NCBI GenBank assembly: GCA_020054865.1
Contig: JAIHAR010000001.1
Coordinates: 1 to 64,000, forward strand
Direction of reading: 5' to 3'
Length of the DNA: 64,000 bases
Origin: Deferribacteraceae bacterium
GTDB lineage: Bacteria > Chrysiogenota > Deferribacteres > Deferribacterales > Deferrivibrionaceae
Within the stretch, counting starts at the first letter, position 1. Each line of letters starts with the position of its first letter. The notes beneath the pieces were generated by a model. It saw nothing but the letters and a program-made list of their open reading frames with translations. It did no database searches and was not told the origin of the DNA. Shown here in pieces: positions 1 through 64,000 of the stretch. Position numbers and translations under genes: made by a program.

Positions 1-429
1 CCTCATGTGTTGCCATTTTCAGAAGTTTATTCAGCATTGCAGCAGGGGGTAGTTGATGGCGCTGAAAATCCATGGTCAAATTTTTATACTCAAAAGTTTT
101 ATGAAGTTCAGAAATATGTGACAGTTAGTTACCATGGCTACCTTGGTTATATGCTTGTTACAAGTAAACTTTTTATGAAACAGCTTCCTGATGATTTGAA
201 AAAGATATTTCTTGATTCTGTAAAGGAAGCAACAGAGTATGAAAGAAAATTGGCAAAAGAGCTGGATGAATATTACTATAACAAAGTTAAAGAATTGAAT
301 AAGCTTGAAATTTATGAACTTTCTGAAGCAGAAAAGAAAGTATGGCAGCAAACTATGATGAAAATATATCCTGAATTCTACGATGTAGTTGGCAAGGAAT
401 ATATTGAAGCTGCACTTGCAATCAATTAA
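1..429 (+). CDS. dctP: TRAP transporter substrate-binding protein DctP, C-terminal part
   Basis: The reading frame is open from the first base, so only about the last 142 residues are present and the start lies outside the window. The fragment has the late DctP-family block LQQGVVDGAENPWSN followed by HGYLGY, which lines the ligand site in C4-dicarboxylate binding proteins. This periplasmic protein would bind a dicarboxylate-like ligand and deliver it to the DctQM permease encoded next. It is clearly paralogous to the complete protein at 3806-4780, which has the corresponding EEGVLDGQENTFSN and HGYLGY blocks. A hairpin at 442-470 separates it from dctQ. The family is certain; the exact ligand is not. 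Confidence 0.93.
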   Translation, partial: PHVLPFSEVYSALQQGVVDGAENPWSNFYTQKFYEVQKYVTVSYHGYLGYMLVTSKLFMKQLPDDLKKIFLDSVKEATEYERKLAKELDEYYYNKVKELNKLEIYELSEAEKKVWQQTMMKIYPEFYDVVGKEYIEAALAIN

Positions 430-441
430 TTAAATTTTAAA

Positions 442-478
442 GCAGACCCGAATATATAGTCCGGGTCTGCATTTTTTT
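442..478 (+). terminator. Intercistronic terminator/attenuator between dctP and dctQ
   Basis: A nine-base stem (GCAGACCCG at 442-450 with CGGGTCTGC at 462-470) encloses an 11-base loop and is followed by ATTTTTTTAT. It lies between dctP and the SD of dctQ (GGGAGAGAG near 483-491). It probably terminates part of the transcription and stabilises the dctP 3' end, so that more binding protein than permease is made. Confidence 0.75.
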
Positions 479-495
479 ATCCCGGGAGAGAGATA

Positions 496-1020
496 ATGAA
501 GGATTTATTTGAAAAGCTTGATAAGTATCTTGACTATTTTAACATGACAATAATGACCATCATGATGGCAGTGGCAACTGTGCTTGCTTTCATAAACGTG
601 GTTTTAAGATATGTTTTTGGAACATCACTTACATGGGCCGGTGAGTTGACGTCTTATCTTTTTATATGGTCGGCTCTTTTTGGCTCAGCTTATGGGTTTA
701 AAGTTGGACTTCATATAGGGGTAACAGCCATTATCCAGGCACTAAAGCCCAAAATCTCAAAAATTGTATTAACATTTTCACTTGTAGTTATTTTCATTTA
801 TCTGTGTCTTATAGTTAAATGGGGTTATGATTTTGTAATTTTTAACTATGAGCTTGAGCAAGTTTCAATAGATCTGCAAATGCCATTCTGGATAATTTAC
901 CTGTGTGTACCGATAAGTATGTCTATTGCAGCTTATCAGGTACTTATTAAAATAATAAAAACGATAAAAATACCTTCCGATAAATTCAGCTATGATATGG
1001 TAATGAAGGAGCAGCACTGA
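496..1020 (+). CDS. dctQ: TRAP transporter small membrane subunit DctQ
   Basis: This 174-residue protein has four hydrophobic helices (about residues 15-37, 48-68, 88-110 and 130-150) and the family segment LRYVFGTSLTWAGELTSYLFIW. DctQ is the small inner-membrane subunit that packs against DctM in sodium-driven TRAP importers. A good SD (GGGAGAGAG) lies just upstream. Its TGA stop overlaps the dctM ATG by one base, so the two are translationally coupled. It is full length for the family. Confidence 0.93.
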   Translation: MKDLFEKLDKYLDYFNMTIMTIMMAVATVLAFINVVLRYVFGTSLTWAGELTSYLFIWSALFGSAYGFKVGLHIGVTAIIQALKPKISKIVLTFSLVVIFIYLCLIVKWGYDFVIFNYELEQVSIDLQMPFWIIYLCVPISMSIAAYQVLIKIIKTIKIPSDKFSYDMVMKEQH

Positions 1021-2303
1021 TGATAACGGCTATATTATTTTCTTTACTTTTTATATCACTTTTGCTTGGAATCCCTATTGCTGTTGCCCTGGGACTTGCC
1101 ACTTCTTTTACAATGCTCGTCTTTACTGACATTCCTGCTCTGGTTATAGCCCAGAAGATGTTTACTTCTATTGATAAATTTGCCCTGATGGCAATTCCTC
1201 TTTTTGTGCTCGCCGGTAACTTTCTTTCTCAAGGTGGAGCAGCTGAAAGAATTATTCGTTTTGCAAAGGCAATGGTTGGTCATCTCCCCGGCGGACTGCC
1301 TATGAGCGCAATTTTTGCTTGTATTATTTTTGCTGCAGTAAGCGGCTCATCTCCTGCAACGGTTGCAGCAATCGGCTCAATTATGATTGGCGCTATTAAA
1401 GATGCTGGCTATAGTGAGAAATTTTCTGTTGGTTCAATTGTATCAGCAGGGTCTCTTGGGATTTTGATACCGCCTTCAATTGTATTAATTGTTTACGGTG
1501 TTACGGTTGATCAATCAATCGGAAAACTTTTTATGGCTGGTTTTATCCCCGGAATATTCCTTGGCGGGATGCTTATGCTTGTAACTTACTTCGCCGCAAG
1601 AAAAGCCGGATTTAAAAAGGAACAAAGAGCATCAAACAAAGAAATTTTTATTTCATTTAAAGAATCCATATGGGCACTACTGGTTATAGTTATTGTAATT
1701 GGCGGAATATATGGCGGTGTCTTTACACCGACCGAAGCTGCTGCCGTATCTGCTGTGTATGGATTTGTAGTAGTAAAATTTATCTACAAAGACTTGAAAT
1801 GGAAAGATGTGCCTCGAATAATCATGCATTCTGCTGCAACTTCTGCAATGATTTTATTTATTATTGCTAATGCCATGCTATTTGCGTACTTTCTGACAGT
1901 TCAACAAATCCCTCAGGCACTTGCCCAGTGGATTATAGATATGAATTTCAGCAAAGTAGTATTTTTGATATTTGTAAACATACTCCTTTTAATCGGCGGA
2001 AATTTTATGGAACCCTCAAGTCTTATTATGATTCTTGCACCACTGATTTTCCCTGCAGCGATGAAGCTTGGTATTGACCCAATTCACCTTGGTATAATAA
2101 TCACAGTAAATATGGAAATAGGTATGCTCACCCCTCCGGTGGGGCTCAATCTTTTTGTTGCAAGTGGTATTTCGGGGATGAGTTTACAACAGGTAATCAA
2201 AGCATCTATGCCATGGTTTTTTGCTCTTTTAATAGGACTTTTAATAATTACTTATATCCCTCAAATTTCATTGTTTTTGCCAAACCTGATTTATAAATTC
2301 TAA
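1020..2303 (+). CDS. dctM: TRAP transporter large permease DctM
   Basis: This 427-residue polytopic protein carries the full set of DctM signatures: IPLFVLAGN near residue 60, AVSGSSPATVAAIGS near 100, GILIPPSIVLIVYG near 150, NFMEPSSLIMILAP near 325 and MLTPPVGLNLFVASG near 370. These motifs form the sodium and substrate sites of the elevator-type transporter. With DctP and DctQ it completes a C4-dicarboxylate-type importer. A strong terminator follows the stop. It is a useful reference for the degenerate homologue at 2330-3550. Confidence 0.95.
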   Translation: MITAILFSLLFISLLLGIPIAVALGLATSFTMLVFTDIPALVIAQKMFTSIDKFALMAIPLFVLAGNFLSQGGAAERIIRFAKAMVGHLPGGLPMSAIFACIIFAAVSGSSPATVAAIGSIMIGAIKDAGYSEKFSVGSIVSAGSLGILIPPSIVLIVYGVTVDQSIGKLFMAGFIPGIFLGGMLMLVTYFAARKAGFKKEQRASNKEIFISFKESIWALLVIVIVIGGIYGGVFTPTEAAAVSAVYGFVVVKFIYKDLKWKDVPRIIMHSAATSAMILFIIANAMLFAYFLTVQQIPQALAQWIIDMNFSKVVFLIFVNILLLIGGNFMEPSSLIMILAPLIFPAAMKLGIDPIHLGIIITVNMEIGMLTPPVGLNLFVASGISGMSLQQVIKASMPWFFALLIGLLIITYIPQISLFLPNLIYKF

Positions 2304-2309
2304 GACACT

Positions 2310-2330
2310 GGGGGCTTTTGCCCCCTTTAT
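2310..2330 (+). terminator. Rho-independent terminator after dctM
   Basis: GGGGGC (2310-2315), a TTTT loop and GCCCCC (2320-2325) are followed by TTTATT. It lies between dctM and the convergent gene ending at 2330. Confidence 0.85.
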
Positions 2331-3550
2331 TAAATTATAAAATAGATTAAAAAAGAAAGTGCGCCTAACAAAATAAAGTCAAGAGATATAATATCATTTA
2401 TATCAAAAGTTTTTAAGGAAAGTTTTTTCCTTAGTACACTTCCTGACAACTCTTTTATATTGCCAATCAGCCCCATGGAAACAAAACTCAAGAAAGATAT
2501 TAAAAAAGCATATTTATTTATCTGATAAGTTGTTATAAGATTATTATATATTGGAAACAATAAAAGGATAATACCTAAAGGGTCAAGAAGATCCATCATC
2601 AAAAACGATATAACATATATAAAAATGATAATAAATCCACTTTCAGAGACAAGCAAAGCAAGATTTTCAATTAAAGCATCGGTAGAGCCGGAAAATATAC
2701 TATAAAAATTAAAAATATTTATAAAATATATGACCGAAACAATTATTCCTGTTCTGATAAACGCATTTTTTGCAGAAATTATAGTTAATTCAACATTAAA
2801 GTTTCTGTCAAACACAATAAGTAACAGTGAATATAAAAATAATATCTGCGAAATTGTATCGATAGGAAGGGACAATATAAAAATAAGAAGATAAAGCAAC
2901 AAGCAGTATATTGTAACAGATAATATATTGTAAAGTCTGATATTTTTATTAATTACCGGATTAAAATTTTTTTTGAATAACAGAAAATAGTAACATATAA
3001 GTAAAAACAAAACATAAGAAAATGATATGAGAATAGTTTTCTTCAACGACGCGCCCAGTATCGAAGTAAATATTATGAGAGGGATTGAAATAGGGGCTAT
3101 GTAGCTTATTACAGAAAGGAAAAAATAACCCCTCACAAAATTTTTTTGTTCGTTAAATTCTTCCGTGTTAAAATCTCTACTTAAAACTTTGCTAAATATC
3201 ACACTCGAAGATATAACGGTGCAAATTGACAGAAAATATATGACGTAACTTAATATGTTTTTTCCAAAAGCGCTAAAGACTGCATTCTTAAACTTTTTAG
3301 TATATCCAAAATTTAATAATATCTCTGAAGATAAAAGAAAAAATGGAACAGATATAATTTCCGGTGTTGTAATAAGGTTTGTAAAATTATTATTGAAAAT
3401 AAAAAGTGTTTGGGAAGAATCAAACCCCAGGTAAATTGAAAGTATAATAATTGATACAAAAAACACTGAGCTTAAAGAAAAGGAAAACAAACCCAAAAAC
3501 AAAAAATTTATAAATAAAACCAGATAGCTAACCATAACTAACAAACACAC
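2330..3550 (-). CDS. Degenerate DctM-like membrane protein (M')
   Basis: This 406-residue, very hydrophobic protein has a helix pattern and spacing that follow DctM. VPFFLLSSEILLNFG sits where DctM has IPLFVLAGNFLSQGG, YIAPISIPLIIF where it has GILIPPSIVLIVYG, and MMDLLDPLGIILLLFPI where it has NFMEPSSLIMILAPLIFP. The motifs needed for transport are gone: SGSSPAT has become SSSVIFS and TPPVG has become GNIKE. The first 23 bases overlap the upstream Q'-like gene. It is last in an operon with a two-component system and a DctP-like protein. I infer a TRAP-derived protein that may sense or scaffold rather than transport. A fast-evolving but active transporter is the alternative. Confidence 0.6.
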   Translation of the reverse strand: MCLLVMVSYLVLFINFLFLGLFSFSLSSVFFVSIIILSIYLGFDSSQTLFIFNNNFTNLITTPEIISVPFFLLSSEILLNFGYTKKFKNAVFSAFGKNILSYVIYFLSICTVISSSVIFSKVLSRDFNTEEFNEQKNFVRGYFFLSVISYIAPISIPLIIFTSILGASLKKTILISFSYVLFLLICYYFLLFKKNFNPVINKNIRLYNILSVTIYCLLLYLLIFILSLPIDTISQILFLYSLLLIVFDRNFNVELTIISAKNAFIRTGIIVSVIYFINIFNFYSIFSGSTDALIENLALLVSESGFIIIFIYVISFLMMDLLDPLGIILLLFPIYNNLITTYQINKYAFLISFLSFVSMGLIGNIKELSGSVLRKKLSLKTFDINDIISLDFILLGALSFLIYFII

Positions 3551-3806
3551 TTAAAATTAGTATTATCAGAAAAGAAAGATATAATAATTTGCTTAACCAC
3601 TCAAAACTATATTTAAATTTTGTATCTATCATATAGAATTTATTAAAAACAAGGGGCATAAAAAGAAATATCAAAAACATTATCATAAGCAAAATATTTC
3701 TTAAAATGGGGATGTTTTGATTGGTAAGAAAAAAATCGTAGAAGATATTGAGCATGCTTATGAAAATCATAATGATAAAAAGTGATATAAAAAATATGTT
3801 TTTCAT
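3528..3806 (-). CDS. Small membrane protein, possible reduced DctQ-like subunit (Q')
   Basis: This 92-residue protein has three predicted transmembrane helices (about residues 4-26, 37-58 and 70-91) and almost no soluble part. True DctQ has four helices and about 160-180 residues. I see no diagnostic DctQ motif, so the assignment rests on position: it lies between a DctP-like and a DctM-like gene, in the usual P-Q-M order, overlapping the first by one base and the second by 23. It may be a shortened DctQ or an unrelated small membrane protein. Confidence 0.5.
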   Translation of the reverse strand: MKNIFFISLFIIMIFISMLNIFYDFFLTNQNIPILRNILLMIMFLIFLFMPLVFNKFYMIDTKFKYSFEWLSKLLYLSFLIILILSVFVSYG

Positions 3807-4780
3807 TATAGATTACCTATCTCCTCCAATATTTCACCGGAAATAACTGATTTGAAGGTATTTTCATAGTTTTTATAAAAACTTTTCCATTTGGATATAA
3901 GGTTATCGGAGAGAGTAATTATTTTCATATTTTTTGCTTCAAGCTTTATCATTTCATAACTGTATTCATTATCTTTTATGGCAAGGTTGTATTCGTATAA
4001 GGTTGCTTTTTGCATGGCATCGAGGATAATATCTCTAAAATCCTGACTTAAAGAATTCCAGAATTTTTCCGACACAATTACGGCATAACCAAGATAACCA
4101 TGTTTTGAAACGGTCAAATAATCCTGTACAGTGTATAATTTCTGATAATATATATTGCTAAATGTATTTTCCTGACCATCCAGGACACCCTCCTCCATAA
4201 GATTTTTCAGGTTAGAAAATGCCTTTACGTAAGGTTTTGCTCCGGCAACCATAAATTGATAATTTAGAATATTGCTCCCCATTGTCCTGAATCTGAGTCC
4301 TCTCATATCTTCAGGCAGTCTGATTTCTTTACCATTATTAGTGATGTGTTTAAAACCATTATCCCAGAATGCCAGCACTCTTATCCCTTTTTTGAAAGCT
4401 TTTTTCTTCAGGAGCTCACCTACTTTCCCATTGTACGCACGATGTATGGTATAAATATCTGAGAATAAAAATGGTATATCAAATACCTGAAAGTCGGAAA
4501 CAAAGAAACTAAGTTTTGAAAAGCTCGGGGCTGCCATCTGGACAAGATTATTTTTCAGTGCATTTACAACGGTTATATCATCAAACAGAATTCCCCGTGG
4601 GTATATATACACTTTTATTTTTCCATTGCTTTTTTCTTCGACGAGATTTTTGAAAAAAACAGCAGCCTTGCCTTTTGGACTATTTTCACTTACCACATGG
4701 CTAAATCTAATTACAGTTTCCTGACTGTAAGCATGTTGTATAATAACAAAAAATATGAATAAATATATTATGACTCTCAT
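3806..4780 (-). CDS. DctP-like periplasmic solute-binding protein (P')
   Basis: This complete 324-residue TRAP-type binding protein has a signal peptide (hydrophobic 3-14, likely cleavage after YSQ near residue 20). Conserved family features include FSHVVSENSPKGKAA near 27, the ligand arginine region GLRFRTMGS near 160-170 and EEGVLDGQENTFSN near 192-205. Unlike its membrane partners it appears intact, so ligand binding is probably preserved. Its start overlaps the stop of the NtrC-type regulator by four bases. It resembles the dctP fragment at 1-429, which suggests a related ligand. I infer that it reports ligand occupancy to the two-component system encoded upstream. Confidence 0.82.
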   Translation of the reverse strand: MRVIIYLFIFFVIIQHAYSQETVIRFSHVVSENSPKGKAAVFFKNLVEEKSNGKIKVYIYPRGILFDDITVVNALKNNLVQMAAPSFSKLSFFVSDFQVFDIPFLFSDIYTIHRAYNGKVGELLKKKAFKKGIRVLAFWDNGFKHITNNGKEIRLPEDMRGLRFRTMGSNILNYQFMVAGAKPYVKAFSNLKNLMEEGVLDGQENTFSNIYYQKLYTVQDYLTVSKHGYLGYAVIVSEKFWNSLSQDFRDIILDAMQKATLYEYNLAIKDNEYSYEMIKLEAKNMKIITLSDNLISKWKSFYKNYENTFKSVISGEILEEIGNL

Positions 4781-6135
4781 TTTTTTAAATATTTACTTAT
4801 TTTTCTGTGGATTGTAGCTGGATTTAGTTTTGCAATCTTGCTGGCTTTAAGTATGTTGCCATCACAAGTATCAAGCAAACTTTTAAGGTATATTCTTTCA
4901 AATTCAGCACGTGCTTTATCATATTGTTTTACAAAGTCCTTTTTGTCTGCAATTAATTCACCTTCTTTCTGAAGAATTATATTATCATTGGTCAATACAT
5001 CTCTATCTGAAAGGGCAACAGCCCTTTCTATGACATTTTCAAGCTCCCTCACATTCCCAGGCCAGAAATAATCATAAAATCTTTTAAAAATATCCGGCTC
5101 AATCTTTGCAATCTGCTTCCCAAATTCCTTGGAATACTTTTTTACAAAAAACTCAACCAGGTAAGGAATATCTTCTTTCCTGTCCCTTAAAGGCGGAATA
5201 TGAAAATTGATTACATTTATCCTGTAGTATAAATCCTGCCTAAAAAGTTTCTGCTCCACGAGCTCTTCAAGATTTCTATTAGTAGCGCAAATAAGTCTTA
5301 TATCGACATCCACAGGCTCCACTGAGCCTACTTTTGTTATCTTTTTTTCCTGAATGGCCCTCAAAAGTTTTGCCTGAAGATTTAAAGAGGTCTCACCTAT
5401 TTCGTCAAGAAAAAGTGTACCTTTATTTGCTTCTTCAAAATATCCCTTTTTAGTGGTATCAGCTCCGGTAAATGTCCCTTTTACGTAACCAAAAAATAAG
5501 CTTTCCTGTAAATTTTCCGGGATTGCAGAGCAGTTTATTTCAAGAAACCTCTGATTTTTTCTGTTACTCATATTATGTATCGCTTTGGCTATCAATTCTT
5601 TTCCAGTACCAGACTCACCGGTAATCAAAACTGTACTATTTATACCTGCAATTTTTTTTACCGTATTTATGATTTCTATCATTTTTTTGCTTTTTGCTAT
5701 TATGTTTGAGATGCCATATATGTCGTTTATATTTTTTTCCAAAATTTTTATACGGCTTTTAAGATTGTAGTTTTCTATCCCTTTTTGGACTCTGCTTAAT
5801 ATATCATCTATGTTATCGAATGGTTTTGTAATGTAATCGTAAGCTCCTTTTTTAATGGCTTCAACAGCCCTTTCTATTGTGCCGTATCCTGTAATCATAA
5901 TAAAAGTTATCTCAGGCCAGTTCTTTTTAACTATATCAAGGACTTCAAAACCGCTCATCTCCGGCATAAGATGATCACATATTACAAGGCTTGGTTTTAT
6001 GTCAGGTATTTTATTTAAAGCATCAGTAGCAGATAAAAACTTAAAGATTTCAATATCTTCATCCGCAAACAAAGCTTCAAAAAACTCAAGACTAAATCTT
6101 TCGTCATCAATTACCAATACTTTATCTTTCTGCAT
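4777..6135 (-). CDS. NtrC-family sigma-54 response regulator
   Basis: This 452-residue protein has the three standard domains. The receiver (1-120) has acidic D10-D11, phosphoacceptor D54 (CDHLMP) and K104. The AAA+ domain (about 140-370) has Walker A GESGTGKE at 173-180 and Walker B LFLDEIGE near 241-248. A Fis-type HTH closes the C-terminus. The sigma-54 contact loop reads GTFTGA (220-225) instead of the usual GAFTGA; the F-T-G core is kept. It should activate a -24/-12 promoter. The likely target is dctPQM, whose promoter lies outside the window. It overlaps the histidine kinase gene by 14 bases, so the two are a cognate pair. Confidence 0.93.
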   Translation of the reverse strand: MQKDKVLVIDDERFSLEFFEALFADEDIEIFKFLSATDALNKIPDIKPSLVICDHLMPEMSGFEVLDIVKKNWPEITFIMITGYGTIERAVEAIKKGAYDYITKPFDNIDDILSRVQKGIENYNLKSRIKILEKNINDIYGISNIIAKSKKMIEIINTVKKIAGINSTVLITGESGTGKELIAKAIHNMSNRKNQRFLEINCSAIPENLQESLFFGYVKGTFTGADTTKKGYFEEANKGTLFLDEIGETSLNLQAKLLRAIQEKKITKVGSVEPVDVDIRLICATNRNLEELVEQKLFRQDLYYRINVINFHIPPLRDRKEDIPYLVEFFVKKYSKEFGKQIAKIEPDIFKRFYDYFWPGNVRELENVIERAVALSDRDVLTNDNIILQKEGELIADKKDFVKQYDKARAEFERIYLKSLLDTCDGNILKASKIAKLNPATIHRKISKYLKK

Positions 6136-8311
6136 TTATAACAATCCTGAATATGGTGTATTTGTCCTTTTCAGATTCTACCTCAATATCCCAACCATGC
6201 TCTTTAATTATACCATGTGTAATAGATAATCCAAGCCCGGTACCCTTCCCTTGAGATTTTGTTGTAAAAAATGGGTCAAAAATTTTATCAATAACTTCTT
6301 TATCAATCCCTTTGCCGTCGTCTTTTATTTCAATAATATATTTATCATTCTCATACAAGGAATTTATCCAGATATTTCCACCTTTGTCCACAGCATCAAT
6401 TGCGTTTGAAAGGAGATTTAAAAATATTTGGTGGACTTTACCTTTGTTTCCCTTGACTTTAATGTCTTGTAAATTGTTATGAATATTTACTTTTTCATTT
6501 CTTATCCTGCTTCCCAGTATTTTTAAGGCAAAACCAACACTTTCTGAAATTTCAAACATTTCATCCTTATTAATATTTTGCCTTGCATAAGAAAGCAGAT
6601 TTTCTACAATTCTTTTTGTTTCCATGCCTGCATCAATAATTACTTCAACAATCTTTCTGGAAGCGTTGTCTTTAAGATTCTTTGACAGCACCTGTGCCAT
6701 ATTGAGTATTCCCACAAGAGGGTTATTAATTTCATGTGCAACCCCTCCTGCAAGAAGCCCCAATGCTGACAACTTTTCAGATTGAATCACCTGAGCCTCT
6801 AACTCTTTAATCTTACTCATGTCTTTTATTACACATATATATTCCACATTGTTTTCAATCATAAGTTTTGATACGGAAATCTGAACAGGGACAGGCTTCA
6901 ATTCATTTACAATAAGCTGACAATTAAAGTTTTTAATGCTTTCATTTCTGCTTATTTCATCTATTGTTTTGCTATCAAATATTTTTCTTAAATTTACAGG
7001 TTTTAAATCAGATTTTATTAACTTTAAGGCCTCATTGTTGATGGTTTTTATTTCATAATCCATATCGAAAGTAAATATTGCTTCAGGAGAATTATATACA
7101 ATGTTTTTAAGGTATGTTTCACTTTTAATAATCTCGTTCTGGATTCTCACTGAATCGGTAATATCTTTTATAACTGCAACTGTGGCAATAGTTTGCCCGT
7201 AATCATTCAAAATAGGTGACCATACAATCTCATAATTGCCATTTGTGCCTTTAAGAAAATTATCTACTCTTACACTTTCAGATTTTCCTTCGTTACGTAC
7301 CAATTTAAGTCTGCAGAATTTGCATGTCTCATTTACACCGTGAAGGATTTTGAAGCATTTGTCCTGTTTGAAACTACCTATTCTTTCTTCAAGAAACTTA
7401 TTGTACCACAATAAATTGTAATCATTATCAATAAGACATACCCCTTCGGTAATTGATTCAACAATTTTTTGAAATTTTTCGTGCTCAAACTTAAAAAGTT
7501 TCTCATACTTTTCTTTTTCAAAAAGATATCTGCTTAAAAATGATTTCAGAAAAAACAAAACTATTACAAACATAAGCCCAAAGAAAAAAGACACTATTGT
7601 AAATTTTTCACCTTTTTTGGCTAACGCTGCCAGATAATCACTTTTCTGCGAGTAGATAAACAAATAAAAATTATTGTTGTGTATTTTTTTGAGAGAAAAT
7701 ATGTTGTTTTTATCTTTTAGAATAGTAGTGCCGTTATTTTCGTCAAAAATTACTTTATTTATTACTCTTCTTAAATCTATGTATTCACCGGAGTATATTA
7801 AGCCTTTATCTTTATCATATATCCCAACCTTTTCCCCATACAGAGAATAATTTCCATTTAAAAAATTCATTTCCTGAAAAATCAATATTTTTTTTGTTCC
7901 ATCAATTTTGATGATACCAAAAATATTTCTGTCATCCAGTTTTGAAAAAAATATTCCTGTATTTTGTAGCCTATTGATAGTTGTCAAAACAAAATCTTCT
8001 CCAAATCCAATATTGGAGCCTATTATATTTCCATTATCCATCACAATAAATTTTGTTTTGGCATCGTATTCAACAACATAAGGGATGTTTTCATAGTCAT
8101 CGGCAAGTTTGCTCATATTGATTATTCTAAAATCGATATCTGATAAAATCTTATCAATTATCTTTTCGTGTACCGTAAATATAAATGTTTCAAGTTTTTT
8201 ATTACTTTTTGTGTCTATAAATATTGCAAATGAGGCGGTAAACAAAAGAAGTATTAGCAAAAAAACAATAAACTCAAAATAATTAAAATCCTTTGCTATT
8301 TTTTTAAACAT
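6122..8311 (-). CDS. Membrane sensor histidine kinase with extracytoplasmic domain and two PAS domains
   Basis: This protein of about 729 residues has TM1 near 12-33, an extracytoplasmic domain near 34-235 (Cache-like by size and position, not proven), TM2 near 236-258, PAS1 near 278-390 and PAS2 near 396-505. A HisKA domain follows with phosphoacceptor His near 525 (GGVAHEINNPL), then an ATPase with N, G1 (DDGKGID) and G2 (GKGTGLGLSI) boxes. PAS1 contains a C-x10-C-x2-C set near 318-332, a pattern I know from other PAS kinases and possibly redox or metal related. It overlaps trmL upstream by eight bases and the regulator downstream by 14. The genes after it encode DctP'/Q'/M', its probable co-sensors. 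Confidence 0.9.
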   Translation of the reverse strand: MFKKIAKDFNYFEFIVFLLILLLFTASFAIFIDTKSNKKLETFIFTVHEKIIDKILSDIDFRIINMSKLADDYENIPYVVEYDAKTKFIVMDNGNIIGSNIGFGEDFVLTTINRLQNTGIFFSKLDDRNIFGIIKIDGTKKILIFQEMNFLNGNYSLYGEKVGIYDKDKGLIYSGEYIDLRRVINKVIFDENNGTTILKDKNNIFSLKKIHNNNFYLFIYSQKSDYLAALAKKGEKFTIVSFFFGLMFVIVLFFLKSFLSRYLFEKEKYEKLFKFEHEKFQKIVESITEGVCLIDNDYNLLWYNKFLEERIGSFKQDKCFKILHGVNETCKFCRLKLVRNEGKSESVRVDNFLKGTNGNYEIVWSPILNDYGQTIATVAVIKDITDSVRIQNEIIKSETYLKNIVYNSPEAIFTFDMDYEIKTINNEALKLIKSDLKPVNLRKIFDSKTIDEISRNESIKNFNCQLIVNELKPVPVQISVSKLMIENNVEYICVIKDMSKIKELEAQVIQSEKLSALGLLAGGVAHEINNPLVGILNMAQVLSKNLKDNASRKIVEVIIDAGMETKRIVENLLSYARQNINKDEMFEISESVGFALKILGSRIRNEKVNIHNNLQDIKVKGNKGKVHQIFLNLLSNAIDAVDKGGNIWINSLYENDKYIIEIKDDGKGIDKEVIDKIFDPFFTTKSQGKGTGLGLSITHGIIKEHGWDIEVESEKDKYTIFRIVINAER

Positions 8312-8792
8312 TTATGCCTCTGAAATCCATCTGCCTTAAATAATCATAAATTACAAGGGCAACAGAGTTTGATAGGTTTAGGCTTCTTATATGTTTATCA
8401 TTCATAGGTATAAAATATCTTTGAGATTTAAACATTGAATGCAGCGAATCCGGCAAACCTTCGGTTTCATTACCAAAAACAAATAATACCTCTTTCTTAT
8501 TGTTCAAAGCATCTTCATATATTTTATCATACCTTTTATTTCCAAATTTGGTTACCATGGCATAATAATATTCATCGGGAGGATATTTATCTAAGAAAAA
8601 TTGAATCGAATCAATTGTTTCAAGGTCAACATATTCCCAGTAGTCAAGACCTGCTCTCTTTAAATATTTGTCATCAAGACTAAAACCAAGCTTGCCAACC
8701 AATATAAGTCTTCCATTAATTCCAGCGGCAAGTCTAGCAATATTGCCTGTATTTTGGGGTATTTGTGGGTTAATTAAGGCTATTTTTAGCAT
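8304..8792 (-). CDS. trmL: tRNA (cytidine/uridine-34-2'-O)-methyltransferase TrmL
   Basis: This 162-residue SPOUT methyltransferase has the usual TrmL size and motifs: INPQIPQNTGNIARLA (7-22) near the N-terminus, FVFGNETEGLP near 98-110 and MNDKHIRSLNLSNSVALV near 127-145, which forms the knot that binds S-adenosylmethionine. It methylates the wobble ribose of certain leucine tRNAs. It abuts rsfS and overlaps the kinase gene, so the sensory module is co-transcribed with translation genes. Confidence 0.92.
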   Translation of the reverse strand: MLKIALINPQIPQNTGNIARLAAGINGRLILVGKLGFSLDDKYLKRAGLDYWEYVDLETIDSIQFFLDKYPPDEYYYAMVTKFGNKRYDKIYEDALNNKKEVLFVFGNETEGLPDSLHSMFKSQRYFIPMNDKHIRSLNLSNSVALVIYDYLRQMDFRGINV

Positions 8793-9149
8793 TTAACCGA
8801 TTTGATCTTCAAGAGTGTATTTCGGACATCCCCCCCAGATATTTTCAAGGCTATAATAAACTCTTTCCTGCTCACCTATAATATTCACCAGAATCTGCCC
8901 ATAATCGATACATACCCATTTTGAGCTTCCGTAACCATCAATATTAAGAGGGATTATACCGAAATCTTTTTTAAACGTTTCCGTCACATAATCGCAAAGA
9001 GCTTTAATGTGTATATCAGAATTACCGGAACATATTAAAATAAAATCTGCAAGTGATGACACTTTTGATATATCAAAGGCAATTATATCTTCCCCTTTTT
9101 TGTCATCCAACAGCTCAAACGCCTTTTTTAACATATCTTTACTTTCCAT
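8793..9149 (-). CDS. rsfS: Ribosomal silencing factor RsfS
   Basis: This is an Iojap/RsfS family protein of about 118 residues. KKGEDIIAFDISKVSSLADF near the N-terminus and GYGSSKWVCIDYGQILVNI near 65-85 are typical. RsfS binds ribosomal protein L14 and keeps subunits apart in starvation. The start is either ATG at 9149 or the adjacent TTG at 9152; an AGGAGG sits 8-11 bases upstream of the two. The gene follows nadD, a widespread pairing, and ends exactly where trmL begins. Confidence 0.93.
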   Translation of the reverse strand: MESKDMLKKAFELLDDKKGEDIIAFDISKVSSLADFILICSGNSDIHIKALCDYVTETFKKDFGIIPLNIDGYGSSKWVCIDYGQILVNIIGEQERVYYSLENIWGGCPKYTLEDQIG

Positions 9150-9155
9150 CAAAAA

Positions 9156-9794
9156 TTACACCTCCTTATATAGATTCTTTTTCCTTATATATTCAACAAC
9201 AGATTTCGGCAAAAATGAGGAAATTTCGCCTGAATTTAATAGGTTTCTGATTTGCGTACTTGAAATATCAATCTCCTTTGCTTTAAAAATGACAACTCTA
9301 CCGTAAAGGGTATTTTCAAAATTATCAAGATTTCTTATTATTGACAATATATTTTCAGGTAATTTCGTAAAAAGCTCCACAAAAGAAAGCTCTTTTCTGT
9401 TTATTACAATAAAGTTTGCAAGTTCAAAAAGTTTGGTCCAATTATTCCAAGTTTGAATTGTAGCAAAAATATCTGTACCGGTAACAAAAAATAATTGGGC
9501 ATCCGGATAATTTTTTCTGAAATGTTTTAATGTCAAATATGTATATGATACCCCTTTTTTTCTTATTTCAAAATCAGATACAAAGAAATTTCCTTTCATA
9601 TTCTCTATTGCAAGTTTTACCATTTCATATCTATCTCTTGCCGGAGTAAGTCCCAAATTTTTATGGGGTGGTATTTTCGATGGAATAAAATGAAGCTCAT
9701 CAAGTTTAAAATTATCGTAAACAGCTTGCGCTATATTCAGATGTCCAATATGTATCGGATTAAAAGTACCTCCCAAAAGCCCAATTTTCTTCAA
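9156..9794 (-). CDS. nadD: Nicotinate-nucleotide adenylyltransferase NadD
   Basis: This 212-residue nucleotidyltransferase shows GGTFNPIHIGHL at 8-19 (the HxGH nucleotide motif) and SSTQIRNLL near 178 (the ISSTxIR motif). It makes deamido-NAD from nicotinate mononucleotide and ATP in the common step of NAD synthesis. It starts 12 bases after the proA stop and runs into rsfS, in the usual proBA-nadD-rsfS order. Confidence 0.95.
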   Translation of the reverse strand: MKKIGLLGGTFNPIHIGHLNIAQAVYDNFKLDELHFIPSKIPPHKNLGLTPARDRYEMVKLAIENMKGNFFVSDFEIRKKGVSYTYLTLKHFRKNYPDAQLFFVTGTDIFATIQTWNNWTKLFELANFIVINRKELSFVELFTKLPENILSIIRNLDNFENTLYGRVVIFKAKEIDISSTQIRNLLNSGEISSFLPKSVVEYIRKKNLYKEV

Positions 9795-9806
9795 TTTAAC
9801 CTCTTA

Positions 9807-11042
9807 TTAATTCCTGACCTGTCCGTTTCCATATATCAAATACTTTGTGGTAGTAAGGTCAAAAGCACCCATAGGACCGCGACAATGAAGTTTCTGAGTA
9901 CTGATACCGATTTCGGCCCCCAGCCCAAATTCTGCGCCATCAGTAAATCTTGTTGAAGCATTTACATAAACAGCTGCAGCATCTACTTTATTCAAGAATT
10001 CCTGCGCATTTGAATAGTTTTCGGTAACTATTGCCTCTGAATGTCCTGAGCCATACTTGTTTATATGCTCAATTGCAGACTTAACACTATCAACTACTTT
10101 AATCGAGATTTTAAGCGCAAGATATTCTGTCTGCCAATCCTCTTCTGTTGCCAATTTTGTATTGTATGTTTTTGAAACGACATCACAACCCACAATTTCC
10201 ACGCCGGCACTTTTGTATTTTTCAATAAGCGTATCAAGCACATTTCTATATACATTTTTGTGTACAAGAAGCGTCTCAATGGCGTTGCATACACCTGGTC
10301 TTTGCACTTTAGCATTGTATGCTATATCAATCCCCTTTTTTATATCAGCAAATTCATCGATATATACATGACAAAGCCCTTTATCATGTTTTACAAGAGG
10401 GATAAGTGAGTTTTCAGTACAATACTTTATAAGCCCTTCACCACCTCTTGGTACAATTATGTCAATATACTGTTTTGCCTTTAACATTTTTTCCATCAAA
10501 ACTCTATCAGGGTCATTCAAAACAATACAGACATTTTCTTGAATTTTCTCACTTAAAAGCGCTTCTTTTATTATGTTTCCCAGAGCCAGATTTGAATTTA
10601 TAGCCTCTTTTCCCCCCCTCAATATGCAAACATTTCCTGATTTTATGCAAAGGGCAGCCGCATCAATAGTTACATTTGGCCTTGATTCATATATTATCCC
10701 AACGACTCCTATTGGAACTCTTACCTTGTAAATATTCAGTCCGTTAGGACGTCTGTATCCGCTGACTATTGACCCCACAGGGTCATCCTGTGCTATTATT
10801 TCTTTGACACCTGAAATCATTGAGTCAATTCTTTTATCATCGAGCTTTAGCCTGTCTATCAAGGCATCGCTTAGCCCATTTTTGACGCCGTTTTCAAGGT
10901 CTTTTTTATTTTCAGAAACAATATAATCTCTTTTTTCATCCAGAAAGTGAACAATCTTTTCTAAGATTGCATTTTTCTTTGCCGTTGTTTCCCCCATAAA
11001 ACTGTATGAAGCGTTTTTTGCTTTAGCGAAAATTTCAGTCAT
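9807..11042 (-). CDS. proA: Gamma-glutamyl phosphate reductase ProA
   Basis: This 411-residue aldehyde-dehydrogenase-fold enzyme reduces gamma-glutamyl phosphate to the semialdehyde in proline synthesis. GVVGIIYESRPNVTIDAAALC and RPGVCNAIETLLVH, with the catalytic cysteine, are clear. I start it at ATG 11042 because GAGGGTGG sits at the right distance; a GTG 15 bases upstream is in frame but lacks a site. The proB stop lies 12 bases upstream of the chosen start. Confidence 0.95.
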   Translation of the reverse strand: MTEIFAKAKNASYSFMGETTAKKNAILEKIVHFLDEKRDYIVSENKKDLENGVKNGLSDALIDRLKLDDKRIDSMISGVKEIIAQDDPVGSIVSGYRRPNGLNIYKVRVPIGVVGIIYESRPNVTIDAAALCIKSGNVCILRGGKEAINSNLALGNIIKEALLSEKIQENVCIVLNDPDRVLMEKMLKAKQYIDIIVPRGGEGLIKYCTENSLIPLVKHDKGLCHVYIDEFADIKKGIDIAYNAKVQRPGVCNAIETLLVHKNVYRNVLDTLIEKYKSAGVEIVGCDVVSKTYNTKLATEEDWQTEYLALKISIKVVDSVKSAIEHINKYGSGHSEAIVTENYSNAQEFLNKVDAAAVYVNASTRFTDGAEFGLGAEIGISTQKLHCRGPMGAFDLTTTKYLIYGNGQVRN

Positions 11043-11053
11043 AATATCCACCC

Positions 11054-12184
11054 TCACTTATAAGTTATTACCATATCATCTATATGGATAACCTCATCTG
11101 CCAATTTGTAGCCTAAAATTTCTGCAATTTGAGACGACTTTTTGCCCATTATTTTCTTCAAATCTTCAAAAGAGTACCTTACTTTGCCCCTTGCAATCTC
11201 AACTCTTTCAAGATTTACAACCCTTACAATATCACCTATATTAAACCTGCCGGTAATATCAACTATACCTGATGGCAAAAGAGATTTGTTGTTGTAAAGC
11301 GCATTCACTGCACCATCATCAATAATTATTTCCCCTTTTGCAATTGTTGCATATGCAAGCCAATGTTGTTTTTTACTTTTTCTATCGGAAACCATCCCAA
11401 AGAAAGTGCCAACTTCTTCATTGTTTAAAAATCTTTCAATATTTTTTGTGTCTTTACCGGAAACAATACCCACAAGGCAACCTGCATCAAGCGCCTTCTT
11501 TGCAGCAAGCAATTTTGAGCGCATCCCCCCGGTGCCAAGACCGCTTACAGAATCTCCTCCAAGATTTAACAGCTCTTCGTTAAAATACTTTACTTCGCTT
11601 ATAAGTTTTGCATTTTTATCAACAGCAGGATTTTTGTCGTATAACCCTTCAACATCAGAGAGGATTAGAAGCAAATCAGCAGAAAGCAGACCTGAAACAA
11701 GCGCCGATAAGTTATCATTATCACCAAAAGTTTCATAATATTTGAGTTCATCTATTACCACTGAATCGTTTTCATTAATTATTGGTATTACTCCAAAATC
11801 AAAAAGTCTACGAATGGTATATCTGGCATTTAAATATCTTCTTCTGTTTGAAAAATCATCTTTGGTTATCAAAACCTGGCCAACATTTATTCCGTGTTTC
11901 ATAAAACAGCTTTCATAACACTGAATAAGTCTTGTCTGCCCCACCGCTGCACAGGCTTGTTTATCAATAATATCTTTAGGTTTTCTTTCAAAACCTAAAA
12001 CTTTAAATCCACATGCAACCGCTCCTGAAGAAACGATTACGATATTTTTTACTCTTTGTTTTATTTTGATTATTGTATCTGAAAGATTCTGGATAAATTC
12101 AAGATTTACTTCACCAGTAGAACCGGTAAGGATGCTGCTTCCTATCTTTATTACCAGTGTGTTAATTTCAGGCAAATTTCTCAT
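11054..12184 (-). CDS. proB: Glutamate 5-kinase ProB
   Basis: This 376-residue enzyme has an amino-acid-kinase domain (VIKIGSSIL near 12-20, VSSGAVACG near 52, INENDSVV near 140, SDVEGLYDKNP near 165) and a C-terminal PUA domain from about 275. It phosphorylates glutamate for proline synthesis. The frame stays open upstream through the tRNA-Gln gene, but that extension is merely translated tRNA sequence. The plausible start is ATG 12184, 14 bases after the tRNA CCA. No Shine-Dalgarno sequence lies in that AT-only spacer. Confidence 0.94.
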   Translation of the reverse strand: MRNLPEINTLVIKIGSSILTGSTGEVNLEFIQNLSDTIIKIKQRVKNIVIVSSGAVACGFKVLGFERKPKDIIDKQACAAVGQTRLIQCYESCFMKHGINVGQVLITKDDFSNRRRYLNARYTIRRLFDFGVIPIINENDSVVIDELKYYETFGDNDNLSALVSGLLSADLLLILSDVEGLYDKNPAVDKNAKLISEVKYFNEELLNLGGDSVSGLGTGGMRSKLLAAKKALDAGCLVGIVSGKDTKNIERFLNNEEVGTFFGMVSDRKSKKQHWLAYATIAKGEIIIDDGAVNALYNNKSLLPSGIVDITGRFNIGDIVRVVNLERVEIARGKVRYSFEDLKKIMGKKSSQIAEILGYKLADEVIHIDDMVITYK

Positions 12185-12198
12185 AATAATATTAAAAA

Positions 12199-12274
12199 TG
12201 GCAGGGGCGGCAGGACTCGAACCTACGAATGGCGGAACCAAAATCCGCTGCCTTACCAACTTGGCTACGCCCCT
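12199..12274 (-). tRNA. tRNA-Gln (anticodon TTG)
   Basis: The minus strand folds as a full cloverleaf. The acceptor stem is AGGGGCG (12274-12268) with CGCCCCT (12209-12203). The anticodon stem GCGGA/TCCGC encloses loop TTTTGGT, giving anticodon TTG, and the T arm has loop TTCGAGT. The discriminator G and an encoded CCA end at 12199. It is the first gene of the proBA transcription unit, with a near-consensus promoter just upstream. Confidence 0.95.
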
Positions 12275-12287
12275 GCGAGGGAACATC

Positions 12288-12316
12288 TATATATTTAAAA
12301 ACGATTAATATGTCAA
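12288..12316 (-). promoter_or_regulatory. Sigma-70-type promoter for tRNA-Gln/proBA operon
   Basis: On the minus strand TTGACA (12316-12311) and TATATA (12293-12288) are separated by exactly 17 bases. The predicted start near 12281 leaves about seven bases before the mature tRNA. Confidence 0.82.
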
Positions 12317-12336
12317 GCATTTTTAAAAAATATTTT

Positions 12337-13029
12337 TTATTTATCCATTTTATAGATGGAAGTAATTCTGCCTTCCATCTCAAGTACATTTGTTACATTG
12401 TAACCACTGTCTTTCAACTCATTTATTGCATTATCAACATTATTTTTATCACCGCTTAACCTTATGACAATATCCCTTTTTTTATCATCCCTTTCTTTGG
12501 TGAAAAAAGTAGCAAGACTTATTATATTTAAATTATGTATTTTCAGAATTTTGGCAATTTCTGCTATGGCTCCAGGTTTATCTTCCACAGTAATATTCAC
12601 CCTTGCTCCAGGCTTTCTCATCCCCATTGCTTCGACAAAAACATCAAACACATCAACGGCTGTTATGATACCAACGAGATTATCATTTTTTTCAACTACC
12701 GGCAACCCTCCAAATCGCATATCTCTCAATATCAATGCTGCCCTTTCAATAGGATCATCGGGGGAAACTGTTATGACATCCTTGGTCATTGCCTCTTTAA
12801 CTTCAGTCTTTGCCAAAACATTGTGCATTTCATAAATATCAAGCGTGCTTGCCCTTGAAGGTGAAAATTCTTTAATATCTTTTTCAGTAATTATTCCTAC
12901 CAATTTACCTCTTCTTAATACGGGTAGCCTCCTTATTTTGTGCTCCCTCATAAGATGTAAGGCATCCAGTACTGTATCGTCATATTCAACAGTCACCAAA
13001 TTTGTTTTCATCCAGTCTTTTATAAACAT
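12337..13029 (-). CDS. Tandem CBS domain plus ACT domain protein
   Basis: This 230-residue cytoplasmic protein has CBS1 near 1-60 (LPVLRRGKLVGIITEKDI), CBS2 near 75-130 (LPVVEKNDNLVGIITAVDVF) and an ACT domain near 140-220 (NITVEDKPGAIAEIAKIL). This AcuB-like layout usually binds adenine nucleotides and an amino acid or similar small ligand. It ends the liv/acyl-CoA-ligase operon, four bases after the PaaK-like gene, so it may sense energy state or the imported substrate. No partner enzyme can be named. Confidence 0.85.
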   Translation of the reverse strand: MFIKDWMKTNLVTVEYDDTVLDALHLMREHKIRRLPVLRRGKLVGIITEKDIKEFSPSRASTLDIYEMHNVLAKTEVKEAMTKDVITVSPDDPIERAALILRDMRFGGLPVVEKNDNLVGIITAVDVFDVFVEAMGMRKPGARVNITVEDKPGAIAEIAKILKIHNLNIISLATFFTKERDDKKRDIVIRLSGDKNNVDNAINELKDSGYNVTNVLEMEGRITSIYKMDK

Positions 13030-13032
13030 ATA

Positions 13033-14181
13033 TTACCTCTTTTTGAAATAAGTTCTTTTTTCTATAATCTCTGACTTGTCAATTTTATCATCCAATATAA
13101 TATCGTTCAAAGTCAATTTTAAAAAATCCTTAAATTTTTCCTTAAAATTTTCCACATCCTTATTCAGATAAGCTATCAGAAAATCTTTGTTATTTTCATC
13201 ATTTACTATTTCAAGTCTGCAATTGACCCCCATCTTTTTGCAAAAATCCTCAAAATTCCAGCCATGAATAAAAACGCCTCTGACTTTTACTGATGAGTCT
13301 GTCCTGCCAAAAACCCCCAATATCCTTAAACTTTCCTTTTCACATCTGCACTTTTCACCTGTATAGGATACAAGATCACCGGTAGAATACCTCAACAAAG
13401 GATAATTTTTATTCAATAATGTAACTACAGCTTCACCGATTTCATTATCCTTCACATTTTTACCCGTATTGGGGTCTATTACTTCTAAAAATATTTCATT
13501 ATCCAGATGCATTCCATCTTTGTATTCACACTCTGTTGCTATAAGGCCAACTTCGGCAGTCCCATACCCCTGGTATATTTCAATATTGTATTTCTGGCCA
13601 AGCTCTTTTCTCTCTTCATTTGTAATCTTTTCTGCAATAAGATATGCCTTAAGAAGGCTATTTTTGCTTCCAAGCTCATTTAAGACATTTTTTAAATAAG
13701 ATTTAGTGCCTATAAAAGCAGTTGCTCCTGTATTTTTAATAACTTCGGCACATTTTGAAGATGGACATGGGCCTAAAGGGATAACTGTAGCTCCGATATT
13801 TCTAACAGCTTCATCAAACATTTCCCCTGCAGGGGTCAAATGATATGAGAAAGTATTGATAACTATATCGCAGTGCCCAAAGCTTGAATACTCAAGCGCC
13901 TTATAAAATCTATATTGAAAGTAGTTTTCCATAAAAAAATTATAAATAGGTCCTGGAGATTCAAATATTTTCAACGGACATTTATCAAAAAATTTGGCAA
14001 AATTTCCCACATCTCTGGAAAGCTCACTTAATTCTTTTCTGGTAATAGGTTTTATTTTTTTAAAATCATCATATTTTTTAATCTGCTCTATTTTTAAGCC
14101 TGATTCTTTAAGTCTGAAATTTATAAATTTATTTTCCCTATTTTGGGCAAGAAACCGAAGCACTTCTTCAAAGTTTGTCAT
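13033..14181 (-). CDS. PaaK-like adenylate-forming enzyme with altered P-loop
   Basis: This protein of about 382 residues resembles phenylacetate-CoA ligases: QGYGTAEVGLIATEC near 213-227 (A5-type motif), LLRYSTGDLVSY near 273, and the hinge and C-terminal lid that follow. The ATP-binding SSGTTG loop is missing; the equivalent site reads ESPGPIYN near 77-84. I start it at ATG 14181, which overlaps the livF TGA and follows AGGTGG; a GTG at 14190 is less likely. It may act on an imported carboxylic acid together with the acyl-CoA synthetase at 18081. Activity without the usual loop is uncertain. Confidence 0.75.
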   Translation of the reverse strand: MTNFEEVLRFLAQNRENKFINFRLKESGLKIEQIKKYDDFKKIKPITRKELSELSRDVGNFAKFFDKCPLKIFESPGPIYNFFMENYFQYRFYKALEYSSFGHCDIVINTFSYHLTPAGEMFDEAVRNIGATVIPLGPCPSSKCAEVIKNTGATAFIGTKSYLKNVLNELGSKNSLLKAYLIAEKITNEERKELGQKYNIEIYQGYGTAEVGLIATECEYKDGMHLDNEIFLEVIDPNTGKNVKDNEIGEAVVTLLNKNYPLLRYSTGDLVSYTGEKCRCEKESLRILGVFGRTDSSVKVRGVFIHGWNFEDFCKKMGVNCRLEIVNDENNKDFLIAYLNKDVENFKEKFKDFLKLTLNDIILDDKIDKSEIIEKRTYFKKR

Positions 14182-14963
14182 GAAAGCCACCTTTTACGCC
14201 TTCTGTAATGCTTTACATTTCTGAATGATTTGTTTTCAGATGCCATGCCAAGATAAAACTCTTTAACATCTTCATTTTCAATTAATTCTTTACTTTCTCC
14301 TTCCATAACCACTCTTCCGTTTTCCATTATATAACCATAATCGGAGACTGAAAGCGCCATATTTGCATTTTGCTCCACAAGAAGTATAGTTGTATTTTCC
14401 TCTTTATTGAGCTTTTTGATAATATTGAATATTTCTTTTACAAGAAGAGGGCTCAGTCCAAGAGAAGGTTCATCCATTAAAATCATTTTGGGCTTGGCCA
14501 TTAATGCCCTTCCTATTGCAAGCATCTGTTGCTCGCCACCACTCATATATCCTGCCAACTGATTCCTTCTTTCTTTTAATCTTGGGAAATAAGAATATAC
14601 CTTATCTATATTTAAGTTTATGTCGGATTTGGATGAAGTATACCCGCCTGCAATCAGGTTTTCCTCTACCGTTAAATCTTTAAAAACCCTTCTGCCTTCC
14701 ATTACCTGAAATATCCCCATTTTGACAATTTCGGCAGCATCTTTTTTATCTATTTTAGTCCCTTCAAATATAATATCGCCATCCGTTATTTCGCCGTTGT
14801 CTGGCCTAAGAAGACCGGAAACTGCCTTAAGAGTGGTAGTTTTGCCTGCACCATTTGAGCCAAGCAAGCACACAATACTACCTTTCTTGACCTCAAGGGA
14901 TAACCCCTTGAGGACAAGAATTACATCATTGTAAACAACTTCAATATTGTTTATCTGTAACAT
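14178..14963 (-). CDS. livF: Liv-type ABC transporter ATPase LivF
   Basis: This 261-residue ATPase has Walker A GSNGAGKTT near 35-43, signature MSGGEQQM near 140 and Walker B MILMDEPSLGLSP near 165, with the LivF-typical MGIFQVMEGRRVF. It ends in a basic tail (RRRKRW) a little longer than usual. It energises the importer with LivG, LivH, LivM and LivK. Its start overlaps the livK stop by one base and its stop overlaps the PaaK-like start. Confidence 0.93.
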   Translation of the reverse strand: MLQINNIEVVYNDVILVLKGLSLEVKKGSIVCLLGSNGAGKTTTLKAVSGLLRPDNGEITDGDIIFEGTKIDKKDAAEIVKMGIFQVMEGRRVFKDLTVEENLIAGGYTSSKSDINLNIDKVYSYFPRLKERRNQLAGYMSGGEQQMLAIGRALMAKPKMILMDEPSLGLSPLLVKEIFNIIKKLNKEENTTILLVEQNANMALSVSDYGYIMENGRVVMEGESKELIENEDVKEFYLGMASENKSFRNVKHYRRRKRWLS

Positions 14964-16111
14964 TATTCCGCCGAAATATAGTCAGTTACAGGCACCATTT
15001 TGCCATTTTGAATCTGATATATCTTAAGGGCATTGACACCTTTGTGACTATCTTTAGTAAATGTGACAGGTGCAGTCAGCCCCATTGTATCAAAATCTTT
15101 AAAGCTTTCCAATGTCTTCTTAATATTTTCACCTGTCAACTCGCCTTTGGTCTGATTAAGCGCTGAAAGAAGCACATACATTGAAGAAAACCCCTGAATA
15201 TAATTAATTTTTCTGTATGTTATATCGGGATTATATTTTTTGTTCAAGTCATGCAAAAACTGAATACCTTTTACATCTGTTTGCTCCCATAAGGCAAATG
15301 GGTTTGTACCGTAAAAGCCTTCTGCAGCATCTTTGGCAAGTTCAATTAAGGTTTTGCCAAATGTCCAGTTAAGCCCGATGAATTTTGTATCAACACCTAA
15401 TTTTTTTGCGTCTTTCAAAATTGTTGAGGTAGCCATGTATGTTTCCTGCACAAGTGCATATTCCGCACCTGCCTTTGACAAATTTAAAAGCTGACTGGTA
15501 GCATCAAGGGCTTTGAGGTCAACTACCTGTTTATCAACCAATTCAACCCCTATTTTCTTTGCATACTCCTCTCCATCCGGAAAAAATGGAGATCTTCCAA
15601 ATCCGGTATCATTATACACAAAAGCAACAGTCTTTTTCTTGCCATTTTCTTTGATAAATTTAAGCGCAATTCTTGCCTGGTCTGAGTAAGTCACACCCAC
15701 AAGAAAGTTATAAGGATTGTTAGCAGGATTTGTTATATGTTCGGAATAAGATGCAGAAAAATATGGTATTTTGTCTTTTGTGATAAACTTTGATAAAGCC
15801 TCAGTATCACCGGTCCCCCAACCGTGAATAGCTACTACCTTTTTTCTCAAAAAATCTTTATAGGCGGCAATTGCCTGAGGAATTTTATATTGATAGTCCA
15901 CCATAAGAAGATCAATCTCTTTACCATTCACTCCGCCATTTTCATTAAAGTATCTTACACAGTCCCTTATCCCATCTGCATATGGTTTTCCGACATCACC
16001 GGTCGGTCCGGTTAAATCTACAAGGGCACCGATAGTTACCTTATCTGCGGCATACACAATTTGAAACATAAAAAGTCCCAACAGTAAACAAAAAGCTTTT
16101 TCATAAGACAT
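14963..16111 (-). CDS. livK: Liv-type periplasmic substrate-binding protein LivK
   Basis: This 382-residue periplasmic-binding-protein type I family member has a signal peptide ending at VYAA (about residue 22), then VTIGALVDLTGPTGDVGKPYADG. It is the extracytoplasmic receptor of the importer encoded by this operon. The family takes branched-chain amino acids but also aromatic and fatty acids, amides and urea. The acyl-CoA ligases in the operon point to a carboxylic acid. A perfect AT-only palindrome lies between livM and this gene. Confidence 0.9.
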   Translation of the reverse strand: MSYEKAFCLLLGLFMFQIVYAADKVTIGALVDLTGPTGDVGKPYADGIRDCVRYFNENGGVNGKEIDLLMVDYQYKIPQAIAAYKDFLRKKVVAIHGWGTGDTEALSKFITKDKIPYFSASYSEHITNPANNPYNFLVGVTYSDQARIALKFIKENGKKKTVAFVYNDTGFGRSPFFPDGEEYAKKIGVELVDKQVVDLKALDATSQLLNLSKAGAEYALVQETYMATSTILKDAKKLGVDTKFIGLNWTFGKTLIELAKDAAEGFYGTNPFALWEQTDVKGIQFLHDLNKKYNPDITYRKINYIQGFSSMYVLLSALNQTKGELTGENIKKTLESFKDFDTMGLTAPVTFTKDSHKGVNALKIYQIQNGKMVPVTDYISAE

Positions 16112-16121
16112 CCTCTTTTTT

Positions 16122-16145
16122 TATTTTAACTTATAAGTTAAAATA
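16122..16145. repeat. Perfect 24-base AT-rich palindrome between livM and livK
   Basis: Positions 16122-16145 read the same on both strands, with core TTAACTTATAAGTTAA. On the transcribed strand no U-run follows, so this is not an ordinary terminator. It could be an RNA-stabilising hairpin or a regulator site. The half-site TTAACT also occurs in the repeats upstream of livG. Confidence 0.7.
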
Positions 16146-16146
16146 T

Positions 16147-17199
16147 TTAATATGAAAAAGGCCACAATTTAAAATAGGCCTTTATCAAATTCCACCTTCT
16201 CACAATCCCTTCTGGCTCAAACAACAAAAACAAAATTATCACAATTCCAAAAGCAGCTTCCCTTATTGAGGCAAATGCCTGAGTTAAAAAAGGAAAATTT
16301 GATGTAAATTGATCTGCTACAAATCTTAATATTTCAGGTAAAATGGTAATAAAAATGGCACCAAAAATACTTCCAAGAATTTTGCCCAATCCTCCGATAA
16401 TAATCATAGAAAGATACTGTATAGAAACTCCAATTGTAAAATGCTCGGGAGTAATAATTGTAACGTAATAAGCCCACATTGCCCCTGCAACGCCAGCATA
16501 AAAAGAGCTTATTCCAAATGATAATATTTTGTATTGGAAAATATTTATCCCCATTGCCTCAGCGGCAATATAATTATCCCTTATGCTTAAAAAAGCTCTG
16601 CCTATTTTTGTCCTGACGATATTTTTGGCAGCAGTTACAAGAATAATCGTCAATAAAAGTGCAAAAAAGTAGAATTTAAAATCGTTGTCAAGATGTATAT
16701 TGAAAAAATTGGCATAATCAAGTGAAAGACCTGTAACCCCCCCAGTTATACTTTCTGCCCTTATGAAGACAAATTCCAGAATAAACTGCGCTGCAAGAGT
16801 TGCAATTGACAGATAAAGCCCTTTTAATCTCAACGAAGGTATTCCAAAAACCATACCTACCAAAGCAGTAATAAACCCTGCAATGGGGATAACAAGAATA
16901 AAATTTAGTCCAAACTTATTGGAAATATACCCGGCGGCATAAGCACCTACACCTACAAAAGCACCCTGACCAAGGGAAATAAGCCCAGTTATCCCTGTGA
17001 GAATGTTAAGGCCTACTGCACCAATAATTGCTATCATAATAATATTTAAAAGGTACAAAAAGTAATCGTCTATAAAAAACGGCAGTATAAAAAGAAATAC
17101 TAAAAAAGAGTATATCGATATTTTTGAAAACAGAGACTGATATATTTCAGTATCTTTTTTATAGCTGGTCTTAAAATCGCCGCAATTTGTATAATTCAT
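16147..17199 (-). CDS. livM: Liv-type ABC transporter permease LivM
   Basis: This 350-residue inner-membrane permease has about nine or ten helices. The family block GLNILTGITGLISLGQGAFVGVGAYAAGY lies near 62-90 and AFLSIRDNYIAAEAMGINIFQYKILSF near 201-227, which is the ATPase coupling loop. It pairs with LivH, whose stop it overlaps by four bases. Confidence 0.93.
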   Translation of the reverse strand: MNYTNCGDFKTSYKKDTEIYQSLFSKISIYSFLVFLFILPFFIDDYFLYLLNIIMIAIIGAVGLNILTGITGLISLGQGAFVGVGAYAAGYISNKFGLNFILVIPIAGFITALVGMVFGIPSLRLKGLYLSIATLAAQFILEFVFIRAESITGGVTGLSLDYANFFNIHLDNDFKFYFFALLLTIILVTAAKNIVRTKIGRAFLSIRDNYIAAEAMGINIFQYKILSFGISSFYAGVAGAMWAYYVTIITPEHFTIGVSIQYLSMIIIGGLGKILGSIFGAIFITILPEILRFVADQFTSNFPFLTQAFASIREAAFGIVIILFLLFEPEGIVRRWNLIKAYFKLWPFSY

Positions 17200-18080
17200 A
17201 CTTTTTCCACCTCAACAGTACCAAAAAGACCGTATGGCTTTATCATCAAAATAACAATCATAAAAATAAACGGGAAAACATCTTTTGCTCCTCCGCCGAT
17301 AATCGGGTCAATATAACCGCCTGCAATGTTTTCCAGTATACCTATTATAAGACCTCCCACAATAGCGCCTAATATACTGTCAAGCCCCCCCAGGATTACC
17401 ACGGGGAAAACTTTGAGTCCAAATTGTGAAAGGCTGGTGTTGATCCCATTTATATTACCTATAAGAATACCGCCCACACTTGATACAACAGCAGCTATTG
17501 CCCAGGAAAGTGCAAATATCCTTTTGACATCTATACCCATTGAAAGAGCAGCCTGCTGATCACTTGCTACGGCTCTCATAGCAATCCCAACTTTTGTCTT
17601 TTTAAAAAAAACAGAAAATATAATGAGAAAAACTGCAACAGAAATAATTGAAAAAATATAAACATAACTAATAGTTATGTTTCCAATCTCAACTGGTTCT
17701 TCCGAAAAAATCTGCGGAAATGTTTTTGTGTCAGTTCCCCATATAAGCTGAACCAATGATTTAAAAACAGACGATAAACCTATGGTAAGCATAATAATAG
17801 AAATAATCGGCTCACCAATCATTTTTCTCAAAAATATTTTTTCAACCAAAAATCCGAATATAAACATAAATAACAGCGTAACAAAAAACGAAATAACGAA
17901 ATTTAATTTGTACTCAACAGTAAGTTGCAAACATATATATGCCCCTACCAACAATAGCTCCCCCTGGGCAAAATTCACCACACCTGTTGATTTGTATATT
18001 AATGTAAAGCCGAGAGCTACAATGGCATAGATACTTCCTATAACAACTCCTGCAACCAAAATCTGTATAAAAAATTCCAT
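17196..18080 (-). CDS. livH: Liv-type ABC transporter permease LivH
   Basis: This 294-residue permease has the LivH pattern GSIYAIVALGFTLIYKSTGVVNFAQGELLLVGAY at the N-terminus and AMRAVASDQQAALSMGIDV near 167-185 as coupling loop. It forms the translocation pore with LivM. It begins one base after the acyl-CoA synthetase stop, which places that enzyme inside the transporter operon. Confidence 0.94.
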   Translation of the reverse strand: MEFFIQILVAGVVIGSIYAIVALGFTLIYKSTGVVNFAQGELLLVGAYICLQLTVEYKLNFVISFFVTLLFMFIFGFLVEKIFLRKMIGEPIISIIMLTIGLSSVFKSLVQLIWGTDTKTFPQIFSEEPVEIGNITISYVYIFSIISVAVFLIIFSVFFKKTKVGIAMRAVASDQQAALSMGIDVKRIFALSWAIAAVVSSVGGILIGNINGINTSLSQFGLKVFPVVILGGLDSILGAIVGGLIIGILENIAGGYIDPIIGGGAKDVFPFIFMIVILMIKPYGLFGTVEVEKV

Positions 18081-19979
18081 TTACAGCTCCATCTTATAAA
18101 TTTTCATATCTGTATTGATTGTCTTTTCTCTACCATCCTGCAATTTTATTGATGCAGTGATATTTTTAACGCTGACATCCTCATACATAGCATCGATAAG
18201 TTCTTTATATTTTTCATTGATAAAACTGCGTCTAACTTTCCTTGTTCTTGTAAGTTCTCCATCGTCCGGATCAAGTTCTTTGTAAAGAAGCAAAAATTTA
18301 TTTATCTTATGCTCCTTTTTTAAAGTGTCGTTTACCCTTTTTACCTCAGCTGCTATGAGGGAATATACCTCATCTTTGGATGATAAATCGGTGTATGTGG
18401 AATAGGCTATTTTATTTTCCTCAGCCCATTTCCCCACTATACCCATATCTATATTTAGTATTGCAGTTATGTAATCCCTCTTATCTCCAATAACTACCGC
18501 CTCCTTGACATAGGGGCTAAATTTGAGTTTGTTTTCAATAAATTGAGGTGAAAACATAGAGTCATCAGAAAGATACATTAAATCTTTTTTCCTGTCTATC
18601 ACCACAAGTTTACCATTTTCATCAAAATAACCTGCATCACCTGAGTATAGCCACCCATCTTTCAATGTCTCAAGAGTCACTTTTTCGTCTCCATAGTACC
18701 CCATAAAAACGGCATCACTTTTGGAAATAATCTCATTATCTTCAGTAATCTTTATCTCTGTACCTTCAATTGGAATCCCTACCGATGTAAAATCAATATC
18801 ATCACTTCTATGAATACATGAAATCCCTGAAATTTCAGTTTGTCCGTAAATTTGTTTTAAATTTACTCCAAGGGCATGGAAAAATTTAAAAGTATCAGGC
18901 CCAAGAGCTGCACCACCTGTGATTGCACTCCTGATATTGGAAAACCCAAGACGCTCTTTTAGCTTTCTGAAAACAGCATAATAAGCAAGTTTATATTTTA
19001 TCTTCTGTAATAAAGTTAGATTCCTCTTTTCAAATTTGCTTTCGGCAAACATGTAGCCAACTGGTAAGCATTTATTGTAAATCCATTTTTTAAATTTACT
19101 TGCATCCATTATTTTCATCTGAACAGTTGCTGCCAAATTTTCCCATACCCTTGGCGGCGAAAAAATAAGATTTGGACCAATCTCTTTCATATCATTTTGA
19201 ACTGTATCGTGGCTTTCAGGAAAATTTACTTTAAAGCCATACATCAGTGCACTTGCAACAGACATCATTTGCTCACCAATCCATGGTAAAGGCAAAAAAG
19301 ATACAAATTCATCATCCGAATATTTAGGGTCCGCTTTCCCAAGGCTTCTGGACATGAAAGATAGATTTTTATGGCTAAGCATCGCAATTTTAGGGAATCC
19401 TGTTGTGCCGGAAGTAGTGCACATTACAGCCACGTCATTTAAATCAATATTTTCCATCATGCCTTTGTAAAATTCTTCAATTGACTTAACTGAGATATCT
19501 TTTTCAACAATATCTTTAAAGTATACAAGTCTATCATCACTATATTGATACATCCCCTTTTTATCATAGTAGATGATTTTTTTTACTGAAGGGACGTTTT
19601 CAACTACTTCAAGTATTTTATCCACCTGCTCCTGGTCTTCTGCAATAACGACCCTGGCATTTGTTTTTTCTAAAATATATTTAACTTCACTGACAACAGA
19701 ATCCTGATAAATCCCTACGGGATAAGCTCTTAAAAGTTGAGTAGCCAGTTCAGATACAACCCATTCAGGTTTATTGTCACCGACTATAGCAACAGTATCC
19801 TGGGCTTTGACACCTATATCTGTAAAATAAATTGCTACTTTTGAAACAAAATAAAGGTAATCTTGCCATGTATATTCATTCCAGATTCCATAGTCTTTTT
19901 CACGAAATGCAACTTTTTCAGGGTGCTTTTTGAAATTTTCATAAAGATAGACGGGCAATGGCTTTAATTTTATATCCAT
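18081..19979 (-). CDS. Long-chain-type acyl-CoA synthetase (AMP-forming)
   Basis: This 632-residue adenylate-forming enzyme has the P-loop TSGTTGFPK at 189-197, IYGQTEISG near 380, DGWLYSGDAGYFDENGKL and IDRKKDLMYLSD further on. The length and motifs match long-chain fatty acid-CoA ligases. It activates a carboxylic acid to its CoA thioester through an acyl-adenylate. It overlaps livG by ten bases and abuts livH, so import and activation are likely coupled. The precise acid is unknown. Confidence 0.9.
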   Translation of the reverse strand: MDIKLKPLPVYLYENFKKHPEKVAFREKDYGIWNEYTWQDYLYFVSKVAIYFTDIGVKAQDTVAIVGDNKPEWVVSELATQLLRAYPVGIYQDSVVSEVKYILEKTNARVVIAEDQEQVDKILEVVENVPSVKKIIYYDKKGMYQYSDDRLVYFKDIVEKDISVKSIEEFYKGMMENIDLNDVAVMCTTSGTTGFPKIAMLSHKNLSFMSRSLGKADPKYSDDEFVSFLPLPWIGEQMMSVASALMYGFKVNFPESHDTVQNDMKEIGPNLIFSPPRVWENLAATVQMKIMDASKFKKWIYNKCLPVGYMFAESKFEKRNLTLLQKIKYKLAYYAVFRKLKERLGFSNIRSAITGGAALGPDTFKFFHALGVNLKQIYGQTEISGISCIHRSDDIDFTSVGIPIEGTEIKITEDNEIISKSDAVFMGYYGDEKVTLETLKDGWLYSGDAGYFDENGKLVVIDRKKDLMYLSDDSMFSPQFIENKLKFSPYVKEAVVIGDKRDYITAILNIDMGIVGKWAEENKIAYSTYTDLSSKDEVYSLIAAEVKRVNDTLKKEHKINKFLLLYKELDPDDGELTRTRKVRRSFINEKYKELIDAMYEDVSVKNITASIKLQDGREKTINTDMKIYKMEL

Positions 19980-20752
19980 TTTTCCTCTCCAAGATATGCA
20001 GAGATTACCCTTTTGTCTTTTGCAACCTCTTCAGGTAACCCTTCACATACCTTTTCCCCAAAATCAAGAGCCATCACTCTACTTGATAAATCCATAACCA
20101 CATTCATATCGTGTTCGATAAGGATAACAGTAACCCCCATCTCTTCATTAATATCTATAATATATCTTGCCATATCTTCGGTTTCTTCGCTATTCATGCC
20201 TGCCATAGGCTCATCAAGCAATATAAGCTCTGGCTCAAGGCAGAGAGCCCTTGCAAGCTCTACCCTTTTCTGAATACCATAAGATAACTCAAAAACATGT
20301 TTTTTTCTGTAACTTGAAAGATTTAGAAAATCTATAACCTCTTCAACCCGTTTTCTGTGAATAACTTCCTGTTTGAGGGTTTTACCAAAATAAAAAATCG
20401 AAGAAATGAGGCCATAATTTAAAAAATTATGCCTTGACAACATAAGGTTATCAAGCACGGTCATTCCTTTGAAAAGTTCCAAATTTTGAAAAGTCCTGAC
20501 CAATCCCATTGTAGACCTTTTATGAACAGGCATTTTTGTAATATCTTTGCCCTTGTATAATATCTTCCCTTTGCTGGGAAAATATATACCGGTTATTGTG
20601 TTTAAAATACTGGTTTTTCCTGCACCATTAGGGCCTATAATTGAAAAAATTTCACCTTTATAAACCTTGAATGAAACTCCTGCGATTGCAAGTATCCCAC
20701 CGAAGTTTAAATATACTTTATTGACGTCAAGAATAATGTCGCGATTTGCCAT
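19970..20752 (-). CDS. livG: Liv-type ABC transporter ATPase LivG
   Basis: This 260-residue ATPase has Walker A GPNGAGKTS near 39-47, LivG-typical MGLVRTFQNLELFKGMTV, signature LSYGIQKRVELARAL near 155 and Walker B LILLDEPMAGMN. It is the first gene of the operon. AAGGG lies upstream of its ATG, and two similar 14-base elements lie about 85-120 bases upstream. Confidence 0.93.
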   Translation of the reverse strand: MANRDIILDVNKVYLNFGGILAIAGVSFKVYKGEIFSIIGPNGAGKTSILNTITGIYFPSKGKILYKGKDITKMPVHKRSTMGLVRTFQNLELFKGMTVLDNLMLSRHNFLNYGLISSIFYFGKTLKQEVIHRKRVEEVIDFLNLSSYRKKHVFELSYGIQKRVELARALCLEPELILLDEPMAGMNSEETEDMARYIIDINEEMGVTVILIEHDMNVVMDLSSRVMALDFGEKVCEGLPEEVAKDKRVISAYLGEEKWI

Positions 20753-20836
20753 TAATTAATCCCTTAAAGCAATTATTATCTGTTACCTATCATTACTATA
20801 CCGTTGATTATTATTAATGACTTTATATCTGATTAG

Positions 20837-20871
20837 TTAAGTTTAGTTAACCAGAATTTAAGTTTAATTAA
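20837..20871. promoter_or_regulatory. Tandem 14-base repeats upstream of livG, candidate operators
   Basis: TTAAGTTTAGTTAA (20837-20850) and TTAAGTTTAATTAA (20858-20871) differ at one base and are offset by 21 bases, two helical turns. They lie about 85-120 bases before livG, upstream of or at the likely -35 region. This suggests a dimeric repressor or activator. Confidence 0.5.
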
Positions 20872-20889
20872 ATTTTGTTTAATTTTGCT

Positions 20890-23283
20890 TTATTTTAAAT
20901 TTTTTAACTTTTGCTGATAATATGATATTTTTTTTACTTGCTCCGGAAAAAGTGTAAACGCCTTACCAATCACCCTGTTTGCTTCGGTTTCATATTTTAA
21001 TTTTATTGCTGCTTCAATATATGCAAAGTAAATCTCACTATCTTTAAAATCATCCAGATTAATTTCTTTAAATATTTTAAAACCTTCTTTTGTTTGTCCG
21101 GATTTAACAAGAGCAAATGCATAGTAAGCCTTTATCTCATCATCATAGGGGAAATTTTCATAAGCCTTTTTGAATGCATCAATACTGTCGTAAAGTTTAC
21201 CCATATTGAGGTATACTTTACCGCTGCTTAAATACTGCTCTGCCGCAAAAATTTTCTTTGCATCAATCCTTGAACCCGAACTATTCTTATCTTCAGGGTT
21301 TGATATCAAAATATCGTAAGCAAATTTTATTGTTTCAAAAATTTCGTTTGCGATCTTTTTGGCATTTTCATTTTGAAAAAGATCAGGATGATACTGTTTT
21401 GAAAATTTGAGATACTTTTGTTTGATATCTTCTATATCAAGTTTATTATTGGTAACCCCAAAAAGCTCATGAGGTGTTTTTTTCTTAATATTATCAAGAA
21501 ACATTTTCAAATCTTCTATCTTCACCTCTTCCCTTTCAACTTCTCTTACATATCCAAGTTTAAGCAATATGTTCAACAAGGCCACAAAACCGGTATCAAG
21601 ACCTTTCAACTTGTTATGAGGAAAAATTCCATCAACAAATTCTTCAATCAGCAATTTTACACAATTTATACCGCCAAATTCCTCAAGAATCTTTTTTGAA
21701 TCTTTGACAAGCTCGTAGTTTTTTGAAAAATCAAGCTCGTTTTCAAAGTAAGCTTCATTGTTAAAAACGGCAAATGCTACCATATAAAGCAGATTAAGCT
21801 CTATTGAGACATCATAAGGGAAGGTTTTTCCATGAATAAATATGGCAGAAATCGGTTTGTGCTTAACGACTTCATAAAATATCATACTTGAGTATACTTC
21901 AAAAATACCATTTAGATCACTACTAATAATAGCTTTTTCATCAATAAGATATTGAATTATTTCACCTACATCTTTTCCGCCTGAAAACTCCATGTTCAAT
22001 TTTCCTGACTCCACAAGATAGCTTTCCAGAGAATATTTATCGGTGGATGAGTATATAAATTTAAGCTTCCCTCCTGAAAAATATGCTCTTGCTGAAATAT
22101 TTGTGGTTATTATCTCCATTTCACCGGTAAGTTCTCTTGAATATGCGTTAAGAAATGAGTTTAATACGTTTAGAGTCAAAAGCTCGGTTTTATTCTCTTC
22201 CCTTTCTTTAAGCAATAACAATCCAAATTTGTGCAATTTATCTATTATAAGATACAGTTCATACCTTTCAATACTTACAACCTTTTCCAGCTGAACCACA
22301 CAAGGATACTCATCGATTCTTGACAAAACAAATCCTTCAGTGGGTGTAATATATATTTTATCGTCCAGAAATTTTAACCTGTTTAATGCAAAACAAGAAT
22401 TATCACCGCCAAACTTTTTGTAAAAATATTTTGTAATGAAAATCTTCAGATTGTCATAAAATTTTGTTACCTGCTCCCCTTTATACCCTTTTGAGATTAT
22501 ACCTTTAATTTTCTTATAAGATTCATATATTTTTCCTTTGTTAAAAAGTTCAAGTGCCACAAGAAATTCGAGTATAGGGTCATTGATTGTACTTAGGGTT
22601 TCATCATCCTTTTCAGTAATTATCCTGTAAACCTTATTTTTAAGCCCTTCATAAATTAGTTTGTATGTGGAAAAATAATCTCCCCCTTTCAAATAAACAA
22701 CTTCTTTTACAGTTTTTTCACCGTCAAAAAGTCCTATCTTATCTTCATCTTCATTAATTACCGTTATTACAGAATTGTCATTGAAATAACGAAGCATGTT
22801 TTTCATTTCGTCACTTCTTCTAAGTCCTTCCATTAGCAGTGCATCAACAGAAATTTCTGTGGAAGTATTCAACTGCACTTCTCTCTCTCTAAAATTAAAG
22901 TATCCGTTTTTCCAGGTCAAAAGATAATATGTTATCTCCTCAATCTGATATGAGATTGCCTTTTCGAGCTGTTTTTTATCAATAAATTTGTTTTCAAGAA
23001 AAATTTGTCCCAGAGGTTTTCTATTTTTTTTCTGAATACTCAAAGCCTTAATAAGTTGAGCCTTAGTTATCATCCTATATCTAAGTAATATTTGACCCAA
23101 TAAAAAACTTGGGTTATTGGAGCTTGCATAAACTATTTTCCCTTTTCTGAAAATCAGATTAACATCTTCGCTTTCGTGTTGAATAAACAATTCCCCCGAC
23201 TTATTTGCCATGGAAATCCATTGAAAGACATCAGAAAGAGGCATAGATACAAGATCCCCTACAAGCCCTTTCTTAGAAACCAT
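20890..23283 (-). CDS. PATAN (DUF4388) - J-domain - TPR protein
   Basis: This 797-residue cytoplasmic protein starts with a PATAN/DUF4388-like module (1-160; GKIVYASSNNPSFLLGQIL near 48-66) and has a long middle region I do not recognise. A J domain lies near 605-665 with HPD at 632-634, followed by TPR-like helices to the C-terminus (about 672-797). PATAN domains are typical of response-regulator and motility signalling; the J domain would recruit a DnaK chaperone. It overlaps suhB by 11 bases. The specific role is unknown. Confidence 0.8.
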   Translation of the reverse strand: MVSKKGLVGDLVSMPLSDVFQWISMANKSGELFIQHESEDVNLIFRKGKIVYASSNNPSFLLGQILLRYRMITKAQLIKALSIQKKNRKPLGQIFLENKFIDKKQLEKAISYQIEEITYYLLTWKNGYFNFREREVQLNTSTEISVDALLMEGLRRSDEMKNMLRYFNDNSVITVINEDEDKIGLFDGEKTVKEVVYLKGGDYFSTYKLIYEGLKNKVYRIITEKDDETLSTINDPILEFLVALELFNKGKIYESYKKIKGIISKGYKGEQVTKFYDNLKIFITKYFYKKFGGDNSCFALNRLKFLDDKIYITPTEGFVLSRIDEYPCVVQLEKVVSIERYELYLIIDKLHKFGLLLLKEREENKTELLTLNVLNSFLNAYSRELTGEMEIITTNISARAYFSGGKLKFIYSSTDKYSLESYLVESGKLNMEFSGGKDVGEIIQYLIDEKAIISSDLNGIFEVYSSMIFYEVVKHKPISAIFIHGKTFPYDVSIELNLLYMVAFAVFNNEAYFENELDFSKNYELVKDSKKILEEFGGINCVKLLIEEFVDGIFPHNKLKGLDTGFVALLNILLKLGYVREVEREEVKIEDLKMFLDNIKKKTPHELFGVTNNKLDIEDIKQKYLKFSKQYHPDLFQNENAKKIANEIFETIKFAYDILISNPEDKNSSGSRIDAKKIFAAEQYLSSGKVYLNMGKLYDSIDAFKKAYENFPYDDEIKAYYAFALVKSGQTKEGFKIFKEINLDDFKDSEIYFAYIEAAIKLKYETEANRVIGKAFTLFPEQVKKISYYQQKLKNLK

Positions 23284-24040
23284 TTAGCACCTCAATCAAT
23301 TCATTGTGTATATTTTTGTTTGTTGCCAAAATATATTCACTATCAAATAAATAATCATCCCCTTTTAAATCTGTAACCAGTCCGCCTGCCTCCTTGACAA
23401 TCAAAACACCTGCTGCCACATCCCAGGGCTTTAGTCCACCTTCATAGTAGCCATCAAAACTCCCCTTTGCCACATAACATAAATCAAGAGAGGCTGCACC
23501 TGCTCTTCTTATTCCATGAGAATTTATAAGTATATTTTCAAGCTTGCCCAAAATGTCTTTTCTGTTTTTTTTCACAAATTCATAGGGGAAACCTGTAGCT
23601 ATGAGGCTGCTTACAAGTTTTTTCTCCTTTGAAACCTTTATAGGAATATTATTTAAGAATGCGCCGCCACCTCTTTTGGCATAAAACATCTCCCCCAATA
23701 TTGGATTATACACAACCCCTTCAATAGGAACCATATCTTCATAAACGCCGATAGAAATTGCAACAAAAGGGAAACCATGAACAAAATTCGTTGTGCCATC
23801 TATGGGGTCAACAATCAGACATTTGCCATCAAGATCAAGACTGTCAGAACTTTCCTCTCCAATAAACTTAAATATTGGCAGATGCTTATGAAAGTATTTC
23901 TTAAGAAATACTTCAATTTTTACATCTGTCTCAGTTACAAGGTCTGCAATCCCCTTATTGGAAACGTTTTTGGATTTAAAAAAATCCTCTTTCAAAATTT
24001 CACCGGCCTTTTTTGCACCGTTTATCAGTATATCTTTCAC
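23273..24040 (-). CDS. suhB: Inositol-1-monophosphatase family protein SuhB
   Basis: This 255-residue metal-dependent phosphatase has the three metal-site motifs: GEES at 61-64, DPIDGTTNF at 78-86 and KPWDVAAG near 204. It hydrolyses inositol monophosphate and related sugar or nucleotide phosphates. The start is GTG with AAGGTG upstream. It is divergent from the pyr operon and overlaps the PATAN-J gene. Confidence 0.92.
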   Translation of the reverse strand: MKDILINGAKKAGEILKEDFFKSKNVSNKGIADLVTETDVKIEVFLKKYFHKHLPIFKFIGEESSDSLDLDGKCLIVDPIDGTTNFVHGFPFVAISIGVYEDMVPIEGVVYNPILGEMFYAKRGGGAFLNNIPIKVSKEKKLVSSLIATGFPYEFVKKNRKDILGKLENILINSHGIRRAGAASLDLCYVAKGSFDGYYEGGLKPWDVAAGVLIVKEAGGLVTDLKGDDYLFDSEYILATNKNIHNELIEVLNGF

Positions 24041-24125
24041 TTAACACCTTTTTTCTGTAATATTATATGTTAACAATTAGATATAAAGTTGTAAACTTTT
24101 ATTTATAAAATTTTCAGTATTTTTA

Positions 24126-24154
24126 TTGACACAATGAAATTATCTATTTAATAT
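24126..24154 (+). promoter_or_regulatory. Promoter of the pyr operon
   Basis: TTGACA (24126-24131) and TAATAT (24149-24154) are spaced by 17 bases. The predicted start near 24160-24162 leaves a leader of about 90 bases. Confidence 0.82.
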
Positions 24155-24169
24155 TGCCGAGGGTTGAAG

Positions 24170-24250
24170 ATGAAAAAAAACTGTGAAAATAAAAATATGA
24201 GCCTTCCAACGAACTGTTGGGAGGCTTTTTTTTTAAATTCAAGGAGGTAA
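24170..24250 (+). CDS. Putative 26-residue pyr leader peptide
   Basis: ATG 24170 follows GAGGG (24159-24163) at a six-base distance and opens a 26-codon frame. The frame reads through the whole terminator hairpin and its U-run (Phe-Phe-Leu codons) and stops with TAA at 24248-24250, one base before the pyrR ATG. The arrangement recalls the E. coli pyrBI leader, where ribosome progress decides termination. If the transcript starts at about 24160, the SD lies at the very 5' end. No homologue is known to me. Confidence 0.5.
   Translation: MKKNCENKNMSLPTNCWEAFFLNSRR
24200..24234 (+). terminator. Leader terminator (attenuator) before pyrR
   Basis: An 11-base stem (24200-24210 with 24216-24226, one G-U pair, loop GAACT) runs into nine T's. 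It lies between the promoter and pyrR, so it must be read through for expression. GTTGAAG at 24163-24169 can pair with CTTCCAAC at 24203-24210, with one bulged base, as an alternative antiterminator. Confidence 0.85.
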
Positions 24251-24251
24251 A

Positions 24252-24788
24252 ATGAGAGAAAAAGAAATTTTAAATGCTCACGAAATTGATGGTATTGTAA
24301 CAAGATTGTCATTTCAGATTATAGAAAAATGTCAAGATTTGTCCAATATGAAATTGGTTGGCATTAAAAGAAGAGGTGCAACTCTTGCTGACAGAATTGC
24401 GAAAAAAATAAACGAGTTTAAAAAAACAGAAGTAGATGTCGGTTATCTGGATATTACACTTTACAGAGATGACCTCTCTGAAATATCCGATTTTCCTCAA
24501 ATACTTGGCACAGAAATAAATTTTGATGTAAAAAATAAAAACATTATTCTTGTAGATGATGTTATTTATACAGGCAGGACAGTAAGAGCCGCAATGGATG
24601 CAATCACCGACCTTGGAAGACCTAAAAAAATTATTTTTACTGCACTTATCGACAGAGGTCACAGAGAGCTTCCAATTCAACCAGACTTTACCGGGAAATA
24701 TGTGCCTACAAGCCTTGATGAAAAAATAAATGTATATCTTAAAGAGTTAGACTTAAAAGATTCAGTATCAATAGAAAAAATGAAGTAG
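24252..24788 (+). CDS. pyrR: Bifunctional pyr operon regulator / uracil phosphoribosyltransferase PyrR
   Basis: This 178-residue phosphoribosyltransferase-fold protein has PRPP motif VDDVIYTGRT at 101-110 and the PyrR block VDVGYLDITLYRDDL near 61-74. PyrR binds pyr mRNA when UMP is high and promotes termination; many members also have weak UPRTase activity. AAGGAGG precedes the ATG. Its own leader holds a terminator, but I find no sequence like the Bacillus PyrR-binding loop, so the RNA target may differ. Confidence 0.94.
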   Translation: MREKEILNAHEIDGIVTRLSFQIIEKCQDLSNMKLVGIKRRGATLADRIAKKINEFKKTEVDVGYLDITLYRDDLSEISDFPQILGTEINFDVKNKNIILVDDVIYTGRTVRAAMDAITDLGRPKKIIFTALIDRGHRELPIQPDFTGKYVPTSLDEKINVYLKELDLKDSVSIEKMK

Positions 24789-24797
24789 GAGCAAATT

Positions 24798-25718
24798 ATG
24801 GCATATGTCAGAAAAGATTTGGTGGGATTGAAAGATTTATCCAAAGATGAAATACTGTTTATTCTTGACCAGGCTGAAAAGTTTAAAGAGATTAATCAAC
24901 GTGATGTAAAAAAAGTCCCTACATTGAAAGGAAAAACAATTGTCAACCTATTTTTTGAACCTTCAACAAGGACACGAACTTCATTTGAAATTGCAGGTAA
25001 AAGGCTTTCGGCTGACACCATCAACTTTACATCATCTTCAAGCAGCACTACTAAAGGTGAAACCCTTATAGATACTGTAAAAAATATCGAATCTATGAAC
25101 TCTGATATTTTTGTGGTAAGACACGCCTTTTCCGGGTCAGTAAAATTTATCGCAGAAAATACGAAAGCCGCTGTTGTAAATGCAGGGGATGGTACAAATG
25201 AACACCCCACCCAGGCTTTACTTGACCTTCTTACAATCAAGGAGCATAAGAAAAAACTTGAAGGGCTTAATGTTGCGATAATTGGAGATATAACACATAG
25301 CCGTGTGGCAAGGTCAAATATATGGGCAATGAAAAAAATTGGGATAAACATAAAACTTTTTGGGCCAAAAACGATGTTACCAAAAGAAACTGCTCCATTT
25401 GACAGCTATATTGCAAAAAATCTGGAAGACGCCGTGGAAGATTGTGATGTTATAATGATGCTGAGAATACAAAAGGAGAGAATGTCGAGTGTACTCTTGC
25501 CATCGGATAGGGAATATGCAAAGTTTTTTGGGCTGAATAAAAATAAATTAAAAAAAGCCAAAAAAGATGCCATTATTATGCACCCTGGACCAATAAACAG
25601 AGGTGTAGAACTTAGCAGTGAACTGGCCGATTGTACTCAGTCTGTGATTTTAGACCAGGTTGAAAATGGTGTTGCCGCAAGAATGGCTGTCTTATACATA
25701 TTATCAAACAATATTTAA
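24798..25718 (+). CDS. pyrB: Aspartate carbamoyltransferase catalytic subunit PyrB
   Basis: This 306-residue enzyme condenses carbamoyl phosphate and aspartate in pyrimidine synthesis. STRTRTSFE at 56-64 binds carbamoyl phosphate; HPTQALLDL near 136 and MHPGPINRG near 260 are diagnostic. It sits nine bases after pyrR. No pyrI regulatory gene is present here, so control is probably at the operon leader. Confidence 0.96.
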   Translation: MAYVRKDLVGLKDLSKDEILFILDQAEKFKEINQRDVKKVPTLKGKTIVNLFFEPSTRTRTSFEIAGKRLSADTINFTSSSSSTTKGETLIDTVKNIESMNSDIFVVRHAFSGSVKFIAENTKAAVVNAGDGTNEHPTQALLDLLTIKEHKKKLEGLNVAIIGDITHSRVARSNIWAMKKIGINIKLFGPKTMLPKETAPFDSYIAKNLEDAVEDCDVIMMLRIQKERMSSVLLPSDREYAKFFGLNKNKLKKAKKDAIIMHPGPINRGVELSSELADCTQSVILDQVENGVAARMAVLYILSNNI

Positions 25719-25729
25719 GGAGGGTATGA

Positions 25730-26998
25730 ATGAGCTTGTTACTTAAAAATCTTAAAATCGTAAATCATGATAAAATACTTGAAAATACAAACATTTTAAT
25801 AGAAAAATCCCATATAAAAGCAGTAACCGGAGAATCGCCAGAAGCAAAAGAGATTATTGATCTTAGTGGATTTTACGCTGTACCAGGCCTCATTGATATG
25901 CACGTTCATTTCAGAGACCCCGGGCTTGAATATAAGGAGGATATTTTTTCAGGAAGCAAGGCTGCCGTTGCTGGTGGTGTTACAACCTGCCTGCCAATGG
26001 CAAATACAAAGCCTGTAAATGATAACTCTGCCATTACGAAGTACATGATAGACAAATCTAAACAATGTGGTTTAATCGACCTTTATCCTGTAGGTGCTAT
26101 TACCAAAGGGATGAAAGGTGAAGAGCTGACAGAGATGGGGGATATGTTGGAGGCAGGAGCCATTGCATTCTCTGATGATGGGCTGCCTGTCATGAACAGC
26201 GAGGTGATGAGAAGAGCTCTGGAGTATATCAAAACATTTGATAGCTTTATTATAAGCCACTCTGAAGACAAACACCTTGCAGGAAAAGGTGTTATCCATG
26301 ACGGTAAAGTAGCTACCATAACAGGTCTTAAAGGGATTCCTGCTGAAGCTGAAGAAATAATGATAATCAGAGATATTTTACTTGCAAAATTAACCAAAAG
26401 CCGTATCCACATTGCCCATGTAAGCACCAGAGGTTCACTCAAGCTTATAAAATGGGCAAAAGAAGAAGGAATAAATGTCACCTGTGAAGCTGCTCCACAT
26501 CATTTTACATTTGATGAAAACTCACTGCTTGAATACAACACAAATTATAAAATGAACCCGCCATTAAGAGAGCCAGAAGATGTCAAAGCAATTATTGATG
26601 GTCTCAAAAGCGGACTTATCGATACAATCGCTACAGACCATGCTCCCCACCACATTGATGAAAAGTTTGTGGAGTTTGATTTAGCAGCTTTTGGTATTAC
26701 AGGTCTTCAAACACTTATCCCTCTTACATTAAAACTTGTAAAAGAAAATAAACTGACATGGCAGGATTTTGTAAGGCTTACCTCCTATACCCCTTCAAAA
26801 ATTTTAAACCTTTCAGACAGGGGTGAAATTAAAGAAGGTAAACTTGCCGATATTACAATTATAGACCCTGTTTATACTTACATATTTGATGAAAAAACAA
26901 ATAAATCAAAATCTGTTAACAATCCTCTTTTTGGAAAAGAGCTTACAGGAATCGCAAAACTCACAATAAAGAATGGTAAAATAGTCCACAAAATATAA
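25730..26998 (+). CDS. pyrC: Dihydroorotase PyrC (type I)
   Basis: This 422-residue amidohydrolase closes carbamoyl aspartate to dihydroorotate. The metal motif DMHVHFRDPG lies at 56-65, and TCEAAPHHF near 253 and IATDHAPHH near 303 complete the site. It is the class usually paired with PyrB. AGGAGGG precedes the start, and a terminator overlaps the end of the gene. Confidence 0.96.
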   Translation: MSLLLKNLKIVNHDKILENTNILIEKSHIKAVTGESPEAKEIIDLSGFYAVPGLIDMHVHFRDPGLEYKEDIFSGSKAAVAGGVTTCLPMANTKPVNDNSAITKYMIDKSKQCGLIDLYPVGAITKGMKGEELTEMGDMLEAGAIAFSDDGLPVMNSEVMRRALEYIKTFDSFIISHSEDKHLAGKGVIHDGKVATITGLKGIPAEAEEIMIIRDILLAKLTKSRIHIAHVSTRGSLKLIKWAKEEGINVTCEAAPHHFTFDENSLLEYNTNYKMNPPLREPEDVKAIIDGLKSGLIDTIATDHAPHHIDEKFVEFDLAAFGITGLQTLIPLTLKLVKENKLTWQDFVRLTSYTPSKILNLSDRGEIKEGKLADITIIDPVYTYIFDEKTNKSKSVNNPLFGKELTGIAKLTIKNGKIVHKI

Positions 26999-27022
26999 GA
27001 AGCCATCCATTTGGCTTCTTAT
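26995..27022 (+). terminator. Terminator of the pyrRBC operon
   Basis: A ten-base stem (ATAAGAAGCC at 26995-27004 with GGCTTCTTAT at 27013-27022) has an eight-base loop and is followed by ATTTATTA. The stem begins within the last codons of pyrC. Confidence 0.75.
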
Positions 27023-27081
27023 ATTTATTAATACTAAAAGATTACCCTCTCAATAATTCTTGTTTTTCAGATATAAAAAAT

Positions 27082-27133
27082 CCCGGCCATGCGCTTCAAG
27101 AGGGGAGGAGGGAAGAAGCATAGGATGACCGGG
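27082..27133 (-). terminator. Compound hairpin after cimA, terminator with C-rich loop
   Basis: On the minus strand an outer stem CCCGGTCAT (27133-27125) pairs with ATGGCCGGG (27090-27082), with one mismatch, and an inner stem GCTTC/GAAGC encloses a 17-base pyrimidine loop containing CCCTCCTCCCC. ATTTTTTATAT follows. It would end the hom-cimA operon. The loop is complementary to Shine-Dalgarno sequences, as in some regulatory RNAs. On the plus strand the loop is GGA-rich, and CTTTTTT occurs 13 bases after the stem. Confidence 0.7.
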
Positions 27134-27205
27134 CCAATTGGAATTCTTTTTTATAATATCCTGTGTAAATTTGCAAGTATTTTTACATAAAAATTTAAAA
27201 ATACC

Positions 27206-28783
27206 CTATTTGTAAGCATCCTTAAAAAGCTTGTACTCGATAGAATCTACCAGTGCCTGATAACTGGCATCAATAATATTGTGAGCAACCCCAACAGTGC
27301 CCCAAGTATCCACATCATCTTTAGATTCTATCAAAACTCTTGTTAAAGCCTTTGTACCATCCTTGCCGGTAAGAATTCTTACCTTAAAGTCCACAAGACT
27401 CATATTTTTCAAGTTTGGGTAAAATTTTTCAAGAGCCTTTCTCAAAGCCTGGTCAAGGGCATTTACAGGACCATTTCCGATTGCAGCGGTGTGTTCTATT
27501 TCACCCCCTACTCTGAGCATAACGGTCGCTTCTGCAAAAGGAGGCTCCAGTGCACTCCTTTTTTCATCTATAACCCTGAAGCTGAGAAGGTCGAAAAATT
27601 TTGTAAGACTACCCATGTGTTTTCTGACAAGAAGCTCAAAAGAAGCTTCAGCACCTTCGTACTGAAATCCTTTATTTTCAAGCTCCTTCAATCTTTCAAG
27701 TAATACATTCAATTGAGGATCATTACTGTCGATATCAAGTCCAAAATCTTTTGCTTTATAAATAAGATTACTTTTGCCTGACAAATCAGATACCAACACT
27801 CTCTGTCTATTTCCCACTAGTTCAGGTTCAATATGCTCATATGTTCTTGCATTTTTCAGAATCGCACTTACATGCACACCGCCTTTGTGTGCAAATGCTG
27901 ACCTGCCAACATATGGCTGATGTATATTGTGCTTCAGGTTTCCAAGTTCATTTATAAGTCTTGATACAGACCACAACTTTTTTAAACTTTCTGATTTTAC
28001 GCAATCATACCCGTATTTAAGCTGCAGGTTCGGTATTACGGAGCAAAGGTTGGCATTACCACACCTTTCCCCATAACCATTAATTGTCCCCTGAACATGG
28101 ACAATGCCATTTCTCACAGCAAGTACAGAATTTGCAACCGCACATTCACTATCATTATGGCAATGGATTCCAAGTGGATAATCTCCGGTTTCTTTCTTTA
28201 CAGCTGTAATAATTTCAACCAGCTCATCAGGCATCGTTCCGCCGTTTGTATCACAAAGTACAAGGCAATCCGCCTTCGCATCCATTGCCGCTTTCAGCGT
28301 TTTTAATGCATATTCAGGGTTTGCTTTATATCCGTCAAAAAAATGCTCCGCATCATAAAAAACTGTGTCAACTTTTGACTTGAGATAAGCAACAGAATCA
28401 TTAATTATCTCAAGGTTATTATCAAGCGTTATCTTCAACGCCTCAGTTACATGCAAATCCCATGTCTTGCCAAATATGGTAACATTGGGAGCACCGCTTT
28501 TCAAAAGAGCCTGGATATTTTCATCATTGCTGCACTTTCTTTTTGCTCTTCTTGTACTTCCAAAGGCTGCAATATGCTTCAGGTCAACCTTTGACTTTTT
28601 TATCTCTTCAAAAAACTCAATATCTCGAGGATTAGACCCGGGCCATCCCCCTTCAATATAGTCTATCCCAAAATCCACAAGGACTTCAGCTATTCTTACC
28701 TTGTCCTTGACAGTAAAATTGACATCCTCAGCCTGTGTACCATCTCGAAGAGTGGTATCATATAAAAATATTTTACGAGACAC
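27206..28783 (-). CDS. cimA: (R)-citramalate synthase CimA
   Basis: This 525-residue DRE-TIM enzyme joins acetyl-CoA and pyruvate, the first step of the threonine-independent isoleucine route. [12 protein letters not shown] at 9-20 and the CimA-type [13 protein letters not shown] near 42-54 separate it from isopropylmalate synthases; [15 protein letters not shown] near 200 holds the metal histidines. A C-terminal LeuA-type regulatory domain (about 400-525) suggests feedback control. It overlaps lysC by 11 bases. Confidence 0.93.
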
Positions 28784-30002
28784 TATCTCCCTCCGTTACA
28801 AAAGCTTCATGCAGCACTCTTACTGCAAGCTCTGAAAATTTTTCATCTATAAGACAGGAAATTTTAATTTCACTTGTAGATATCATCTGAATGTTGATAT
28901 TATTTTCAGCTAAAATTTTAAACATTTTTGAAGCAACCCCGGCATGACTTTTCATACCAACACCAACAATAGATACTTTAGCGATATTTTCATCGCTAAC
29001 AACCCTCTCAGCACCAATTTTATCACTTACAACCTTACAAACATCCATAGCTCTCAAAAGATCAGTCTTTTGTACTGTAAAAGATAGGTCTGTTCTGTCC
29101 TGTAGACCAACATTCTGAATTATCATATCCACATTTATATTCTGCTTAGCAAGCTCTCCGAAAATCTCGGCTGCAATCCCCGGCCTGTCAGGTACACCTA
29201 CAATTGTTATCTTAGCTTGATTTTTATCGGATGTTACTCCTGAAACAATAACTTTTTCCATATCTTTATCCTCCTTAGTAACCAAAGTACCTGGTTTTTC
29301 TTCCAATGATGATAACACCATTATATCTACGTTATATTTCATTCCAAATTCGACACTTCTTGACTGCAAAACTTTTGCTCCAAGTGAAGCAAGCTCAAGC
29401 ATCTCTTCATAAGATATTTTATCAAGTTTTTTTGCATTTTTGACAACTCTTGGATCAGCAGTATATACTCCATCAACATCGGTATAAATTTCACACACTT
29501 TTGCATCAAGGGCTGCAGCAATAGCAACTGCTGTTGTGTCAGAGCCACCTCTTCCAAGGGTAGTAATGTCACCAGTTTCTGGAAAAATCCCCTGAAAACC
29601 TGCAACAACACAAATTTTACCTTCTGCAAGAGCCTTCCTAAGTCTTTCAGCTGTAATTTTGACAATCCTTGCAGCAGAATGTGCACCGTCAGTTATCATT
29701 CCAATCTGAAAACCTGTAAATGAAATTGCATCATAGCCCATCGTTTTTAATGTCTGAGCAACAAGTGCGATACTTACCTGCTCACCTGTGGATACAAGCT
29801 GATCATACTCCCTCAAGTCATACTTCGTTGTTATTGATTTTAGCAAATTTATCAGTCTATCCGTTTCGCCTGCCATTGCAGAAACGGTTACTACCACATC
29901 ATGCCCCTGCTCTTTTTTCTTGGCAATAATTTCAGCTACATTTCTAATTCTTTCCAGGCTTCCAACACTTGTACCACCAAACTTCATTACAACAATGCTC
30001 AT
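28773..30002 (-). CDS. lysC: Aspartate kinase LysC
   Basis: This 409-residue enzyme phosphorylates aspartate, the entry to lysine, threonine and methionine synthesis. KFGGTSVGS lies at 7-15 and [16 protein letters not shown] near 150-165. Two C-terminal ACT domains (about 265-405; [17 protein letters not shown] and [19 protein letters not shown]) indicate amino-acid feedback. It lies between the homoserine kinase candidate and cimA, in a unit for aspartate-family amino acids. Confidence 0.96.
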
Positions 30003-30017
30003 CTAAGCCTCCTAAGT

Positions 30018-31184
30018 CTAATTGATATTTTCAGTTTTTATAAAATATTCAGCTACCTTATAGCCTTCTTTAAAAACAAAGCTTGGTACTATTTTTTCAC
30101 TGTAAAATTTATTCGAATCAGGTTCAACCCCTTTACCATAGATTATTGCAGGTACAGGTTCAGCAACATGCGTCCTTAAAGAAATAGGGGTCGGATGATC
30201 AGGCGTTACCAGTAAACGAACGTCCTGATCCTTTATAGCATCAATAATTATTGGTAATACGATATTGTTGATATTTTCAACAGCTTTTATCTTTTCTTCA
30301 ACACTCCCCATATGGCCTGCTTCATCCGGTGCCTCAATATGTACAAATACATAGTCATACTTACTTAATGCCTTTATGGCATATTCTGCCTTCCCTTTAA
30401 AATTGGTATCAATAAACCCTGTTGCACCGGGTACATTTATAATATCAAGGCCAGCATACACTCCAATCCCTTTTATAAGATCGACTGCCGCCACAACAGC
30501 ACCATTTAATCCGTATAAATTTTTAAATCTCTCAATTGAAGGCTTTTTACCCTGCCCCCATAGCCACACCGAATTGGCATTATCAATATTGAGCTTTTTT
30601 ATAACATCTCTCGATTTATTCATAATCTCAGTTATAAAATCTGCACCTTCACCGCTCGGCAAAAAAGTATCTATATATTTTCCCATTATATCGTGAGGAG
30701 GGGTGGTTTTTAAATTGAAATCCTTATTCCTGACTATCATTATATTCCTATAACCAACTCCAGGGTAAAACTCCACACCGGAATTGGCAAACTCCTTATT
30801 CAATGCATCAATAATTTGCCTTGCATCATCATTTTTTATATGATGAGCGCTAAAATCTTCCATTTTCTCAAAATCATCACTTAATTTAACAATATTACAT
30901 CGAAATGCATAATCATCACCAGAAATATTTATACCTATGCTTGCAGCTTCTATAGGGCTTCTGCCAGTATATACATCCTTTGGATTGTATCCAAAAACGC
31001 TCAAGTTACAAATATCACTTCCCGGATACATCCCCTCAGGAGTAGTATGGATAACTCCGCACCTTCCGTTTTCAGCAAGGTAGTCAAAGTTTGAAGTGTC
31101 AGCAAATTCAAGAATTGTTTTATTGCCAAGCTCGGGAATTTCAAAATCTGTCATCCCATCACAAAGCAGTACAATATATTTCAT
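30018..31184 (-). CDS. ApgM-family phosphoglycerate-mutase-like protein, likely homoserine kinase
   Basis: This 388-residue alkaline-phosphatase-superfamily protein resembles archaeal-type cofactor-independent phosphoglycerate mutase. It has LLCDGMTDFEI at 6-16, the catalytic serine in YPGSDICNLSVFGY near 53-66, and C-terminal metal ligands LVTPDHPTP near 324-332. It lies between hom and lysC, the place where a homoserine kinase is expected. One ApgM-like subfamily has been proposed as a non-homologous homoserine kinase. A true phosphoglycerate mutase is the alternative. Confidence 0.8.
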   Translation of the reverse strand: MKYIVLLCDGMTDFEIPELGNKTILEFADTSNFDYLAENGRCGVIHTTPEGMYPGSDICNLSVFGYNPKDVYTGRSPIEAASIGINISGDDYAFRCNIVKLSDDFEKMEDFSAHHIKNDDARQIIDALNKEFANSGVEFYPGVGYRNIMIVRNKDFNLKTTPPHDIMGKYIDTFLPSGEGADFITEIMNKSRDVIKKLNIDNANSVWLWGQGKKPSIERFKNLYGLNGAVVAAVDLIKGIGVYAGLDIINVPGATGFIDTNFKGKAEYAIKALSKYDYVFVHIEAPDEAGHMGSVEEKIKAVENINNIVLPIIIDAIKDQDVRLLVTPDHPTPISLRTHVAEPVPAIIYGKGVEPDSNKFYSEKIVPSFVFKEGYKVAEYFIKTENIN

Positions 31185-31185
31185 T

Positions 31186-32505
31186 CTACCTACTCCCTTC
31201 CACTCTCAGGACAACTGTTTTATCCCTGACATATTCAAGGGAGTCTATTTCTGCAACCGCATCATTTACATTTCTCCCTTTTGTTTCATGGGTCATAAAC
31301 ACAAGTGGCACAACATCATTTGGAGCTCTGTCGCCGGGCTGAATTGCTGACTTTATACTTATCCCGTATTTTCCAAGTACCCCTGCTATTTTTGATAAAA
31401 CACCAGGTTTGTCAAGCGCGGAAAATCTCAGATAAAAAGATGAATTTATCTCATTTATATCCCTTACAGGATATTGGGGTTCATAATCTGTTTGAAATCC
31501 CAAAGTAGGAACTCTCTTTTTGCCGCAAGAAACAATATCCCTTGCAATATTGATTATATCCCCTGCTACAGCGCTGCCTGTAGGCAGACTGCCAGCACCT
31601 CTGCCATAATGTATTGTTCTGTCAACCTTATCAGAAACAATATATATGGCATTAAAAACATCGTTGACTTTTGATAAAATATATCTTTCCGGTATAATCG
31701 TAGGGTGAACCCTGACTTCAATATCGTCAGCATGCTTTTTGGCGATAGCAAGCAGTTTTATCTTGCAATTTAATTTTTTGGCAAAATCTATATCCACCTG
31801 TTTGATATTTGATACCCCTTCCACAAAGACTTCTTCAAAAGGGACAATAGTCTGAAAAGCAATAGAAGAAAGTATGGCTATTTTATGAGCAGTATCAATC
31901 CCTTCTACATCAAAAGTAGGATCAGCTTCGGCATATCCGAGCCTTTGTGCCTCTTTCAATACCTCATCAAACTCCTTCCCTTCACTTTCCATTTTCGACA
32001 ATATATAGTTAGCCGTGCCATTTATAATTCCATATATCTCGTTGACATTGTTGGCAGCCAGGTCTTCTTTAATCACCCTTATAATTGGAATACCGCCACC
32101 AACACTCCCTTCAAATCCAAGGTAAAGCCCTTTTTCCTCAGATTTTTTAAAAATATCTTTTCCATCAACGGCAAGTAGAGCCTTATTGGCTGTAACAACA
32201 TGTTTGCCGTTATCAAATGCACTCATAATTATGCTTTTTGCTACGGTATATCCGCCTATAAGCTCCACTACGATATCGATTTCACTATCATTCAATATTT
32301 CATTCATATCTGCAGTTTTTACCTGGACACCTTTCAAAAGCTCAGAGCTAATATTGTTAATTTTTAGATCACAAACTGATTTTACATTTATATTAAGTCC
32401 TGTTTTGTTTATTATAGTTTCTCTGTTTTCCAGCAAAACATTTAGCGTGCCCATCCCAACAGTACCAAGTCCAATTATTCCTACATTAACATTCTTACGA
32501 TGCAC
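31186..32505 (-). CDS. hom: Homoserine dehydrogenase Hom
   Basis: This 439-residue enzyme has a Rossmann motif (GIIGLGTVGMGT at 9-20), the homoserine dehydrogenase block YAEADPTFDVEGIDTAHKIAIL near 195-216, and a C-terminal ACT domain (about 355-435) for threonine feedback. It reduces aspartate semialdehyde to homoserine. The start is GTG with GGAGG five bases upstream. It is the first gene of the operon and follows a near-consensus promoter. Confidence 0.95.
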   Translation of the reverse strand: MHRKNVNVGIIGLGTVGMGTLNVLLENRETIINKTGLNINVKSVCDLKINNISSELLKGVQVKTADMNEILNDSEIDIVVELIGGYTVAKSIIMSAFDNGKHVVTANKALLAVDGKDIFKKSEEKGLYLGFEGSVGGGIPIIRVIKEDLAANNVNEIYGIINGTANYILSKMESEGKEFDEVLKEAQRLGYAEADPTFDVEGIDTAHKIAILSSIAFQTIVPFEEVFVEGVSNIKQVDIDFAKKLNCKIKLLAIAKKHADDIEVRVHPTIIPERYILSKVNDVFNAIYIVSDKVDRTIHYGRGAGSLPTGSAVAGDIINIARDIVSCGKKRVPTLGFQTDYEPQYPVRDINEINSSFYLRFSALDKPGVLSKIAGVLGKYGISIKSAIQPGDRAPNDVVPLVFMTHETKGRNVNDAVAEIDSLEYVRDKTVVLRVEGSR

Positions 32506-32537
32506 AACTACCTCCGGTCTTTTATAAAATTTCGTGG

Positions 32538-32566
32538 ATATTACTACTAACTATTTTTGTTGTCAA
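32538..32566 (-). promoter_or_regulatory. Promoter of the hom-lysC-cimA operon
   Basis: On the minus strand TTGACA (32566-32561) and TAATAT (32543-32538) are 17 bases apart, the same hexamers as the pyr promoter. The leader is only about 25 bases, too short for a riboswitch. Confidence 0.8.
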
Positions 32567-32645
32567 GAAATGCTAAAAAATTTTAATATAATTATTTACT
32601 TATTACAAATATTTCATTATTTATATAAAACAATACACAAACTGG

Positions 32646-33896
32646 ATGGCTATAATGCAATTATACAACCTTTTAACTCATTTTCAACCTATTGTCAGTC
32701 TTAAAGATAATAAGATTATTGGATTAGAAGCCCTTAGTCGAGGGATAACAGAAACAGGTGATTTGATATCTCCTTCAATCCTTTTTAAAAATGCAGATTT
32801 AAAAAATGAAACCCTCACTCTTGATAGAAATTGCAGATACAATGCTTTAAAAAATTTTTCGAAAATCAATAAATCTTGTTGTGATGAAATACTTCTGTTT
32901 TTGAATGTGGATATATCCATTATGGATAAATTCAAAATAGACTTTGGATGGACAAATACAAAAGTAAATGAAATGGGTTTAAAACCTTCAAATATTGTGC
33001 TTGAAATTATTGAAGACAAATGTGAAAATTCCGAGAAACTCATTGAGTTTGTTGAAAAATACAGAAGCCAGGGTTTCTTAATTGCCATAGATGATTTTGG
33101 AACTGATAATTCAAATTTTAACCGAATTGTCCAGATAAAACCGGACATTATCAAAATTTCAGGAAACCTTGTAACAGGCATAAGTAAAAATTTCATAAAG
33201 AAATCTATTGTCAAATCAATTGTTTCGCTCTCAAAAAAAATAGGTACGGTTATTATAGCCGAATGGGTTGAAAATGCAGAAGATGCGGTAAAGTGTTTTG
33301 AACTTGGAATAGACATGTTTCAGGGATTTTATTTTGGAATGCCTCAACCAATTGATGATCTGGATATTCTGCCAGAAAAAATGAAAAATAAATTTGAAAA
33401 TATAAATGAAATGATAGAAAGTAAAGTTGAAATTCGAAACAACATCGTAAATTACTTTGGTGAAGTTTCTGTTTCCATAATAAACATTCTAAGAAGATAC
33501 GAAGAAAATATGTTTGACAATATACTTGGAGAATTAAAAAAAGAGCTCACAGAGGTAGAGAGCATCTATATTTTGAATATTAATGGAATTCAAATAAGCT
33601 CCATATATTGCAGAGATTGTTCCCATATTTTGAAAAAAAATATAATTTTCAGATACGGTGATATAAATTCTGACCATTCACAAAAAGATTACTATTTAAA
33701 CACTTCATGTTCACTCAACAATAGATATATAACCGATAAATATATTTCCCCGATTACCGGAAATCTGATTGTCACCGTTGCATCAAAGTTTAAAAATATT
33801 GATGACAAACAATTTATCCTTTGTATCAATTTTGATATTGCATCCATCGAGGACAAAGCTTATAATTTGAATAGTTATGAACAGACTATCATCTGA
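32646..33896 (+). CDS. Degenerate EAL-domain protein with YkuI-like C-terminal sensor region
   Basis: This 416-residue cytoplasmic protein has an EAL fold at about 5-245: LEALSRG, EIIED, IDDFGTDNSNF, KISGNLV, IAEWVEN and MFQGFYFGMP are the expected blocks. Two blocks are altered. The K-x-D aspartate is serine (KIS near 170), and DDFGTGYSS has become DDFGTDNSN. It may therefore bind cyclic di-GMP without hydrolysing it. The C-terminus (about 255-410) resembles the PAS/Cache-like domain of YkuI-type proteins. The start could also be ATG 32655, which has GGATGG upstream. It overlaps the next gene by 20 bases. Confidence 0.78.
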   Translation: MAIMQLYNLLTHFQPIVSLKDNKIIGLEALSRGITETGDLISPSILFKNADLKNETLTLDRNCRYNALKNFSKINKSCCDEILLFLNVDISIMDKFKIDFGWTNTKVNEMGLKPSNIVLEIIEDKCENSEKLIEFVEKYRSQGFLIAIDDFGTDNSNFNRIVQIKPDIIKISGNLVTGISKNFIKKSIVKSIVSLSKKIGTVIIAEWVENAEDAVKCFELGIDMFQGFYFGMPQPIDDLDILPEKMKNKFENINEMIESKVEIRNNIVNYFGEVSVSIINILRRYEENMFDNILGELKKELTEVESIYILNINGIQISSIYCRDCSHILKKNIIFRYGDINSDHSQKDYYLNTSCSLNNRYITDKYISPITGNLIVTVASKFKNIDDKQFILCINFDIASIEDKAYNLNSYEQTII

Positions 33897-35544
33897 GCCT
33901 TCACTTTATCTTAGACAACACGCCGAAAATCCTGTCAATTGGATAACATTGCGTGACAGACCTTTTGAAATAGCAAAAAATGAAGACAAACCTGTATTTA
34001 TAAGTATTGGCTATTCTTCCTGTCATTGGTGTCATGTTATGTCAAGGGAGGCATTTAATGATAAGAAGATAGCAGATTTTCTCAATAAAAATTTCATACC
34101 GGTTAAGGTTGACCGTGAAGAATATCCTGATATCGACAAAAAATATCAATTTTACATCCAAATTTTAGGGAAAAATGGTGGATGGCCATTGTCGGTGTTT
34201 GCAGATACAGATGGAGTCCCCTTTTTTGCAGGGACATATTTCCCCCAAAATGAAAAGTATGGAATCCCCGGCTTTATGGATGTCCTTGAACAGATAGTTG
34301 ACTTTTACACCAATAATAAGAAAAAATTTTTAAAAATAAAAGAAGGTTACATCGATATTCTTAGTGAACGTAAAAAAATAGATTCTTTTAAGGGAATTTC
34401 AAGAGAGGATTTCAAAATAGGTATATTAAAAATAATTGATTCTGAAAACGGTGGACTAAAGGGTATCAATAAGTTTCCAAATATACCGGTGCTTCAAATA
34501 CTAACAGACAGTTTTTTCTATAATGATGAAAACATAAAAAAATTTTTAGATAAAACAGCAATCAAACTTTGTACTTCTGGTATTTATGACCATATTAACG
34601 GTGGTTTTTTCAGATATTGTGTAAATGAGCAATGGAGTTTCCCACATTTTGAAAAGATGTTATACGACAATGCGTTAAATGTATCTTTCTTATGCAGAAT
34701 GTATGACATCACTGACAACAAGCTTTTTAAATACACTGCCGAAAAAACTCTTGATTTTCTTATGGAAGAATTTTTCACCGAACATGGGTTTATTTCCTCA
34801 ATGAATGCCGAATCTATTGATTTTATGGGTGAAATGTCGGAAGGCTTTTACTACAAAGTTTTTGAAAACGATTTTGAAGTTTTATCAGAAAAAGAAATCC
34901 ATCTGATTAGCAATAAAATTTTTCTGAAAGAAAATTTTATCAATCTTGGCACCGAAAATTACGAAGAAGTAATCAAGTTACACACGATACTTTCTAAACT
35001 GAACAAAAACAAAGAAAAGCCAGAAAAGGATAATAAAATAATTATAAGCTGGAATAGCTTATTGGTCCTGGCAATGATTGATTATTTTGAAATCTCATCG
35101 GACGATTTTTATTTTAACGCTGCACTTAATCTTTTTGGCAAACTAAAGCAATATTTTAACGGCGATAGCTTGCCAAGAATCAGATATCCTGATTCACTTT
35201 TTGACCATAGTTGTCTCGAAGATTATTCTTTTTTTCTTGAAGCGGTCAGAAAAGTTTTTGAATTAACAAGGGATAAAAATCTTCTCAAACTTGCCTGCCA
35301 AATAATGGAGGCAGTCAATAGACACTTTATAAATAACAATATTGTTTATTTTGACAAAGCCAATTCAGTTTTTGATACATATGATGATGCCGTCTATTCA
35401 GCATTTGGTCTTTTTGTAAAAAACCTAATCTTTTTTAAGCAGTATACTGAAGTTGCAATAGATTTAGATGTTTTGATAAACATTTCAAAAGACAGGTTCA
35501 ACAAATTTCCTCTGGCACACCCCACTCTTCTGAATTTTTTATAA
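33877..35544 (+). CDS. DUF255 thioredoxin-fold / six-hairpin protein (YyaL family)
   Basis: This 555-residue protein has an N-terminal thioredoxin-like domain with CHWC at 49-52 (GYSSCHWCHVMSREAF), and then an alpha/alpha six-hairpin region similar to N-acylglucosamine epimerases. PFEIAKNEDKPVFISIGYS and GGWPLSVF are hallmarks of the family. Typical members have 600-700 residues, so this one is short, mainly at the C-terminus. The biochemical role of the family is not established. It overlaps the EAL gene by 20 bases and has no separate promoter. Confidence 0.88.
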   Translation: MNRLSSEPSLYLRQHAENPVNWITLRDRPFEIAKNEDKPVFISIGYSSCHWCHVMSREAFNDKKIADFLNKNFIPVKVDREEYPDIDKKYQFYIQILGKNGGWPLSVFADTDGVPFFAGTYFPQNEKYGIPGFMDVLEQIVDFYTNNKKKFLKIKEGYIDILSERKKIDSFKGISREDFKIGILKIIDSENGGLKGINKFPNIPVLQILTDSFFYNDENIKKFLDKTAIKLCTSGIYDHINGGFFRYCVNEQWSFPHFEKMLYDNALNVSFLCRMYDITDNKLFKYTAEKTLDFLMEEFFTEHGFISSMNAESIDFMGEMSEGFYYKVFENDFEVLSEKEIHLISNKIFLKENFINLGTENYEEVIKLHTILSKLNKNKEKPEKDNKIIISWNSLLVLAMIDYFEISSDDFYFNAALNLFGKLKQYFNGDSLPRIRYPDSLFDHSCLEDYSFFLEAVRKVFELTRDKNLLKLACQIMEAVNRHFINNNIVYFDKANSVFDTYDDAVYSAFGLFVKNLIFFKQYTEVAIDLDVLINISKDRFNKFPLAHPTLLNFL

Positions 35545-35576
35545 AATTATTTTTTTATCTAAAAAAATTCAAAATA

Positions 35577-35585
35577 TGGTATAAT
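35577..35585 (+). promoter_or_regulatory. Extended -10 promoter of fccAB
   Basis: TGGTATAAT (35577-35585) is an extended -10 element without a clear -35. The predicted start near 35592 precedes AAGGAGG at 35597-35603. Confidence 0.55.
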
Positions 35586-35608
35586 TAAAAAAAATTAAGG
35601 AGGTGCTT

Positions 35609-36163
35609 ATGAAAAAATATCTATTATTTTTAATGGTTTTTGTTTTCTTTAATTTAAGCTTTGCCGCTGATGGTGAAAAGCGAATTGCTGCTGTTTGTGC
35701 AGGATGTCACGGAACAAATGGTGCATCGGTTGGCGACTCAATACCAATAATTGGTGGGCAAAGTGAAGATTATTTGAAAAAAGTTATGAAAGAATATAGT
35801 GAAGACAAAAGAGTCGGGTCTGTGATGCTAAAAGTTGCAAAAGGATACGATGACAAAAGAATAGAATATATTGCTAAGTATTTTTCCAAACAAAAATGGG
35901 TTAGTTCAAATAAGCCATTTGATAAGAAATTGGCAGAAGAAGGGGAAAAGATTGCTGTTATATGTTTTGACTGCCATGGTAAAAATGGCAAAGGTATGGA
36001 TGAATATCCAAGAATTGCAGGTCAGCATGCATTTTACCTCAAGCAAGTTTTAAAAGAATACAAGGACGGAATAAATAAAAATGACGAAATGTCACTGTTA
36101 AAAGAATATTCAGATGAACAGATAGAAGCACTTGCCAATTATTTTTCTTCAATCAGGCAGTAG
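35609..36163 (+). CDS. fccA: Diheme cytochrome c (c4 / FccA type), flavocytochrome c heme subunit
   Basis: This exported protein of about 184 residues has a signal peptide (1-19, cleavage near SFA-AD) and two c-type heme sites, CAGCH at 30-34 and CFDCH at 119-123, in two repeated domains as in cytochrome c4. It should pass electrons from the flavoprotein encoded next to the respiratory chain. ATG 35609 is chosen because AAGGAGG lies five bases upstream; the in-frame GTG at 35603 overlaps that site. The flavoprotein gene follows 13 bases after the stop. Confidence 0.9.
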   Translation: MKKYLLFLMVFVFFNLSFAADGEKRIAAVCAGCHGTNGASVGDSIPIIGGQSEDYLKKVMKEYSEDKRVGSVMLKVAKGYDDKRIEYIAKYFSKQKWVSSNKPFDKKLAEEGEKIAVICFDCHGKNGKGMDEYPRIAGQHAFYLKQVLKEYKDGINKNDEMSLLKEYSDEQIEALANYFSSIRQ

Positions 36164-36176
36164 CAGGAGGATGAGT

Positions 36177-37463
36177 ATGAAACTAAATAGAAGAAATTTT
36201 GTAAAAAATTCTGCGATATTGACTGCAGGATTTGGAGTATATGGAATTGCCAGAAATGCAACTGCTTCGATAATGCCTAAAAAAGGGAAAAGAGTTGTCG
36301 TTTTGGGTGGTGGATTTGGCGGATGTACTGCTGCAAAATATATCAAGCTTAATGATCCTTCAATTGAGGTAATTCTTGTAGAAAAAAACGATAAATTCAT
36401 CTCATGCCCCATTTCAAACCTTGTAATTGTAGGCTTGAGGGGCATGGATTTTATAACATTCAAGTACGACCAGCTGCAAAAAAACTACGGAATTAAATTT
36501 TTGCAGGCAGAAGCTGTCCAGATTATCCCAGAAAAAAATCAGCTTGTAACATCAAAAGGTTCAATCGAATATGACAGGCTCGTTGTTTCACCGGGGATAG
36601 GCTTTATTGAAAATAAAGAGATAGGATATCAGTTATCGCTTGCAAACAAAATTCCTCATGCATGGAAAGCAGGCAAACAGACGGAAATACTGAAAGCACA
36701 ACTTCAAAATTTACCAAAAGGTGGAAGCGTAATTTTGAGAGTTCCTAAGTCACCTTACAGATGTCCGCCCGGGCCATATGAAAGAGCATCTCTAATTGCA
36801 AACTATATAAAAAGAAATAATCTTGGTGGCAAAATTTTTGTTCTTGACCCAAATGACGATGTAACATCAAAAGGTAAACTTTTCAAGGCCGCCTGGGGTG
36901 ATTTATACAAAGATATACTGGAATATTATAATCAGGTTGATGTAACAAATATCAATGCGGAAAAGATGAATATTGAAACAAATAAAGGGAATTTTACTGG
37001 AAATGTCATAAATTTTATACCTGACCAGAAAGCTTCTGACACTGCATTTAAACTTGGGCTTATCCCGGAAGGTAAATTGTGGGCTTTTGTGGACTCTTAC
37101 ACATTTGAGTCAGAAGCAATAAAAAACGTATATGTTATAGGTGATTCAACAAATACCGGAAGTGTAGGTACAGTGCCCAAATCAGGGTATATTGCAAACT
37201 CAATGGGTAAAGTTGTTGCTGAATCTGTTGTGGCATCTCTAAAAGGGGAAAAACCGCCAAAACCTTTTATGGCAAACGCCTGCTACAGCATGGTTAGTGA
37301 TAGTGAAGCTATATGGGTAACAGCCGTGTATGAGTTTGATGACAACGTTAAAAGAACTATAACAATAAAAAATGCTTCAGGCACACCTCATGAAAGATCA
37401 AAAATTGATGCATTCCATCAAATTAGCTGGGCAGAAAATATATGGAATGACGTTTTAATGTAA
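36177..37463 (+). CDS. fccB: Sulfide dehydrogenase flavoprotein subunit (FccB/SoxF type)
   Basis: This protein of about 428 residues begins with a Tat signal (NRRNFVKNSAILTAGFG at 4-20) and has FAD motif GGGFGGCTAAKY at 44-55. Redox cysteines are C77 (ISCPISN) and C196 (YRCPPGPYERA). A C-terminal flavocytochrome-c sulfide dehydrogenase domain (NACYSMVSDSEAIWVTAVY) follows. With FccA it would oxidise sulfide to sulfur in the periplasm and reduce cytochrome c. I chose ATG 36177 because AGGAGG at 36165-36170 is six bases away; ATG 36171 directly abuts that site. Confidence 0.92.
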   Translation: MKLNRRNFVKNSAILTAGFGVYGIARNATASIMPKKGKRVVVLGGGFGGCTAAKYIKLNDPSIEVILVEKNDKFISCPISNLVIVGLRGMDFITFKYDQLQKNYGIKFLQAEAVQIIPEKNQLVTSKGSIEYDRLVVSPGIGFIENKEIGYQLSLANKIPHAWKAGKQTEILKAQLQNLPKGGSVILRVPKSPYRCPPGPYERASLIANYIKRNNLGGKIFVLDPNDDVTSKGKLFKAAWGDLYKDILEYYNQVDVTNINAEKMNIETNKGNFTGNVINFIPDQKASDTAFKLGLIPEGKLWAFVDSYTFESEAIKNVYVIGDSTNTGSVGTVPKSGYIANSMGKVVAESVVASLKGEKPPKPFMANACYSMVSDSEAIWVTAVYEFDDNVKRTITIKNASGTPHERSKIDAFHQISWAENIWNDVLM

Positions 37464-37491
37464 AAAAAGGCAGCCATAGCTGCCTTTTTTT
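37462..37491. terminator. Bidirectional terminator between fccB and rnpB
   Basis: GGCAGC (37469-37474), loop CATA and GCTGCC (37479-37484) are flanked by A7 and T7, so both strands end in a U-run. It serves fccAB on the plus strand and RNase P RNA on the minus strand. Confidence 0.9.
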
Positions 37492-37908
<417 letters not shown>

Positions 37909-37915
37909 AATGACT

Positions 37916-37921
37916 ATTATA
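37916..37921 (-). promoter_or_regulatory. -10 element of rnpB inside the glycosylase gene
   Basis: The minus strand reads TATAAT, with the RNase P RNA 5' end seven to eight bases downstream. No good -35 is visible at 16-18 bases. It lies within the coding end of the upstream glycosylase. Confidence 0.55.
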
Positions 37922-38588
37922 ATAGTTACATTCAATTTTTAAAGGGCAAAATTCACATTTTGGTTTTTTACGACAGAAATCTTTACAAACATTAACAATC
38001 AAAGCATGATATTCTTTATAAATCTCCACATCATAGGTTATATGTTTATGAAACATATTTTGTAAGTCATCATAATCTTCGGATAAGTTTATACCAAGTC
38101 TTTTAAACAACCTTTTTGTATAAGCATCAACAACAAAAACCGGAAAATCAAGTGCATAAAGTAAAATAGAATCCGCCGTTTCCTTACCAATCCCATTTAT
38201 TTCAAGTAAAGTCTTCCTTAAGTTTTGAAAATTCATATTTTTCAGTCTTTCAATATTACCATTACAAATTTTATTGATAGTATTTACAAAATTTTTCAGT
38301 CTTTTGGTTTTAAGATTATAAAAGCCTGATGGTTTTATAAGCTCTTTTAAAGCAAAATCATCAATGCCGCAAATTTTATTAAAATCAAGCAGACCAGCAT
38401 TTTTCAAGTTATAGAGACTTTTTTCCACATTTCTCCAGTTTGTATTTTGAGTAAGAATTGCACCTACCATAACTTCAAAAGATGACTCAGCAGGCCACCA
38501 AAAAGTCTTGCCGTAAAATTTTTCAAGAAGGCTATAAATTTGAATCAATCTCTCTTGCATTTTGCCACCAATTTAATATTAATATGAT

Positions 38589-38942
38589 ATGTTTGACTTA
38601 ACACAACTGAACAATCAAATCAATATGATGAAATCCGAAACCCTTTCAAGATATGGCAAAAGAGTTGATATAATAATTAAAATGATTGATAAAGAGCTTA
38701 ATTTTTTAAACAGAAATAAGATGATATTGGATAAAATTGCCGTAAAAGTTAAAACTTCCAGACGAAAAAAGAAAAAAATTTATGAAAAGTTAGCTGAAAG
38801 GATACAAATAAAAATAAATAGCTCTTCAATAAAGCTGGAAAAGATGTATATTTTAAAGAAAAAATATATAGATGAATATAAACTGCAAAGAGAAATACTT
38901 GGCATATATGACCATACTTTCATTGATGATTTTTATGAATAA
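38589..38942 (+). CDS. Small basic helical protein of unknown function
   Basis: This 117-residue, lysine-rich protein is predicted to be almost entirely helical (residues 1-100), perhaps a coiled coil, with an acidic end (DHTFIDDFYE). I recognise no family. It is divergent from the glycosylase, and no SD precedes the ATG. TTGCAT (38555-38560) and TATTAA (38577-38582), 16 bases apart, would place the transcript start on the ATG. The next small gene follows after 46 bases and may share the transcript. Confidence 0.65.
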   Translation: MFDLTQLNNQINMMKSETLSRYGKRVDIIIKMIDKELNFLNRNKMILDKIAVKVKTSRRKKKKIYEKLAERIQIKINSSSIKLEKMYILKKKYIDEYKLQREILGIYDHTFIDDFYE

Positions 38943-38988
38943 TTAAAGTTTTGCCATTTTTAGCCGAATTATTTTAGAGAGGTTAAAT

Positions 38989-39213
38989 ATGGATAATATA
39001 CTTTTTCCAACTATTACCACAATAAAGAGTGCCAATAACAACTATTTGAAAAATGAACCGAGAAAAAAATTCCGCTTTAAGGGGAAAGTTATTCATATGA
39101 GGCAGGCAAGAAATGATGAAAATGGTAATACAGTAATTTTAATATCTACTGATTTAAGCATAAAAGAGCTTGATTCTTTGAAAAATAAAGAGATTACAAT
39201 CCTTTCAGAATAA
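38989..39213 (+). CDS. Small conserved-looking protein of unknown function
   Basis: This 74-residue protein has a basic N-terminal half (EPRKKFRFKGKVIHMRQAR) and a mixed C-terminal half. GAGAGG precedes the ATG at a good distance. I recognise no domain; the KGKV-NTVILIST-ITILSE pattern suggests a small beta-rich fold. It is probably co-transcribed with the gene at 38589. Confidence 0.65.
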   Translation: MDNILFPTITTIKSANNNYLKNEPRKKFRFKGKVIHMRQARNDENGNTVILISTDLSIKELDSLKNKEITILSE

Positions 39214-39216
39214 AAA

Positions 39217-39236
39217 GAAGCCGGCATCCAGCCGGC
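39217..39236 (-). terminator. Terminator of the DMT transporter gene
   Basis: GCCGGC repeats at 39220-39225 and 39231-39236 form a stem with a five-base loop. On the minus strand TTCTTTTTATT follows. A second weak hairpin (GTGG/CCAC near 39259-39271) lies between it and the gene. Confidence 0.7.
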
Positions 39237-39305
39237 AATGGACGATCCTTCTAACAGCGTGGTTGTTCCACTACTGCTACAAATTTTATAGCATTTTTTA
39301 TGCCA

Positions 39306-40145
39306 TTACAAGTTTATTTTTATCAATACTGCTCCCGAAAGAATCAAAAACGCCCCTACAAATCTTGTCACAGAAATTTTTTCTTTCAAAAAATAATATC
39401 CTATCAAAAGGCCAAAAAGTGAATTTACCTGTCTTAATGCTGTTGCATACGATACATTCATATAGGTAAGACCAATTCTATACGATAAAAACGAAAGAAA
39501 TATTATTCCACCACCCAATAAAACATACTTTTTATTTTTTGAAAATTCCATAATATGGTTTCCATACTTAATATTAGCTTGGACAAATAAAAACAGCGTC
39601 ATAAAAAATACGACTGAGTAAATGTAAAGCATAAAGCTGTTTGTTGTGACACCAAATTTATCTATAATAGCCCCAAATGAATAAAACAGTGAAGCAAGAA
39701 GAGCAAAAAATATCCCTTTGTTGTCTATCTTCCCTTTTAATCGGGACATATGCATCGTAAAAATACCTATAAATATTATTAATATTCCCAATAGGCCACT
39801 AACAGTAAATTGTTCACCAAGTAAAAGTCTTGCCCAGATAGCTACAAGAATGGGGGAAGATGTTGATACAGGATAGGCAAGCGAGACATCTGTGAAAACG
39901 TAACTATTTGATAAACTAAGATGATATAAAGCAAAAAAGACTGCAGCAAAGAAGCCTAAAAATATAGGCAAAAACTCAAAATTTATCATATCTCTACCAA
40001 AAAATACCATGAATATGGTAAAAATAATCAAGTTGATTATATGCATCTGGTAGTTAAATACAAACTTATTATTAGATTTTTTCAATAATATATTCCACAA
40101 AGAATGTGTAAAAGCACTAAATATAACTAAAGCCAATCCTGTCAT
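39306..40145 (-). CDS. EamA-family drug/metabolite transporter
   Basis: This 279-residue inner-membrane protein has about ten helices in two EamA repeats (about 1-130 and 140-279). Family signs are SAFTHSLWNILLKKS at the N-terminus, PVSTSSPILVAIWARLLLGEQF near 92-113 and NSLFGLLIGYYFLKEKIS near 240-257. Members export amino acids, sugars or nucleosides; the substrate cannot be predicted. It is a single-gene unit, divergent from citrate synthase. Confidence 0.88.
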   Translation of the reverse strand: MTGLALVIFSAFTHSLWNILLKKSNNKFVFNYQMHIINLIIFTIFMVFFGRDMINFEFLPIFLGFFAAVFFALYHLSLSNSYVFTDVSLAYPVSTSSPILVAIWARLLLGEQFTVSGLLGILIIFIGIFTMHMSRLKGKIDNKGIFFALLASLFYSFGAIIDKFGVTTNSFMLYIYSVVFFMTLFLFVQANIKYGNHIMEFSKNKKYVLLGGGIIFLSFLSYRIGLTYMNVSYATALRQVNSLFGLLIGYYFLKEKISVTRFVGAFLILSGAVLIKINL

Positions 40146-40310
40146 AATTATTTTTAATAATTATAATCTTATTTTAAATCAAGCAGTATATTCAAAAGAT
40201 GTTTATTTATATCACGATAGTTACGGATGTGATGATTTCAATTGATAAAATATATAAATACCCTTTATTTATTAAATAAATCATAAAAAATTTATATGTA
40301 TTTATAATAC

Positions 40311-40326
40311 ATATTGTATACAATAT
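40311..40326. promoter_or_regulatory. Perfect palindrome upstream of citrate synthase, candidate GntR-type operator
   Basis: ATATTGTATACAATAT is identical on both strands, and its core TTGTATACAA resembles sites of GntR-family regulators. It lies 12 bases before TTGACA (40339-40344). That hexamer has TAAAAA at 17 bases, while a TATAAT at 40354-40359 lacks a proper -35. The rest of the 40146-40413 gap is AT-rich with no other signal. Confidence 0.6.
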
Positions 40327-40413
40327 ACAACAAAAAGATTGACAATAGAAAAGTATAATGCTAAAAAATAAACAGCGGTTTAAAAACAGAGACACTAATT
40401 TAAGGAGGTTTAT

Positions 40414-41727
40414 ATGTCATTAAAAGAAGTATTAGCTAAGAAGATTGAAGCTCACAGACCAAGAACAACTAGGCTTGTCAAAGAATATGGTGACGTTAAA
40501 GTTTGTGATGTGACAATTTCTCAGGTAATTGGTGGAATGAGAGGGATAAAGTCATTGGTGACAGATATTTCTTACCTCGACCCAATGGAAGGGATCAGAT
40601 TTAGAGGGATGACAATTGATGAAACTTTTGCTGCTCTCCCTAAAGTTCCTGGTTCAGAATATCCATATGTTGAGGGTTTTTGGTGGCTTCTTCTTACAGG
40701 CGATGTTCCAACCATGGAGCAAACTCTTGAAGTAGTTGCTGACTGGAAAGCCCGTGCACAGGTACCTGAGTACGTTTGGGATATTTTAAGAACTATGCCA
40801 AGAGATACACATCCTATGACTATGTTCTCAGCAGCTATCCTTGCAATGCAAAGAGAATCTATTTTTGCCAAAAACTATGCCGCAGGGAAATTTAATAAAA
40901 TGACTTGCTGGGAAGATATGTATGAAGACTGTAACAACCTGCTTGCAAAATTGCCTACAATAGCTGCCTATATTTACAGGATGAAATATAAAGGTGATAC
41001 ACCTATCGCTCCAAATCCTGAGCTTGATTGGGGTGGAAACTTTGCTCACATGATGGGCATCGGCAAACCATATGATGATGTGGCAAGGATGTATTTTATC
41101 CTTCACTCTGACCACGAATCAGGAAACGTTTCAGCTCACACTACCCACCTTGTTGCATCAGCTCTTTCTGATGCTTACTACTCACTTTCAGCTGGTATCA
41201 ATGGTCTTGCAGGCCCACTTCACGGTCTTGCTAACCAGGAAGTACTTGCCTGGACTCAAAACTTTATGCAAAAACTTGGTGGGAAACTTCCTACTAAAGA
41301 AGAATTGGAAAAAGCTCTCTGGGATACACTTAATTCAGGTCAAGTTATTCCTGGGTATGGTCATGCTGTTCTTAGAAAAACTGACCCAAGATATACTGCT
41401 CAAAGAGAATTCTGTCTTAAAACACCAGGTCTTAAAGATTATCCATTGTTCCAGCTTGTCAGCATGATTTATGAAGTAGCTCCAAAAGTTCTCATGGAGC
41501 ATGGCAAAGCTAAAAACCCATGGCCAAATGTTGATGCTCAGTCTGGTGTTATTCAGTGGTACTATGGTGTTACTGAATACGATTTTTATACTGTATTGTT
41601 TGGTGTTGGCCGTGCACTTGGTGTTCTTGCTAACATTACCTGGGACAGAGCTCTTGGTTATGCAATCGAAAGACCTAAGTCTGTTACTACAGATATGCTT
41701 GAAGAAATCGCAGGAATTAAAAAATAA
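40414..41727 (+). CDS. gltA: Citrate synthase, eukaryotic (mitochondrial) type
   Basis: This 437-residue enzyme condenses oxaloacetate and acetyl-CoA. Catalytic residues are H270 (GPLHGLANQEVL), H317 (GYGHAVLRKTDPR) and D374 (VDAQSGV), almost the numbering of pig-heart citrate synthase (274, 320, 375). GIRFRGMTIDE and PYVEGFWWLLLTGDVPT are also typical of the mitochondrial form, known in bacteria from Geobacter and relatives. AAGGAGG precedes the ATG. It is a monocistronic gene with a strong terminator. Enzymes of this kind can run in reverse in some anaerobes. Confidence 0.95.
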   Translation: MSLKEVLAKKIEAHRPRTTRLVKEYGDVKVCDVTISQVIGGMRGIKSLVTDISYLDPMEGIRFRGMTIDETFAALPKVPGSEYPYVEGFWWLLLTGDVPTMEQTLEVVADWKARAQVPEYVWDILRTMPRDTHPMTMFSAAILAMQRESIFAKNYAAGKFNKMTCWEDMYEDCNNLLAKLPTIAAYIYRMKYKGDTPIAPNPELDWGGNFAHMMGIGKPYDDVARMYFILHSDHESGNVSAHTTHLVASALSDAYYSLSAGINGLAGPLHGLANQEVLAWTQNFMQKLGGKLPTKEELEKALWDTLNSGQVIPGYGHAVLRKTDPRYTAQREFCLKTPGLKDYPLFQLVSMIYEVAPKVLMEHGKAKNPWPNVDAQSGVIQWYYGVTEYDFYTVLFGVGRALGVLANITWDRALGYAIERPKSVTTDMLEEIAGIKK

Positions 41728-41731
41728 AAAA

Positions 41732-41763
41732 CAAAATGGCCCCGAAAGGGGCCTCTTCTTTTA
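41732..41763. terminator. Terminator after gltA, probably bidirectional
   Basis: GGCCCC (41738-41743), tetraloop GAAA and GGGGCC (41748-41753) are followed by TCTTCTTTTA. On the minus strand ATTTTGTTTTTT follows, so it also ends the MBL-hydrolase transcript. Confidence 0.9.
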
Positions 41764-41783
41764 TCTTAGAAATAACATAAAAA

Positions 41784-42599
41784 TCAAATTATCATTGAAT
41801 CCCTGGCAATAATAGAGTTAGGGCATTTTTTTAGAGACATTAAATGCATTTTTTCCAAGATATTGTCATCATATTCGGGATTATGATGAAACAGAACAAA
41901 ATTTTTTACATTTGCTTTTTTGGCAATTTCACAACCTTTAACATATGTTGAATGCCCCCAGCCTCTTTTGGATACACCATCCATTTTCCCCTCATAATCT
42001 TCAGGCAAATATGTAGTATCATAAATCAAAAAATCAGCACCTTTTGCAAATGCAATCAGCTCTTCATCAGAAGATGGGGAATGTTCATAATCGGTAGCAT
42101 AAATATATGTAATCCCATTGATATTTAACTTGTATATCTTTGATGTATTGGGATGATTACCATCAATATAGGTTAATTCAGAGCCGTTAAATATGTATTT
42201 TTTTCTTTCCTCAAGAATGTTAAAAGAAAGTTTGGCTTTAAAAACCTCCACACTGACAGGAAAAAATGGTGGCTTATAAATATTGCCAAGAAACTCTTCA
42301 AGAGTAGAAAAATTATAATTTTTGCTGAGGTAAAAATTCAGTTTAACATTATTATGAAAAATCGGTTTAAATCCGAGAATGCCAATCAAATGATCCCAAT
42401 GAATGTGTGAAAAAAAAATATTATATTCTCTGATATTATTGATTTCTTCACTGCTTAGGCTTTGTACACCTGTACCCATATCAAGCAAAATTGCAGTATC
42501 ATTGTGTACGCTGATAAGTGAAGAAGTGTAACTGCCATACTTGTTGAAACCTTTTCCATAAACGCTGTTTGTCCCTCGACATCCAAGAATTTTCAGCAT
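41784..42599 (-). CDS. MBL-fold metallo-hydrolase
   Basis: This 271-residue metallo-beta-lactamase-fold protein has the dinuclear metal motif SHIHWDH (H65, H67, D69, H70), YIDGNHPNTSKIY near 150 and ATDYEHSP near 173. It ends with LFHHNPEYDD near 241. It resembles RNase Z/PhnP-type phosphodiesterases, so a cyclic nucleotide or phosphodiester substrate is possible. It overlaps the GHKL ATPase gene by seven bases, which suggests a shared signalling role. Confidence 0.85.
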   Translation of the reverse strand: MLKILGCRGTNSVYGKGFNKYGSYTSSLISVHNDTAILLDMGTGVQSLSSEEINNIREYNIFFSHIHWDHLIGILGFKPIFHNNVKLNFYLSKNYNFSTLEEFLGNIYKPPFFPVSVEVFKAKLSFNILEERKKYIFNGSELTYIDGNHPNTSKIYKLNINGITYIYATDYEHSPSSDEELIAFAKGADFLIYDTTYLPEDYEGKMDGVSKRGWGHSTYVKGCEIAKKANVKNFVLFHHNPEYDDNILEKMHLMSLKKCPNSIIARDSMII

Positions 42600-43402
42600 T
42601 TAAACCTCTTGTAAAGAGTCACTGAATTACCCTTATCATTATACTGAACCCTGTCAAAATACATCCTCGTAATCATTATACCTCTACCGTGAAGTTTTAG
42701 CAGGTTATCGTCATTTATTTCCTGCACATTCTTCACATCAAAACCATTACCCATATCGGTTACTTTAGCCTCGAAATATTCACTGTTATAAAAGATTTTT
42801 ACGGTTACATAACGTTTTGAATATTTTTCATTATTCAACCTTTCATTAAGTAAATCCATGTATATCCCTTTTTCAGTATTCTCAAACTTTTCATCACCGG
42901 TAATCTCAAGATTTCCGTGCTCGATACTGTTTGTAATGATTTCCGAAAGGCCAATCCTTAACTTTTGAATATCTGAAATATTGCAAAAATAAGCAAGCTC
43001 CCTTGTAATGTTATAAACTATTTTATCAACCTCAAAAATATTATTTTTTACAACAAATTCCTTACTGATAAAATTAGGGTAAAACTTTTCAGAAAAAAAA
43101 CCTGCCTTACCACCATGATACACAGTATCAACAAGCGTTCTTAATTGAACAATATCAAAAGATTCGCTAAGCTCATAAATATATTTTCTCCCCTTATTCT
43201 GTCCTATAAAAACTAAAGGTAAATCACCCAAATCAAAATTTTTATCAGAATCAGCCACATCAGTTACATACAAAATAAATCCGTAATCAAGTTCACATGG
43301 TTGCTTAATAAAATCGACGCACTCAATCTCTTCGATTTTACTGAACTCTGAAATTTTTCCAAGAATGTTGTAATTTTTAATAAAACATGCTATTTTTTTC
43401 AT
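42593..43402 (-). CDS. GHKL ATPase (anti-sigma-factor-like serine kinase domain) protein
   Basis: This protein of about 269 residues has an N-terminal domain of roughly 120 residues that I do not recognise and a C-terminal HATPase_c domain: IGLSEIITNSIEHGNL (N box), VTDMGNGFDV (G1) and LHGRGIMITRMYFDRVQY (G2). RsbW/SpoIIAB-type kinases look similar, and no histidine phosphoacceptor domain is present. I start it at ATG 43402. There is no SD, but TGTTATAAT ends seven bases before the ATG, implying a leaderless transcript; the TTG at 43453 is unlikely. It overlaps the MBL gene. Confidence 0.8.
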   Translation of the reverse strand: MKKIACFIKNYNILGKISEFSKIEEIECVDFIKQPCELDYGFILYVTDVADSDKNFDLGDLPLVFIGQNKGRKYIYELSESFDIVQLRTLVDTVYHGGKAGFFSEKFYPNFISKEFVVKNNIFEVDKIVYNITRELAYFCNISDIQKLRIGLSEIITNSIEHGNLEITGDEKFENTEKGIYMDLLNERLNNEKYSKRYVTVKIFYNSEYFEAKVTDMGNGFDVKNVQEINDDNLLKLHGRGIMITRMYFDRVQYNDKGNSVTLYKRFKC

Positions 43403-43408
43403 AATTAG

Positions 43409-43417
43409 ATTATAACA
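43409..43417 (-). promoter_or_regulatory. Extended -10 promoter directly before the GHKL ATPase gene
   Basis: The minus strand reads TGTTATAAT (43417-43409), then six bases, then ATG at 43402. The expected start site coincides with the A of the start codon. Confidence 0.6.
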
Positions 43418-43474
43418 TAATTTTTCGTAAAATAAACTTTTTTTTGAACTCAATCAAAGATATCAGGAGGGTTT

Positions 43475-44896
43475 ATGCTACCAAAAGAAATTTTTAGACA
43501 GTATGACATTAGAGGGACGGTGCCTGATACATTCAATAAAAATATTGCCTGCAATATTGCAAATGTATTTGGATATCAGATTAAAGAAAAAACTAAAAAA
43601 GATACTCCTATCGTAACCGTTGGCAGAGATGTAAGACTCTCATCGGATGAGATTTTTCAAGGAGTATTAAAGGGGCTTACCGATTCAGGTTGTGAAGTGA
43701 TAGAACTTGGTCATTGCCCTACCCCTGTCACTTATTTTAGTGCTTTTCACCTAAATCCTGACGCATATCTTATGATAACAGGAAGTCATAATCCAGCCAA
43801 CTACAATGGAATGAAACTTGGTATAGGAAAATCTACATATCACTCCGAATTAATTACATCACTTTTTGATGATTTTCAGAAGTACGGCTACAGGACAGAA
43901 ACCAATAAAGGCAAACATTCCACATTTGATATTAAAAAAGAATATATAAAATGGAACTTGAACCATTTTAGTGAACTTAAAAATAAGATAAAAAACCTTA
44001 AAAGAAGAATTACAGTAGTTATAGATGCTGGCAATGGTGTTGCTTCAGATGTGGCGCCTGAGATATTCAAAGGGCTTGGAGTAAATGTAATTGAACTGTT
44101 TTGCCAGTTTGACGGAAACTTTCCAAATCATCATCCTGACCCTACAGTAGAAGAAAACCTGATTGATGCAAAAAATAAACTAAATGAAACAGGTGCAGAC
44201 TTTGCTGTTGCCTATGACGGTGATGCAGACAGAATTGGTGTGGTAGATGAAACGCAAAATGTAATCTGGGGGGATATGCTGATATTGATTTTTGCTAAAG
44301 AAATAGCAAAAACAAAGAAAAATCCTACTGTAATAGCTGACGTCAAGGCTTCTCAGGTGCTGTTTGATGAACTTTCCAAAAACAAAATAAGCGGGATTAT
44401 GTGGAAAACAGGCCACTCTCTTATCAAGTCAAAACTTAAAGAAACCAACGCTGAGCTTGCCGGTGAGATGAGTGGACACATATTCTTTGCTGATAAATAC
44501 TTCGGCTACGATGATGCAATTTATTCTTCAGTAAGATTTCTTGAAGCTTATGTAAATGAACTTATTGAAGGTAAAGTTACAAAGGTAAGTGATTTATTAA
44601 AAAATGTTCCTAAGGTTTATAACACACCCGAAATAAGATTTGATTGTGAAGAATCCAAAAAATTTCAAATAGTAGAACAACTTTCAGAAATTTTCAGAAA
44701 CTACAAGGAAAATGGCCAATATGGAATAAAAAATATAATTACCACTGACGGAATAAGGGTTGTTTTTGAAAATGGCTGGGGGCTTTTAAGGGCAAGCAAT
44801 ACCCAACCTGTCCTTGTCATGAGATTTGAGGCCACTGATGAAAAGTCTATGAACAGTTATAAAGAACTTTTCGAAAATGAATTGCAAAAATTATAA
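43475..44896 (+). CDS. manB: Phosphomannomutase/phosphoglucomutase
   Basis: This 473-residue alpha-D-phosphohexomutase has catalytic S104 in TGSHNPANYNG, the metal loop DGDADR near 248-253, sugar loop GEMSGHIFF near 330 and phosphate site RASNTQPVLVMRFEA near 437. It interconverts hexose 1- and 6-phosphates for polysaccharide and LPS precursors. AGGAGG precedes the start. It is a single-gene unit divergent from the GHKL/MBL pair. Confidence 0.92.
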   Translation: MLPKEIFRQYDIRGTVPDTFNKNIACNIANVFGYQIKEKTKKDTPIVTVGRDVRLSSDEIFQGVLKGLTDSGCEVIELGHCPTPVTYFSAFHLNPDAYLMITGSHNPANYNGMKLGIGKSTYHSELITSLFDDFQKYGYRTETNKGKHSTFDIKKEYIKWNLNHFSELKNKIKNLKRRITVVIDAGNGVASDVAPEIFKGLGVNVIELFCQFDGNFPNHHPDPTVEENLIDAKNKLNETGADFAVAYDGDADRIGVVDETQNVIWGDMLILIFAKEIAKTKKNPTVIADVKASQVLFDELSKNKISGIMWKTGHSLIKSKLKETNAELAGEMSGHIFFADKYFGYDDAIYSSVRFLEAYVNELIEGKVTKVSDLLKNVPKVYNTPEIRFDCEESKKFQIVEQLSEIFRNYKENGQYGIKNIITTDGIRVVFENGWGLLRASNTQPVLVMRFEATDEKSMNSYKELFENELQKL

Positions 44897-44924
44897 AAAG
44901 AGGCAGGTTATCTGCCTCTTTTTT
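44895..44924. terminator. Bidirectional terminator between manB and pckA
   Basis: GAGGCAG (44900-44906) and CTGCCTC (44912-44918) form the stem, with A- and T-runs outside it on the two sides. It ends both convergent genes. Confidence 0.9.
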
Positions 44925-44942
44925 ACATAAACTAATTGGTGT

Positions 44943-46523
44943 TTAAATTGTAGGTGCACCTTTCAAAACTTCTGTACTGTTTTCAACTTTAAACTTACTG
45001 AAATTGTCGATGAAGTTTTTTGCAAGATTTTTTAGATTTTCACGGTATTTACTTTTATCTTCCCAAGCAAGCTCAGGATGCACGACATTTTCAGGTATTC
45101 CAGGAATCTCTTTTGGGATTTCAAAGCCAAATATATCGTTTCTGATGTATTCGGCCTTTTCAAGACTCCCATCAAGAATCGACCTGATAATTGCTCTTGT
45201 ATGCTTTATTTTAAACCTTTGCCCAACGCCATATGGGCCACCTGTAAGCCCAGTATTTACAAGCCAGCAGGTTACATTATGTTTGTCAATCTTGCCTCCT
45301 AAAAGTTCAGCATACTTAAATGGATGATGAACCATAAAAGGAGCTCCAAAACAAGCGCTAAAAACAGCCTTAGGCTCAGTCACACCTTTTTCGGTGCCAG
45401 CAACTTTTGCCGTATAGCCTGATACGAAATGATACATCGCCTGTTCTTTATTTAATTTTGCTACTGGCGGCAATACACCAAATGCATCATAAGTTAAAAA
45501 TATAATATTTTTAGGGTGATCTCCTTTACCATTTTCTACTATCTTAGGAAGATGCGTTATAGGGTATGATGCCCTGGTATTTTCCGTTAAGGAATCATCA
45601 TCAAGGTCTATCCTGCGTGTTTCAACATCTATTGTAACATTTTCTAATATTGTGCCAAACCTTCTTGTAGTTTCATAAATATCAGGCTCTGCTTCTTTTG
45701 ACAAATTTATTACCTTGGCATAGCAACCACCTTCAATATTAAATACGCCACTATCATTCCAGCCATGCTCGTCATCACCGATAAGGTATCTTTCCGGGTC
45801 TGTCGAAAGAGTGGTTTTCCCTGTTCCTGATAAACCAAAAAACAAAGCCACATCCCCTTTTTCTCCAACATTGGCAGAGCAGTGCATAGACATAACCTTT
45901 TTTTTAGGCAATAAATAATTCATTACTGTAAAAATTGATTTTTTTATTTCCCCTGCGTAACTGGTACCACCTATTAAAACTAACCTTTTATCAAAATTAA
46001 CTATAATAAAGGTTTCTGAGTTTGTTCCATCTTCTTCTGGATTTGCATGAAACCTTGGCAAGTCTATTACCGTAAAGTCAGGTTTAAAAGTTTCAAGCTT
46101 GGTACTGTCAAGTTCTCTTATAAACATATTTCTTGCAAACAATGAATGCCAGGCATATTCGGAAATAACTCTTACATTAATCCTTGTCTTTTCATCACTA
46201 CCTGCATAACAATCCTGTATAAATATCTCTTTGGTTTGCAGATAAGCCTTTATTTTGCTGTAAATTTTCTCAAAAGATTCTTCGCTAATTGGCTTATTGT
46301 CCTTTGACCAATAGACATCCTCCGCACTTTTTGTCTCCACAATGTATTTGTCATTAGCAGACCTTCCGGTATGATGCCCTGTCCTTACCACCACCGGACC
46401 AAGATGCGCTATAATCCCTTCACTGCGCTTAATTATCGCCTCATAAAGGGCAGGTGTGGACAAATTTCTATGAACTTGTGCCACATTTTTGAACCCATAC
46501 ATACTTAAAATGCTCTCTTTCAT
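44943..46523 (-). CDS. pckA: Phosphoenolpyruvate carboxykinase (ATP) PckA
   Basis: This enzyme of about 526 residues interconverts oxaloacetate and PEP with ATP, in gluconeogenesis or anaplerosis. FGLSGTGKTTLSTDP is the kinase-1a loop, and MHCSANVG, GDDEHGWND and TRASYPI are diagnostic. I start it at ATG 46523, where AGGGGG lies at a normal distance; the in-frame ATG 39 bases upstream lacks an SD. It shares a short divergent promoter region with the HNH gene. Confidence 0.95.
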   Translation of the reverse strand: MKESILSMYGFKNVAQVHRNLSTPALYEAIIKRSEGIIAHLGPVVVRTGHHTGRSANDKYIVETKSAEDVYWSKDNKPISEESFEKIYSKIKAYLQTKEIFIQDCYAGSDEKTRINVRVISEYAWHSLFARNMFIRELDSTKLETFKPDFTVIDLPRFHANPEEDGTNSETFIIVNFDKRLVLIGGTSYAGEIKKSIFTVMNYLLPKKKVMSMHCSANVGEKGDVALFFGLSGTGKTTLSTDPERYLIGDDEHGWNDSGVFNIEGGCYAKVINLSKEAEPDIYETTRRFGTILENVTIDVETRRIDLDDDSLTENTRASYPITHLPKIVENGKGDHPKNIIFLTYDAFGVLPPVAKLNKEQAMYHFVSGYTAKVAGTEKGVTEPKAVFSACFGAPFMVHHPFKYAELLGGKIDKHNVTCWLVNTGLTGGPYGVGQRFKIKHTRAIIRSILDGSLEKAEYIRNDIFGFEIPKEIPGIPENVVHPELAWEDKSKYRENLKNLAKNFIDNFSKFKVENSTEVLKGAPTI

Positions 46524-46545
46524 CTTTCCCCCTTTAAAAAAACTG

Positions 46546-46573
46546 TTGAAAAAGCGAGTCATTTTAATATAAT
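46546..46573 (+). promoter_or_regulatory. Promoter placing the transcript start on the HNH gene ATG
   Basis: TTGAAA (46546-46551) and TATAAT (46568-46573) are 16 bases apart. Six bases separate the -10 from ATG 46580, so the predicted +1 is the A of the start codon. Confidence 0.7.
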
Positions 46574-46579
46574 TCCTGA

Positions 46580-46885
46580 ATGTTTGTAAACCACTTTTTT
46601 ACTTCAGATATTTCTGAAGCGGAAATAAAAAAAGAAAAAGAAAAAGCAAGACAGCTTAGAAAAAAACAATGGTGGAAAAACCAGGTTGCAAATGGTGTAT
46701 GTTATTATTGCAACAATAAATTTCCTCCATCTGAGCTAACAATGGACCATATTGTTCCACTTGTCAGAGGAGGAAAAACCACAAAAGGGAATGTTGTACC
46801 TGCTTGCAAAGACTGTAACAATAAGAAAAAGTACATGCTCCCTATTGAATGGGCTGAATATCTTGAAAAATTAAAATCTAAATAA
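46580..46885 (+). CDS. Small HNH-family nuclease-like protein
   Basis: This 101-residue protein has a charged N-terminal helix (13-30) and an HNH/McrA-type zinc domain: C41-x2-C44, DH at 56-57 (MDHIVPLVRGG), N71 and C76-x2-C79 (PACKDCNNKKKY). All expected HNH residues are present, so nuclease activity is plausible. The substrate is unknown. No SD exists, and the promoter suggests a leaderless mRNA. The alaS gene follows after 15 bases and is probably co-transcribed. Confidence 0.82.
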   Translation: MFVNHFFTSDISEAEIKKEKEKARQLRKKQWWKNQVANGVCYYCNNKFPPSELTMDHIVPLVRGGKTTKGNVVPACKDCNNKKKYMLPIEWAEYLEKLKSK

Positions 46886-46900
46886 ACATCAGGAGAATAT

Positions 46901-49519
46901 ATGACTGGTAAAGAAATCAGAGAATTATTTTTAAAATTTTTTGAAGAAAAAGGGCACAAAAGGGTTTCATCCTCATCGCTCGTCCCTGAAAATGACCCTA
47001 CACTTCTTTTTACCAACGCCGGTATGAATCAGTTTAAAGATTTATTCCTTGGAAATGAGAAGAGGGATTACACAAGGGCTGTAACCTGCCAAAAGGTTGT
47101 AAGAGCAGGAGGCAAGCATAATGACCTTGAGAATGTTGGAAGAACTGCAAGGCATCACACTTTTTTTGAAATGTTAGGTAATTTTTCTTTCGGTGACTAT
47201 TTTAAGGAAGAAGCGATAGAGTACGCTTGGGAGTTTTTGACAAAACGGCTTGGATTGCCTGAAGATAAGCTGTTTGTGTCAATATACCACGACGATGATG
47301 AAGCATTTAAGATTTGGAATAAAAAAATAGGTATTCCTGCTAACAAGATAGAAAGACGCGGAGAAAAAGACAATTTCTGGTCAATGGGGGACACAGGGCC
47401 ATGCGGACCATGCTCAGAAATTCATATTGACCAGGGACCTGAAGTAGGTTGCAAAAGGCCTGACTGTAACCCGGATTGTGATTGCGACAGACATCTTGAG
47501 CTTTGGAACCTTGTATTTATGCAGTTTAACAGAGATGAAAACGGTAATTTAACACCTCTTCCCAAACCAAGCATAGATACCGGAATGGGGCTTGAAAGGA
47601 TAACTACCGTTGTTCAGAAGGTTTCAAGTAATTACGATACAGACCTTTTTAGGCCAATACTGGAATATATTGCAAAACTGGCAAATAAAACTTACGGCCA
47701 GAATGAAAAAGACGATGTAAGTATAAGGGTAATTGCAGACCATAGCAGGTCAACCACCTTTCTCATATCAGATGGGGTGATACCATCAAACGAAGGAAGA
47801 GGATATGTGCTTAGAAGGATTATGAGAAGAGCTATGCGACATGGAAAAATGCTTGGCTTCAATGAAGTATTTTTCCATAAAATATGTGAATTCGTTGTAG
47901 ACTTTATGGGTGACCACTATATCGAACTTATTGATAAAAAATCATATATGTCAAAAGTGGTGCTAAATGAAGAATTGAGGTTTAAAAACACACTTGAAAC
48001 CGGGCTTAAAATAATTAATGAGCTTTTGGAAAAATATAAAAACAAAAAAGAATTACCAGGCAATGAGATTTTCAGGCTTTACGACACATACGGATTTCCT
48101 ACGGATTTATTGCAGGACATTGCTGAGGATAATGGCTTTACTCTCGATATACATGGATTTAATGAAGAAATGCTAAAACAACAGGAAAAGGCAAAAAAAT
48201 CCTGGGCAGGAAGCGGCGAAGAAAAAATCAATCCTGTATATCTCAACCTGGCCTCAAAATACGCTTGCGAATTTGAAGGGTACGACAAATTGACCATAAA
48301 CTCCAAAATAATCTCTATTTTAACTAACAATAAAGAGGTACAAAACTTAAATAATTCTGAAAAAGGGATTATTGTTCTTGAAAAAACTACATTTTACCCT
48401 GAAGGCGGCGGACAGGTTGGCGACAAAGGGGTTATAAAAACTGAAAACGGCATTTTTAGGGTAGAAAATACAAAAAAAATCGCCGATAAGCTCATAATTC
48501 ACGAAGGAGCTGTTATCAAAGGAGTTTTAAATACAGGTGAGCTGGCTGAAGCAGCTGTTGATAACAGCCTGAGAAAAGCAACTGAAAAAAATCATACGGC
48601 CACACATCTTTTGCACAAAGCACTTCAGATGGTATTGGGTGATCATGTAAGACAGGCAGGTTCACTTGTTACACCTGAAAGGTTAAGATTTGACTTTGCC
48701 CACTTTTCGCCACTTTCAAAAGATGAAATAGCACGAGTAGAAGAAATTGTTAATTCAGAAATACAACAAAACAGCGCCGTCAATAAGACTTACAAATCTC
48801 TTGATGAAGCAATAAAATCAGGAGCCATGGCGCTTTTTGGAGAAAAATACGGTCAAACGGTAAGGGTAGTAAAAGTAGATAATTTCTCAACAGAATTATG
48901 CGGTGGCTGTCATGTTAATTATACAGGGGAAATTGGCCTATTTAAAATAGTTGGCGAATCAAGTGTTGCTGCTGGGGTTCGAAGAATAGAAGCAGTCACC
49001 GGGCTTGAAGCATTTAGATATTTATCAGAATGTAGCAATATACTAAATGACCTTGAACTTAAACTGAAAGTAAAAAAAGACGAACTTATTTCAAAAATTG
49101 ATGATTTATCTATTACTATAAAACAATTAAATAAAGAGCTTGACAGACTCAAATCAAAAGAAGAGGCAAACAGGCTCGATGACATCCTTAACAATACAAA
49201 AAACATTAACGGGACAAATGCCCTTGTAATTGAGCTTGGGGAAACAGACATATCCCATTTAAGAAATACAATGGATATTGCAAAAGCCAAGCTAAAAACC
49301 GGTGTAATACTTATTATCAGCAAAGGCGATAACAAAGTTACTTTTCTATGCGGTGTAACTGATGACCTTTTAAATAAATATAATGCCGGTGATATTGTAA
49401 AAGAGGTATCAAAAATTACTGGCGGAGGTGGAGGCGGTAAAAAAGACCTTGCCCAGGCAGGTGGAAAGGATATAACAAAGGTTAAACAGGCTATAGATAG
49501 ATTTTATCAATTAATTTAA
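46901..49519 (+). CDS. alaS: Alanyl-tRNA synthetase AlaS
   Basis: This 872-residue class II synthetase has an aminoacylation domain from the start (FLKFFEEKGHKRVSSSSLVP), an editing domain with NHTATHLLHKAL near 563 and CGGCHV near 667, and a glycine-rich C-Ala domain (ITGGGGGGKKDLAQAGG near 843-859). It is full length and includes a cysteine-rich insert (GCKRPDCNPDCDCDRHL near 184-200). GGAG precedes the ATG. It follows the HNH gene and ends in a strong terminator. Confidence 0.97.
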   Translation: MTGKEIRELFLKFFEEKGHKRVSSSSLVPENDPTLLFTNAGMNQFKDLFLGNEKRDYTRAVTCQKVVRAGGKHNDLENVGRTARHHTFFEMLGNFSFGDYFKEEAIEYAWEFLTKRLGLPEDKLFVSIYHDDDEAFKIWNKKIGIPANKIERRGEKDNFWSMGDTGPCGPCSEIHIDQGPEVGCKRPDCNPDCDCDRHLELWNLVFMQFNRDENGNLTPLPKPSIDTGMGLERITTVVQKVSSNYDTDLFRPILEYIAKLANKTYGQNEKDDVSIRVIADHSRSTTFLISDGVIPSNEGRGYVLRRIMRRAMRHGKMLGFNEVFFHKICEFVVDFMGDHYIELIDKKSYMSKVVLNEELRFKNTLETGLKIINELLEKYKNKKELPGNEIFRLYDTYGFPTDLLQDIAEDNGFTLDIHGFNEEMLKQQEKAKKSWAGSGEEKINPVYLNLASKYACEFEGYDKLTINSKIISILTNNKEVQNLNNSEKGIIVLEKTTFYPEGGGQVGDKGVIKTENGIFRVENTKKIADKLIIHEGAVIKGVLNTGELAEAAVDNSLRKATEKNHTATHLLHKALQMVLGDHVRQAGSLVTPERLRFDFAHFSPLSKDEIARVEEIVNSEIQQNSAVNKTYKSLDEAIKSGAMALFGEKYGQTVRVVKVDNFSTELCGGCHVNYTGEIGLFKIVGESSVAAGVRRIEAVTGLEAFRYLSECSNILNDLELKLKVKKDELISKIDDLSITIKQLNKELDRLKSKEEANRLDDILNNTKNINGTNALVIELGETDISHLRNTMDIAKAKLKTGVILIISKGDNKVTFLCGVTDDLLNKYNAGDIVKEVSKITGGGGGGKKDLAQAGGKDITKVKQAIDRFYQLI

Positions 49520-49520
49520 A

Positions 49521-49547
49521 AGGCTGGTGATTGCCAGCCTCTTTTTT
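49521..49547 (+). terminator. Terminator after alaS
   Basis: AGGCTGG (49521-49527) and CCAGCCT (49534-49540) form the stem, followed by CTTTTTT. The next ATG is only four bases after the T-run. Confidence 0.88.
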
Positions 49548-49550
49548 ACA

Positions 49551-50120
49551 ATGATTATTAATAACCTAAAAGAAGAATTAAAATATAGAAAAATCAAAAT
49601 AATTAATCAAAAAAGCAATTTAGCTGCTGTCCTTATTCCTATTATAAAAAACAATGATACATACGAACTGATTTTTACCAAAAGACTCAACACTCTGCCA
49701 ACACACGCTGGTGAAGTCTCTTTCCCCGGCGGACTTATGGATTTAAATGACACTTCCCCTGAATACACAGCCATTAGAGAGGCTGAAGAAGAGATAGGTA
49801 TTTCAGGTAAAAATGTAGAAATTTTAGGAAGACTTGATGATGAACTGTCGATACACAAATTCAAAGTGTTTACCTATGTGGGATATGTAAACTCCAACTC
49901 AAAAATCAGTGATCTAAAATTTCAAGAAAATGAGGTTGAGAAAGTATTCACAGTGCCAATCAGTTACTTTTACAATTGCAACTGCTGGACAGAAAACTGG
50001 GTCAGAAGAAATGAAAAAGTAAAAGTCTATTTTTATCCTTATGACGATGTCATTATCTGGGGACTAACCGGAAGAATTTTGTCAAAGTTTTTAAAAATTT
50101 TTTCAAAATACTTAAAATAA
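49551..50120 (+). CDS. Nudix hydrolase, CoA-diphosphatase type (NudL-like)
   Basis: This protein of about 189 residues has the CoA-pyrophosphatase pattern: FTKRLNTLPTHAGEVSFPGGLMD near 41-63, with the Nudix box ending REAEEEIGI. It would cleave CoA-type pyrophosphates to 4'-phosphopantetheine and 3',5'-ADP. The start is uncertain. ATG 49551 comes right after the alaS terminator T-run without an SD. A GTG at 49527 lies inside the hairpin with AAAAGG before it. Confidence 0.85.
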   Translation: MIINNLKEELKYRKIKIINQKSNLAAVLIPIIKNNDTYELIFTKRLNTLPTHAGEVSFPGGLMDLNDTSPEYTAIREAEEEIGISGKNVEILGRLDDELSIHKFKVFTYVGYVNSNSKISDLKFQENEVEKVFTVPISYFYNCNCWTENWVRRNEKVKVYFYPYDDVIIWGLTGRILSKFLKIFSKYLK

Positions 50121-50291
50121 AAAAAATCATTCAGTTTTTATGATATAATTATGGAAGAGGTAACAAAAATCTTACAAGATTATGTTTTAATGGATAATTA
50201 AATAATTTTTTAATTGTTTAATTAATTGCTTGTCATTAAATAGTTTTTGATATAAAAGGGATTAACAAAAAAAAAATAAAAGAGGTGTAAA

Positions 50292-53200
50292 ATGTATAAC
50301 ATTACATTCTCACGAGATTCAGAGGCTGAATACAAAAAGAACGAATTGTACTATGAAAACAAAATAGCTGAAGTATTTTCACAGTTTAAAAAGATCAATG
50401 AGCCTTTTTACAATTTTTCCAGAATTTTTGTAAAAAATATCCCATTTAATCTCATTGAAATTATCAGCAACAAAGACCTTCTAAACTTAATGCAGACTAT
50501 GTACGAAGTGCTCAATAACAGAAAAAAGAAAAAATATCTGCAAACAATAATTGAGCCTTACTCCAACGATTTTTTCATCGGAAATTTTGCAATATTGATT
50601 ATGAATACAGATGACAGGCCATTTCTTGTAGACAGTATCAGGGAATATTTCTATGAAATTAATCTTAATCAGCAGTTTATACTTCACCCTATTTTCAGTG
50701 TCAAAAGAAATGCCAAAGGGGAAGTAATTGAACTTGATAAGCCTCAAATTGGTACAAGAAATGAATCTTTTGTTGCTATTTTTATTGAAGGTATTGAGTC
50801 AGATACACTGAAAGAGGTAGCTGATGAGTTAAACAAAATATATGACGAGGTTTGCCTTACTGTTGATGACTATTCCGAAATGAGCAGCATGCTTAATAAC
50901 CTCTCATTATACTACAAAAACAAGTCCGCAGAAGTATCAGAATTTCTCAAATGGATTGGTGAAGGGAATTTTATATTACAGGGGATAAGAGTTCTTAATG
51001 ACATAAACCTTAGTGATGAAACATATAAATTGGAGCAATACGGTGTTTACAAACTAAACAGAACAATCGGTCTAATTCCAAATATGATAAAAGCCCTTAA
51101 AAACAAATCATTTAGATTTATAAACGGTTATCCTGTAATTTTTGACAAAGCCCTTTACAGATCAAAAGTTAAAAAAAGAAAAAATTATGACAGAATTATT
51201 ATTGTAGACGACAAAGGTGAGCAAAGCACACTGGTATCCATGATAGGTATTCTTTCAAAAGATGCCTTGAAAATCCCACCTTACAACATTTCCCTGGTAA
51301 GACATAAAATTGATGAAATTATCGACCATTTTGGCTTTGTAAACGGCTCTCACGACCACAAATGGCTTCTTGATATGATAGAATCATTTCCCAAAACTGA
51401 AATCATATCCCTTGACAAAGAAACCCTTATAAACATTTTCAAAACCGTTTTCTCAATGCAGGGGAAAAACCAGATAGTTTTTTATACAAAAAATTTCAAA
51501 CCTCTAAAAAATTATTATGTGTTTATGGCATTCCCTCAAGAAAAGTTTTCAAATGAAATCTTGCAGGATATAAAGAAAATTTTCCAAAAAGAACTTAATG
51601 CACATACCCTTGATATTTCAGTAAGAAATGACGAGCATGGATATGTATTTGCCCATTTCCACTTTTACCTTAAAGACCTTGAAATATTGAAAAAGCTTGA
51701 CTTCAATAAAATTGAGCTGCAAATAGCTGAGCTTATAAAAGATTGGAAAGATGAGCTTTATGAAGAGTTAAAAATCAGATTTTCCGGCGTAAAAAGTGAC
51801 CAACTGTTTCAAAAATTTGCAGACAGTTTTTCTGAAACCTATAAGACCAAGTGTACCCCTCATGAGGCTGCCGAAGATATCTCTTATCTGGACAAACTTA
51901 TTGATGTATCTGCAAACCTCTATGCTGACAGTACAAAAGTTACACTAAAGCTCTACACAAGAAACAAAATATTACTGACTGACATTATGCCGATTATTGA
52001 CAATATCGGTATAAAGGTAAATGAGGAATTTACTTACAAAGTGAATACAGAAAGTGGCAAATATTTTATAAATTCTATACACCTTGCAGAAATTGATGAT
52101 GCAGCCACCTTTAAGGAAAAATATTCAAAGCTTTTACCTGAGCTGGTTCTCAAAGTAATAAAAGAAAAAGTTGAAAATGATAATTTAAATAAGCTTTTGA
52201 TTCTGGAAAATCTTAACTACAAAGAGATAGATTTTTTAAGGGGAGTCAGAAACTATATTGAGCAAATAAACCCTCTTTACAGAAGGGCAAGTCTCAATGA
52301 AGCCATTATAAACAACAGCAGCATAGGTAAATATTTTATCGATTTCTTGTATGAAAAATTTGAACCTGGCAAAAAAAGCAGAAATTTTGAAAAAATAGAA
52401 AAAAATATACTTGAAGCGATTGATAAAGTTGTTTCTGTTCAGGAAGACGGCATTCTACGCCACTTCTACAAGGTAATTACCGCAATCATCAGGACAAATT
52501 ATTTTATACCTGGCAAAGATTACATCTCATTCAAAATAAAATCAAAAGAGCTTGATATTCTTCCTGACCCAAAGCCAATGTTTGAAATCTATGTTCATTC
52601 GGCACAGATGGAAGGGATTCACTTAAGAGGCGGAAAAGTTGCAAGGGGTGGATTAAGATTCAGCGACAGGCCGGATGATTTCAGAACAGAAATTTTAGGT
52701 CTTGTCAAAACCCAGATGGTCAAAAATACAGTTATTGTTCCTGTTGGTTCAAAAGGCGGATTTATTGTAAAAAAACGTTATGAAGACAGGGAGCTTGACA
52801 AAGAGCACGTAATAAATCAGTACAAAACGCTTATCAAAGGTCTTCTTGATATTACTGATAATTACAAAGGGAAAAAAATAGTTCACCCGGAAAATGTAGT
52901 CATTTATGATGAAAAAGACCCATACCTTGTTGTGGCAGCAGATAAAGGAACGGCCACATTCAGCGACATTGCAAACAGCGTATCTATTGAATATGGGTTT
53001 TGGTTGGGTGATGCCTTTGCTTCTGGTGGCAGCGCCGGATATGATCATAAAAAGGTGGGAATTACTGCTAAAGGTGCTTGGGAATCTGTAAAAAGGCATT
53101 TCAGAGAATTGGGCAAAGATACACAAAGCGAACCTTTTACAGTCATCGGCATAGGGGATATGTCAGGAGACGTATTTGGAAATGGGATGCTTCTTTCCGA

Positions 53201-54986
53201 TAAAATAAAGCTCCTTGCTGCTTTTAATCATATCCATATTTTTGTGGACCCAGACCCTGATCCTGAAACAAGCTTTGTCGAAAGACTCAGAATGTTCAAG
53301 CTCCCAAGGTCTACATGGAAGGATTACAACCATGAATTAATCTCAAAAGGTGGCGGAATTTTTGAAAGAAGTGCCAAAAAAATAGAATTATCCCCTGAGA
53401 TAAAAGAAGTATTTGATATTGATAAGGATGTCGTTACAGGGGAAGAACTTATAAAATATATTCTCAAATCCCGTGCCGAGCTTCTGTGGAATGGTGGGAT
53501 AGGAACTTATATCAAAGATGACTCAGAAACAAATGAAGAAGTTGGAGACAAAGCAAATGATAATGTAAGGATAAATGCTTCAGAACTCAGAGTAAAGGTT
53601 ATAGGTGAAGGTGGTAATCTGGGGCTTACTCAAAAAGCAAGGATAAGATTTGCTCTAAATGGTGGTTTAATAAATACCGATGCCATAGATAACTCAGCTG
53701 GAGTTGATATGTCAGACCATGAGGTAAATTTGAAAATTCTATTTGATGTCCTCATGAAAAATAAAGAACTCAAAGATATAAAAGAAAGAAATGCTCTAAT
53801 TGCAAAGCTGACCCCTGAAGTTACAGACCTTGTTTTAAGAGACAATTATCTTCAGACTCAAATCATAAGTTGTGATCTTTTAAAAGCAAAAGAAAACCTC
53901 ATTTCTTATATAGATACCGCTGAATATTTGAAAAATATAGGACTGTTAAACTTTAAAATTGAAAAAATAAACTTCATCAATGAAAAAAGAAATATTACCA
54001 GACCTGAGCTAAGTGTTCTTCTTGCATACACAAAGATAATGCTTTTTGATAACACCGTAAACGAATTTAATCATAACTCGGAGCTGTTGAAAGAGGAATA
54101 TATCAAATATTATCCTAAAACTGTAATCAAGAAATATTCCAAATATTTTGATGAACACAAGCTAAAAAATGAAATAACCGCTACAGTGGCTGTAAACAAG
54201 GCAGTAAATCAGGCAGGCATACCATTTTTTATTGAGTTGCACAAAACAACTGGGCAGCCTTACGCAAAATTAATAGAAAGATACCTTTATGCTGACAAGT
54301 TGCTTGGTACTTCTGAAGTAAGGGAAAAGGTAGAAGCCCTTGACCTCAAAGTTGAGGCAAATTTACAGTATCAAATGCTGATTGAGCTTGAAAAGACATT
54401 GAGGGTGGCCACCAACTGGCTTATAAACGACAATAATTTTGCAATGATTAATGAAAATATGGATACTTTCAAGAAAGTATGCAATTCAATTACGACAAAT
54501 CTTAAAGGTATTTTTAAGGACAACTACGATAATTTGCTTTGCCACTTGAATAATTCTGGCTGCAAATCAGGTATCTCAAAAAGCGTCTGTGATATAAAAT
54601 TTGTAAAGCCTGCATTTGATCTTTTTGAAGTTATTATTAAAAACAACCTGGATATAACCAAAACTGTTAAAAATTATTTTACAATTGGCTTAAACCTCAA
54701 TCTCCCATTGTTTATAAACGGCGTAAAGCAGACTGAAATAAAAACCACCTGGGATAAAACAAACAGAGAAAACCTGCTGAACAGAATCAAAATATTCCAG
54801 AAGGAATTCTGCGCAAAATACACCCAGAACGGTGAAGGATGGCTTAAAGAACTGCAAAAAACGGAACAAATATTTTTTATGAACTATAATAAGTTTCTTG
54901 AGTCTATAAGTGCAGGAGAGTTTGAAAGCCTGGTGCCTTATAACGTAATGCTTGACTCTCTGTTTAATATGTTGAATACAAAATAA
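50292..54986 (+). CDS. gdhB: NAD-specific glutamate dehydrogenase, large (GDH-180) type
   Basis: This 1564-residue protein has a long N-terminal region with ACT-like segments (VDSIREYFYEINLNQQFILHPIFSV near 114-138). The catalytic core includes LRGGKVARGGLRFSDRPDDF near 780, VPVGSKGGF near 816 with the catalytic lysine, and GIGDMSGDVFGNGMLLS near 954. A helical C-terminal domain follows. It oxidatively deaminates glutamate to 2-oxoglutarate for catabolism. The family usually has about 1600 residues. AGAGGTG precedes the ATG. The 171-base upstream gap is AT-rich and only weakly promoter-like (TTGTCA 50230, TATAAA 50251). Confidence 0.95.
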   Translation: MYNITFSRDSEAEYKKNELYYENKIAEVFSQFKKINEPFYNFSRIFVKNIPFNLIEIISNKDLLNLMQTMYEVLNNRKKKKYLQTIIEPYSNDFFIGNFAILIMNTDDRPFLVDSIREYFYEINLNQQFILHPIFSVKRNAKGEVIELDKPQIGTRNESFVAIFIEGIESDTLKEVADELNKIYDEVCLTVDDYSEMSSMLNNLSLYYKNKSAEVSEFLKWIGEGNFILQGIRVLNDINLSDETYKLEQYGVYKLNRTIGLIPNMIKALKNKSFRFINGYPVIFDKALYRSKVKKRKNYDRIIIVDDKGEQSTLVSMIGILSKDALKIPPYNISLVRHKIDEIIDHFGFVNGSHDHKWLLDMIESFPKTEIISLDKETLINIFKTVFSMQGKNQIVFYTKNFKPLKNYYVFMAFPQEKFSNEILQDIKKIFQKELNAHTLDISVRNDEHGYVFAHFHFYLKDLEILKKLDFNKIELQIAELIKDWKDELYEELKIRFSGVKSDQLFQKFADSFSETYKTKCTPHEAAEDISYLDKLIDVSANLYADSTKVTLKLYTRNKILLTDIMPIIDNIGIKVNEEFTYKVNTESGKYFINSIHLAEIDDAATFKEKYSKLLPELVLKVIKEKVENDNLNKLLILENLNYKEIDFLRGVRNYIEQINPLYRRASLNEAIINNSSIGKYFIDFLYEKFEPGKKSRNFEKIEKNILEAIDKVVSVQEDGILRHFYKVITAIIRTNYFIPGKDYISFKIKSKELDILPDPKPMFEIYVHSAQMEGIHLRGGKVARGGLRFSDRPDDFRTEILGLVKTQMVKNTVIVPVGSKGGFIVKKRYEDRELDKEHVINQYKTLIKGLLDITDNYKGKKIVHPENVVIYDEKDPYLVVAADKGTATFSDIANSVSIEYGFWLGDAFASGGSAGYDHKKVGITAKGAWESVKRHFRELGKDTQSEPFTVIGIGDMSGDVFGNGMLLSDKIKLLAAFNHIHIFVDPDPDPETSFVERLRMFKLPRSTWKDYNHELISKGGGIFERSAKKIELSPEIKEVFDIDKDVVTGEELIKYILKSRAELLWNGGIGTYIKDDSETNEEVGDKANDNVRINASELRVKVIGEGGNLGLTQKARIRFALNGGLINTDAIDNSAGVDMSDHEVNLKILFDVLMKNKELKDIKERNALIAKLTPEVTDLVLRDNYLQTQIISCDLLKAKENLISYIDTAEYLKNIGLLNFKIEKINFINEKRNITRPELSVLLAYTKIMLFDNTVNEFNHNSELLKEEYIKYYPKTVIKKYSKYFDEHKLKNEITATVAVNKAVNQAGIPFFIELHKTTGQPYAKLIERYLYADKLLGTSEVREKVEALDLKVEANLQYQMLIELEKTLRVATNWLINDNNFAMINENMDTFKKVCNSITTNLKGIFKDNYDNLLCHLNNSGCKSGISKSVCDIKFVKPAFDLFEVIIKNNLDITKTVKNYFTIGLNLNLPLFINGVKQTEIKTTWDKTNRENLLNRIKIFQKEFCAKYTQNGEGWLKELQKTEQIFFMNYNKFLESISAGEFESLVPYNVMLDSLFNMLNTK

Positions 54987-55000
54987 ATAGAGGTTTTGAA

Positions 55001-56302
55001 GTGGTAAAAAAGTTTTTGCTTGTATTGCTGCTAATAACAATAATGGAGGTCAGTTTGCTTGCACAGGTTAAAGAGACAAAACTTCCTAATGGGATTGATT
55101 TCGTATATAAAAATATCCCTGGAGTTAAAGTAACTTCTGTCCAAGTATGGATGAAAACCGGCTCTGTAAATGAAGATTCCAAAATAAATGGGATTTCACA
55201 CTTTTTGGAGCATCTTGTATTTAAAGGTACAAGCAAATTCAAACCTGATGAAATAGACAGCATTGTTGAAGCAAATGGCGGCCAGATGAACGCTGCAACA
55301 AGCAAAGACTACACATTTTATTATATCACTATCCCCACTTATAACAGTAAGGTTGCATTTGAAGTCCTCAGTGAAATGGTCTTCAATGCAACCTTTATTG
55401 AAGAAGAGATAGATAAGGAAAGACCCGTTGTAATCCAGGAAATAAAAAGGAAATATGATAATCCCACATACGATATGTGGAAATATGTTTCTGATACCCT
55501 ATATAAAGATTTGCCATATTCTATGGAAATCATTGGCACAGAAGATAACATCAAAAACTTTACCCGCAAACAGATAGTGGATTATTATAACAAGTATTAT
55601 CATCCGCAAAATATGACACTCGTTGTTGTCGGTGATATATCTTATGATGAGGCAAAAAAGTTTGCAGAAACGTATTTTAACAAAACAAAAAGTGTTTCTG
55701 CCGGCAAAGCCTATTCTACCGATACACAAATAAAGCTGTCTGACGACCAATTCAAAATTTTCAAGAAAAAGCTTTCACAAACGTATGCTGCGATTGTATA
55801 TCCATCTTTCAGCATCCTTGATAAAAGAAACTCCTCTCTTGACGTATTGACTGAAATTTTGAGCAGCGGAGAAAATTCAATACTAACTTCAATTCTAAAA
55901 AACAGGCTAAATCTTGTAACATCGATATATGCCGGCTCTATGGGGCAAAAATATGTGGGCAGCTTTGTAATATATTTTACTTCTGAGGACAAAGACTTTA
56001 AAAAAGTTATAGCCGAAACGGATAAAATAATTTCCGATATTCTTGAAGGAAAAATTGATGAAGATATGATAACAAGGGCAAAAAACAGGCTTAAAAGTCA
56101 GGTTATTTTCCAGAGGGAAAAAACATCTTCAGAGGCAAACGACATTGGATACTCTTTTACTCTCGGCATAAGGGACTACTACTTTAAGTACACTGAAATG
56201 ATTGATAAGGTTACAAAAGAGGATATTGTTAGTGTGGCAAAAGATATATTTAACAATCACAGATTAATCGTTGCAACATCGAAATCAGACTTATCACTTT
56301 AA
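55001..56302 (+). CDS. Exported M16-family zinc peptidase
   Basis: This 433-residue protein has a signal peptide (hydrophobic 5-20, LLAQ near 19-22) and the inverted zinc motif HFLEH (H67, E70, H71), with EANGGQMNAATSKDYTFYY after it and a second ligand glutamate in the VVIQEIKRKYDNP region. A second M16 domain, without the motif, fills the C-terminal half. It probably degrades peptides in the periplasm. The start is GTG with AGAGG upstream, 14 bases after the GDH stop, so the two are probably co-transcribed. Confidence 0.91.
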   Translation: MVKKFLLVLLLITIMEVSLLAQVKETKLPNGIDFVYKNIPGVKVTSVQVWMKTGSVNEDSKINGISHFLEHLVFKGTSKFKPDEIDSIVEANGGQMNAATSKDYTFYYITIPTYNSKVAFEVLSEMVFNATFIEEEIDKERPVVIQEIKRKYDNPTYDMWKYVSDTLYKDLPYSMEIIGTEDNIKNFTRKQIVDYYNKYYHPQNMTLVVVGDISYDEAKKFAETYFNKTKSVSAGKAYSTDTQIKLSDDQFKIFKKKLSQTYAAIVYPSFSILDKRNSSLDVLTEILSSGENSILTSILKNRLNLVTSIYAGSMGQKYVGSFVIYFTSEDKDFKKVIAETDKIISDILEGKIDEDMITRAKNRLKSQVIFQREKTSSEANDIGYSFTLGIRDYYFKYTEMIDKVTKEDIVSVAKDIFNNHRLIVATSKSDLSL

Positions 56303-56325
56303 TATAAAATACCTCCTTTAGTTAG

Positions 56326-56351
56326 GCGGGAGACTTTCTCCCGCATTTTTT
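56326..56351 (+). terminator. Terminator after the M16 peptidase gene
   Basis: GCGGGAGA (56326-56333) pairs with TCTCCCGC (56337-56344), and ATTTTTT follows. It lies between convergent genes. Confidence 0.88.
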
Positions 56352-57015
56352 ACAACAACTTAAACAACTCGTCGATTGTTTTTTCAATACCTGCAGCCAC
56401 TTCAGATATACGTTGCCCGAGCATATACGCCGGCGTGGTCACTATCTTATTTTCTTTATCAACAACGGCCTCTTTCACTGGGCAGGAAACATGATTTGCA
56501 CCAAGAGAGTTAATAGCACCTGCCACCCCTTCATCTGTACCTATTGTAAGAGAAGTTTTTATATTTGTGCCTTCAAGAGCTTTCGCAACAAGGACAGGGG
56601 CAATACAGATTGCAACAAGCGGCTTTTTCGCCTTGATTACATCCTTGACCAATCTTTTTACATCTTCATTGATCTGGCAATTAGCACCATCAACTGCAAA
56701 TGTAGTTAAATTTTTTGCAGCACCAAAACCACCCGGAAAAACCAGAGCGTCAATATCATTAACAGAAACATCTTTAATATCCTTAATATTGCCTCTTGCA
56801 ATCCTCGCAGATTCTACAAGAACATTTCTCCTTTCACCTTCGCTTACTTCCCCTTTAAGATGGTTGATTACATGCATCTGTTCAATGTTAGGGGCCATCA
56901 TAACGACTTCTGCACCCTTTTTATCGAGGTACAATAATGTCAATACCGCTTCGTGAATCTCACTTCCATCAAATACACCACACCCGCTTAAAACCACTCC
57001 AATCTTTTTACCCAT
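56350..57015 (-). CDS. elbB: DJ-1/PfpI superfamily protein ElbB
   Basis: This 221-residue protein matches ElbB throughout: VVLSGCGVFDGSEIHEAVLTLLYL at the N-terminus, ALVFPGGFGAAKNL near 89-102 and the nucleophile cysteine in LVAICIAPVLVAKA near 133-146. The family is reported as a glyoxalase linked to isoprenoid synthesis, but its role remains loosely defined. AGGAGG precedes the ATG. It lies 95 bases downstream of mutS2 on the same strand. Confidence 0.9.
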   Translation of the reverse strand: MGKKIGVVLSGCGVFDGSEIHEAVLTLLYLDKKGAEVVMMAPNIEQMHVINHLKGEVSEGERRNVLVESARIARGNIKDIKDVSVNDIDALVFPGGFGAAKNLTTFAVDGANCQINEDVKRLVKDVIKAKKPLVAICIAPVLVAKALEGTNIKTSLTIGTDEGVAGAINSLGANHVSCPVKEAVVDKENKIVTTPAYMLGQRISEVAAGIEKTIDELFKLL

Positions 57016-57110
57016 CTAACACCTCCTAAAAAGTTGTTTTAAAAAAGCAGTATACTTTAATTTTATAATGAAAAAGGATAAATTCAATAAAAAATATCAA
57101 TTATTCTTAA

Positions 57111-59396
57111 TCACAATTCTACAATGGTTATTGCTTGCCCACCCTCATTGTTTTCAGCAATACGGTAAGACTTTATTATCCGATTTGTTCTCAAATACTC
57201 ATGAATCCCTTTCCTTAATGCTCCTGACCCTCTGCCATGGACAATATAAAGATAAGATAAATTTCCTATAAGTGCCCGGTCTATAGCCTTTTCAATTTCA
57301 TCTACAGCTTCCTCAACGGTTTTACCGATAACAATTAATTCAGTCTTTGCAGCTGATTTTATCTCTTTTTTTACCCGTACACTTTTTTCTTTATCGTCAT
57401 TTATCTTTTTTCCTATAAGCTCATTTCTCTTCAGATTGACTTTTATCCCTTCAAGGTCAACCAAAACATTATCTTTTTTAATTTCAATGAGTTTTGCAAT
57501 CTTATTGTATTTTTCAAGAAAAATACAATCCCCTTCCTTCAGCTCATCTTTTAATGCCTTTTTATCCTTAATAGATTCAAGTCTCTTTTTTACGTGTGCA
57601 ATATTATCGTCAACGTATTTTTTTTCAGATTCTGCTACCTTTGCGTTTTCAGCCATATTTTTGGCCTTGTTGAGCAGGAGATAAGTTTCTTCAAGGAGTT
57701 TCATTTCTTTAAGTTCAAGTTTCCTGTTAAGCTCAGTTTCTCTCTCTTCAATTTCCCTTTCTTTTTCCAGCACATTTTTTTGAATTTCGGAAAGTTTAAG
57801 TTTTTCTCTTTCAATTTCAGCCTTCATAAGGTTTAACTCTTCGAATACCCTTTCTTTTTCACTGATTTTCATCTGAAGAAACTCACTTGCAAAATTAATT
57901 GCCCTCTCATCAAAATTAAGCTTTTTTGCAATCACTATCGGGCTTGATTTCCCCACCACACCTTTAAGAAGCTTATATGATGATTCAAATGTGGAATAGT
58001 TAAAATCCACTGAATAAACCTCACAATCATTTCTCATAAGCCCATATGTCTTTATATCAGAAAAATGCGTAGTAACAATGACTTTGGATTTTTTCTCCCG
58101 CAACCTTTCCAATACTCCAAGGGCAAGCGCAGCGCCTTCTGAAGGCTCCGTGCCTGTGCCTATTTCATCAAGCAAGACAAGAGAATTGCTGTCAGCAATT
58201 TCTATAATATTTTTAATGTTTAAAATATGCGATGAAAATGTACTCAAACTCATTATTAAAGATTGATTGTCACCTATATCTGCAAGCACATTATTGAAAT
58301 TAACAAACTTCGCATGTCCTCCAAAAAGGGGAAGCCCGCATTTGGCAATTATAGTGTTTAGACCTGCTGTTTTCAAAGCAGCAGTTTTCCCACCGGTATT
58401 TGGACCGGTAATTATTATCAGATTTGACCCTTTTTTCATTTCAAATGAAATAGGCACTGCCTCATCGTTTTTAGCAAACAAAATTAATGGGTGATAAATA
58501 TCTTCAAATATCATTTCATCTGAAATTTCCGGAAGACAGTATTTATATTTTGAGTATATTTCAGCCGTATTGAACAAAAAAGCCAGTTTACTGAAATGCT
58601 TTGATGATTCTACTATTTCAAATATATGAGACCTTATTTTATCCAGAATATCTTTCAAAATTTTCTTTACTTCCAACTCTTCCTTTCCCGTCATATCCTG
58701 ATATAAGTTATTCAAATCTATAAGAGTATTAGGCTCAACATAAAGGGTTTGTCCGCTACCTGATGATGTATGAACAATTCCATCAATATATTGTTTAAAA
58801 TTTGTCTTACATAAAAGCACATACCTGTTGTTGTACTCTTTTATAACCTTTTCCTGGATAAATTTGTCAGAGTCACTTCTGTACAAAATTTTATTTATTG
58901 AGTTGGTTAAATTTTTTCTCAATGTTCTAAGTTCATGCCTGATTTCAGCAAGTGTCATACTTGCGTTATCTTTAACCTTTGCGTCATCAGTAATTCTTTC
59001 GGAAATATAAGATGTAAGCTCTGAAAATGAGTAAATATTTGACGTTATACTTTTAATATTTTCAATATTCTCAAACTCAAGGACTTCTTTTTTGAAATTA
59101 TTGAGAGCTATATGAAAATTTTTGAAAATAATGAAATCCTCTGGAGTAAAAATTCCGTGGGGATCTTTTATTCTGTGGAAAAGTTCTTCATATTCGCTGT
59201 CTTCAGGCAGCTTCAAATCACTTTTCTCAGACAGAATAAAAAATACTTCTTTAAAAGACTGTTGTGACTGTAAAATTTCATCTTCACAAAAAAAAGGCTT
59301 TAATTTTTTAAGATAAGCAAGGCCAAATTTGGACGAAAACCCATCTTCAAGGTAATTTTTGAAGGAGTCAAATTCAAGTGATTCAGAAAAAATCAT
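57111..59396 (-). CDS. mutS2: MutS2 with variant Smr domain
   Basis: This 761-residue protein has the MutS2 core, clamp and ATPase: Walker A GPNTGGKTAALKTAG, then LLDEIGTGTEPSEGAALA and VTTHFSDIKTYG. A coiled coil follows (about 520-620) and then a C-terminal Smr domain (about 690-761). MutS2 acts on recombination intermediates or collided ribosomes. The Smr HGxGxGxLR motif is kept (VHGRGSGALRKG), but the LDLRG motif has become VIGKT. The gene overlaps cvpA by four bases. Confidence 0.94.
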   Translation of the reverse strand: MIFSESLEFDSFKNYLEDGFSSKFGLAYLKKLKPFFCEDEILQSQQSFKEVFFILSEKSDLKLPEDSEYEELFHRIKDPHGIFTPEDFIIFKNFHIALNNFKKEVLEFENIENIKSITSNIYSFSELTSYISERITDDAKVKDNASMTLAEIRHELRTLRKNLTNSINKILYRSDSDKFIQEKVIKEYNNRYVLLCKTNFKQYIDGIVHTSSGSGQTLYVEPNTLIDLNNLYQDMTGKEELEVKKILKDILDKIRSHIFEIVESSKHFSKLAFLFNTAEIYSKYKYCLPEISDEMIFEDIYHPLILFAKNDEAVPISFEMKKGSNLIIITGPNTGGKTAALKTAGLNTIIAKCGLPLFGGHAKFVNFNNVLADIGDNQSLIMSLSTFSSHILNIKNIIEIADSNSLVLLDEIGTGTEPSEGAALALGVLERLREKKSKVIVTTHFSDIKTYGLMRNDCEVYSVDFNYSTFESSYKLLKGVVGKSSPIVIAKKLNFDERAINFASEFLQMKISEKERVFEELNLMKAEIEREKLKLSEIQKNVLEKEREIEERETELNRKLELKEMKLLEETYLLLNKAKNMAENAKVAESEKKYVDDNIAHVKKRLESIKDKKALKDELKEGDCIFLEKYNKIAKLIEIKKDNVLVDLEGIKVNLKRNELIGKKINDDKEKSVRVKKEIKSAAKTELIVIGKTVEEAVDEIEKAIDRALIGNLSYLYIVHGRGSGALRKGIHEYLRTNRIIKSYRIAENNEGGQAITIVEL

Positions 59397-59929
59397 TTTA
59401 CAAAATTATCAAGCAAGCTCTTTTGTTTAAATGGATTATTCCTTTTATCTTTTGGTATCTTGTTTAAAATATCAAAAATGTATGGTGTAAATTTAATCAA
59501 AGTGCCTGACACATATCCTTTTTCAAGATTTTTTGCAAAGTTTGAGTTTCTCGGTGTAAATGAAATTAACAAAGATAAAAGCAAACTAAGTATAACTGCG
59601 GATTTTAAAGCGCCAAATACCGCTCCAAAAGTTTTATCAGCCCAGCCAAGTTTGATGGTTTTGAAAAATTTGGCCAACAACTTCCCAATAATTAAAATAA
59701 CTATATAAATTAATAAAAAAGCAATTACAAAACCAATTGCACCTGAAAGTTTGACATTAACACCCATATTTTCAAAAAATTTTCCAATAGGTGTATATAT
59801 CTGAAATGACACCACATAACCTAAAATAAGCCCCAAAATTCCAAAAACTTCATTAATAAGCCCTTTGATAAGCCCTTTTACCGCAAAAATACCAATTATA
59901 ATTAATAATATAATATCAGTTATTTCCAC
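59393..59929 (-). CDS. CvpA family membrane protein
   Basis: This 178-residue protein has four helices (about 5-22, 28-46, 64-88 and 105-125) and the CvpA opening DIILLIIIGIFAVKGLIKGLINEVFG. The family is linked to colicin V production and envelope stress, but its mechanism is not settled. The N-terminal 14 bases overlap yqeY, and the C-terminus overlaps mutS2. The cvpA-mutS2 pairing is common. Confidence 0.88.
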   Translation of the reverse strand: MEITDIILLIIIGIFAVKGLIKGLINEVFGILGLILGYVVSFQIYTPIGKFFENMGVNVKLSGAIGFVIAFLLIYIVILIIGKLLAKFFKTIKLGWADKTFGAVFGALKSAVILSLLLSLLISFTPRNSNFAKNLEKGYVSGTLIKFTPYIFDILNKIPKDKRNNPFKQKSLLDNFVK

Positions 59930-60359
59930 TTAACATCTCCTTTACAAGTTGATTTACCAGCTTCCCTTCTGCTCTCCCTTTTACTTTTTCCATCACGGCT
60001 TTCATCACAATACCAAAATTTTTATTATCAGATTCAGCTAAAACCTGATTTATGATAGCTCTAATCTCATCTTCACCAAGTTGCTCAGGCAGATACTTTT
60101 CCAGCACTTTTGCTTCCATAAGTTCTTTTTCCGCCAATTCATCCCTTCCGGCATTTTTATACTGCTCCGCAGCCTCTTTCCTCTTTTTTATGGCAGTCTG
60201 TACTACCTTTATAACTTCTTCCTCTTCAAGTTTACCCATTTTCTGAATTTCCGCATTTTTTATTTCAGCCCTCAACATTCTTATAGTGTTAAGAGCAATA
60301 CTGTCTTTATTCTTCATTGCTATTTTCATATCTTCGGTAATTTTAGTCACTAAATCCAC
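59916..60359 (-). CDS. yqeY: GatB/YqeY-domain protein
   Basis: This protein of about 147 residues is a standalone YqeY: ITEDMKIAMKNKDSIALNTIRMLRAEI opens it, and LPEQLGEDEIRAIIN follows near 96-110. The domain resembles the tRNA-binding tail of GatB; the role of the free protein is unclear. I choose GTG 60359 because the family normally starts about ten residues before the EDM motif; ATG 60371 is in frame but long. It overlaps the adenosyltransferase gene. Confidence 0.88.
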   Translation of the reverse strand: MDLVTKITEDMKIAMKNKDSIALNTIRMLRAEIKNAEIQKMGKLEEEEVIKVVQTAIKKRKEAAEQYKNAGRDELAEKELMEAKVLEKYLPEQLGEDEIRAIINQVLAESDNKNFGIVMKAVMEKVKGRAEGKLVNQLVKEMLSGNN

Positions 60360-60870
60360 GACACACCCCATTTTCTTTTTTTCCTATTACCCTTGCCATC
60401 ATAAAAAACACATCCGACAATCTGTTTATAAATCTTAAAATATTTTTGTCAACATCTTCCAGTTTGGCAAACTCCACCGCCCTTCTTTCAAGTCTTCTGC
60501 ATATTACTCTGCAAATATCGCACTTGGCAGCACATTTTGACTCGGAAGGGATTATAAATCCGCTAAGCTTGCCATATTCTGATTCAAGTTTATTAAGCAA
60601 ATTATCCAAAAAATCAACATCGTCTTTAGTTAGAAGAAATTTTTCTTTATCTTTTGTTGAAGCAAAGTAAGAATTTAGCCTGTATAACTTTTTTTGAATG
60701 GTAATGAGCTCTTCATTAAAATAACTGCAGTTTACTCTCAAATCTCCAATAAAACTCATAAGCTCATCACAAGTCCCGTAGACCTCCACCCTCAAGTCCG
60801 ATTTTGAGATTCTCTCACCGGTAAATAGAGATGTTTTCCCTTCATCCCCTTTTCTTGTAGATATACTCAT
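60343..60870 (-). CDS. ATP:cob(I)alamin adenosyltransferase, PduO type
   Basis: This 175-residue four-helix protein has the PduO-type motifs TRKGDEGKTSLFTGERISKSD near 5-25 (ATP site), VYGTCDELMSFIGDLR near 30-45 and ICRRLERRAVEF near 127-138. It makes adenosylcobalamin from cob(I)alamin and ATP. A cysteine-rich stretch (CAAKCDICRVIC, about 117-128) is unusual. No adenosylcobalamin-dependent enzyme is encoded nearby. Confidence 0.93.
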   Translation of the reverse strand: MSISTRKGDEGKTSLFTGERISKSDLRVEVYGTCDELMSFIGDLRVNCSYFNEELITIQKKLYRLNSYFASTKDKEKFLLTKDDVDFLDNLLNKLESEYGKLSGFIIPSESKCAAKCDICRVICRRLERRAVEFAKLEDVDKNILRFINRLSDVFFMMARVIGKKENGVCRGFSD

Positions 60871-60874
60871 CTAC

Positions 60875-61837
60875 TCACCTGCTCAAGACTTCGGCAATTT
60901 CTAAAAGTTTTTTATCTATCAATTTTTTGTTTCCCAACACTTCGTCAAATGGTACAGCTTCTATTCTGGTTTTCTGCAGCCCCATCATTACTCCGGATTT
61001 TCCTTCCATAAGTGCTTCTACTGCTGCCGTACCAAGTCTTGTAGCTAAAATTCTGTCAAAAACTGTTGGACTTCCACCCCTTTGAATATGACCAAGCACA
61101 GTTATCCTTGTATCAAAACCTCCAATCATACCAAACACTTTTCCAAAATCATATGCAGACCCTACCCCTTCTGCCACAACAATTACGCTTCTTGTTTTAC
61201 CTTCTTCATATCTCTTCTTTATTTTCTTTATTATCCCTTCAATGTCATAAGCTACCTCAGGAATCATTACGGCTTCAGCACCACCTGCAATAGCAGACAT
61301 AAGAGCAAGGTATCCGCAATTTCTTCCCATAACCTCAATTAAAAATGTTCTGTCATGGGAGCTTGCGGTATCGTTTATTGTATCTATGCATTTTAAAATC
61401 GTATTAAGTGCCGTATCTACACCAATTGCCATATCGGTGCCGTAAATATCATTGTCAATAGAACCGGGAAGACCCACCACATTGATTTTAAAATCATCAT
61501 ATAGTTTTTTTGCACCTGTAAGCGAACCATCCCCGCCTATTACAATAAGGCCATCAATTTTATTTTCTTTCAATACATTGACAGCCATCTGCTGCCCTTC
61601 AACTGTTTTAAATGTCTCACTTCTTGCACTTCTCAAAATTGTACCGCCACGCTGGATAATATTCGCAACACTTTTGCTGTCCATCTTAATTAATTTATTT
61701 TCAATAAGCCCCTTATAACCCTGCTCTATTCCATAAACCTCAAGGTTTAGACTTAATGCTGTCCTCACAACGCTCCTTATGGCGGCATTCATACCAGGAC
61801 AATCCCCTCCGCTTGTAAGAAGTGCAATTCTTTTCAT
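60875..61837 (-). CDS. pfkA: ATP-dependent 6-phosphofructokinase PfkA
   Basis: This 320-residue enzyme has LLTSGGDCPGMNAAIR at 6-21, GGDGSL near 98-103 (glycine in place of the PPi-type aspartate, hence ATP-dependent), the catalytic loop GLPGSIDNDI near 122 and GHIQRGGSP near 245. The family consensus is PGTIDND; here serine replaces threonine. It phosphorylates fructose 6-phosphate. ATG 61837 is chosen because GGGGGTG lies just upstream; the earlier ATG 61852 has no SD. Confidence 0.94.
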   Translation of the reverse strand: MKRIALLTSGGDCPGMNAAIRSVVRTALSLNLEVYGIEQGYKGLIENKLIKMDSKSVANIIQRGGTILRSARSETFKTVEGQQMAVNVLKENKIDGLIVIGGDGSLTGAKKLYDDFKINVVGLPGSIDNDIYGTDMAIGVDTALNTILKCIDTINDTASSHDRTFLIEVMGRNCGYLALMSAIAGGAEAVMIPEVAYDIEGIIKKIKKRYEEGKTRSVIVVAEGVGSAYDFGKVFGMIGGFDTRITVLGHIQRGGSPTVFDRILATRLGTAAVEALMEGKSGVMMGLQKTRIEAVPFDEVLGNKKLIDKKLLEIAEVLSR

Positions 61838-61873
61838 ACACACCCCCGTCATATTTAAGTTTAAGTTATTTAA

Positions 61874-62566
61874 TCAGATTATATCATAAAAATCAGGGTA
61901 TTGCCTGTATAAAATAGGGTCTTTAATATTTGCTTCCTTAAAGCCTCTCAGCCTTAAAAAACAACTATCGCAATTACCACAGGCCAAATCTTCACTTTTG
62001 TAGCATGACCATGTAAGATTAAGTGGCGCATTTAGTTTTATGCCAAGCTGTACAATCTCTTTTTTTCTCATTTCAATGAGAGGTGTGACAATTTCTATGT
62101 TATTTTGAGGATTTATCCCCACTTTTAAAAGATTGTTAAATGCCTCATAGAAAACTTTTCTGCAATCTGGATACCCGGAACTGTCTTCCTCTACTGCACC
62201 AATAAAAATTTTTTCCGCTTTTATAACTTCAGCCCAGGAAGTAGCAATGGAAAGTATATTTGCATTGCGAAATGGGACATAAGTCTTGGGAATGCCGACT
62301 CTGTCAAAAGCGCCATCTTCCACGTCAATATTTTTATCGGTAAGGGCGGAGCCACCTATCTGTTTTAAGTAAGATATATCAACCACAAGCCTTTTTTCCC
62401 CGCCATAAAAGTCCGCAATATCATTAAATGCCTTTAACTCCCTTTTCTCAGTAAGTTGCCCATAATTAACATGTAAAAAACACGGCTCAAAGCCAAAATC
62501 TTTAGCAACGGCAGCAGTGACACAACTGTCAAGACCACCGCTAACCAATACTATTGCTTTTTTCAT
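61874..62566 (-). CDS. queC: 7-cyano-7-deazaguanine synthase QueC
   Basis: This 230-residue ATP-dependent enzyme converts carboxydeazaguanine to preQ0 in queuosine synthesis. LVSGGLDS at 7-14 is the PP-loop, and CYKSEDLACGNCDSCFLR near 191-208 holds the zinc cysteines. It starts one base after the MCP stop, which is an unusual partner. No other queuosine genes are present in the window. Confidence 0.95.
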   Translation of the reverse strand: MKKAIVLVSGGLDSCVTAAVAKDFGFEPCFLHVNYGQLTEKRELKAFNDIADFYGGEKRLVVDISYLKQIGGSALTDKNIDVEDGAFDRVGIPKTYVPFRNANILSIATSWAEVIKAEKIFIGAVEEDSSGYPDCRKVFYEAFNNLLKVGINPQNNIEIVTPLIEMRKKEIVQLGIKLNAPLNLTWSCYKSEDLACGNCDSCFLRLRGFKEANIKDPILYRQYPDFYDII

Positions 62567-64000
62567 TTACTTCACTTTTCCTTTTAAAAATTTGCTATAT
62601 TTCTTATCTTCAACTTTAATGTGATTTAATAACCAGCTTTTTAAAAACTCAAGAAGGTTAAATCCAATAGAAACTTTTCCGCTTTTCAAATCATTCAAAA
62701 ACTTTCCTACCTGGGCTTTCAAAGCTTCATGTATTTTTTTATGCTCAGAATATTCAGGGTAATTAAATTTTTGAAATGCATTTTCTTCATTGTCAAAGTG
62801 ATATACTGTATATTCTACAAGTTCATTTAAAATACTTTCAACTTCATTTTGAGCCCTGTTTTCTCTAACGGCAGAATAAATCCTGTTTACAAGCTCAGCG
62901 AGCTTTTTATGTTGATTGTCAAATTCACTTATACCTGTTTCAAAACTGCTGTCCCATTCTATAAAATTTTTCATATTGCCTAAATTTATCCCCTGCATAA
63001 GCTCATTCAAATTGACTGCTATCTTAAAAAGGTTATCCCCTGCCATGGAGTTATCGGCGGCAAGTGATTTGATTTCCTCAATGGAAGATGCCACATCATT
63101 CATACTTGCAGCGATATCTGAAATAGCAATATTCTCTTCTTCTACTGCAGCTGTAATATTCCTCAGCGCTTCATTAATCTGGCTAAATTTCTCATTAACA
63201 ATATTAACAGAATCTTCGGTCATATTCGAATACTCTATCCCCTTTTCAACCTCTTTTATTTCATCTTTTACAGTATTTACAATCAGTTTTACTTCTTCAT
63301 TAAGATTTCTTATCACATCTTCAATTAGTTTTGTAGAATCAGTAGTCTTATTTGCCAGCTTCCTTACCTCATCGGCCACCACAGCAAACCCGCGTCCTGC
63401 TTCCCCAGCCCTTGCTGCCTCAATTGCCGCATTAAGCGCAAGCAAATTAGTCTGATCAGCAATATCATTAATAGTTGTGATTACTCCACCTATTTCCTTG
63501 GACAAAGATTCAAATTTTTTAACTGTACTTGATACTGCCTCAGAGGATTCATTTATTTTAAGCATTTGTCTTTTGTTTTCTCTGATACGTTCAACAGTCT
63601 TTAATAACTCATTTTGACATTCTTCAGACAAAGAAAAGGTATTATTTGTATTTTCAAGAATATTTACACTTGTAGCTGAAAGCTCTTCGGCTGCAGAAGA
63701 TACACTCTGTGTTTTGTCATTTATCATCATCACGCTGTTATTTATATTCTCACTTATTTCTATCAAATCGTTGGCAGCGCCTTTTAGCGAAACAGTGGAA
63801 TCGAGAAAGCCCCTTAAAATACCTGCAAATTTATCTACAAACGAATACGCCTGCCTTGATAAATCACCCAACTCATCGTTAGAAATACTGTCTGACTTTT
63901 TTATTGCAAAATTACTATTATAAAGATCTTTGCAAATGGCACTTATTGTATTGATATTTTTAAAAAGGTATTTAATGAAAAGGAAAATAATTACAAAATT
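62567..64000 (-). CDS. Methyl-accepting chemotaxis protein with C-terminal hemerythrin, N-terminus cut off
   Basis: The frame stays open to the window end, giving 477 C-terminal residues. The first visible residues end a transmembrane helix ([11 protein letters not shown]), followed by a HAMP-like linker, a long helical signalling domain with the hairpin tip [32 protein letters not shown], and a hemerythrin domain over the last 130 residues. Its metal ligands are complete: QHKKL, YHFDNEE, EHKKIH and NHIKVED supply five His, Glu and Asp. It likely senses oxygen, or a similar ligand, for taxis, as DcrH does. An internal TTG near 63871 is not a real start. Confidence 0.92.

Follow-up and report, generated by a model that had tools for sequence, protein, structure and literature searches.

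In the pyrBI and rph-pyrE systems of Escherichia coli, the ribosome on a translated ORF suppresses the terminator and no regulatory protein is involved. The pyrR leader of Thermus ZO5, reportedly described by Van de Casteele in 1997, precedes a pyrR-first operon and combines a promoter with a leader ORF overlapping an intrinsic terminator; there the ribosome, not an antiterminator, is said to prevent termination, and control was ascribed to an action of PyrR on the leader. We examined a window of 64,000 nucleotides from a member of the order Deferribacterales in which an intrinsic terminator stands before a PyrR-family gene and a pyr operon. The Bacillus pyr attenuator (RF00515) also has this arrangement, but the window leader has neither its binding loop nor a competing antiterminator. 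Closer is the likeness to Thermus, as leaders from the window and its order contain a leader ORF with a Shine–Dalgarno sequence (SD) that overlaps or abuts the terminator. The best reading of this attenuator is a Thermus-type, ribosome-mediated device stripped of its PyrR site. The features of the locus, together with two ordinary RNA genes found elsewhere in the window, are as follows.

24126–24154, plus strand: sigma-70-type promoter, TTGACA-17-TAATAT (TTGACA at 24126–24131, TAATAT at 24149–24154)
24159–24163, plus strand: GAGGG, the SD for the leader ORF, no more than a few nucleotides from the predicted 5' end of the transcript
24170–24250, plus strand: leader ORF of 26 codons, MKKNCENKNMSLPTNCWEAFFLNSRR then stop (ATG 24170–24172, TAA 24248–24250)
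24173–24180, plus strand: A8 homopolymer spanning leader codons 2–4
24200–24234, plus strand: intrinsic terminator, stem-loop 24200–24226 with T9 at 24226–24234
24242–24247, plus strand: AGGAGG, SD of pyrR, within the leader ORF
24252–24788, plus strand: pyrR, PRTase family, catalytic motifs kept and several residues invariant in the hairpin-bearing lineages changed
24798–25718, plus strand: pyrB, aspartate carbamoyltransferase
25730–26998, plus strand: pyrC, dihydroorotase
12202–12274, minus strand: one tRNA, ordinary
37485–37911, minus strand: RNase P RNA, class A, ordinary

The leader is compact. An initial annotation had placed the terminator within 40 bases of the promoter, and this distance was borne out at 45 nt between the end of the −10 box and the hairpin. 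The overlapping 26-codon ORF with its SD was likewise present as described, crossing the terminator and ending 1 nt 5' of the pyrR ATG at 24252. Transcription is predicted to start at about 24160. Pairing of GAGGG with the anti-SD has an energy of −6.4 kcal/mol, a value reached by 1.8% of shuffles, and the terminator hairpin one of −17.5 kcal/mol. The strong folding score of the whole leader (z = −3.8 versus shuffles) is due to the terminator, as the stretch 5' of the hairpin is nearly unstructured.

A model proposed in the initial annotation has GUUGAAG/CUUCCAAC pairing form an antiterminator that switches under combined control by PyrR and translation. The two segments, GTTGAAG at 24163–24169 and CTTCCAAC at 24203–24210, do lie where they were placed and can form 7 bp with one bulged C, but an antiterminator role did not withstand comparison. 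Its energy is only −2.7 kcal/mol, compared with −17.5 for the terminator hairpin, and the pairing is missing from both congeneric leaders, L002 and L003 (GGGTAAAAAATG), in which the terminator is conserved. Across 24 leaders, the best duplex between the leader head and a terminator arm is no stronger than in the average shuffle (mean rank 0.54), and conserved self-structure upstream of the hairpin was found in none of the leaders tested. We reject the pairing on the grounds that the annotation itself had laid down for refutation, and consider this model very improbable. Matches to Rfam leaders (L10, Phe, PyrR and similar) were also rejected: all are below the gathering score and, where an alignment was printed, the match is mostly due to the shared terminator.

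The conservation of the attenuator was assessed by searching for PyrR in 46 genomes of the order and reading 41 pyrR leaders; a contig search with a single protein matched only one distant metagenome-assembled genome. The promoter–ORF–terminator unit lies directly 5' of pyrR in 24 leaders, and about 500 nt upstream in a 25th (L013 of genome G024), giving nine genera in total. It was not found 5' of pyrR in loci of families f4 and f5 or of genera g11 and g14 (f7). All 25 attenuators have a TTGACA promoter (TTGACT in L020), a start codon 6–26 nt past the −10 box (almost always 10–18 nt) and a leader stop at −10 to +51 nt relative to the start of the hairpin (−10 to +21 in 23 of them). Terminator stem positions 3–7 vary across these leaders with pairing kept, some changes occurring on both sides. 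At L013 the ORF/terminator geometry is intact despite the separation from pyrR; two near-identical repeat copies (GAAGCCGGAAGTGCGAGAGGGCAAGGTCT...) are situated between attenuator and pyrR, up to about 480 nt upstream of the gene. In genome G008 (L020/L073) the leader ORF is apparently leaderless, with its ATG 6 nt past the −10 box, and crosses the terminator.

Short ORFs are common in AT-rich leaders, and 42% of shuffles of the window leader give one. A constitutive partial terminator that sets the level of the operon, with the mini-ORF incidental in A/T-rich DNA, is one alternative. Against this, a mini-ORF was found in 24 of 24 tested leaders when dinucleotide shuffles of the promoter-to-hairpin stretch gave an expectation of 4.5, or 0.27 for ORFs whose SD is as good. 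When each of eight genera is represented by its least favourable leader, the chance product is 4e-6 without regard to the SD, for trials that share ancestry and are not independent. With the near-constant position of the start codon and SD quality far above that of shuffles, this makes an incidental ORF distinctly unlikely. With relatives taken into account, the arrangement of promoter, terminator and mini-ORF greatly exceeds chance, and the mini-ORF-into-terminator architecture is conserved. Conservation is in kind only: leader peptides of different families have no sequence in common and ORF length is not maintained, with 26 (the window), 14 and 7 codons in the same genus.

What holds of the 26-codon leader is thus the run of a mini-ORF into the terminator (25 of 25 attenuators in the order), whereas its length is specific to the window, as is the gap of one base before pyrR. 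The length itself is uncertain. Removal of one A from the A8 tract would yield a 9-codon ORF, MKKTVKIKI then stop, that ends at the hairpin base (24200), which is the geometry typical of the family. The 26-codon frame may accordingly be an assembly indel or reflect slippage in A8, the working leader having nine codons. This would move the end of the stop to +1, within the family range of −10 to +21, when the stop as read is an outlier at +51, and the assembly is fragmented (72 contigs, 87.8% complete). However, the L020 frame is also long (+42) and several leaders with PyrR hairpins outside the order cross the terminator too. We rate a 9-codon leader as a somewhat unlikely but appreciable prospect, and one compatible with ribosome-mediated attenuation.

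The pyrR leaders of two other phyla (those of genomes G055 and G057) provide a contrast. They have a hairpin, CUUUAA-stem-CCNGNGAG-stem-AAGG, which presumably corresponds to the published PyrR site. The inner stem is paired in 96% of cells, compared with 37–60% when slid, and covaries (45 double-changed cells versus 10.9 in shuffles). As in the window, many leader ORFs of these phyla run into or through the terminator before pyrR; they start 5–11 nt past an AAGG(G) SD. At many of these loci the SD forms the 3' side of the PyrR hairpin, an arrangement like that of Thermus, and this hairpin is absent from the window leader. Outside the order, a covariance model of the hairpin matched at 51 of the 69 pyrR loci, a count that includes the source sequences of the model. 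Within the order it was detected in 0 of 41 leaders, the window's included, a few weak matches with E > 3 lying elsewhere; this absence and the changes in PyrR described below set the order apart from the Thermus-type arrangement. A search across the 46 whole genomes of the order gave nothing convincing (one weak match, E 0.057). The same search recovered the hairpin in 7 of 10 control genomes and, as it scores 150 candidates per genome, weak elements may escape. The statement in the initial annotation that no Bacillus-like PyrR loop is visible was confirmed both by this model and by RF00515, which scores 24.6 bits on the window leader against a gathering score of 54. As a separate observation, the −10 regions of L002 and L003 (CCCTTTAATATCTAAGAGGG and CTTTAATATTTGAAAGG) put the −10 box at the expected site of the CUUUAA...AAGG of the PyrR element, possibly as a remnant and possibly by chance.

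The annotation had further suggested that PyrR control and translation-coupled attenuation are merged at this locus. Such a merger describes the other phyla well, since their PyrR hairpin carries the leader SD; L091, L092, L093 and L107, which combine the hairpin with a similar 31-codon leader (e.g. MTAFAVSKCRVSSAGFRLRGIFFAPNSPVTA) that crosses the terminator and overlaps the pyrR start, are of the kind imagined. For the window, the layout for translational coupling is retained and the PyrR half probably is not, given the missing hairpin and the loss of invariant residues from the protein. PyrR control in the order has no visible basis and, judged from sequence, the PyrR component is probably absent.

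The window PyrR has as its best PDB match 1ufr, a 'pyr mRNA-binding attenuation protein' (E 7.5e-52). We compared 25 PyrRs of the order at 55 positions (Thermus numbering) that are near-invariant in the PyrRs of hairpin-bearing loci. The majority are retained, with all catalytic motifs (e.g. DDVxxTGRT, DRGHRE), and so are R19, H138, R139 and K150. Lost from every one of the 25 are H22, E23, T41, Q129, N151 and the basic residue (R/K) at 144, and N28 and G30 are each present in one and R15 in eight. Outside the order, H22 occurs at 51 of 51 loci with the hairpin and 10 of 18 without, in a comparison uncontrolled for relatedness. We take H22 and some of the other lost positions to be candidate RNA contacts in Bacillus subtilis PyrR. 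The PyrR of the order resembles an enzyme-only descendant that may have lost RNA binding. As the order is a single clade, hairpin loss and residue changes represent few independent events.

Alternatively, a reduced form of Thermus-type control may persist, in which a remodelled PyrR-UMP binds the short 5' leader near the AGGG SD and keeps the leader from being translated, leading to termination. Blocking of the SD may be the ancestral mode, as the PyrR hairpin of the other phyla carries the leader SD. Moreover, at each of the 25 loci pyrR is still the first gene to follow the attenuator, the four residues named above are retained, and a separate upp gene in 10 of 11 genomes checked means that UPRTase activity alone does not account for the need for PyrR (G008 is the sole genome among them without a strong separate upp match). 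This alternative is weakened by the universal loss of H22, T41, Q129, R/K144 and N151, and by a leader with neither hairpin nor conserved structure and a 5' UTR too short for a hairpin. PyrR could in principle act on a leader as short and unstructured as this one, but nothing here supports such an action, and we judge it improbable. A wider pyr regulon was also considered and rejected: carA (genomes G000 and G002) has no terminator just upstream, and upp is directly 3' of another coding region in readable loci.

We therefore favour, with reasonable though not high confidence, a ribosome-mediated transcription attenuator of pyrR-pyrB-pyrC on which PyrR is likely inactive and to which the pyrimidine signal likely comes through the speed or pausing of RNA polymerase. 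Transcription would begin a few bases 5' of the leader SD, and a ribosome would load and translate the mini-ORF before RNA polymerase has moved far from the terminator. On reaching the stop beside or inside the hairpin (in the window, on crossing the hairpin), the ribosome would block hairpin formation and the operon would be transcribed; failure to load or translate would lead to termination. Since a ribosome at the stop would cover or abut the 5' arm of the terminator, translation should favour read-through, and an antiterminator structure would be unnecessary. With its binding hairpin gone, PyrR would most likely have no action on the leader.

As at pyrBI and pyrE of E. coli, the pyrimidine signal would most likely act through RNA polymerase, by way of its speed or pausing with respect to the ribosome. 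The likeness extends to a leader ORF that would bring the ribosome to the terminator and to a stop near the hairpin, as in pyrE, but the window leader is far shorter and its operon contains pyrR. U-runs of 4–6 shortly upstream of the leader stop in g10 and g16 (two genera of one family) are compatible with UTP-sensitive pausing and would be expected for it. Such a U-rich tract is absent from the genus of the window, where the longest run before the hairpin is 1–2 U, so that the genus shows no sign of UTP pausing. At only about 75 nt, the transcript as far as the terminator end leaves little time for ribosome loading without a pause, which counts against the mechanism that we favour. Two other sources of a signal were rejected: reiterative initiation at a U-tract, as most leaders have no U-run at the predicted start, and amino-acid-specific attenuation, as the peptides have no common codon runs.

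Extended beyond the window, our tentative suggestion, held at somewhat less than even confidence, is that most genera of the order control pyr expression by leader-peptide translation alone, having retained an ancestral PyrR–ribosome switch minus its hairpin while PyrR drifted to a non-RNA-binding enzyme. The finding would add a compact (~75 nt) ribosome-coupled attenuator beyond the proteobacterial models, and it cautions against deducing PyrR control from a pyrR gene that stands before a terminator. It also provides a residue-level prediction of the PyrR positions that read RNA. Finally, a regulatory system has apparently been caught here in the act of switching sensors, in which the terminator and leader ORF stay while the RNA site and specific residues of PyrR go.
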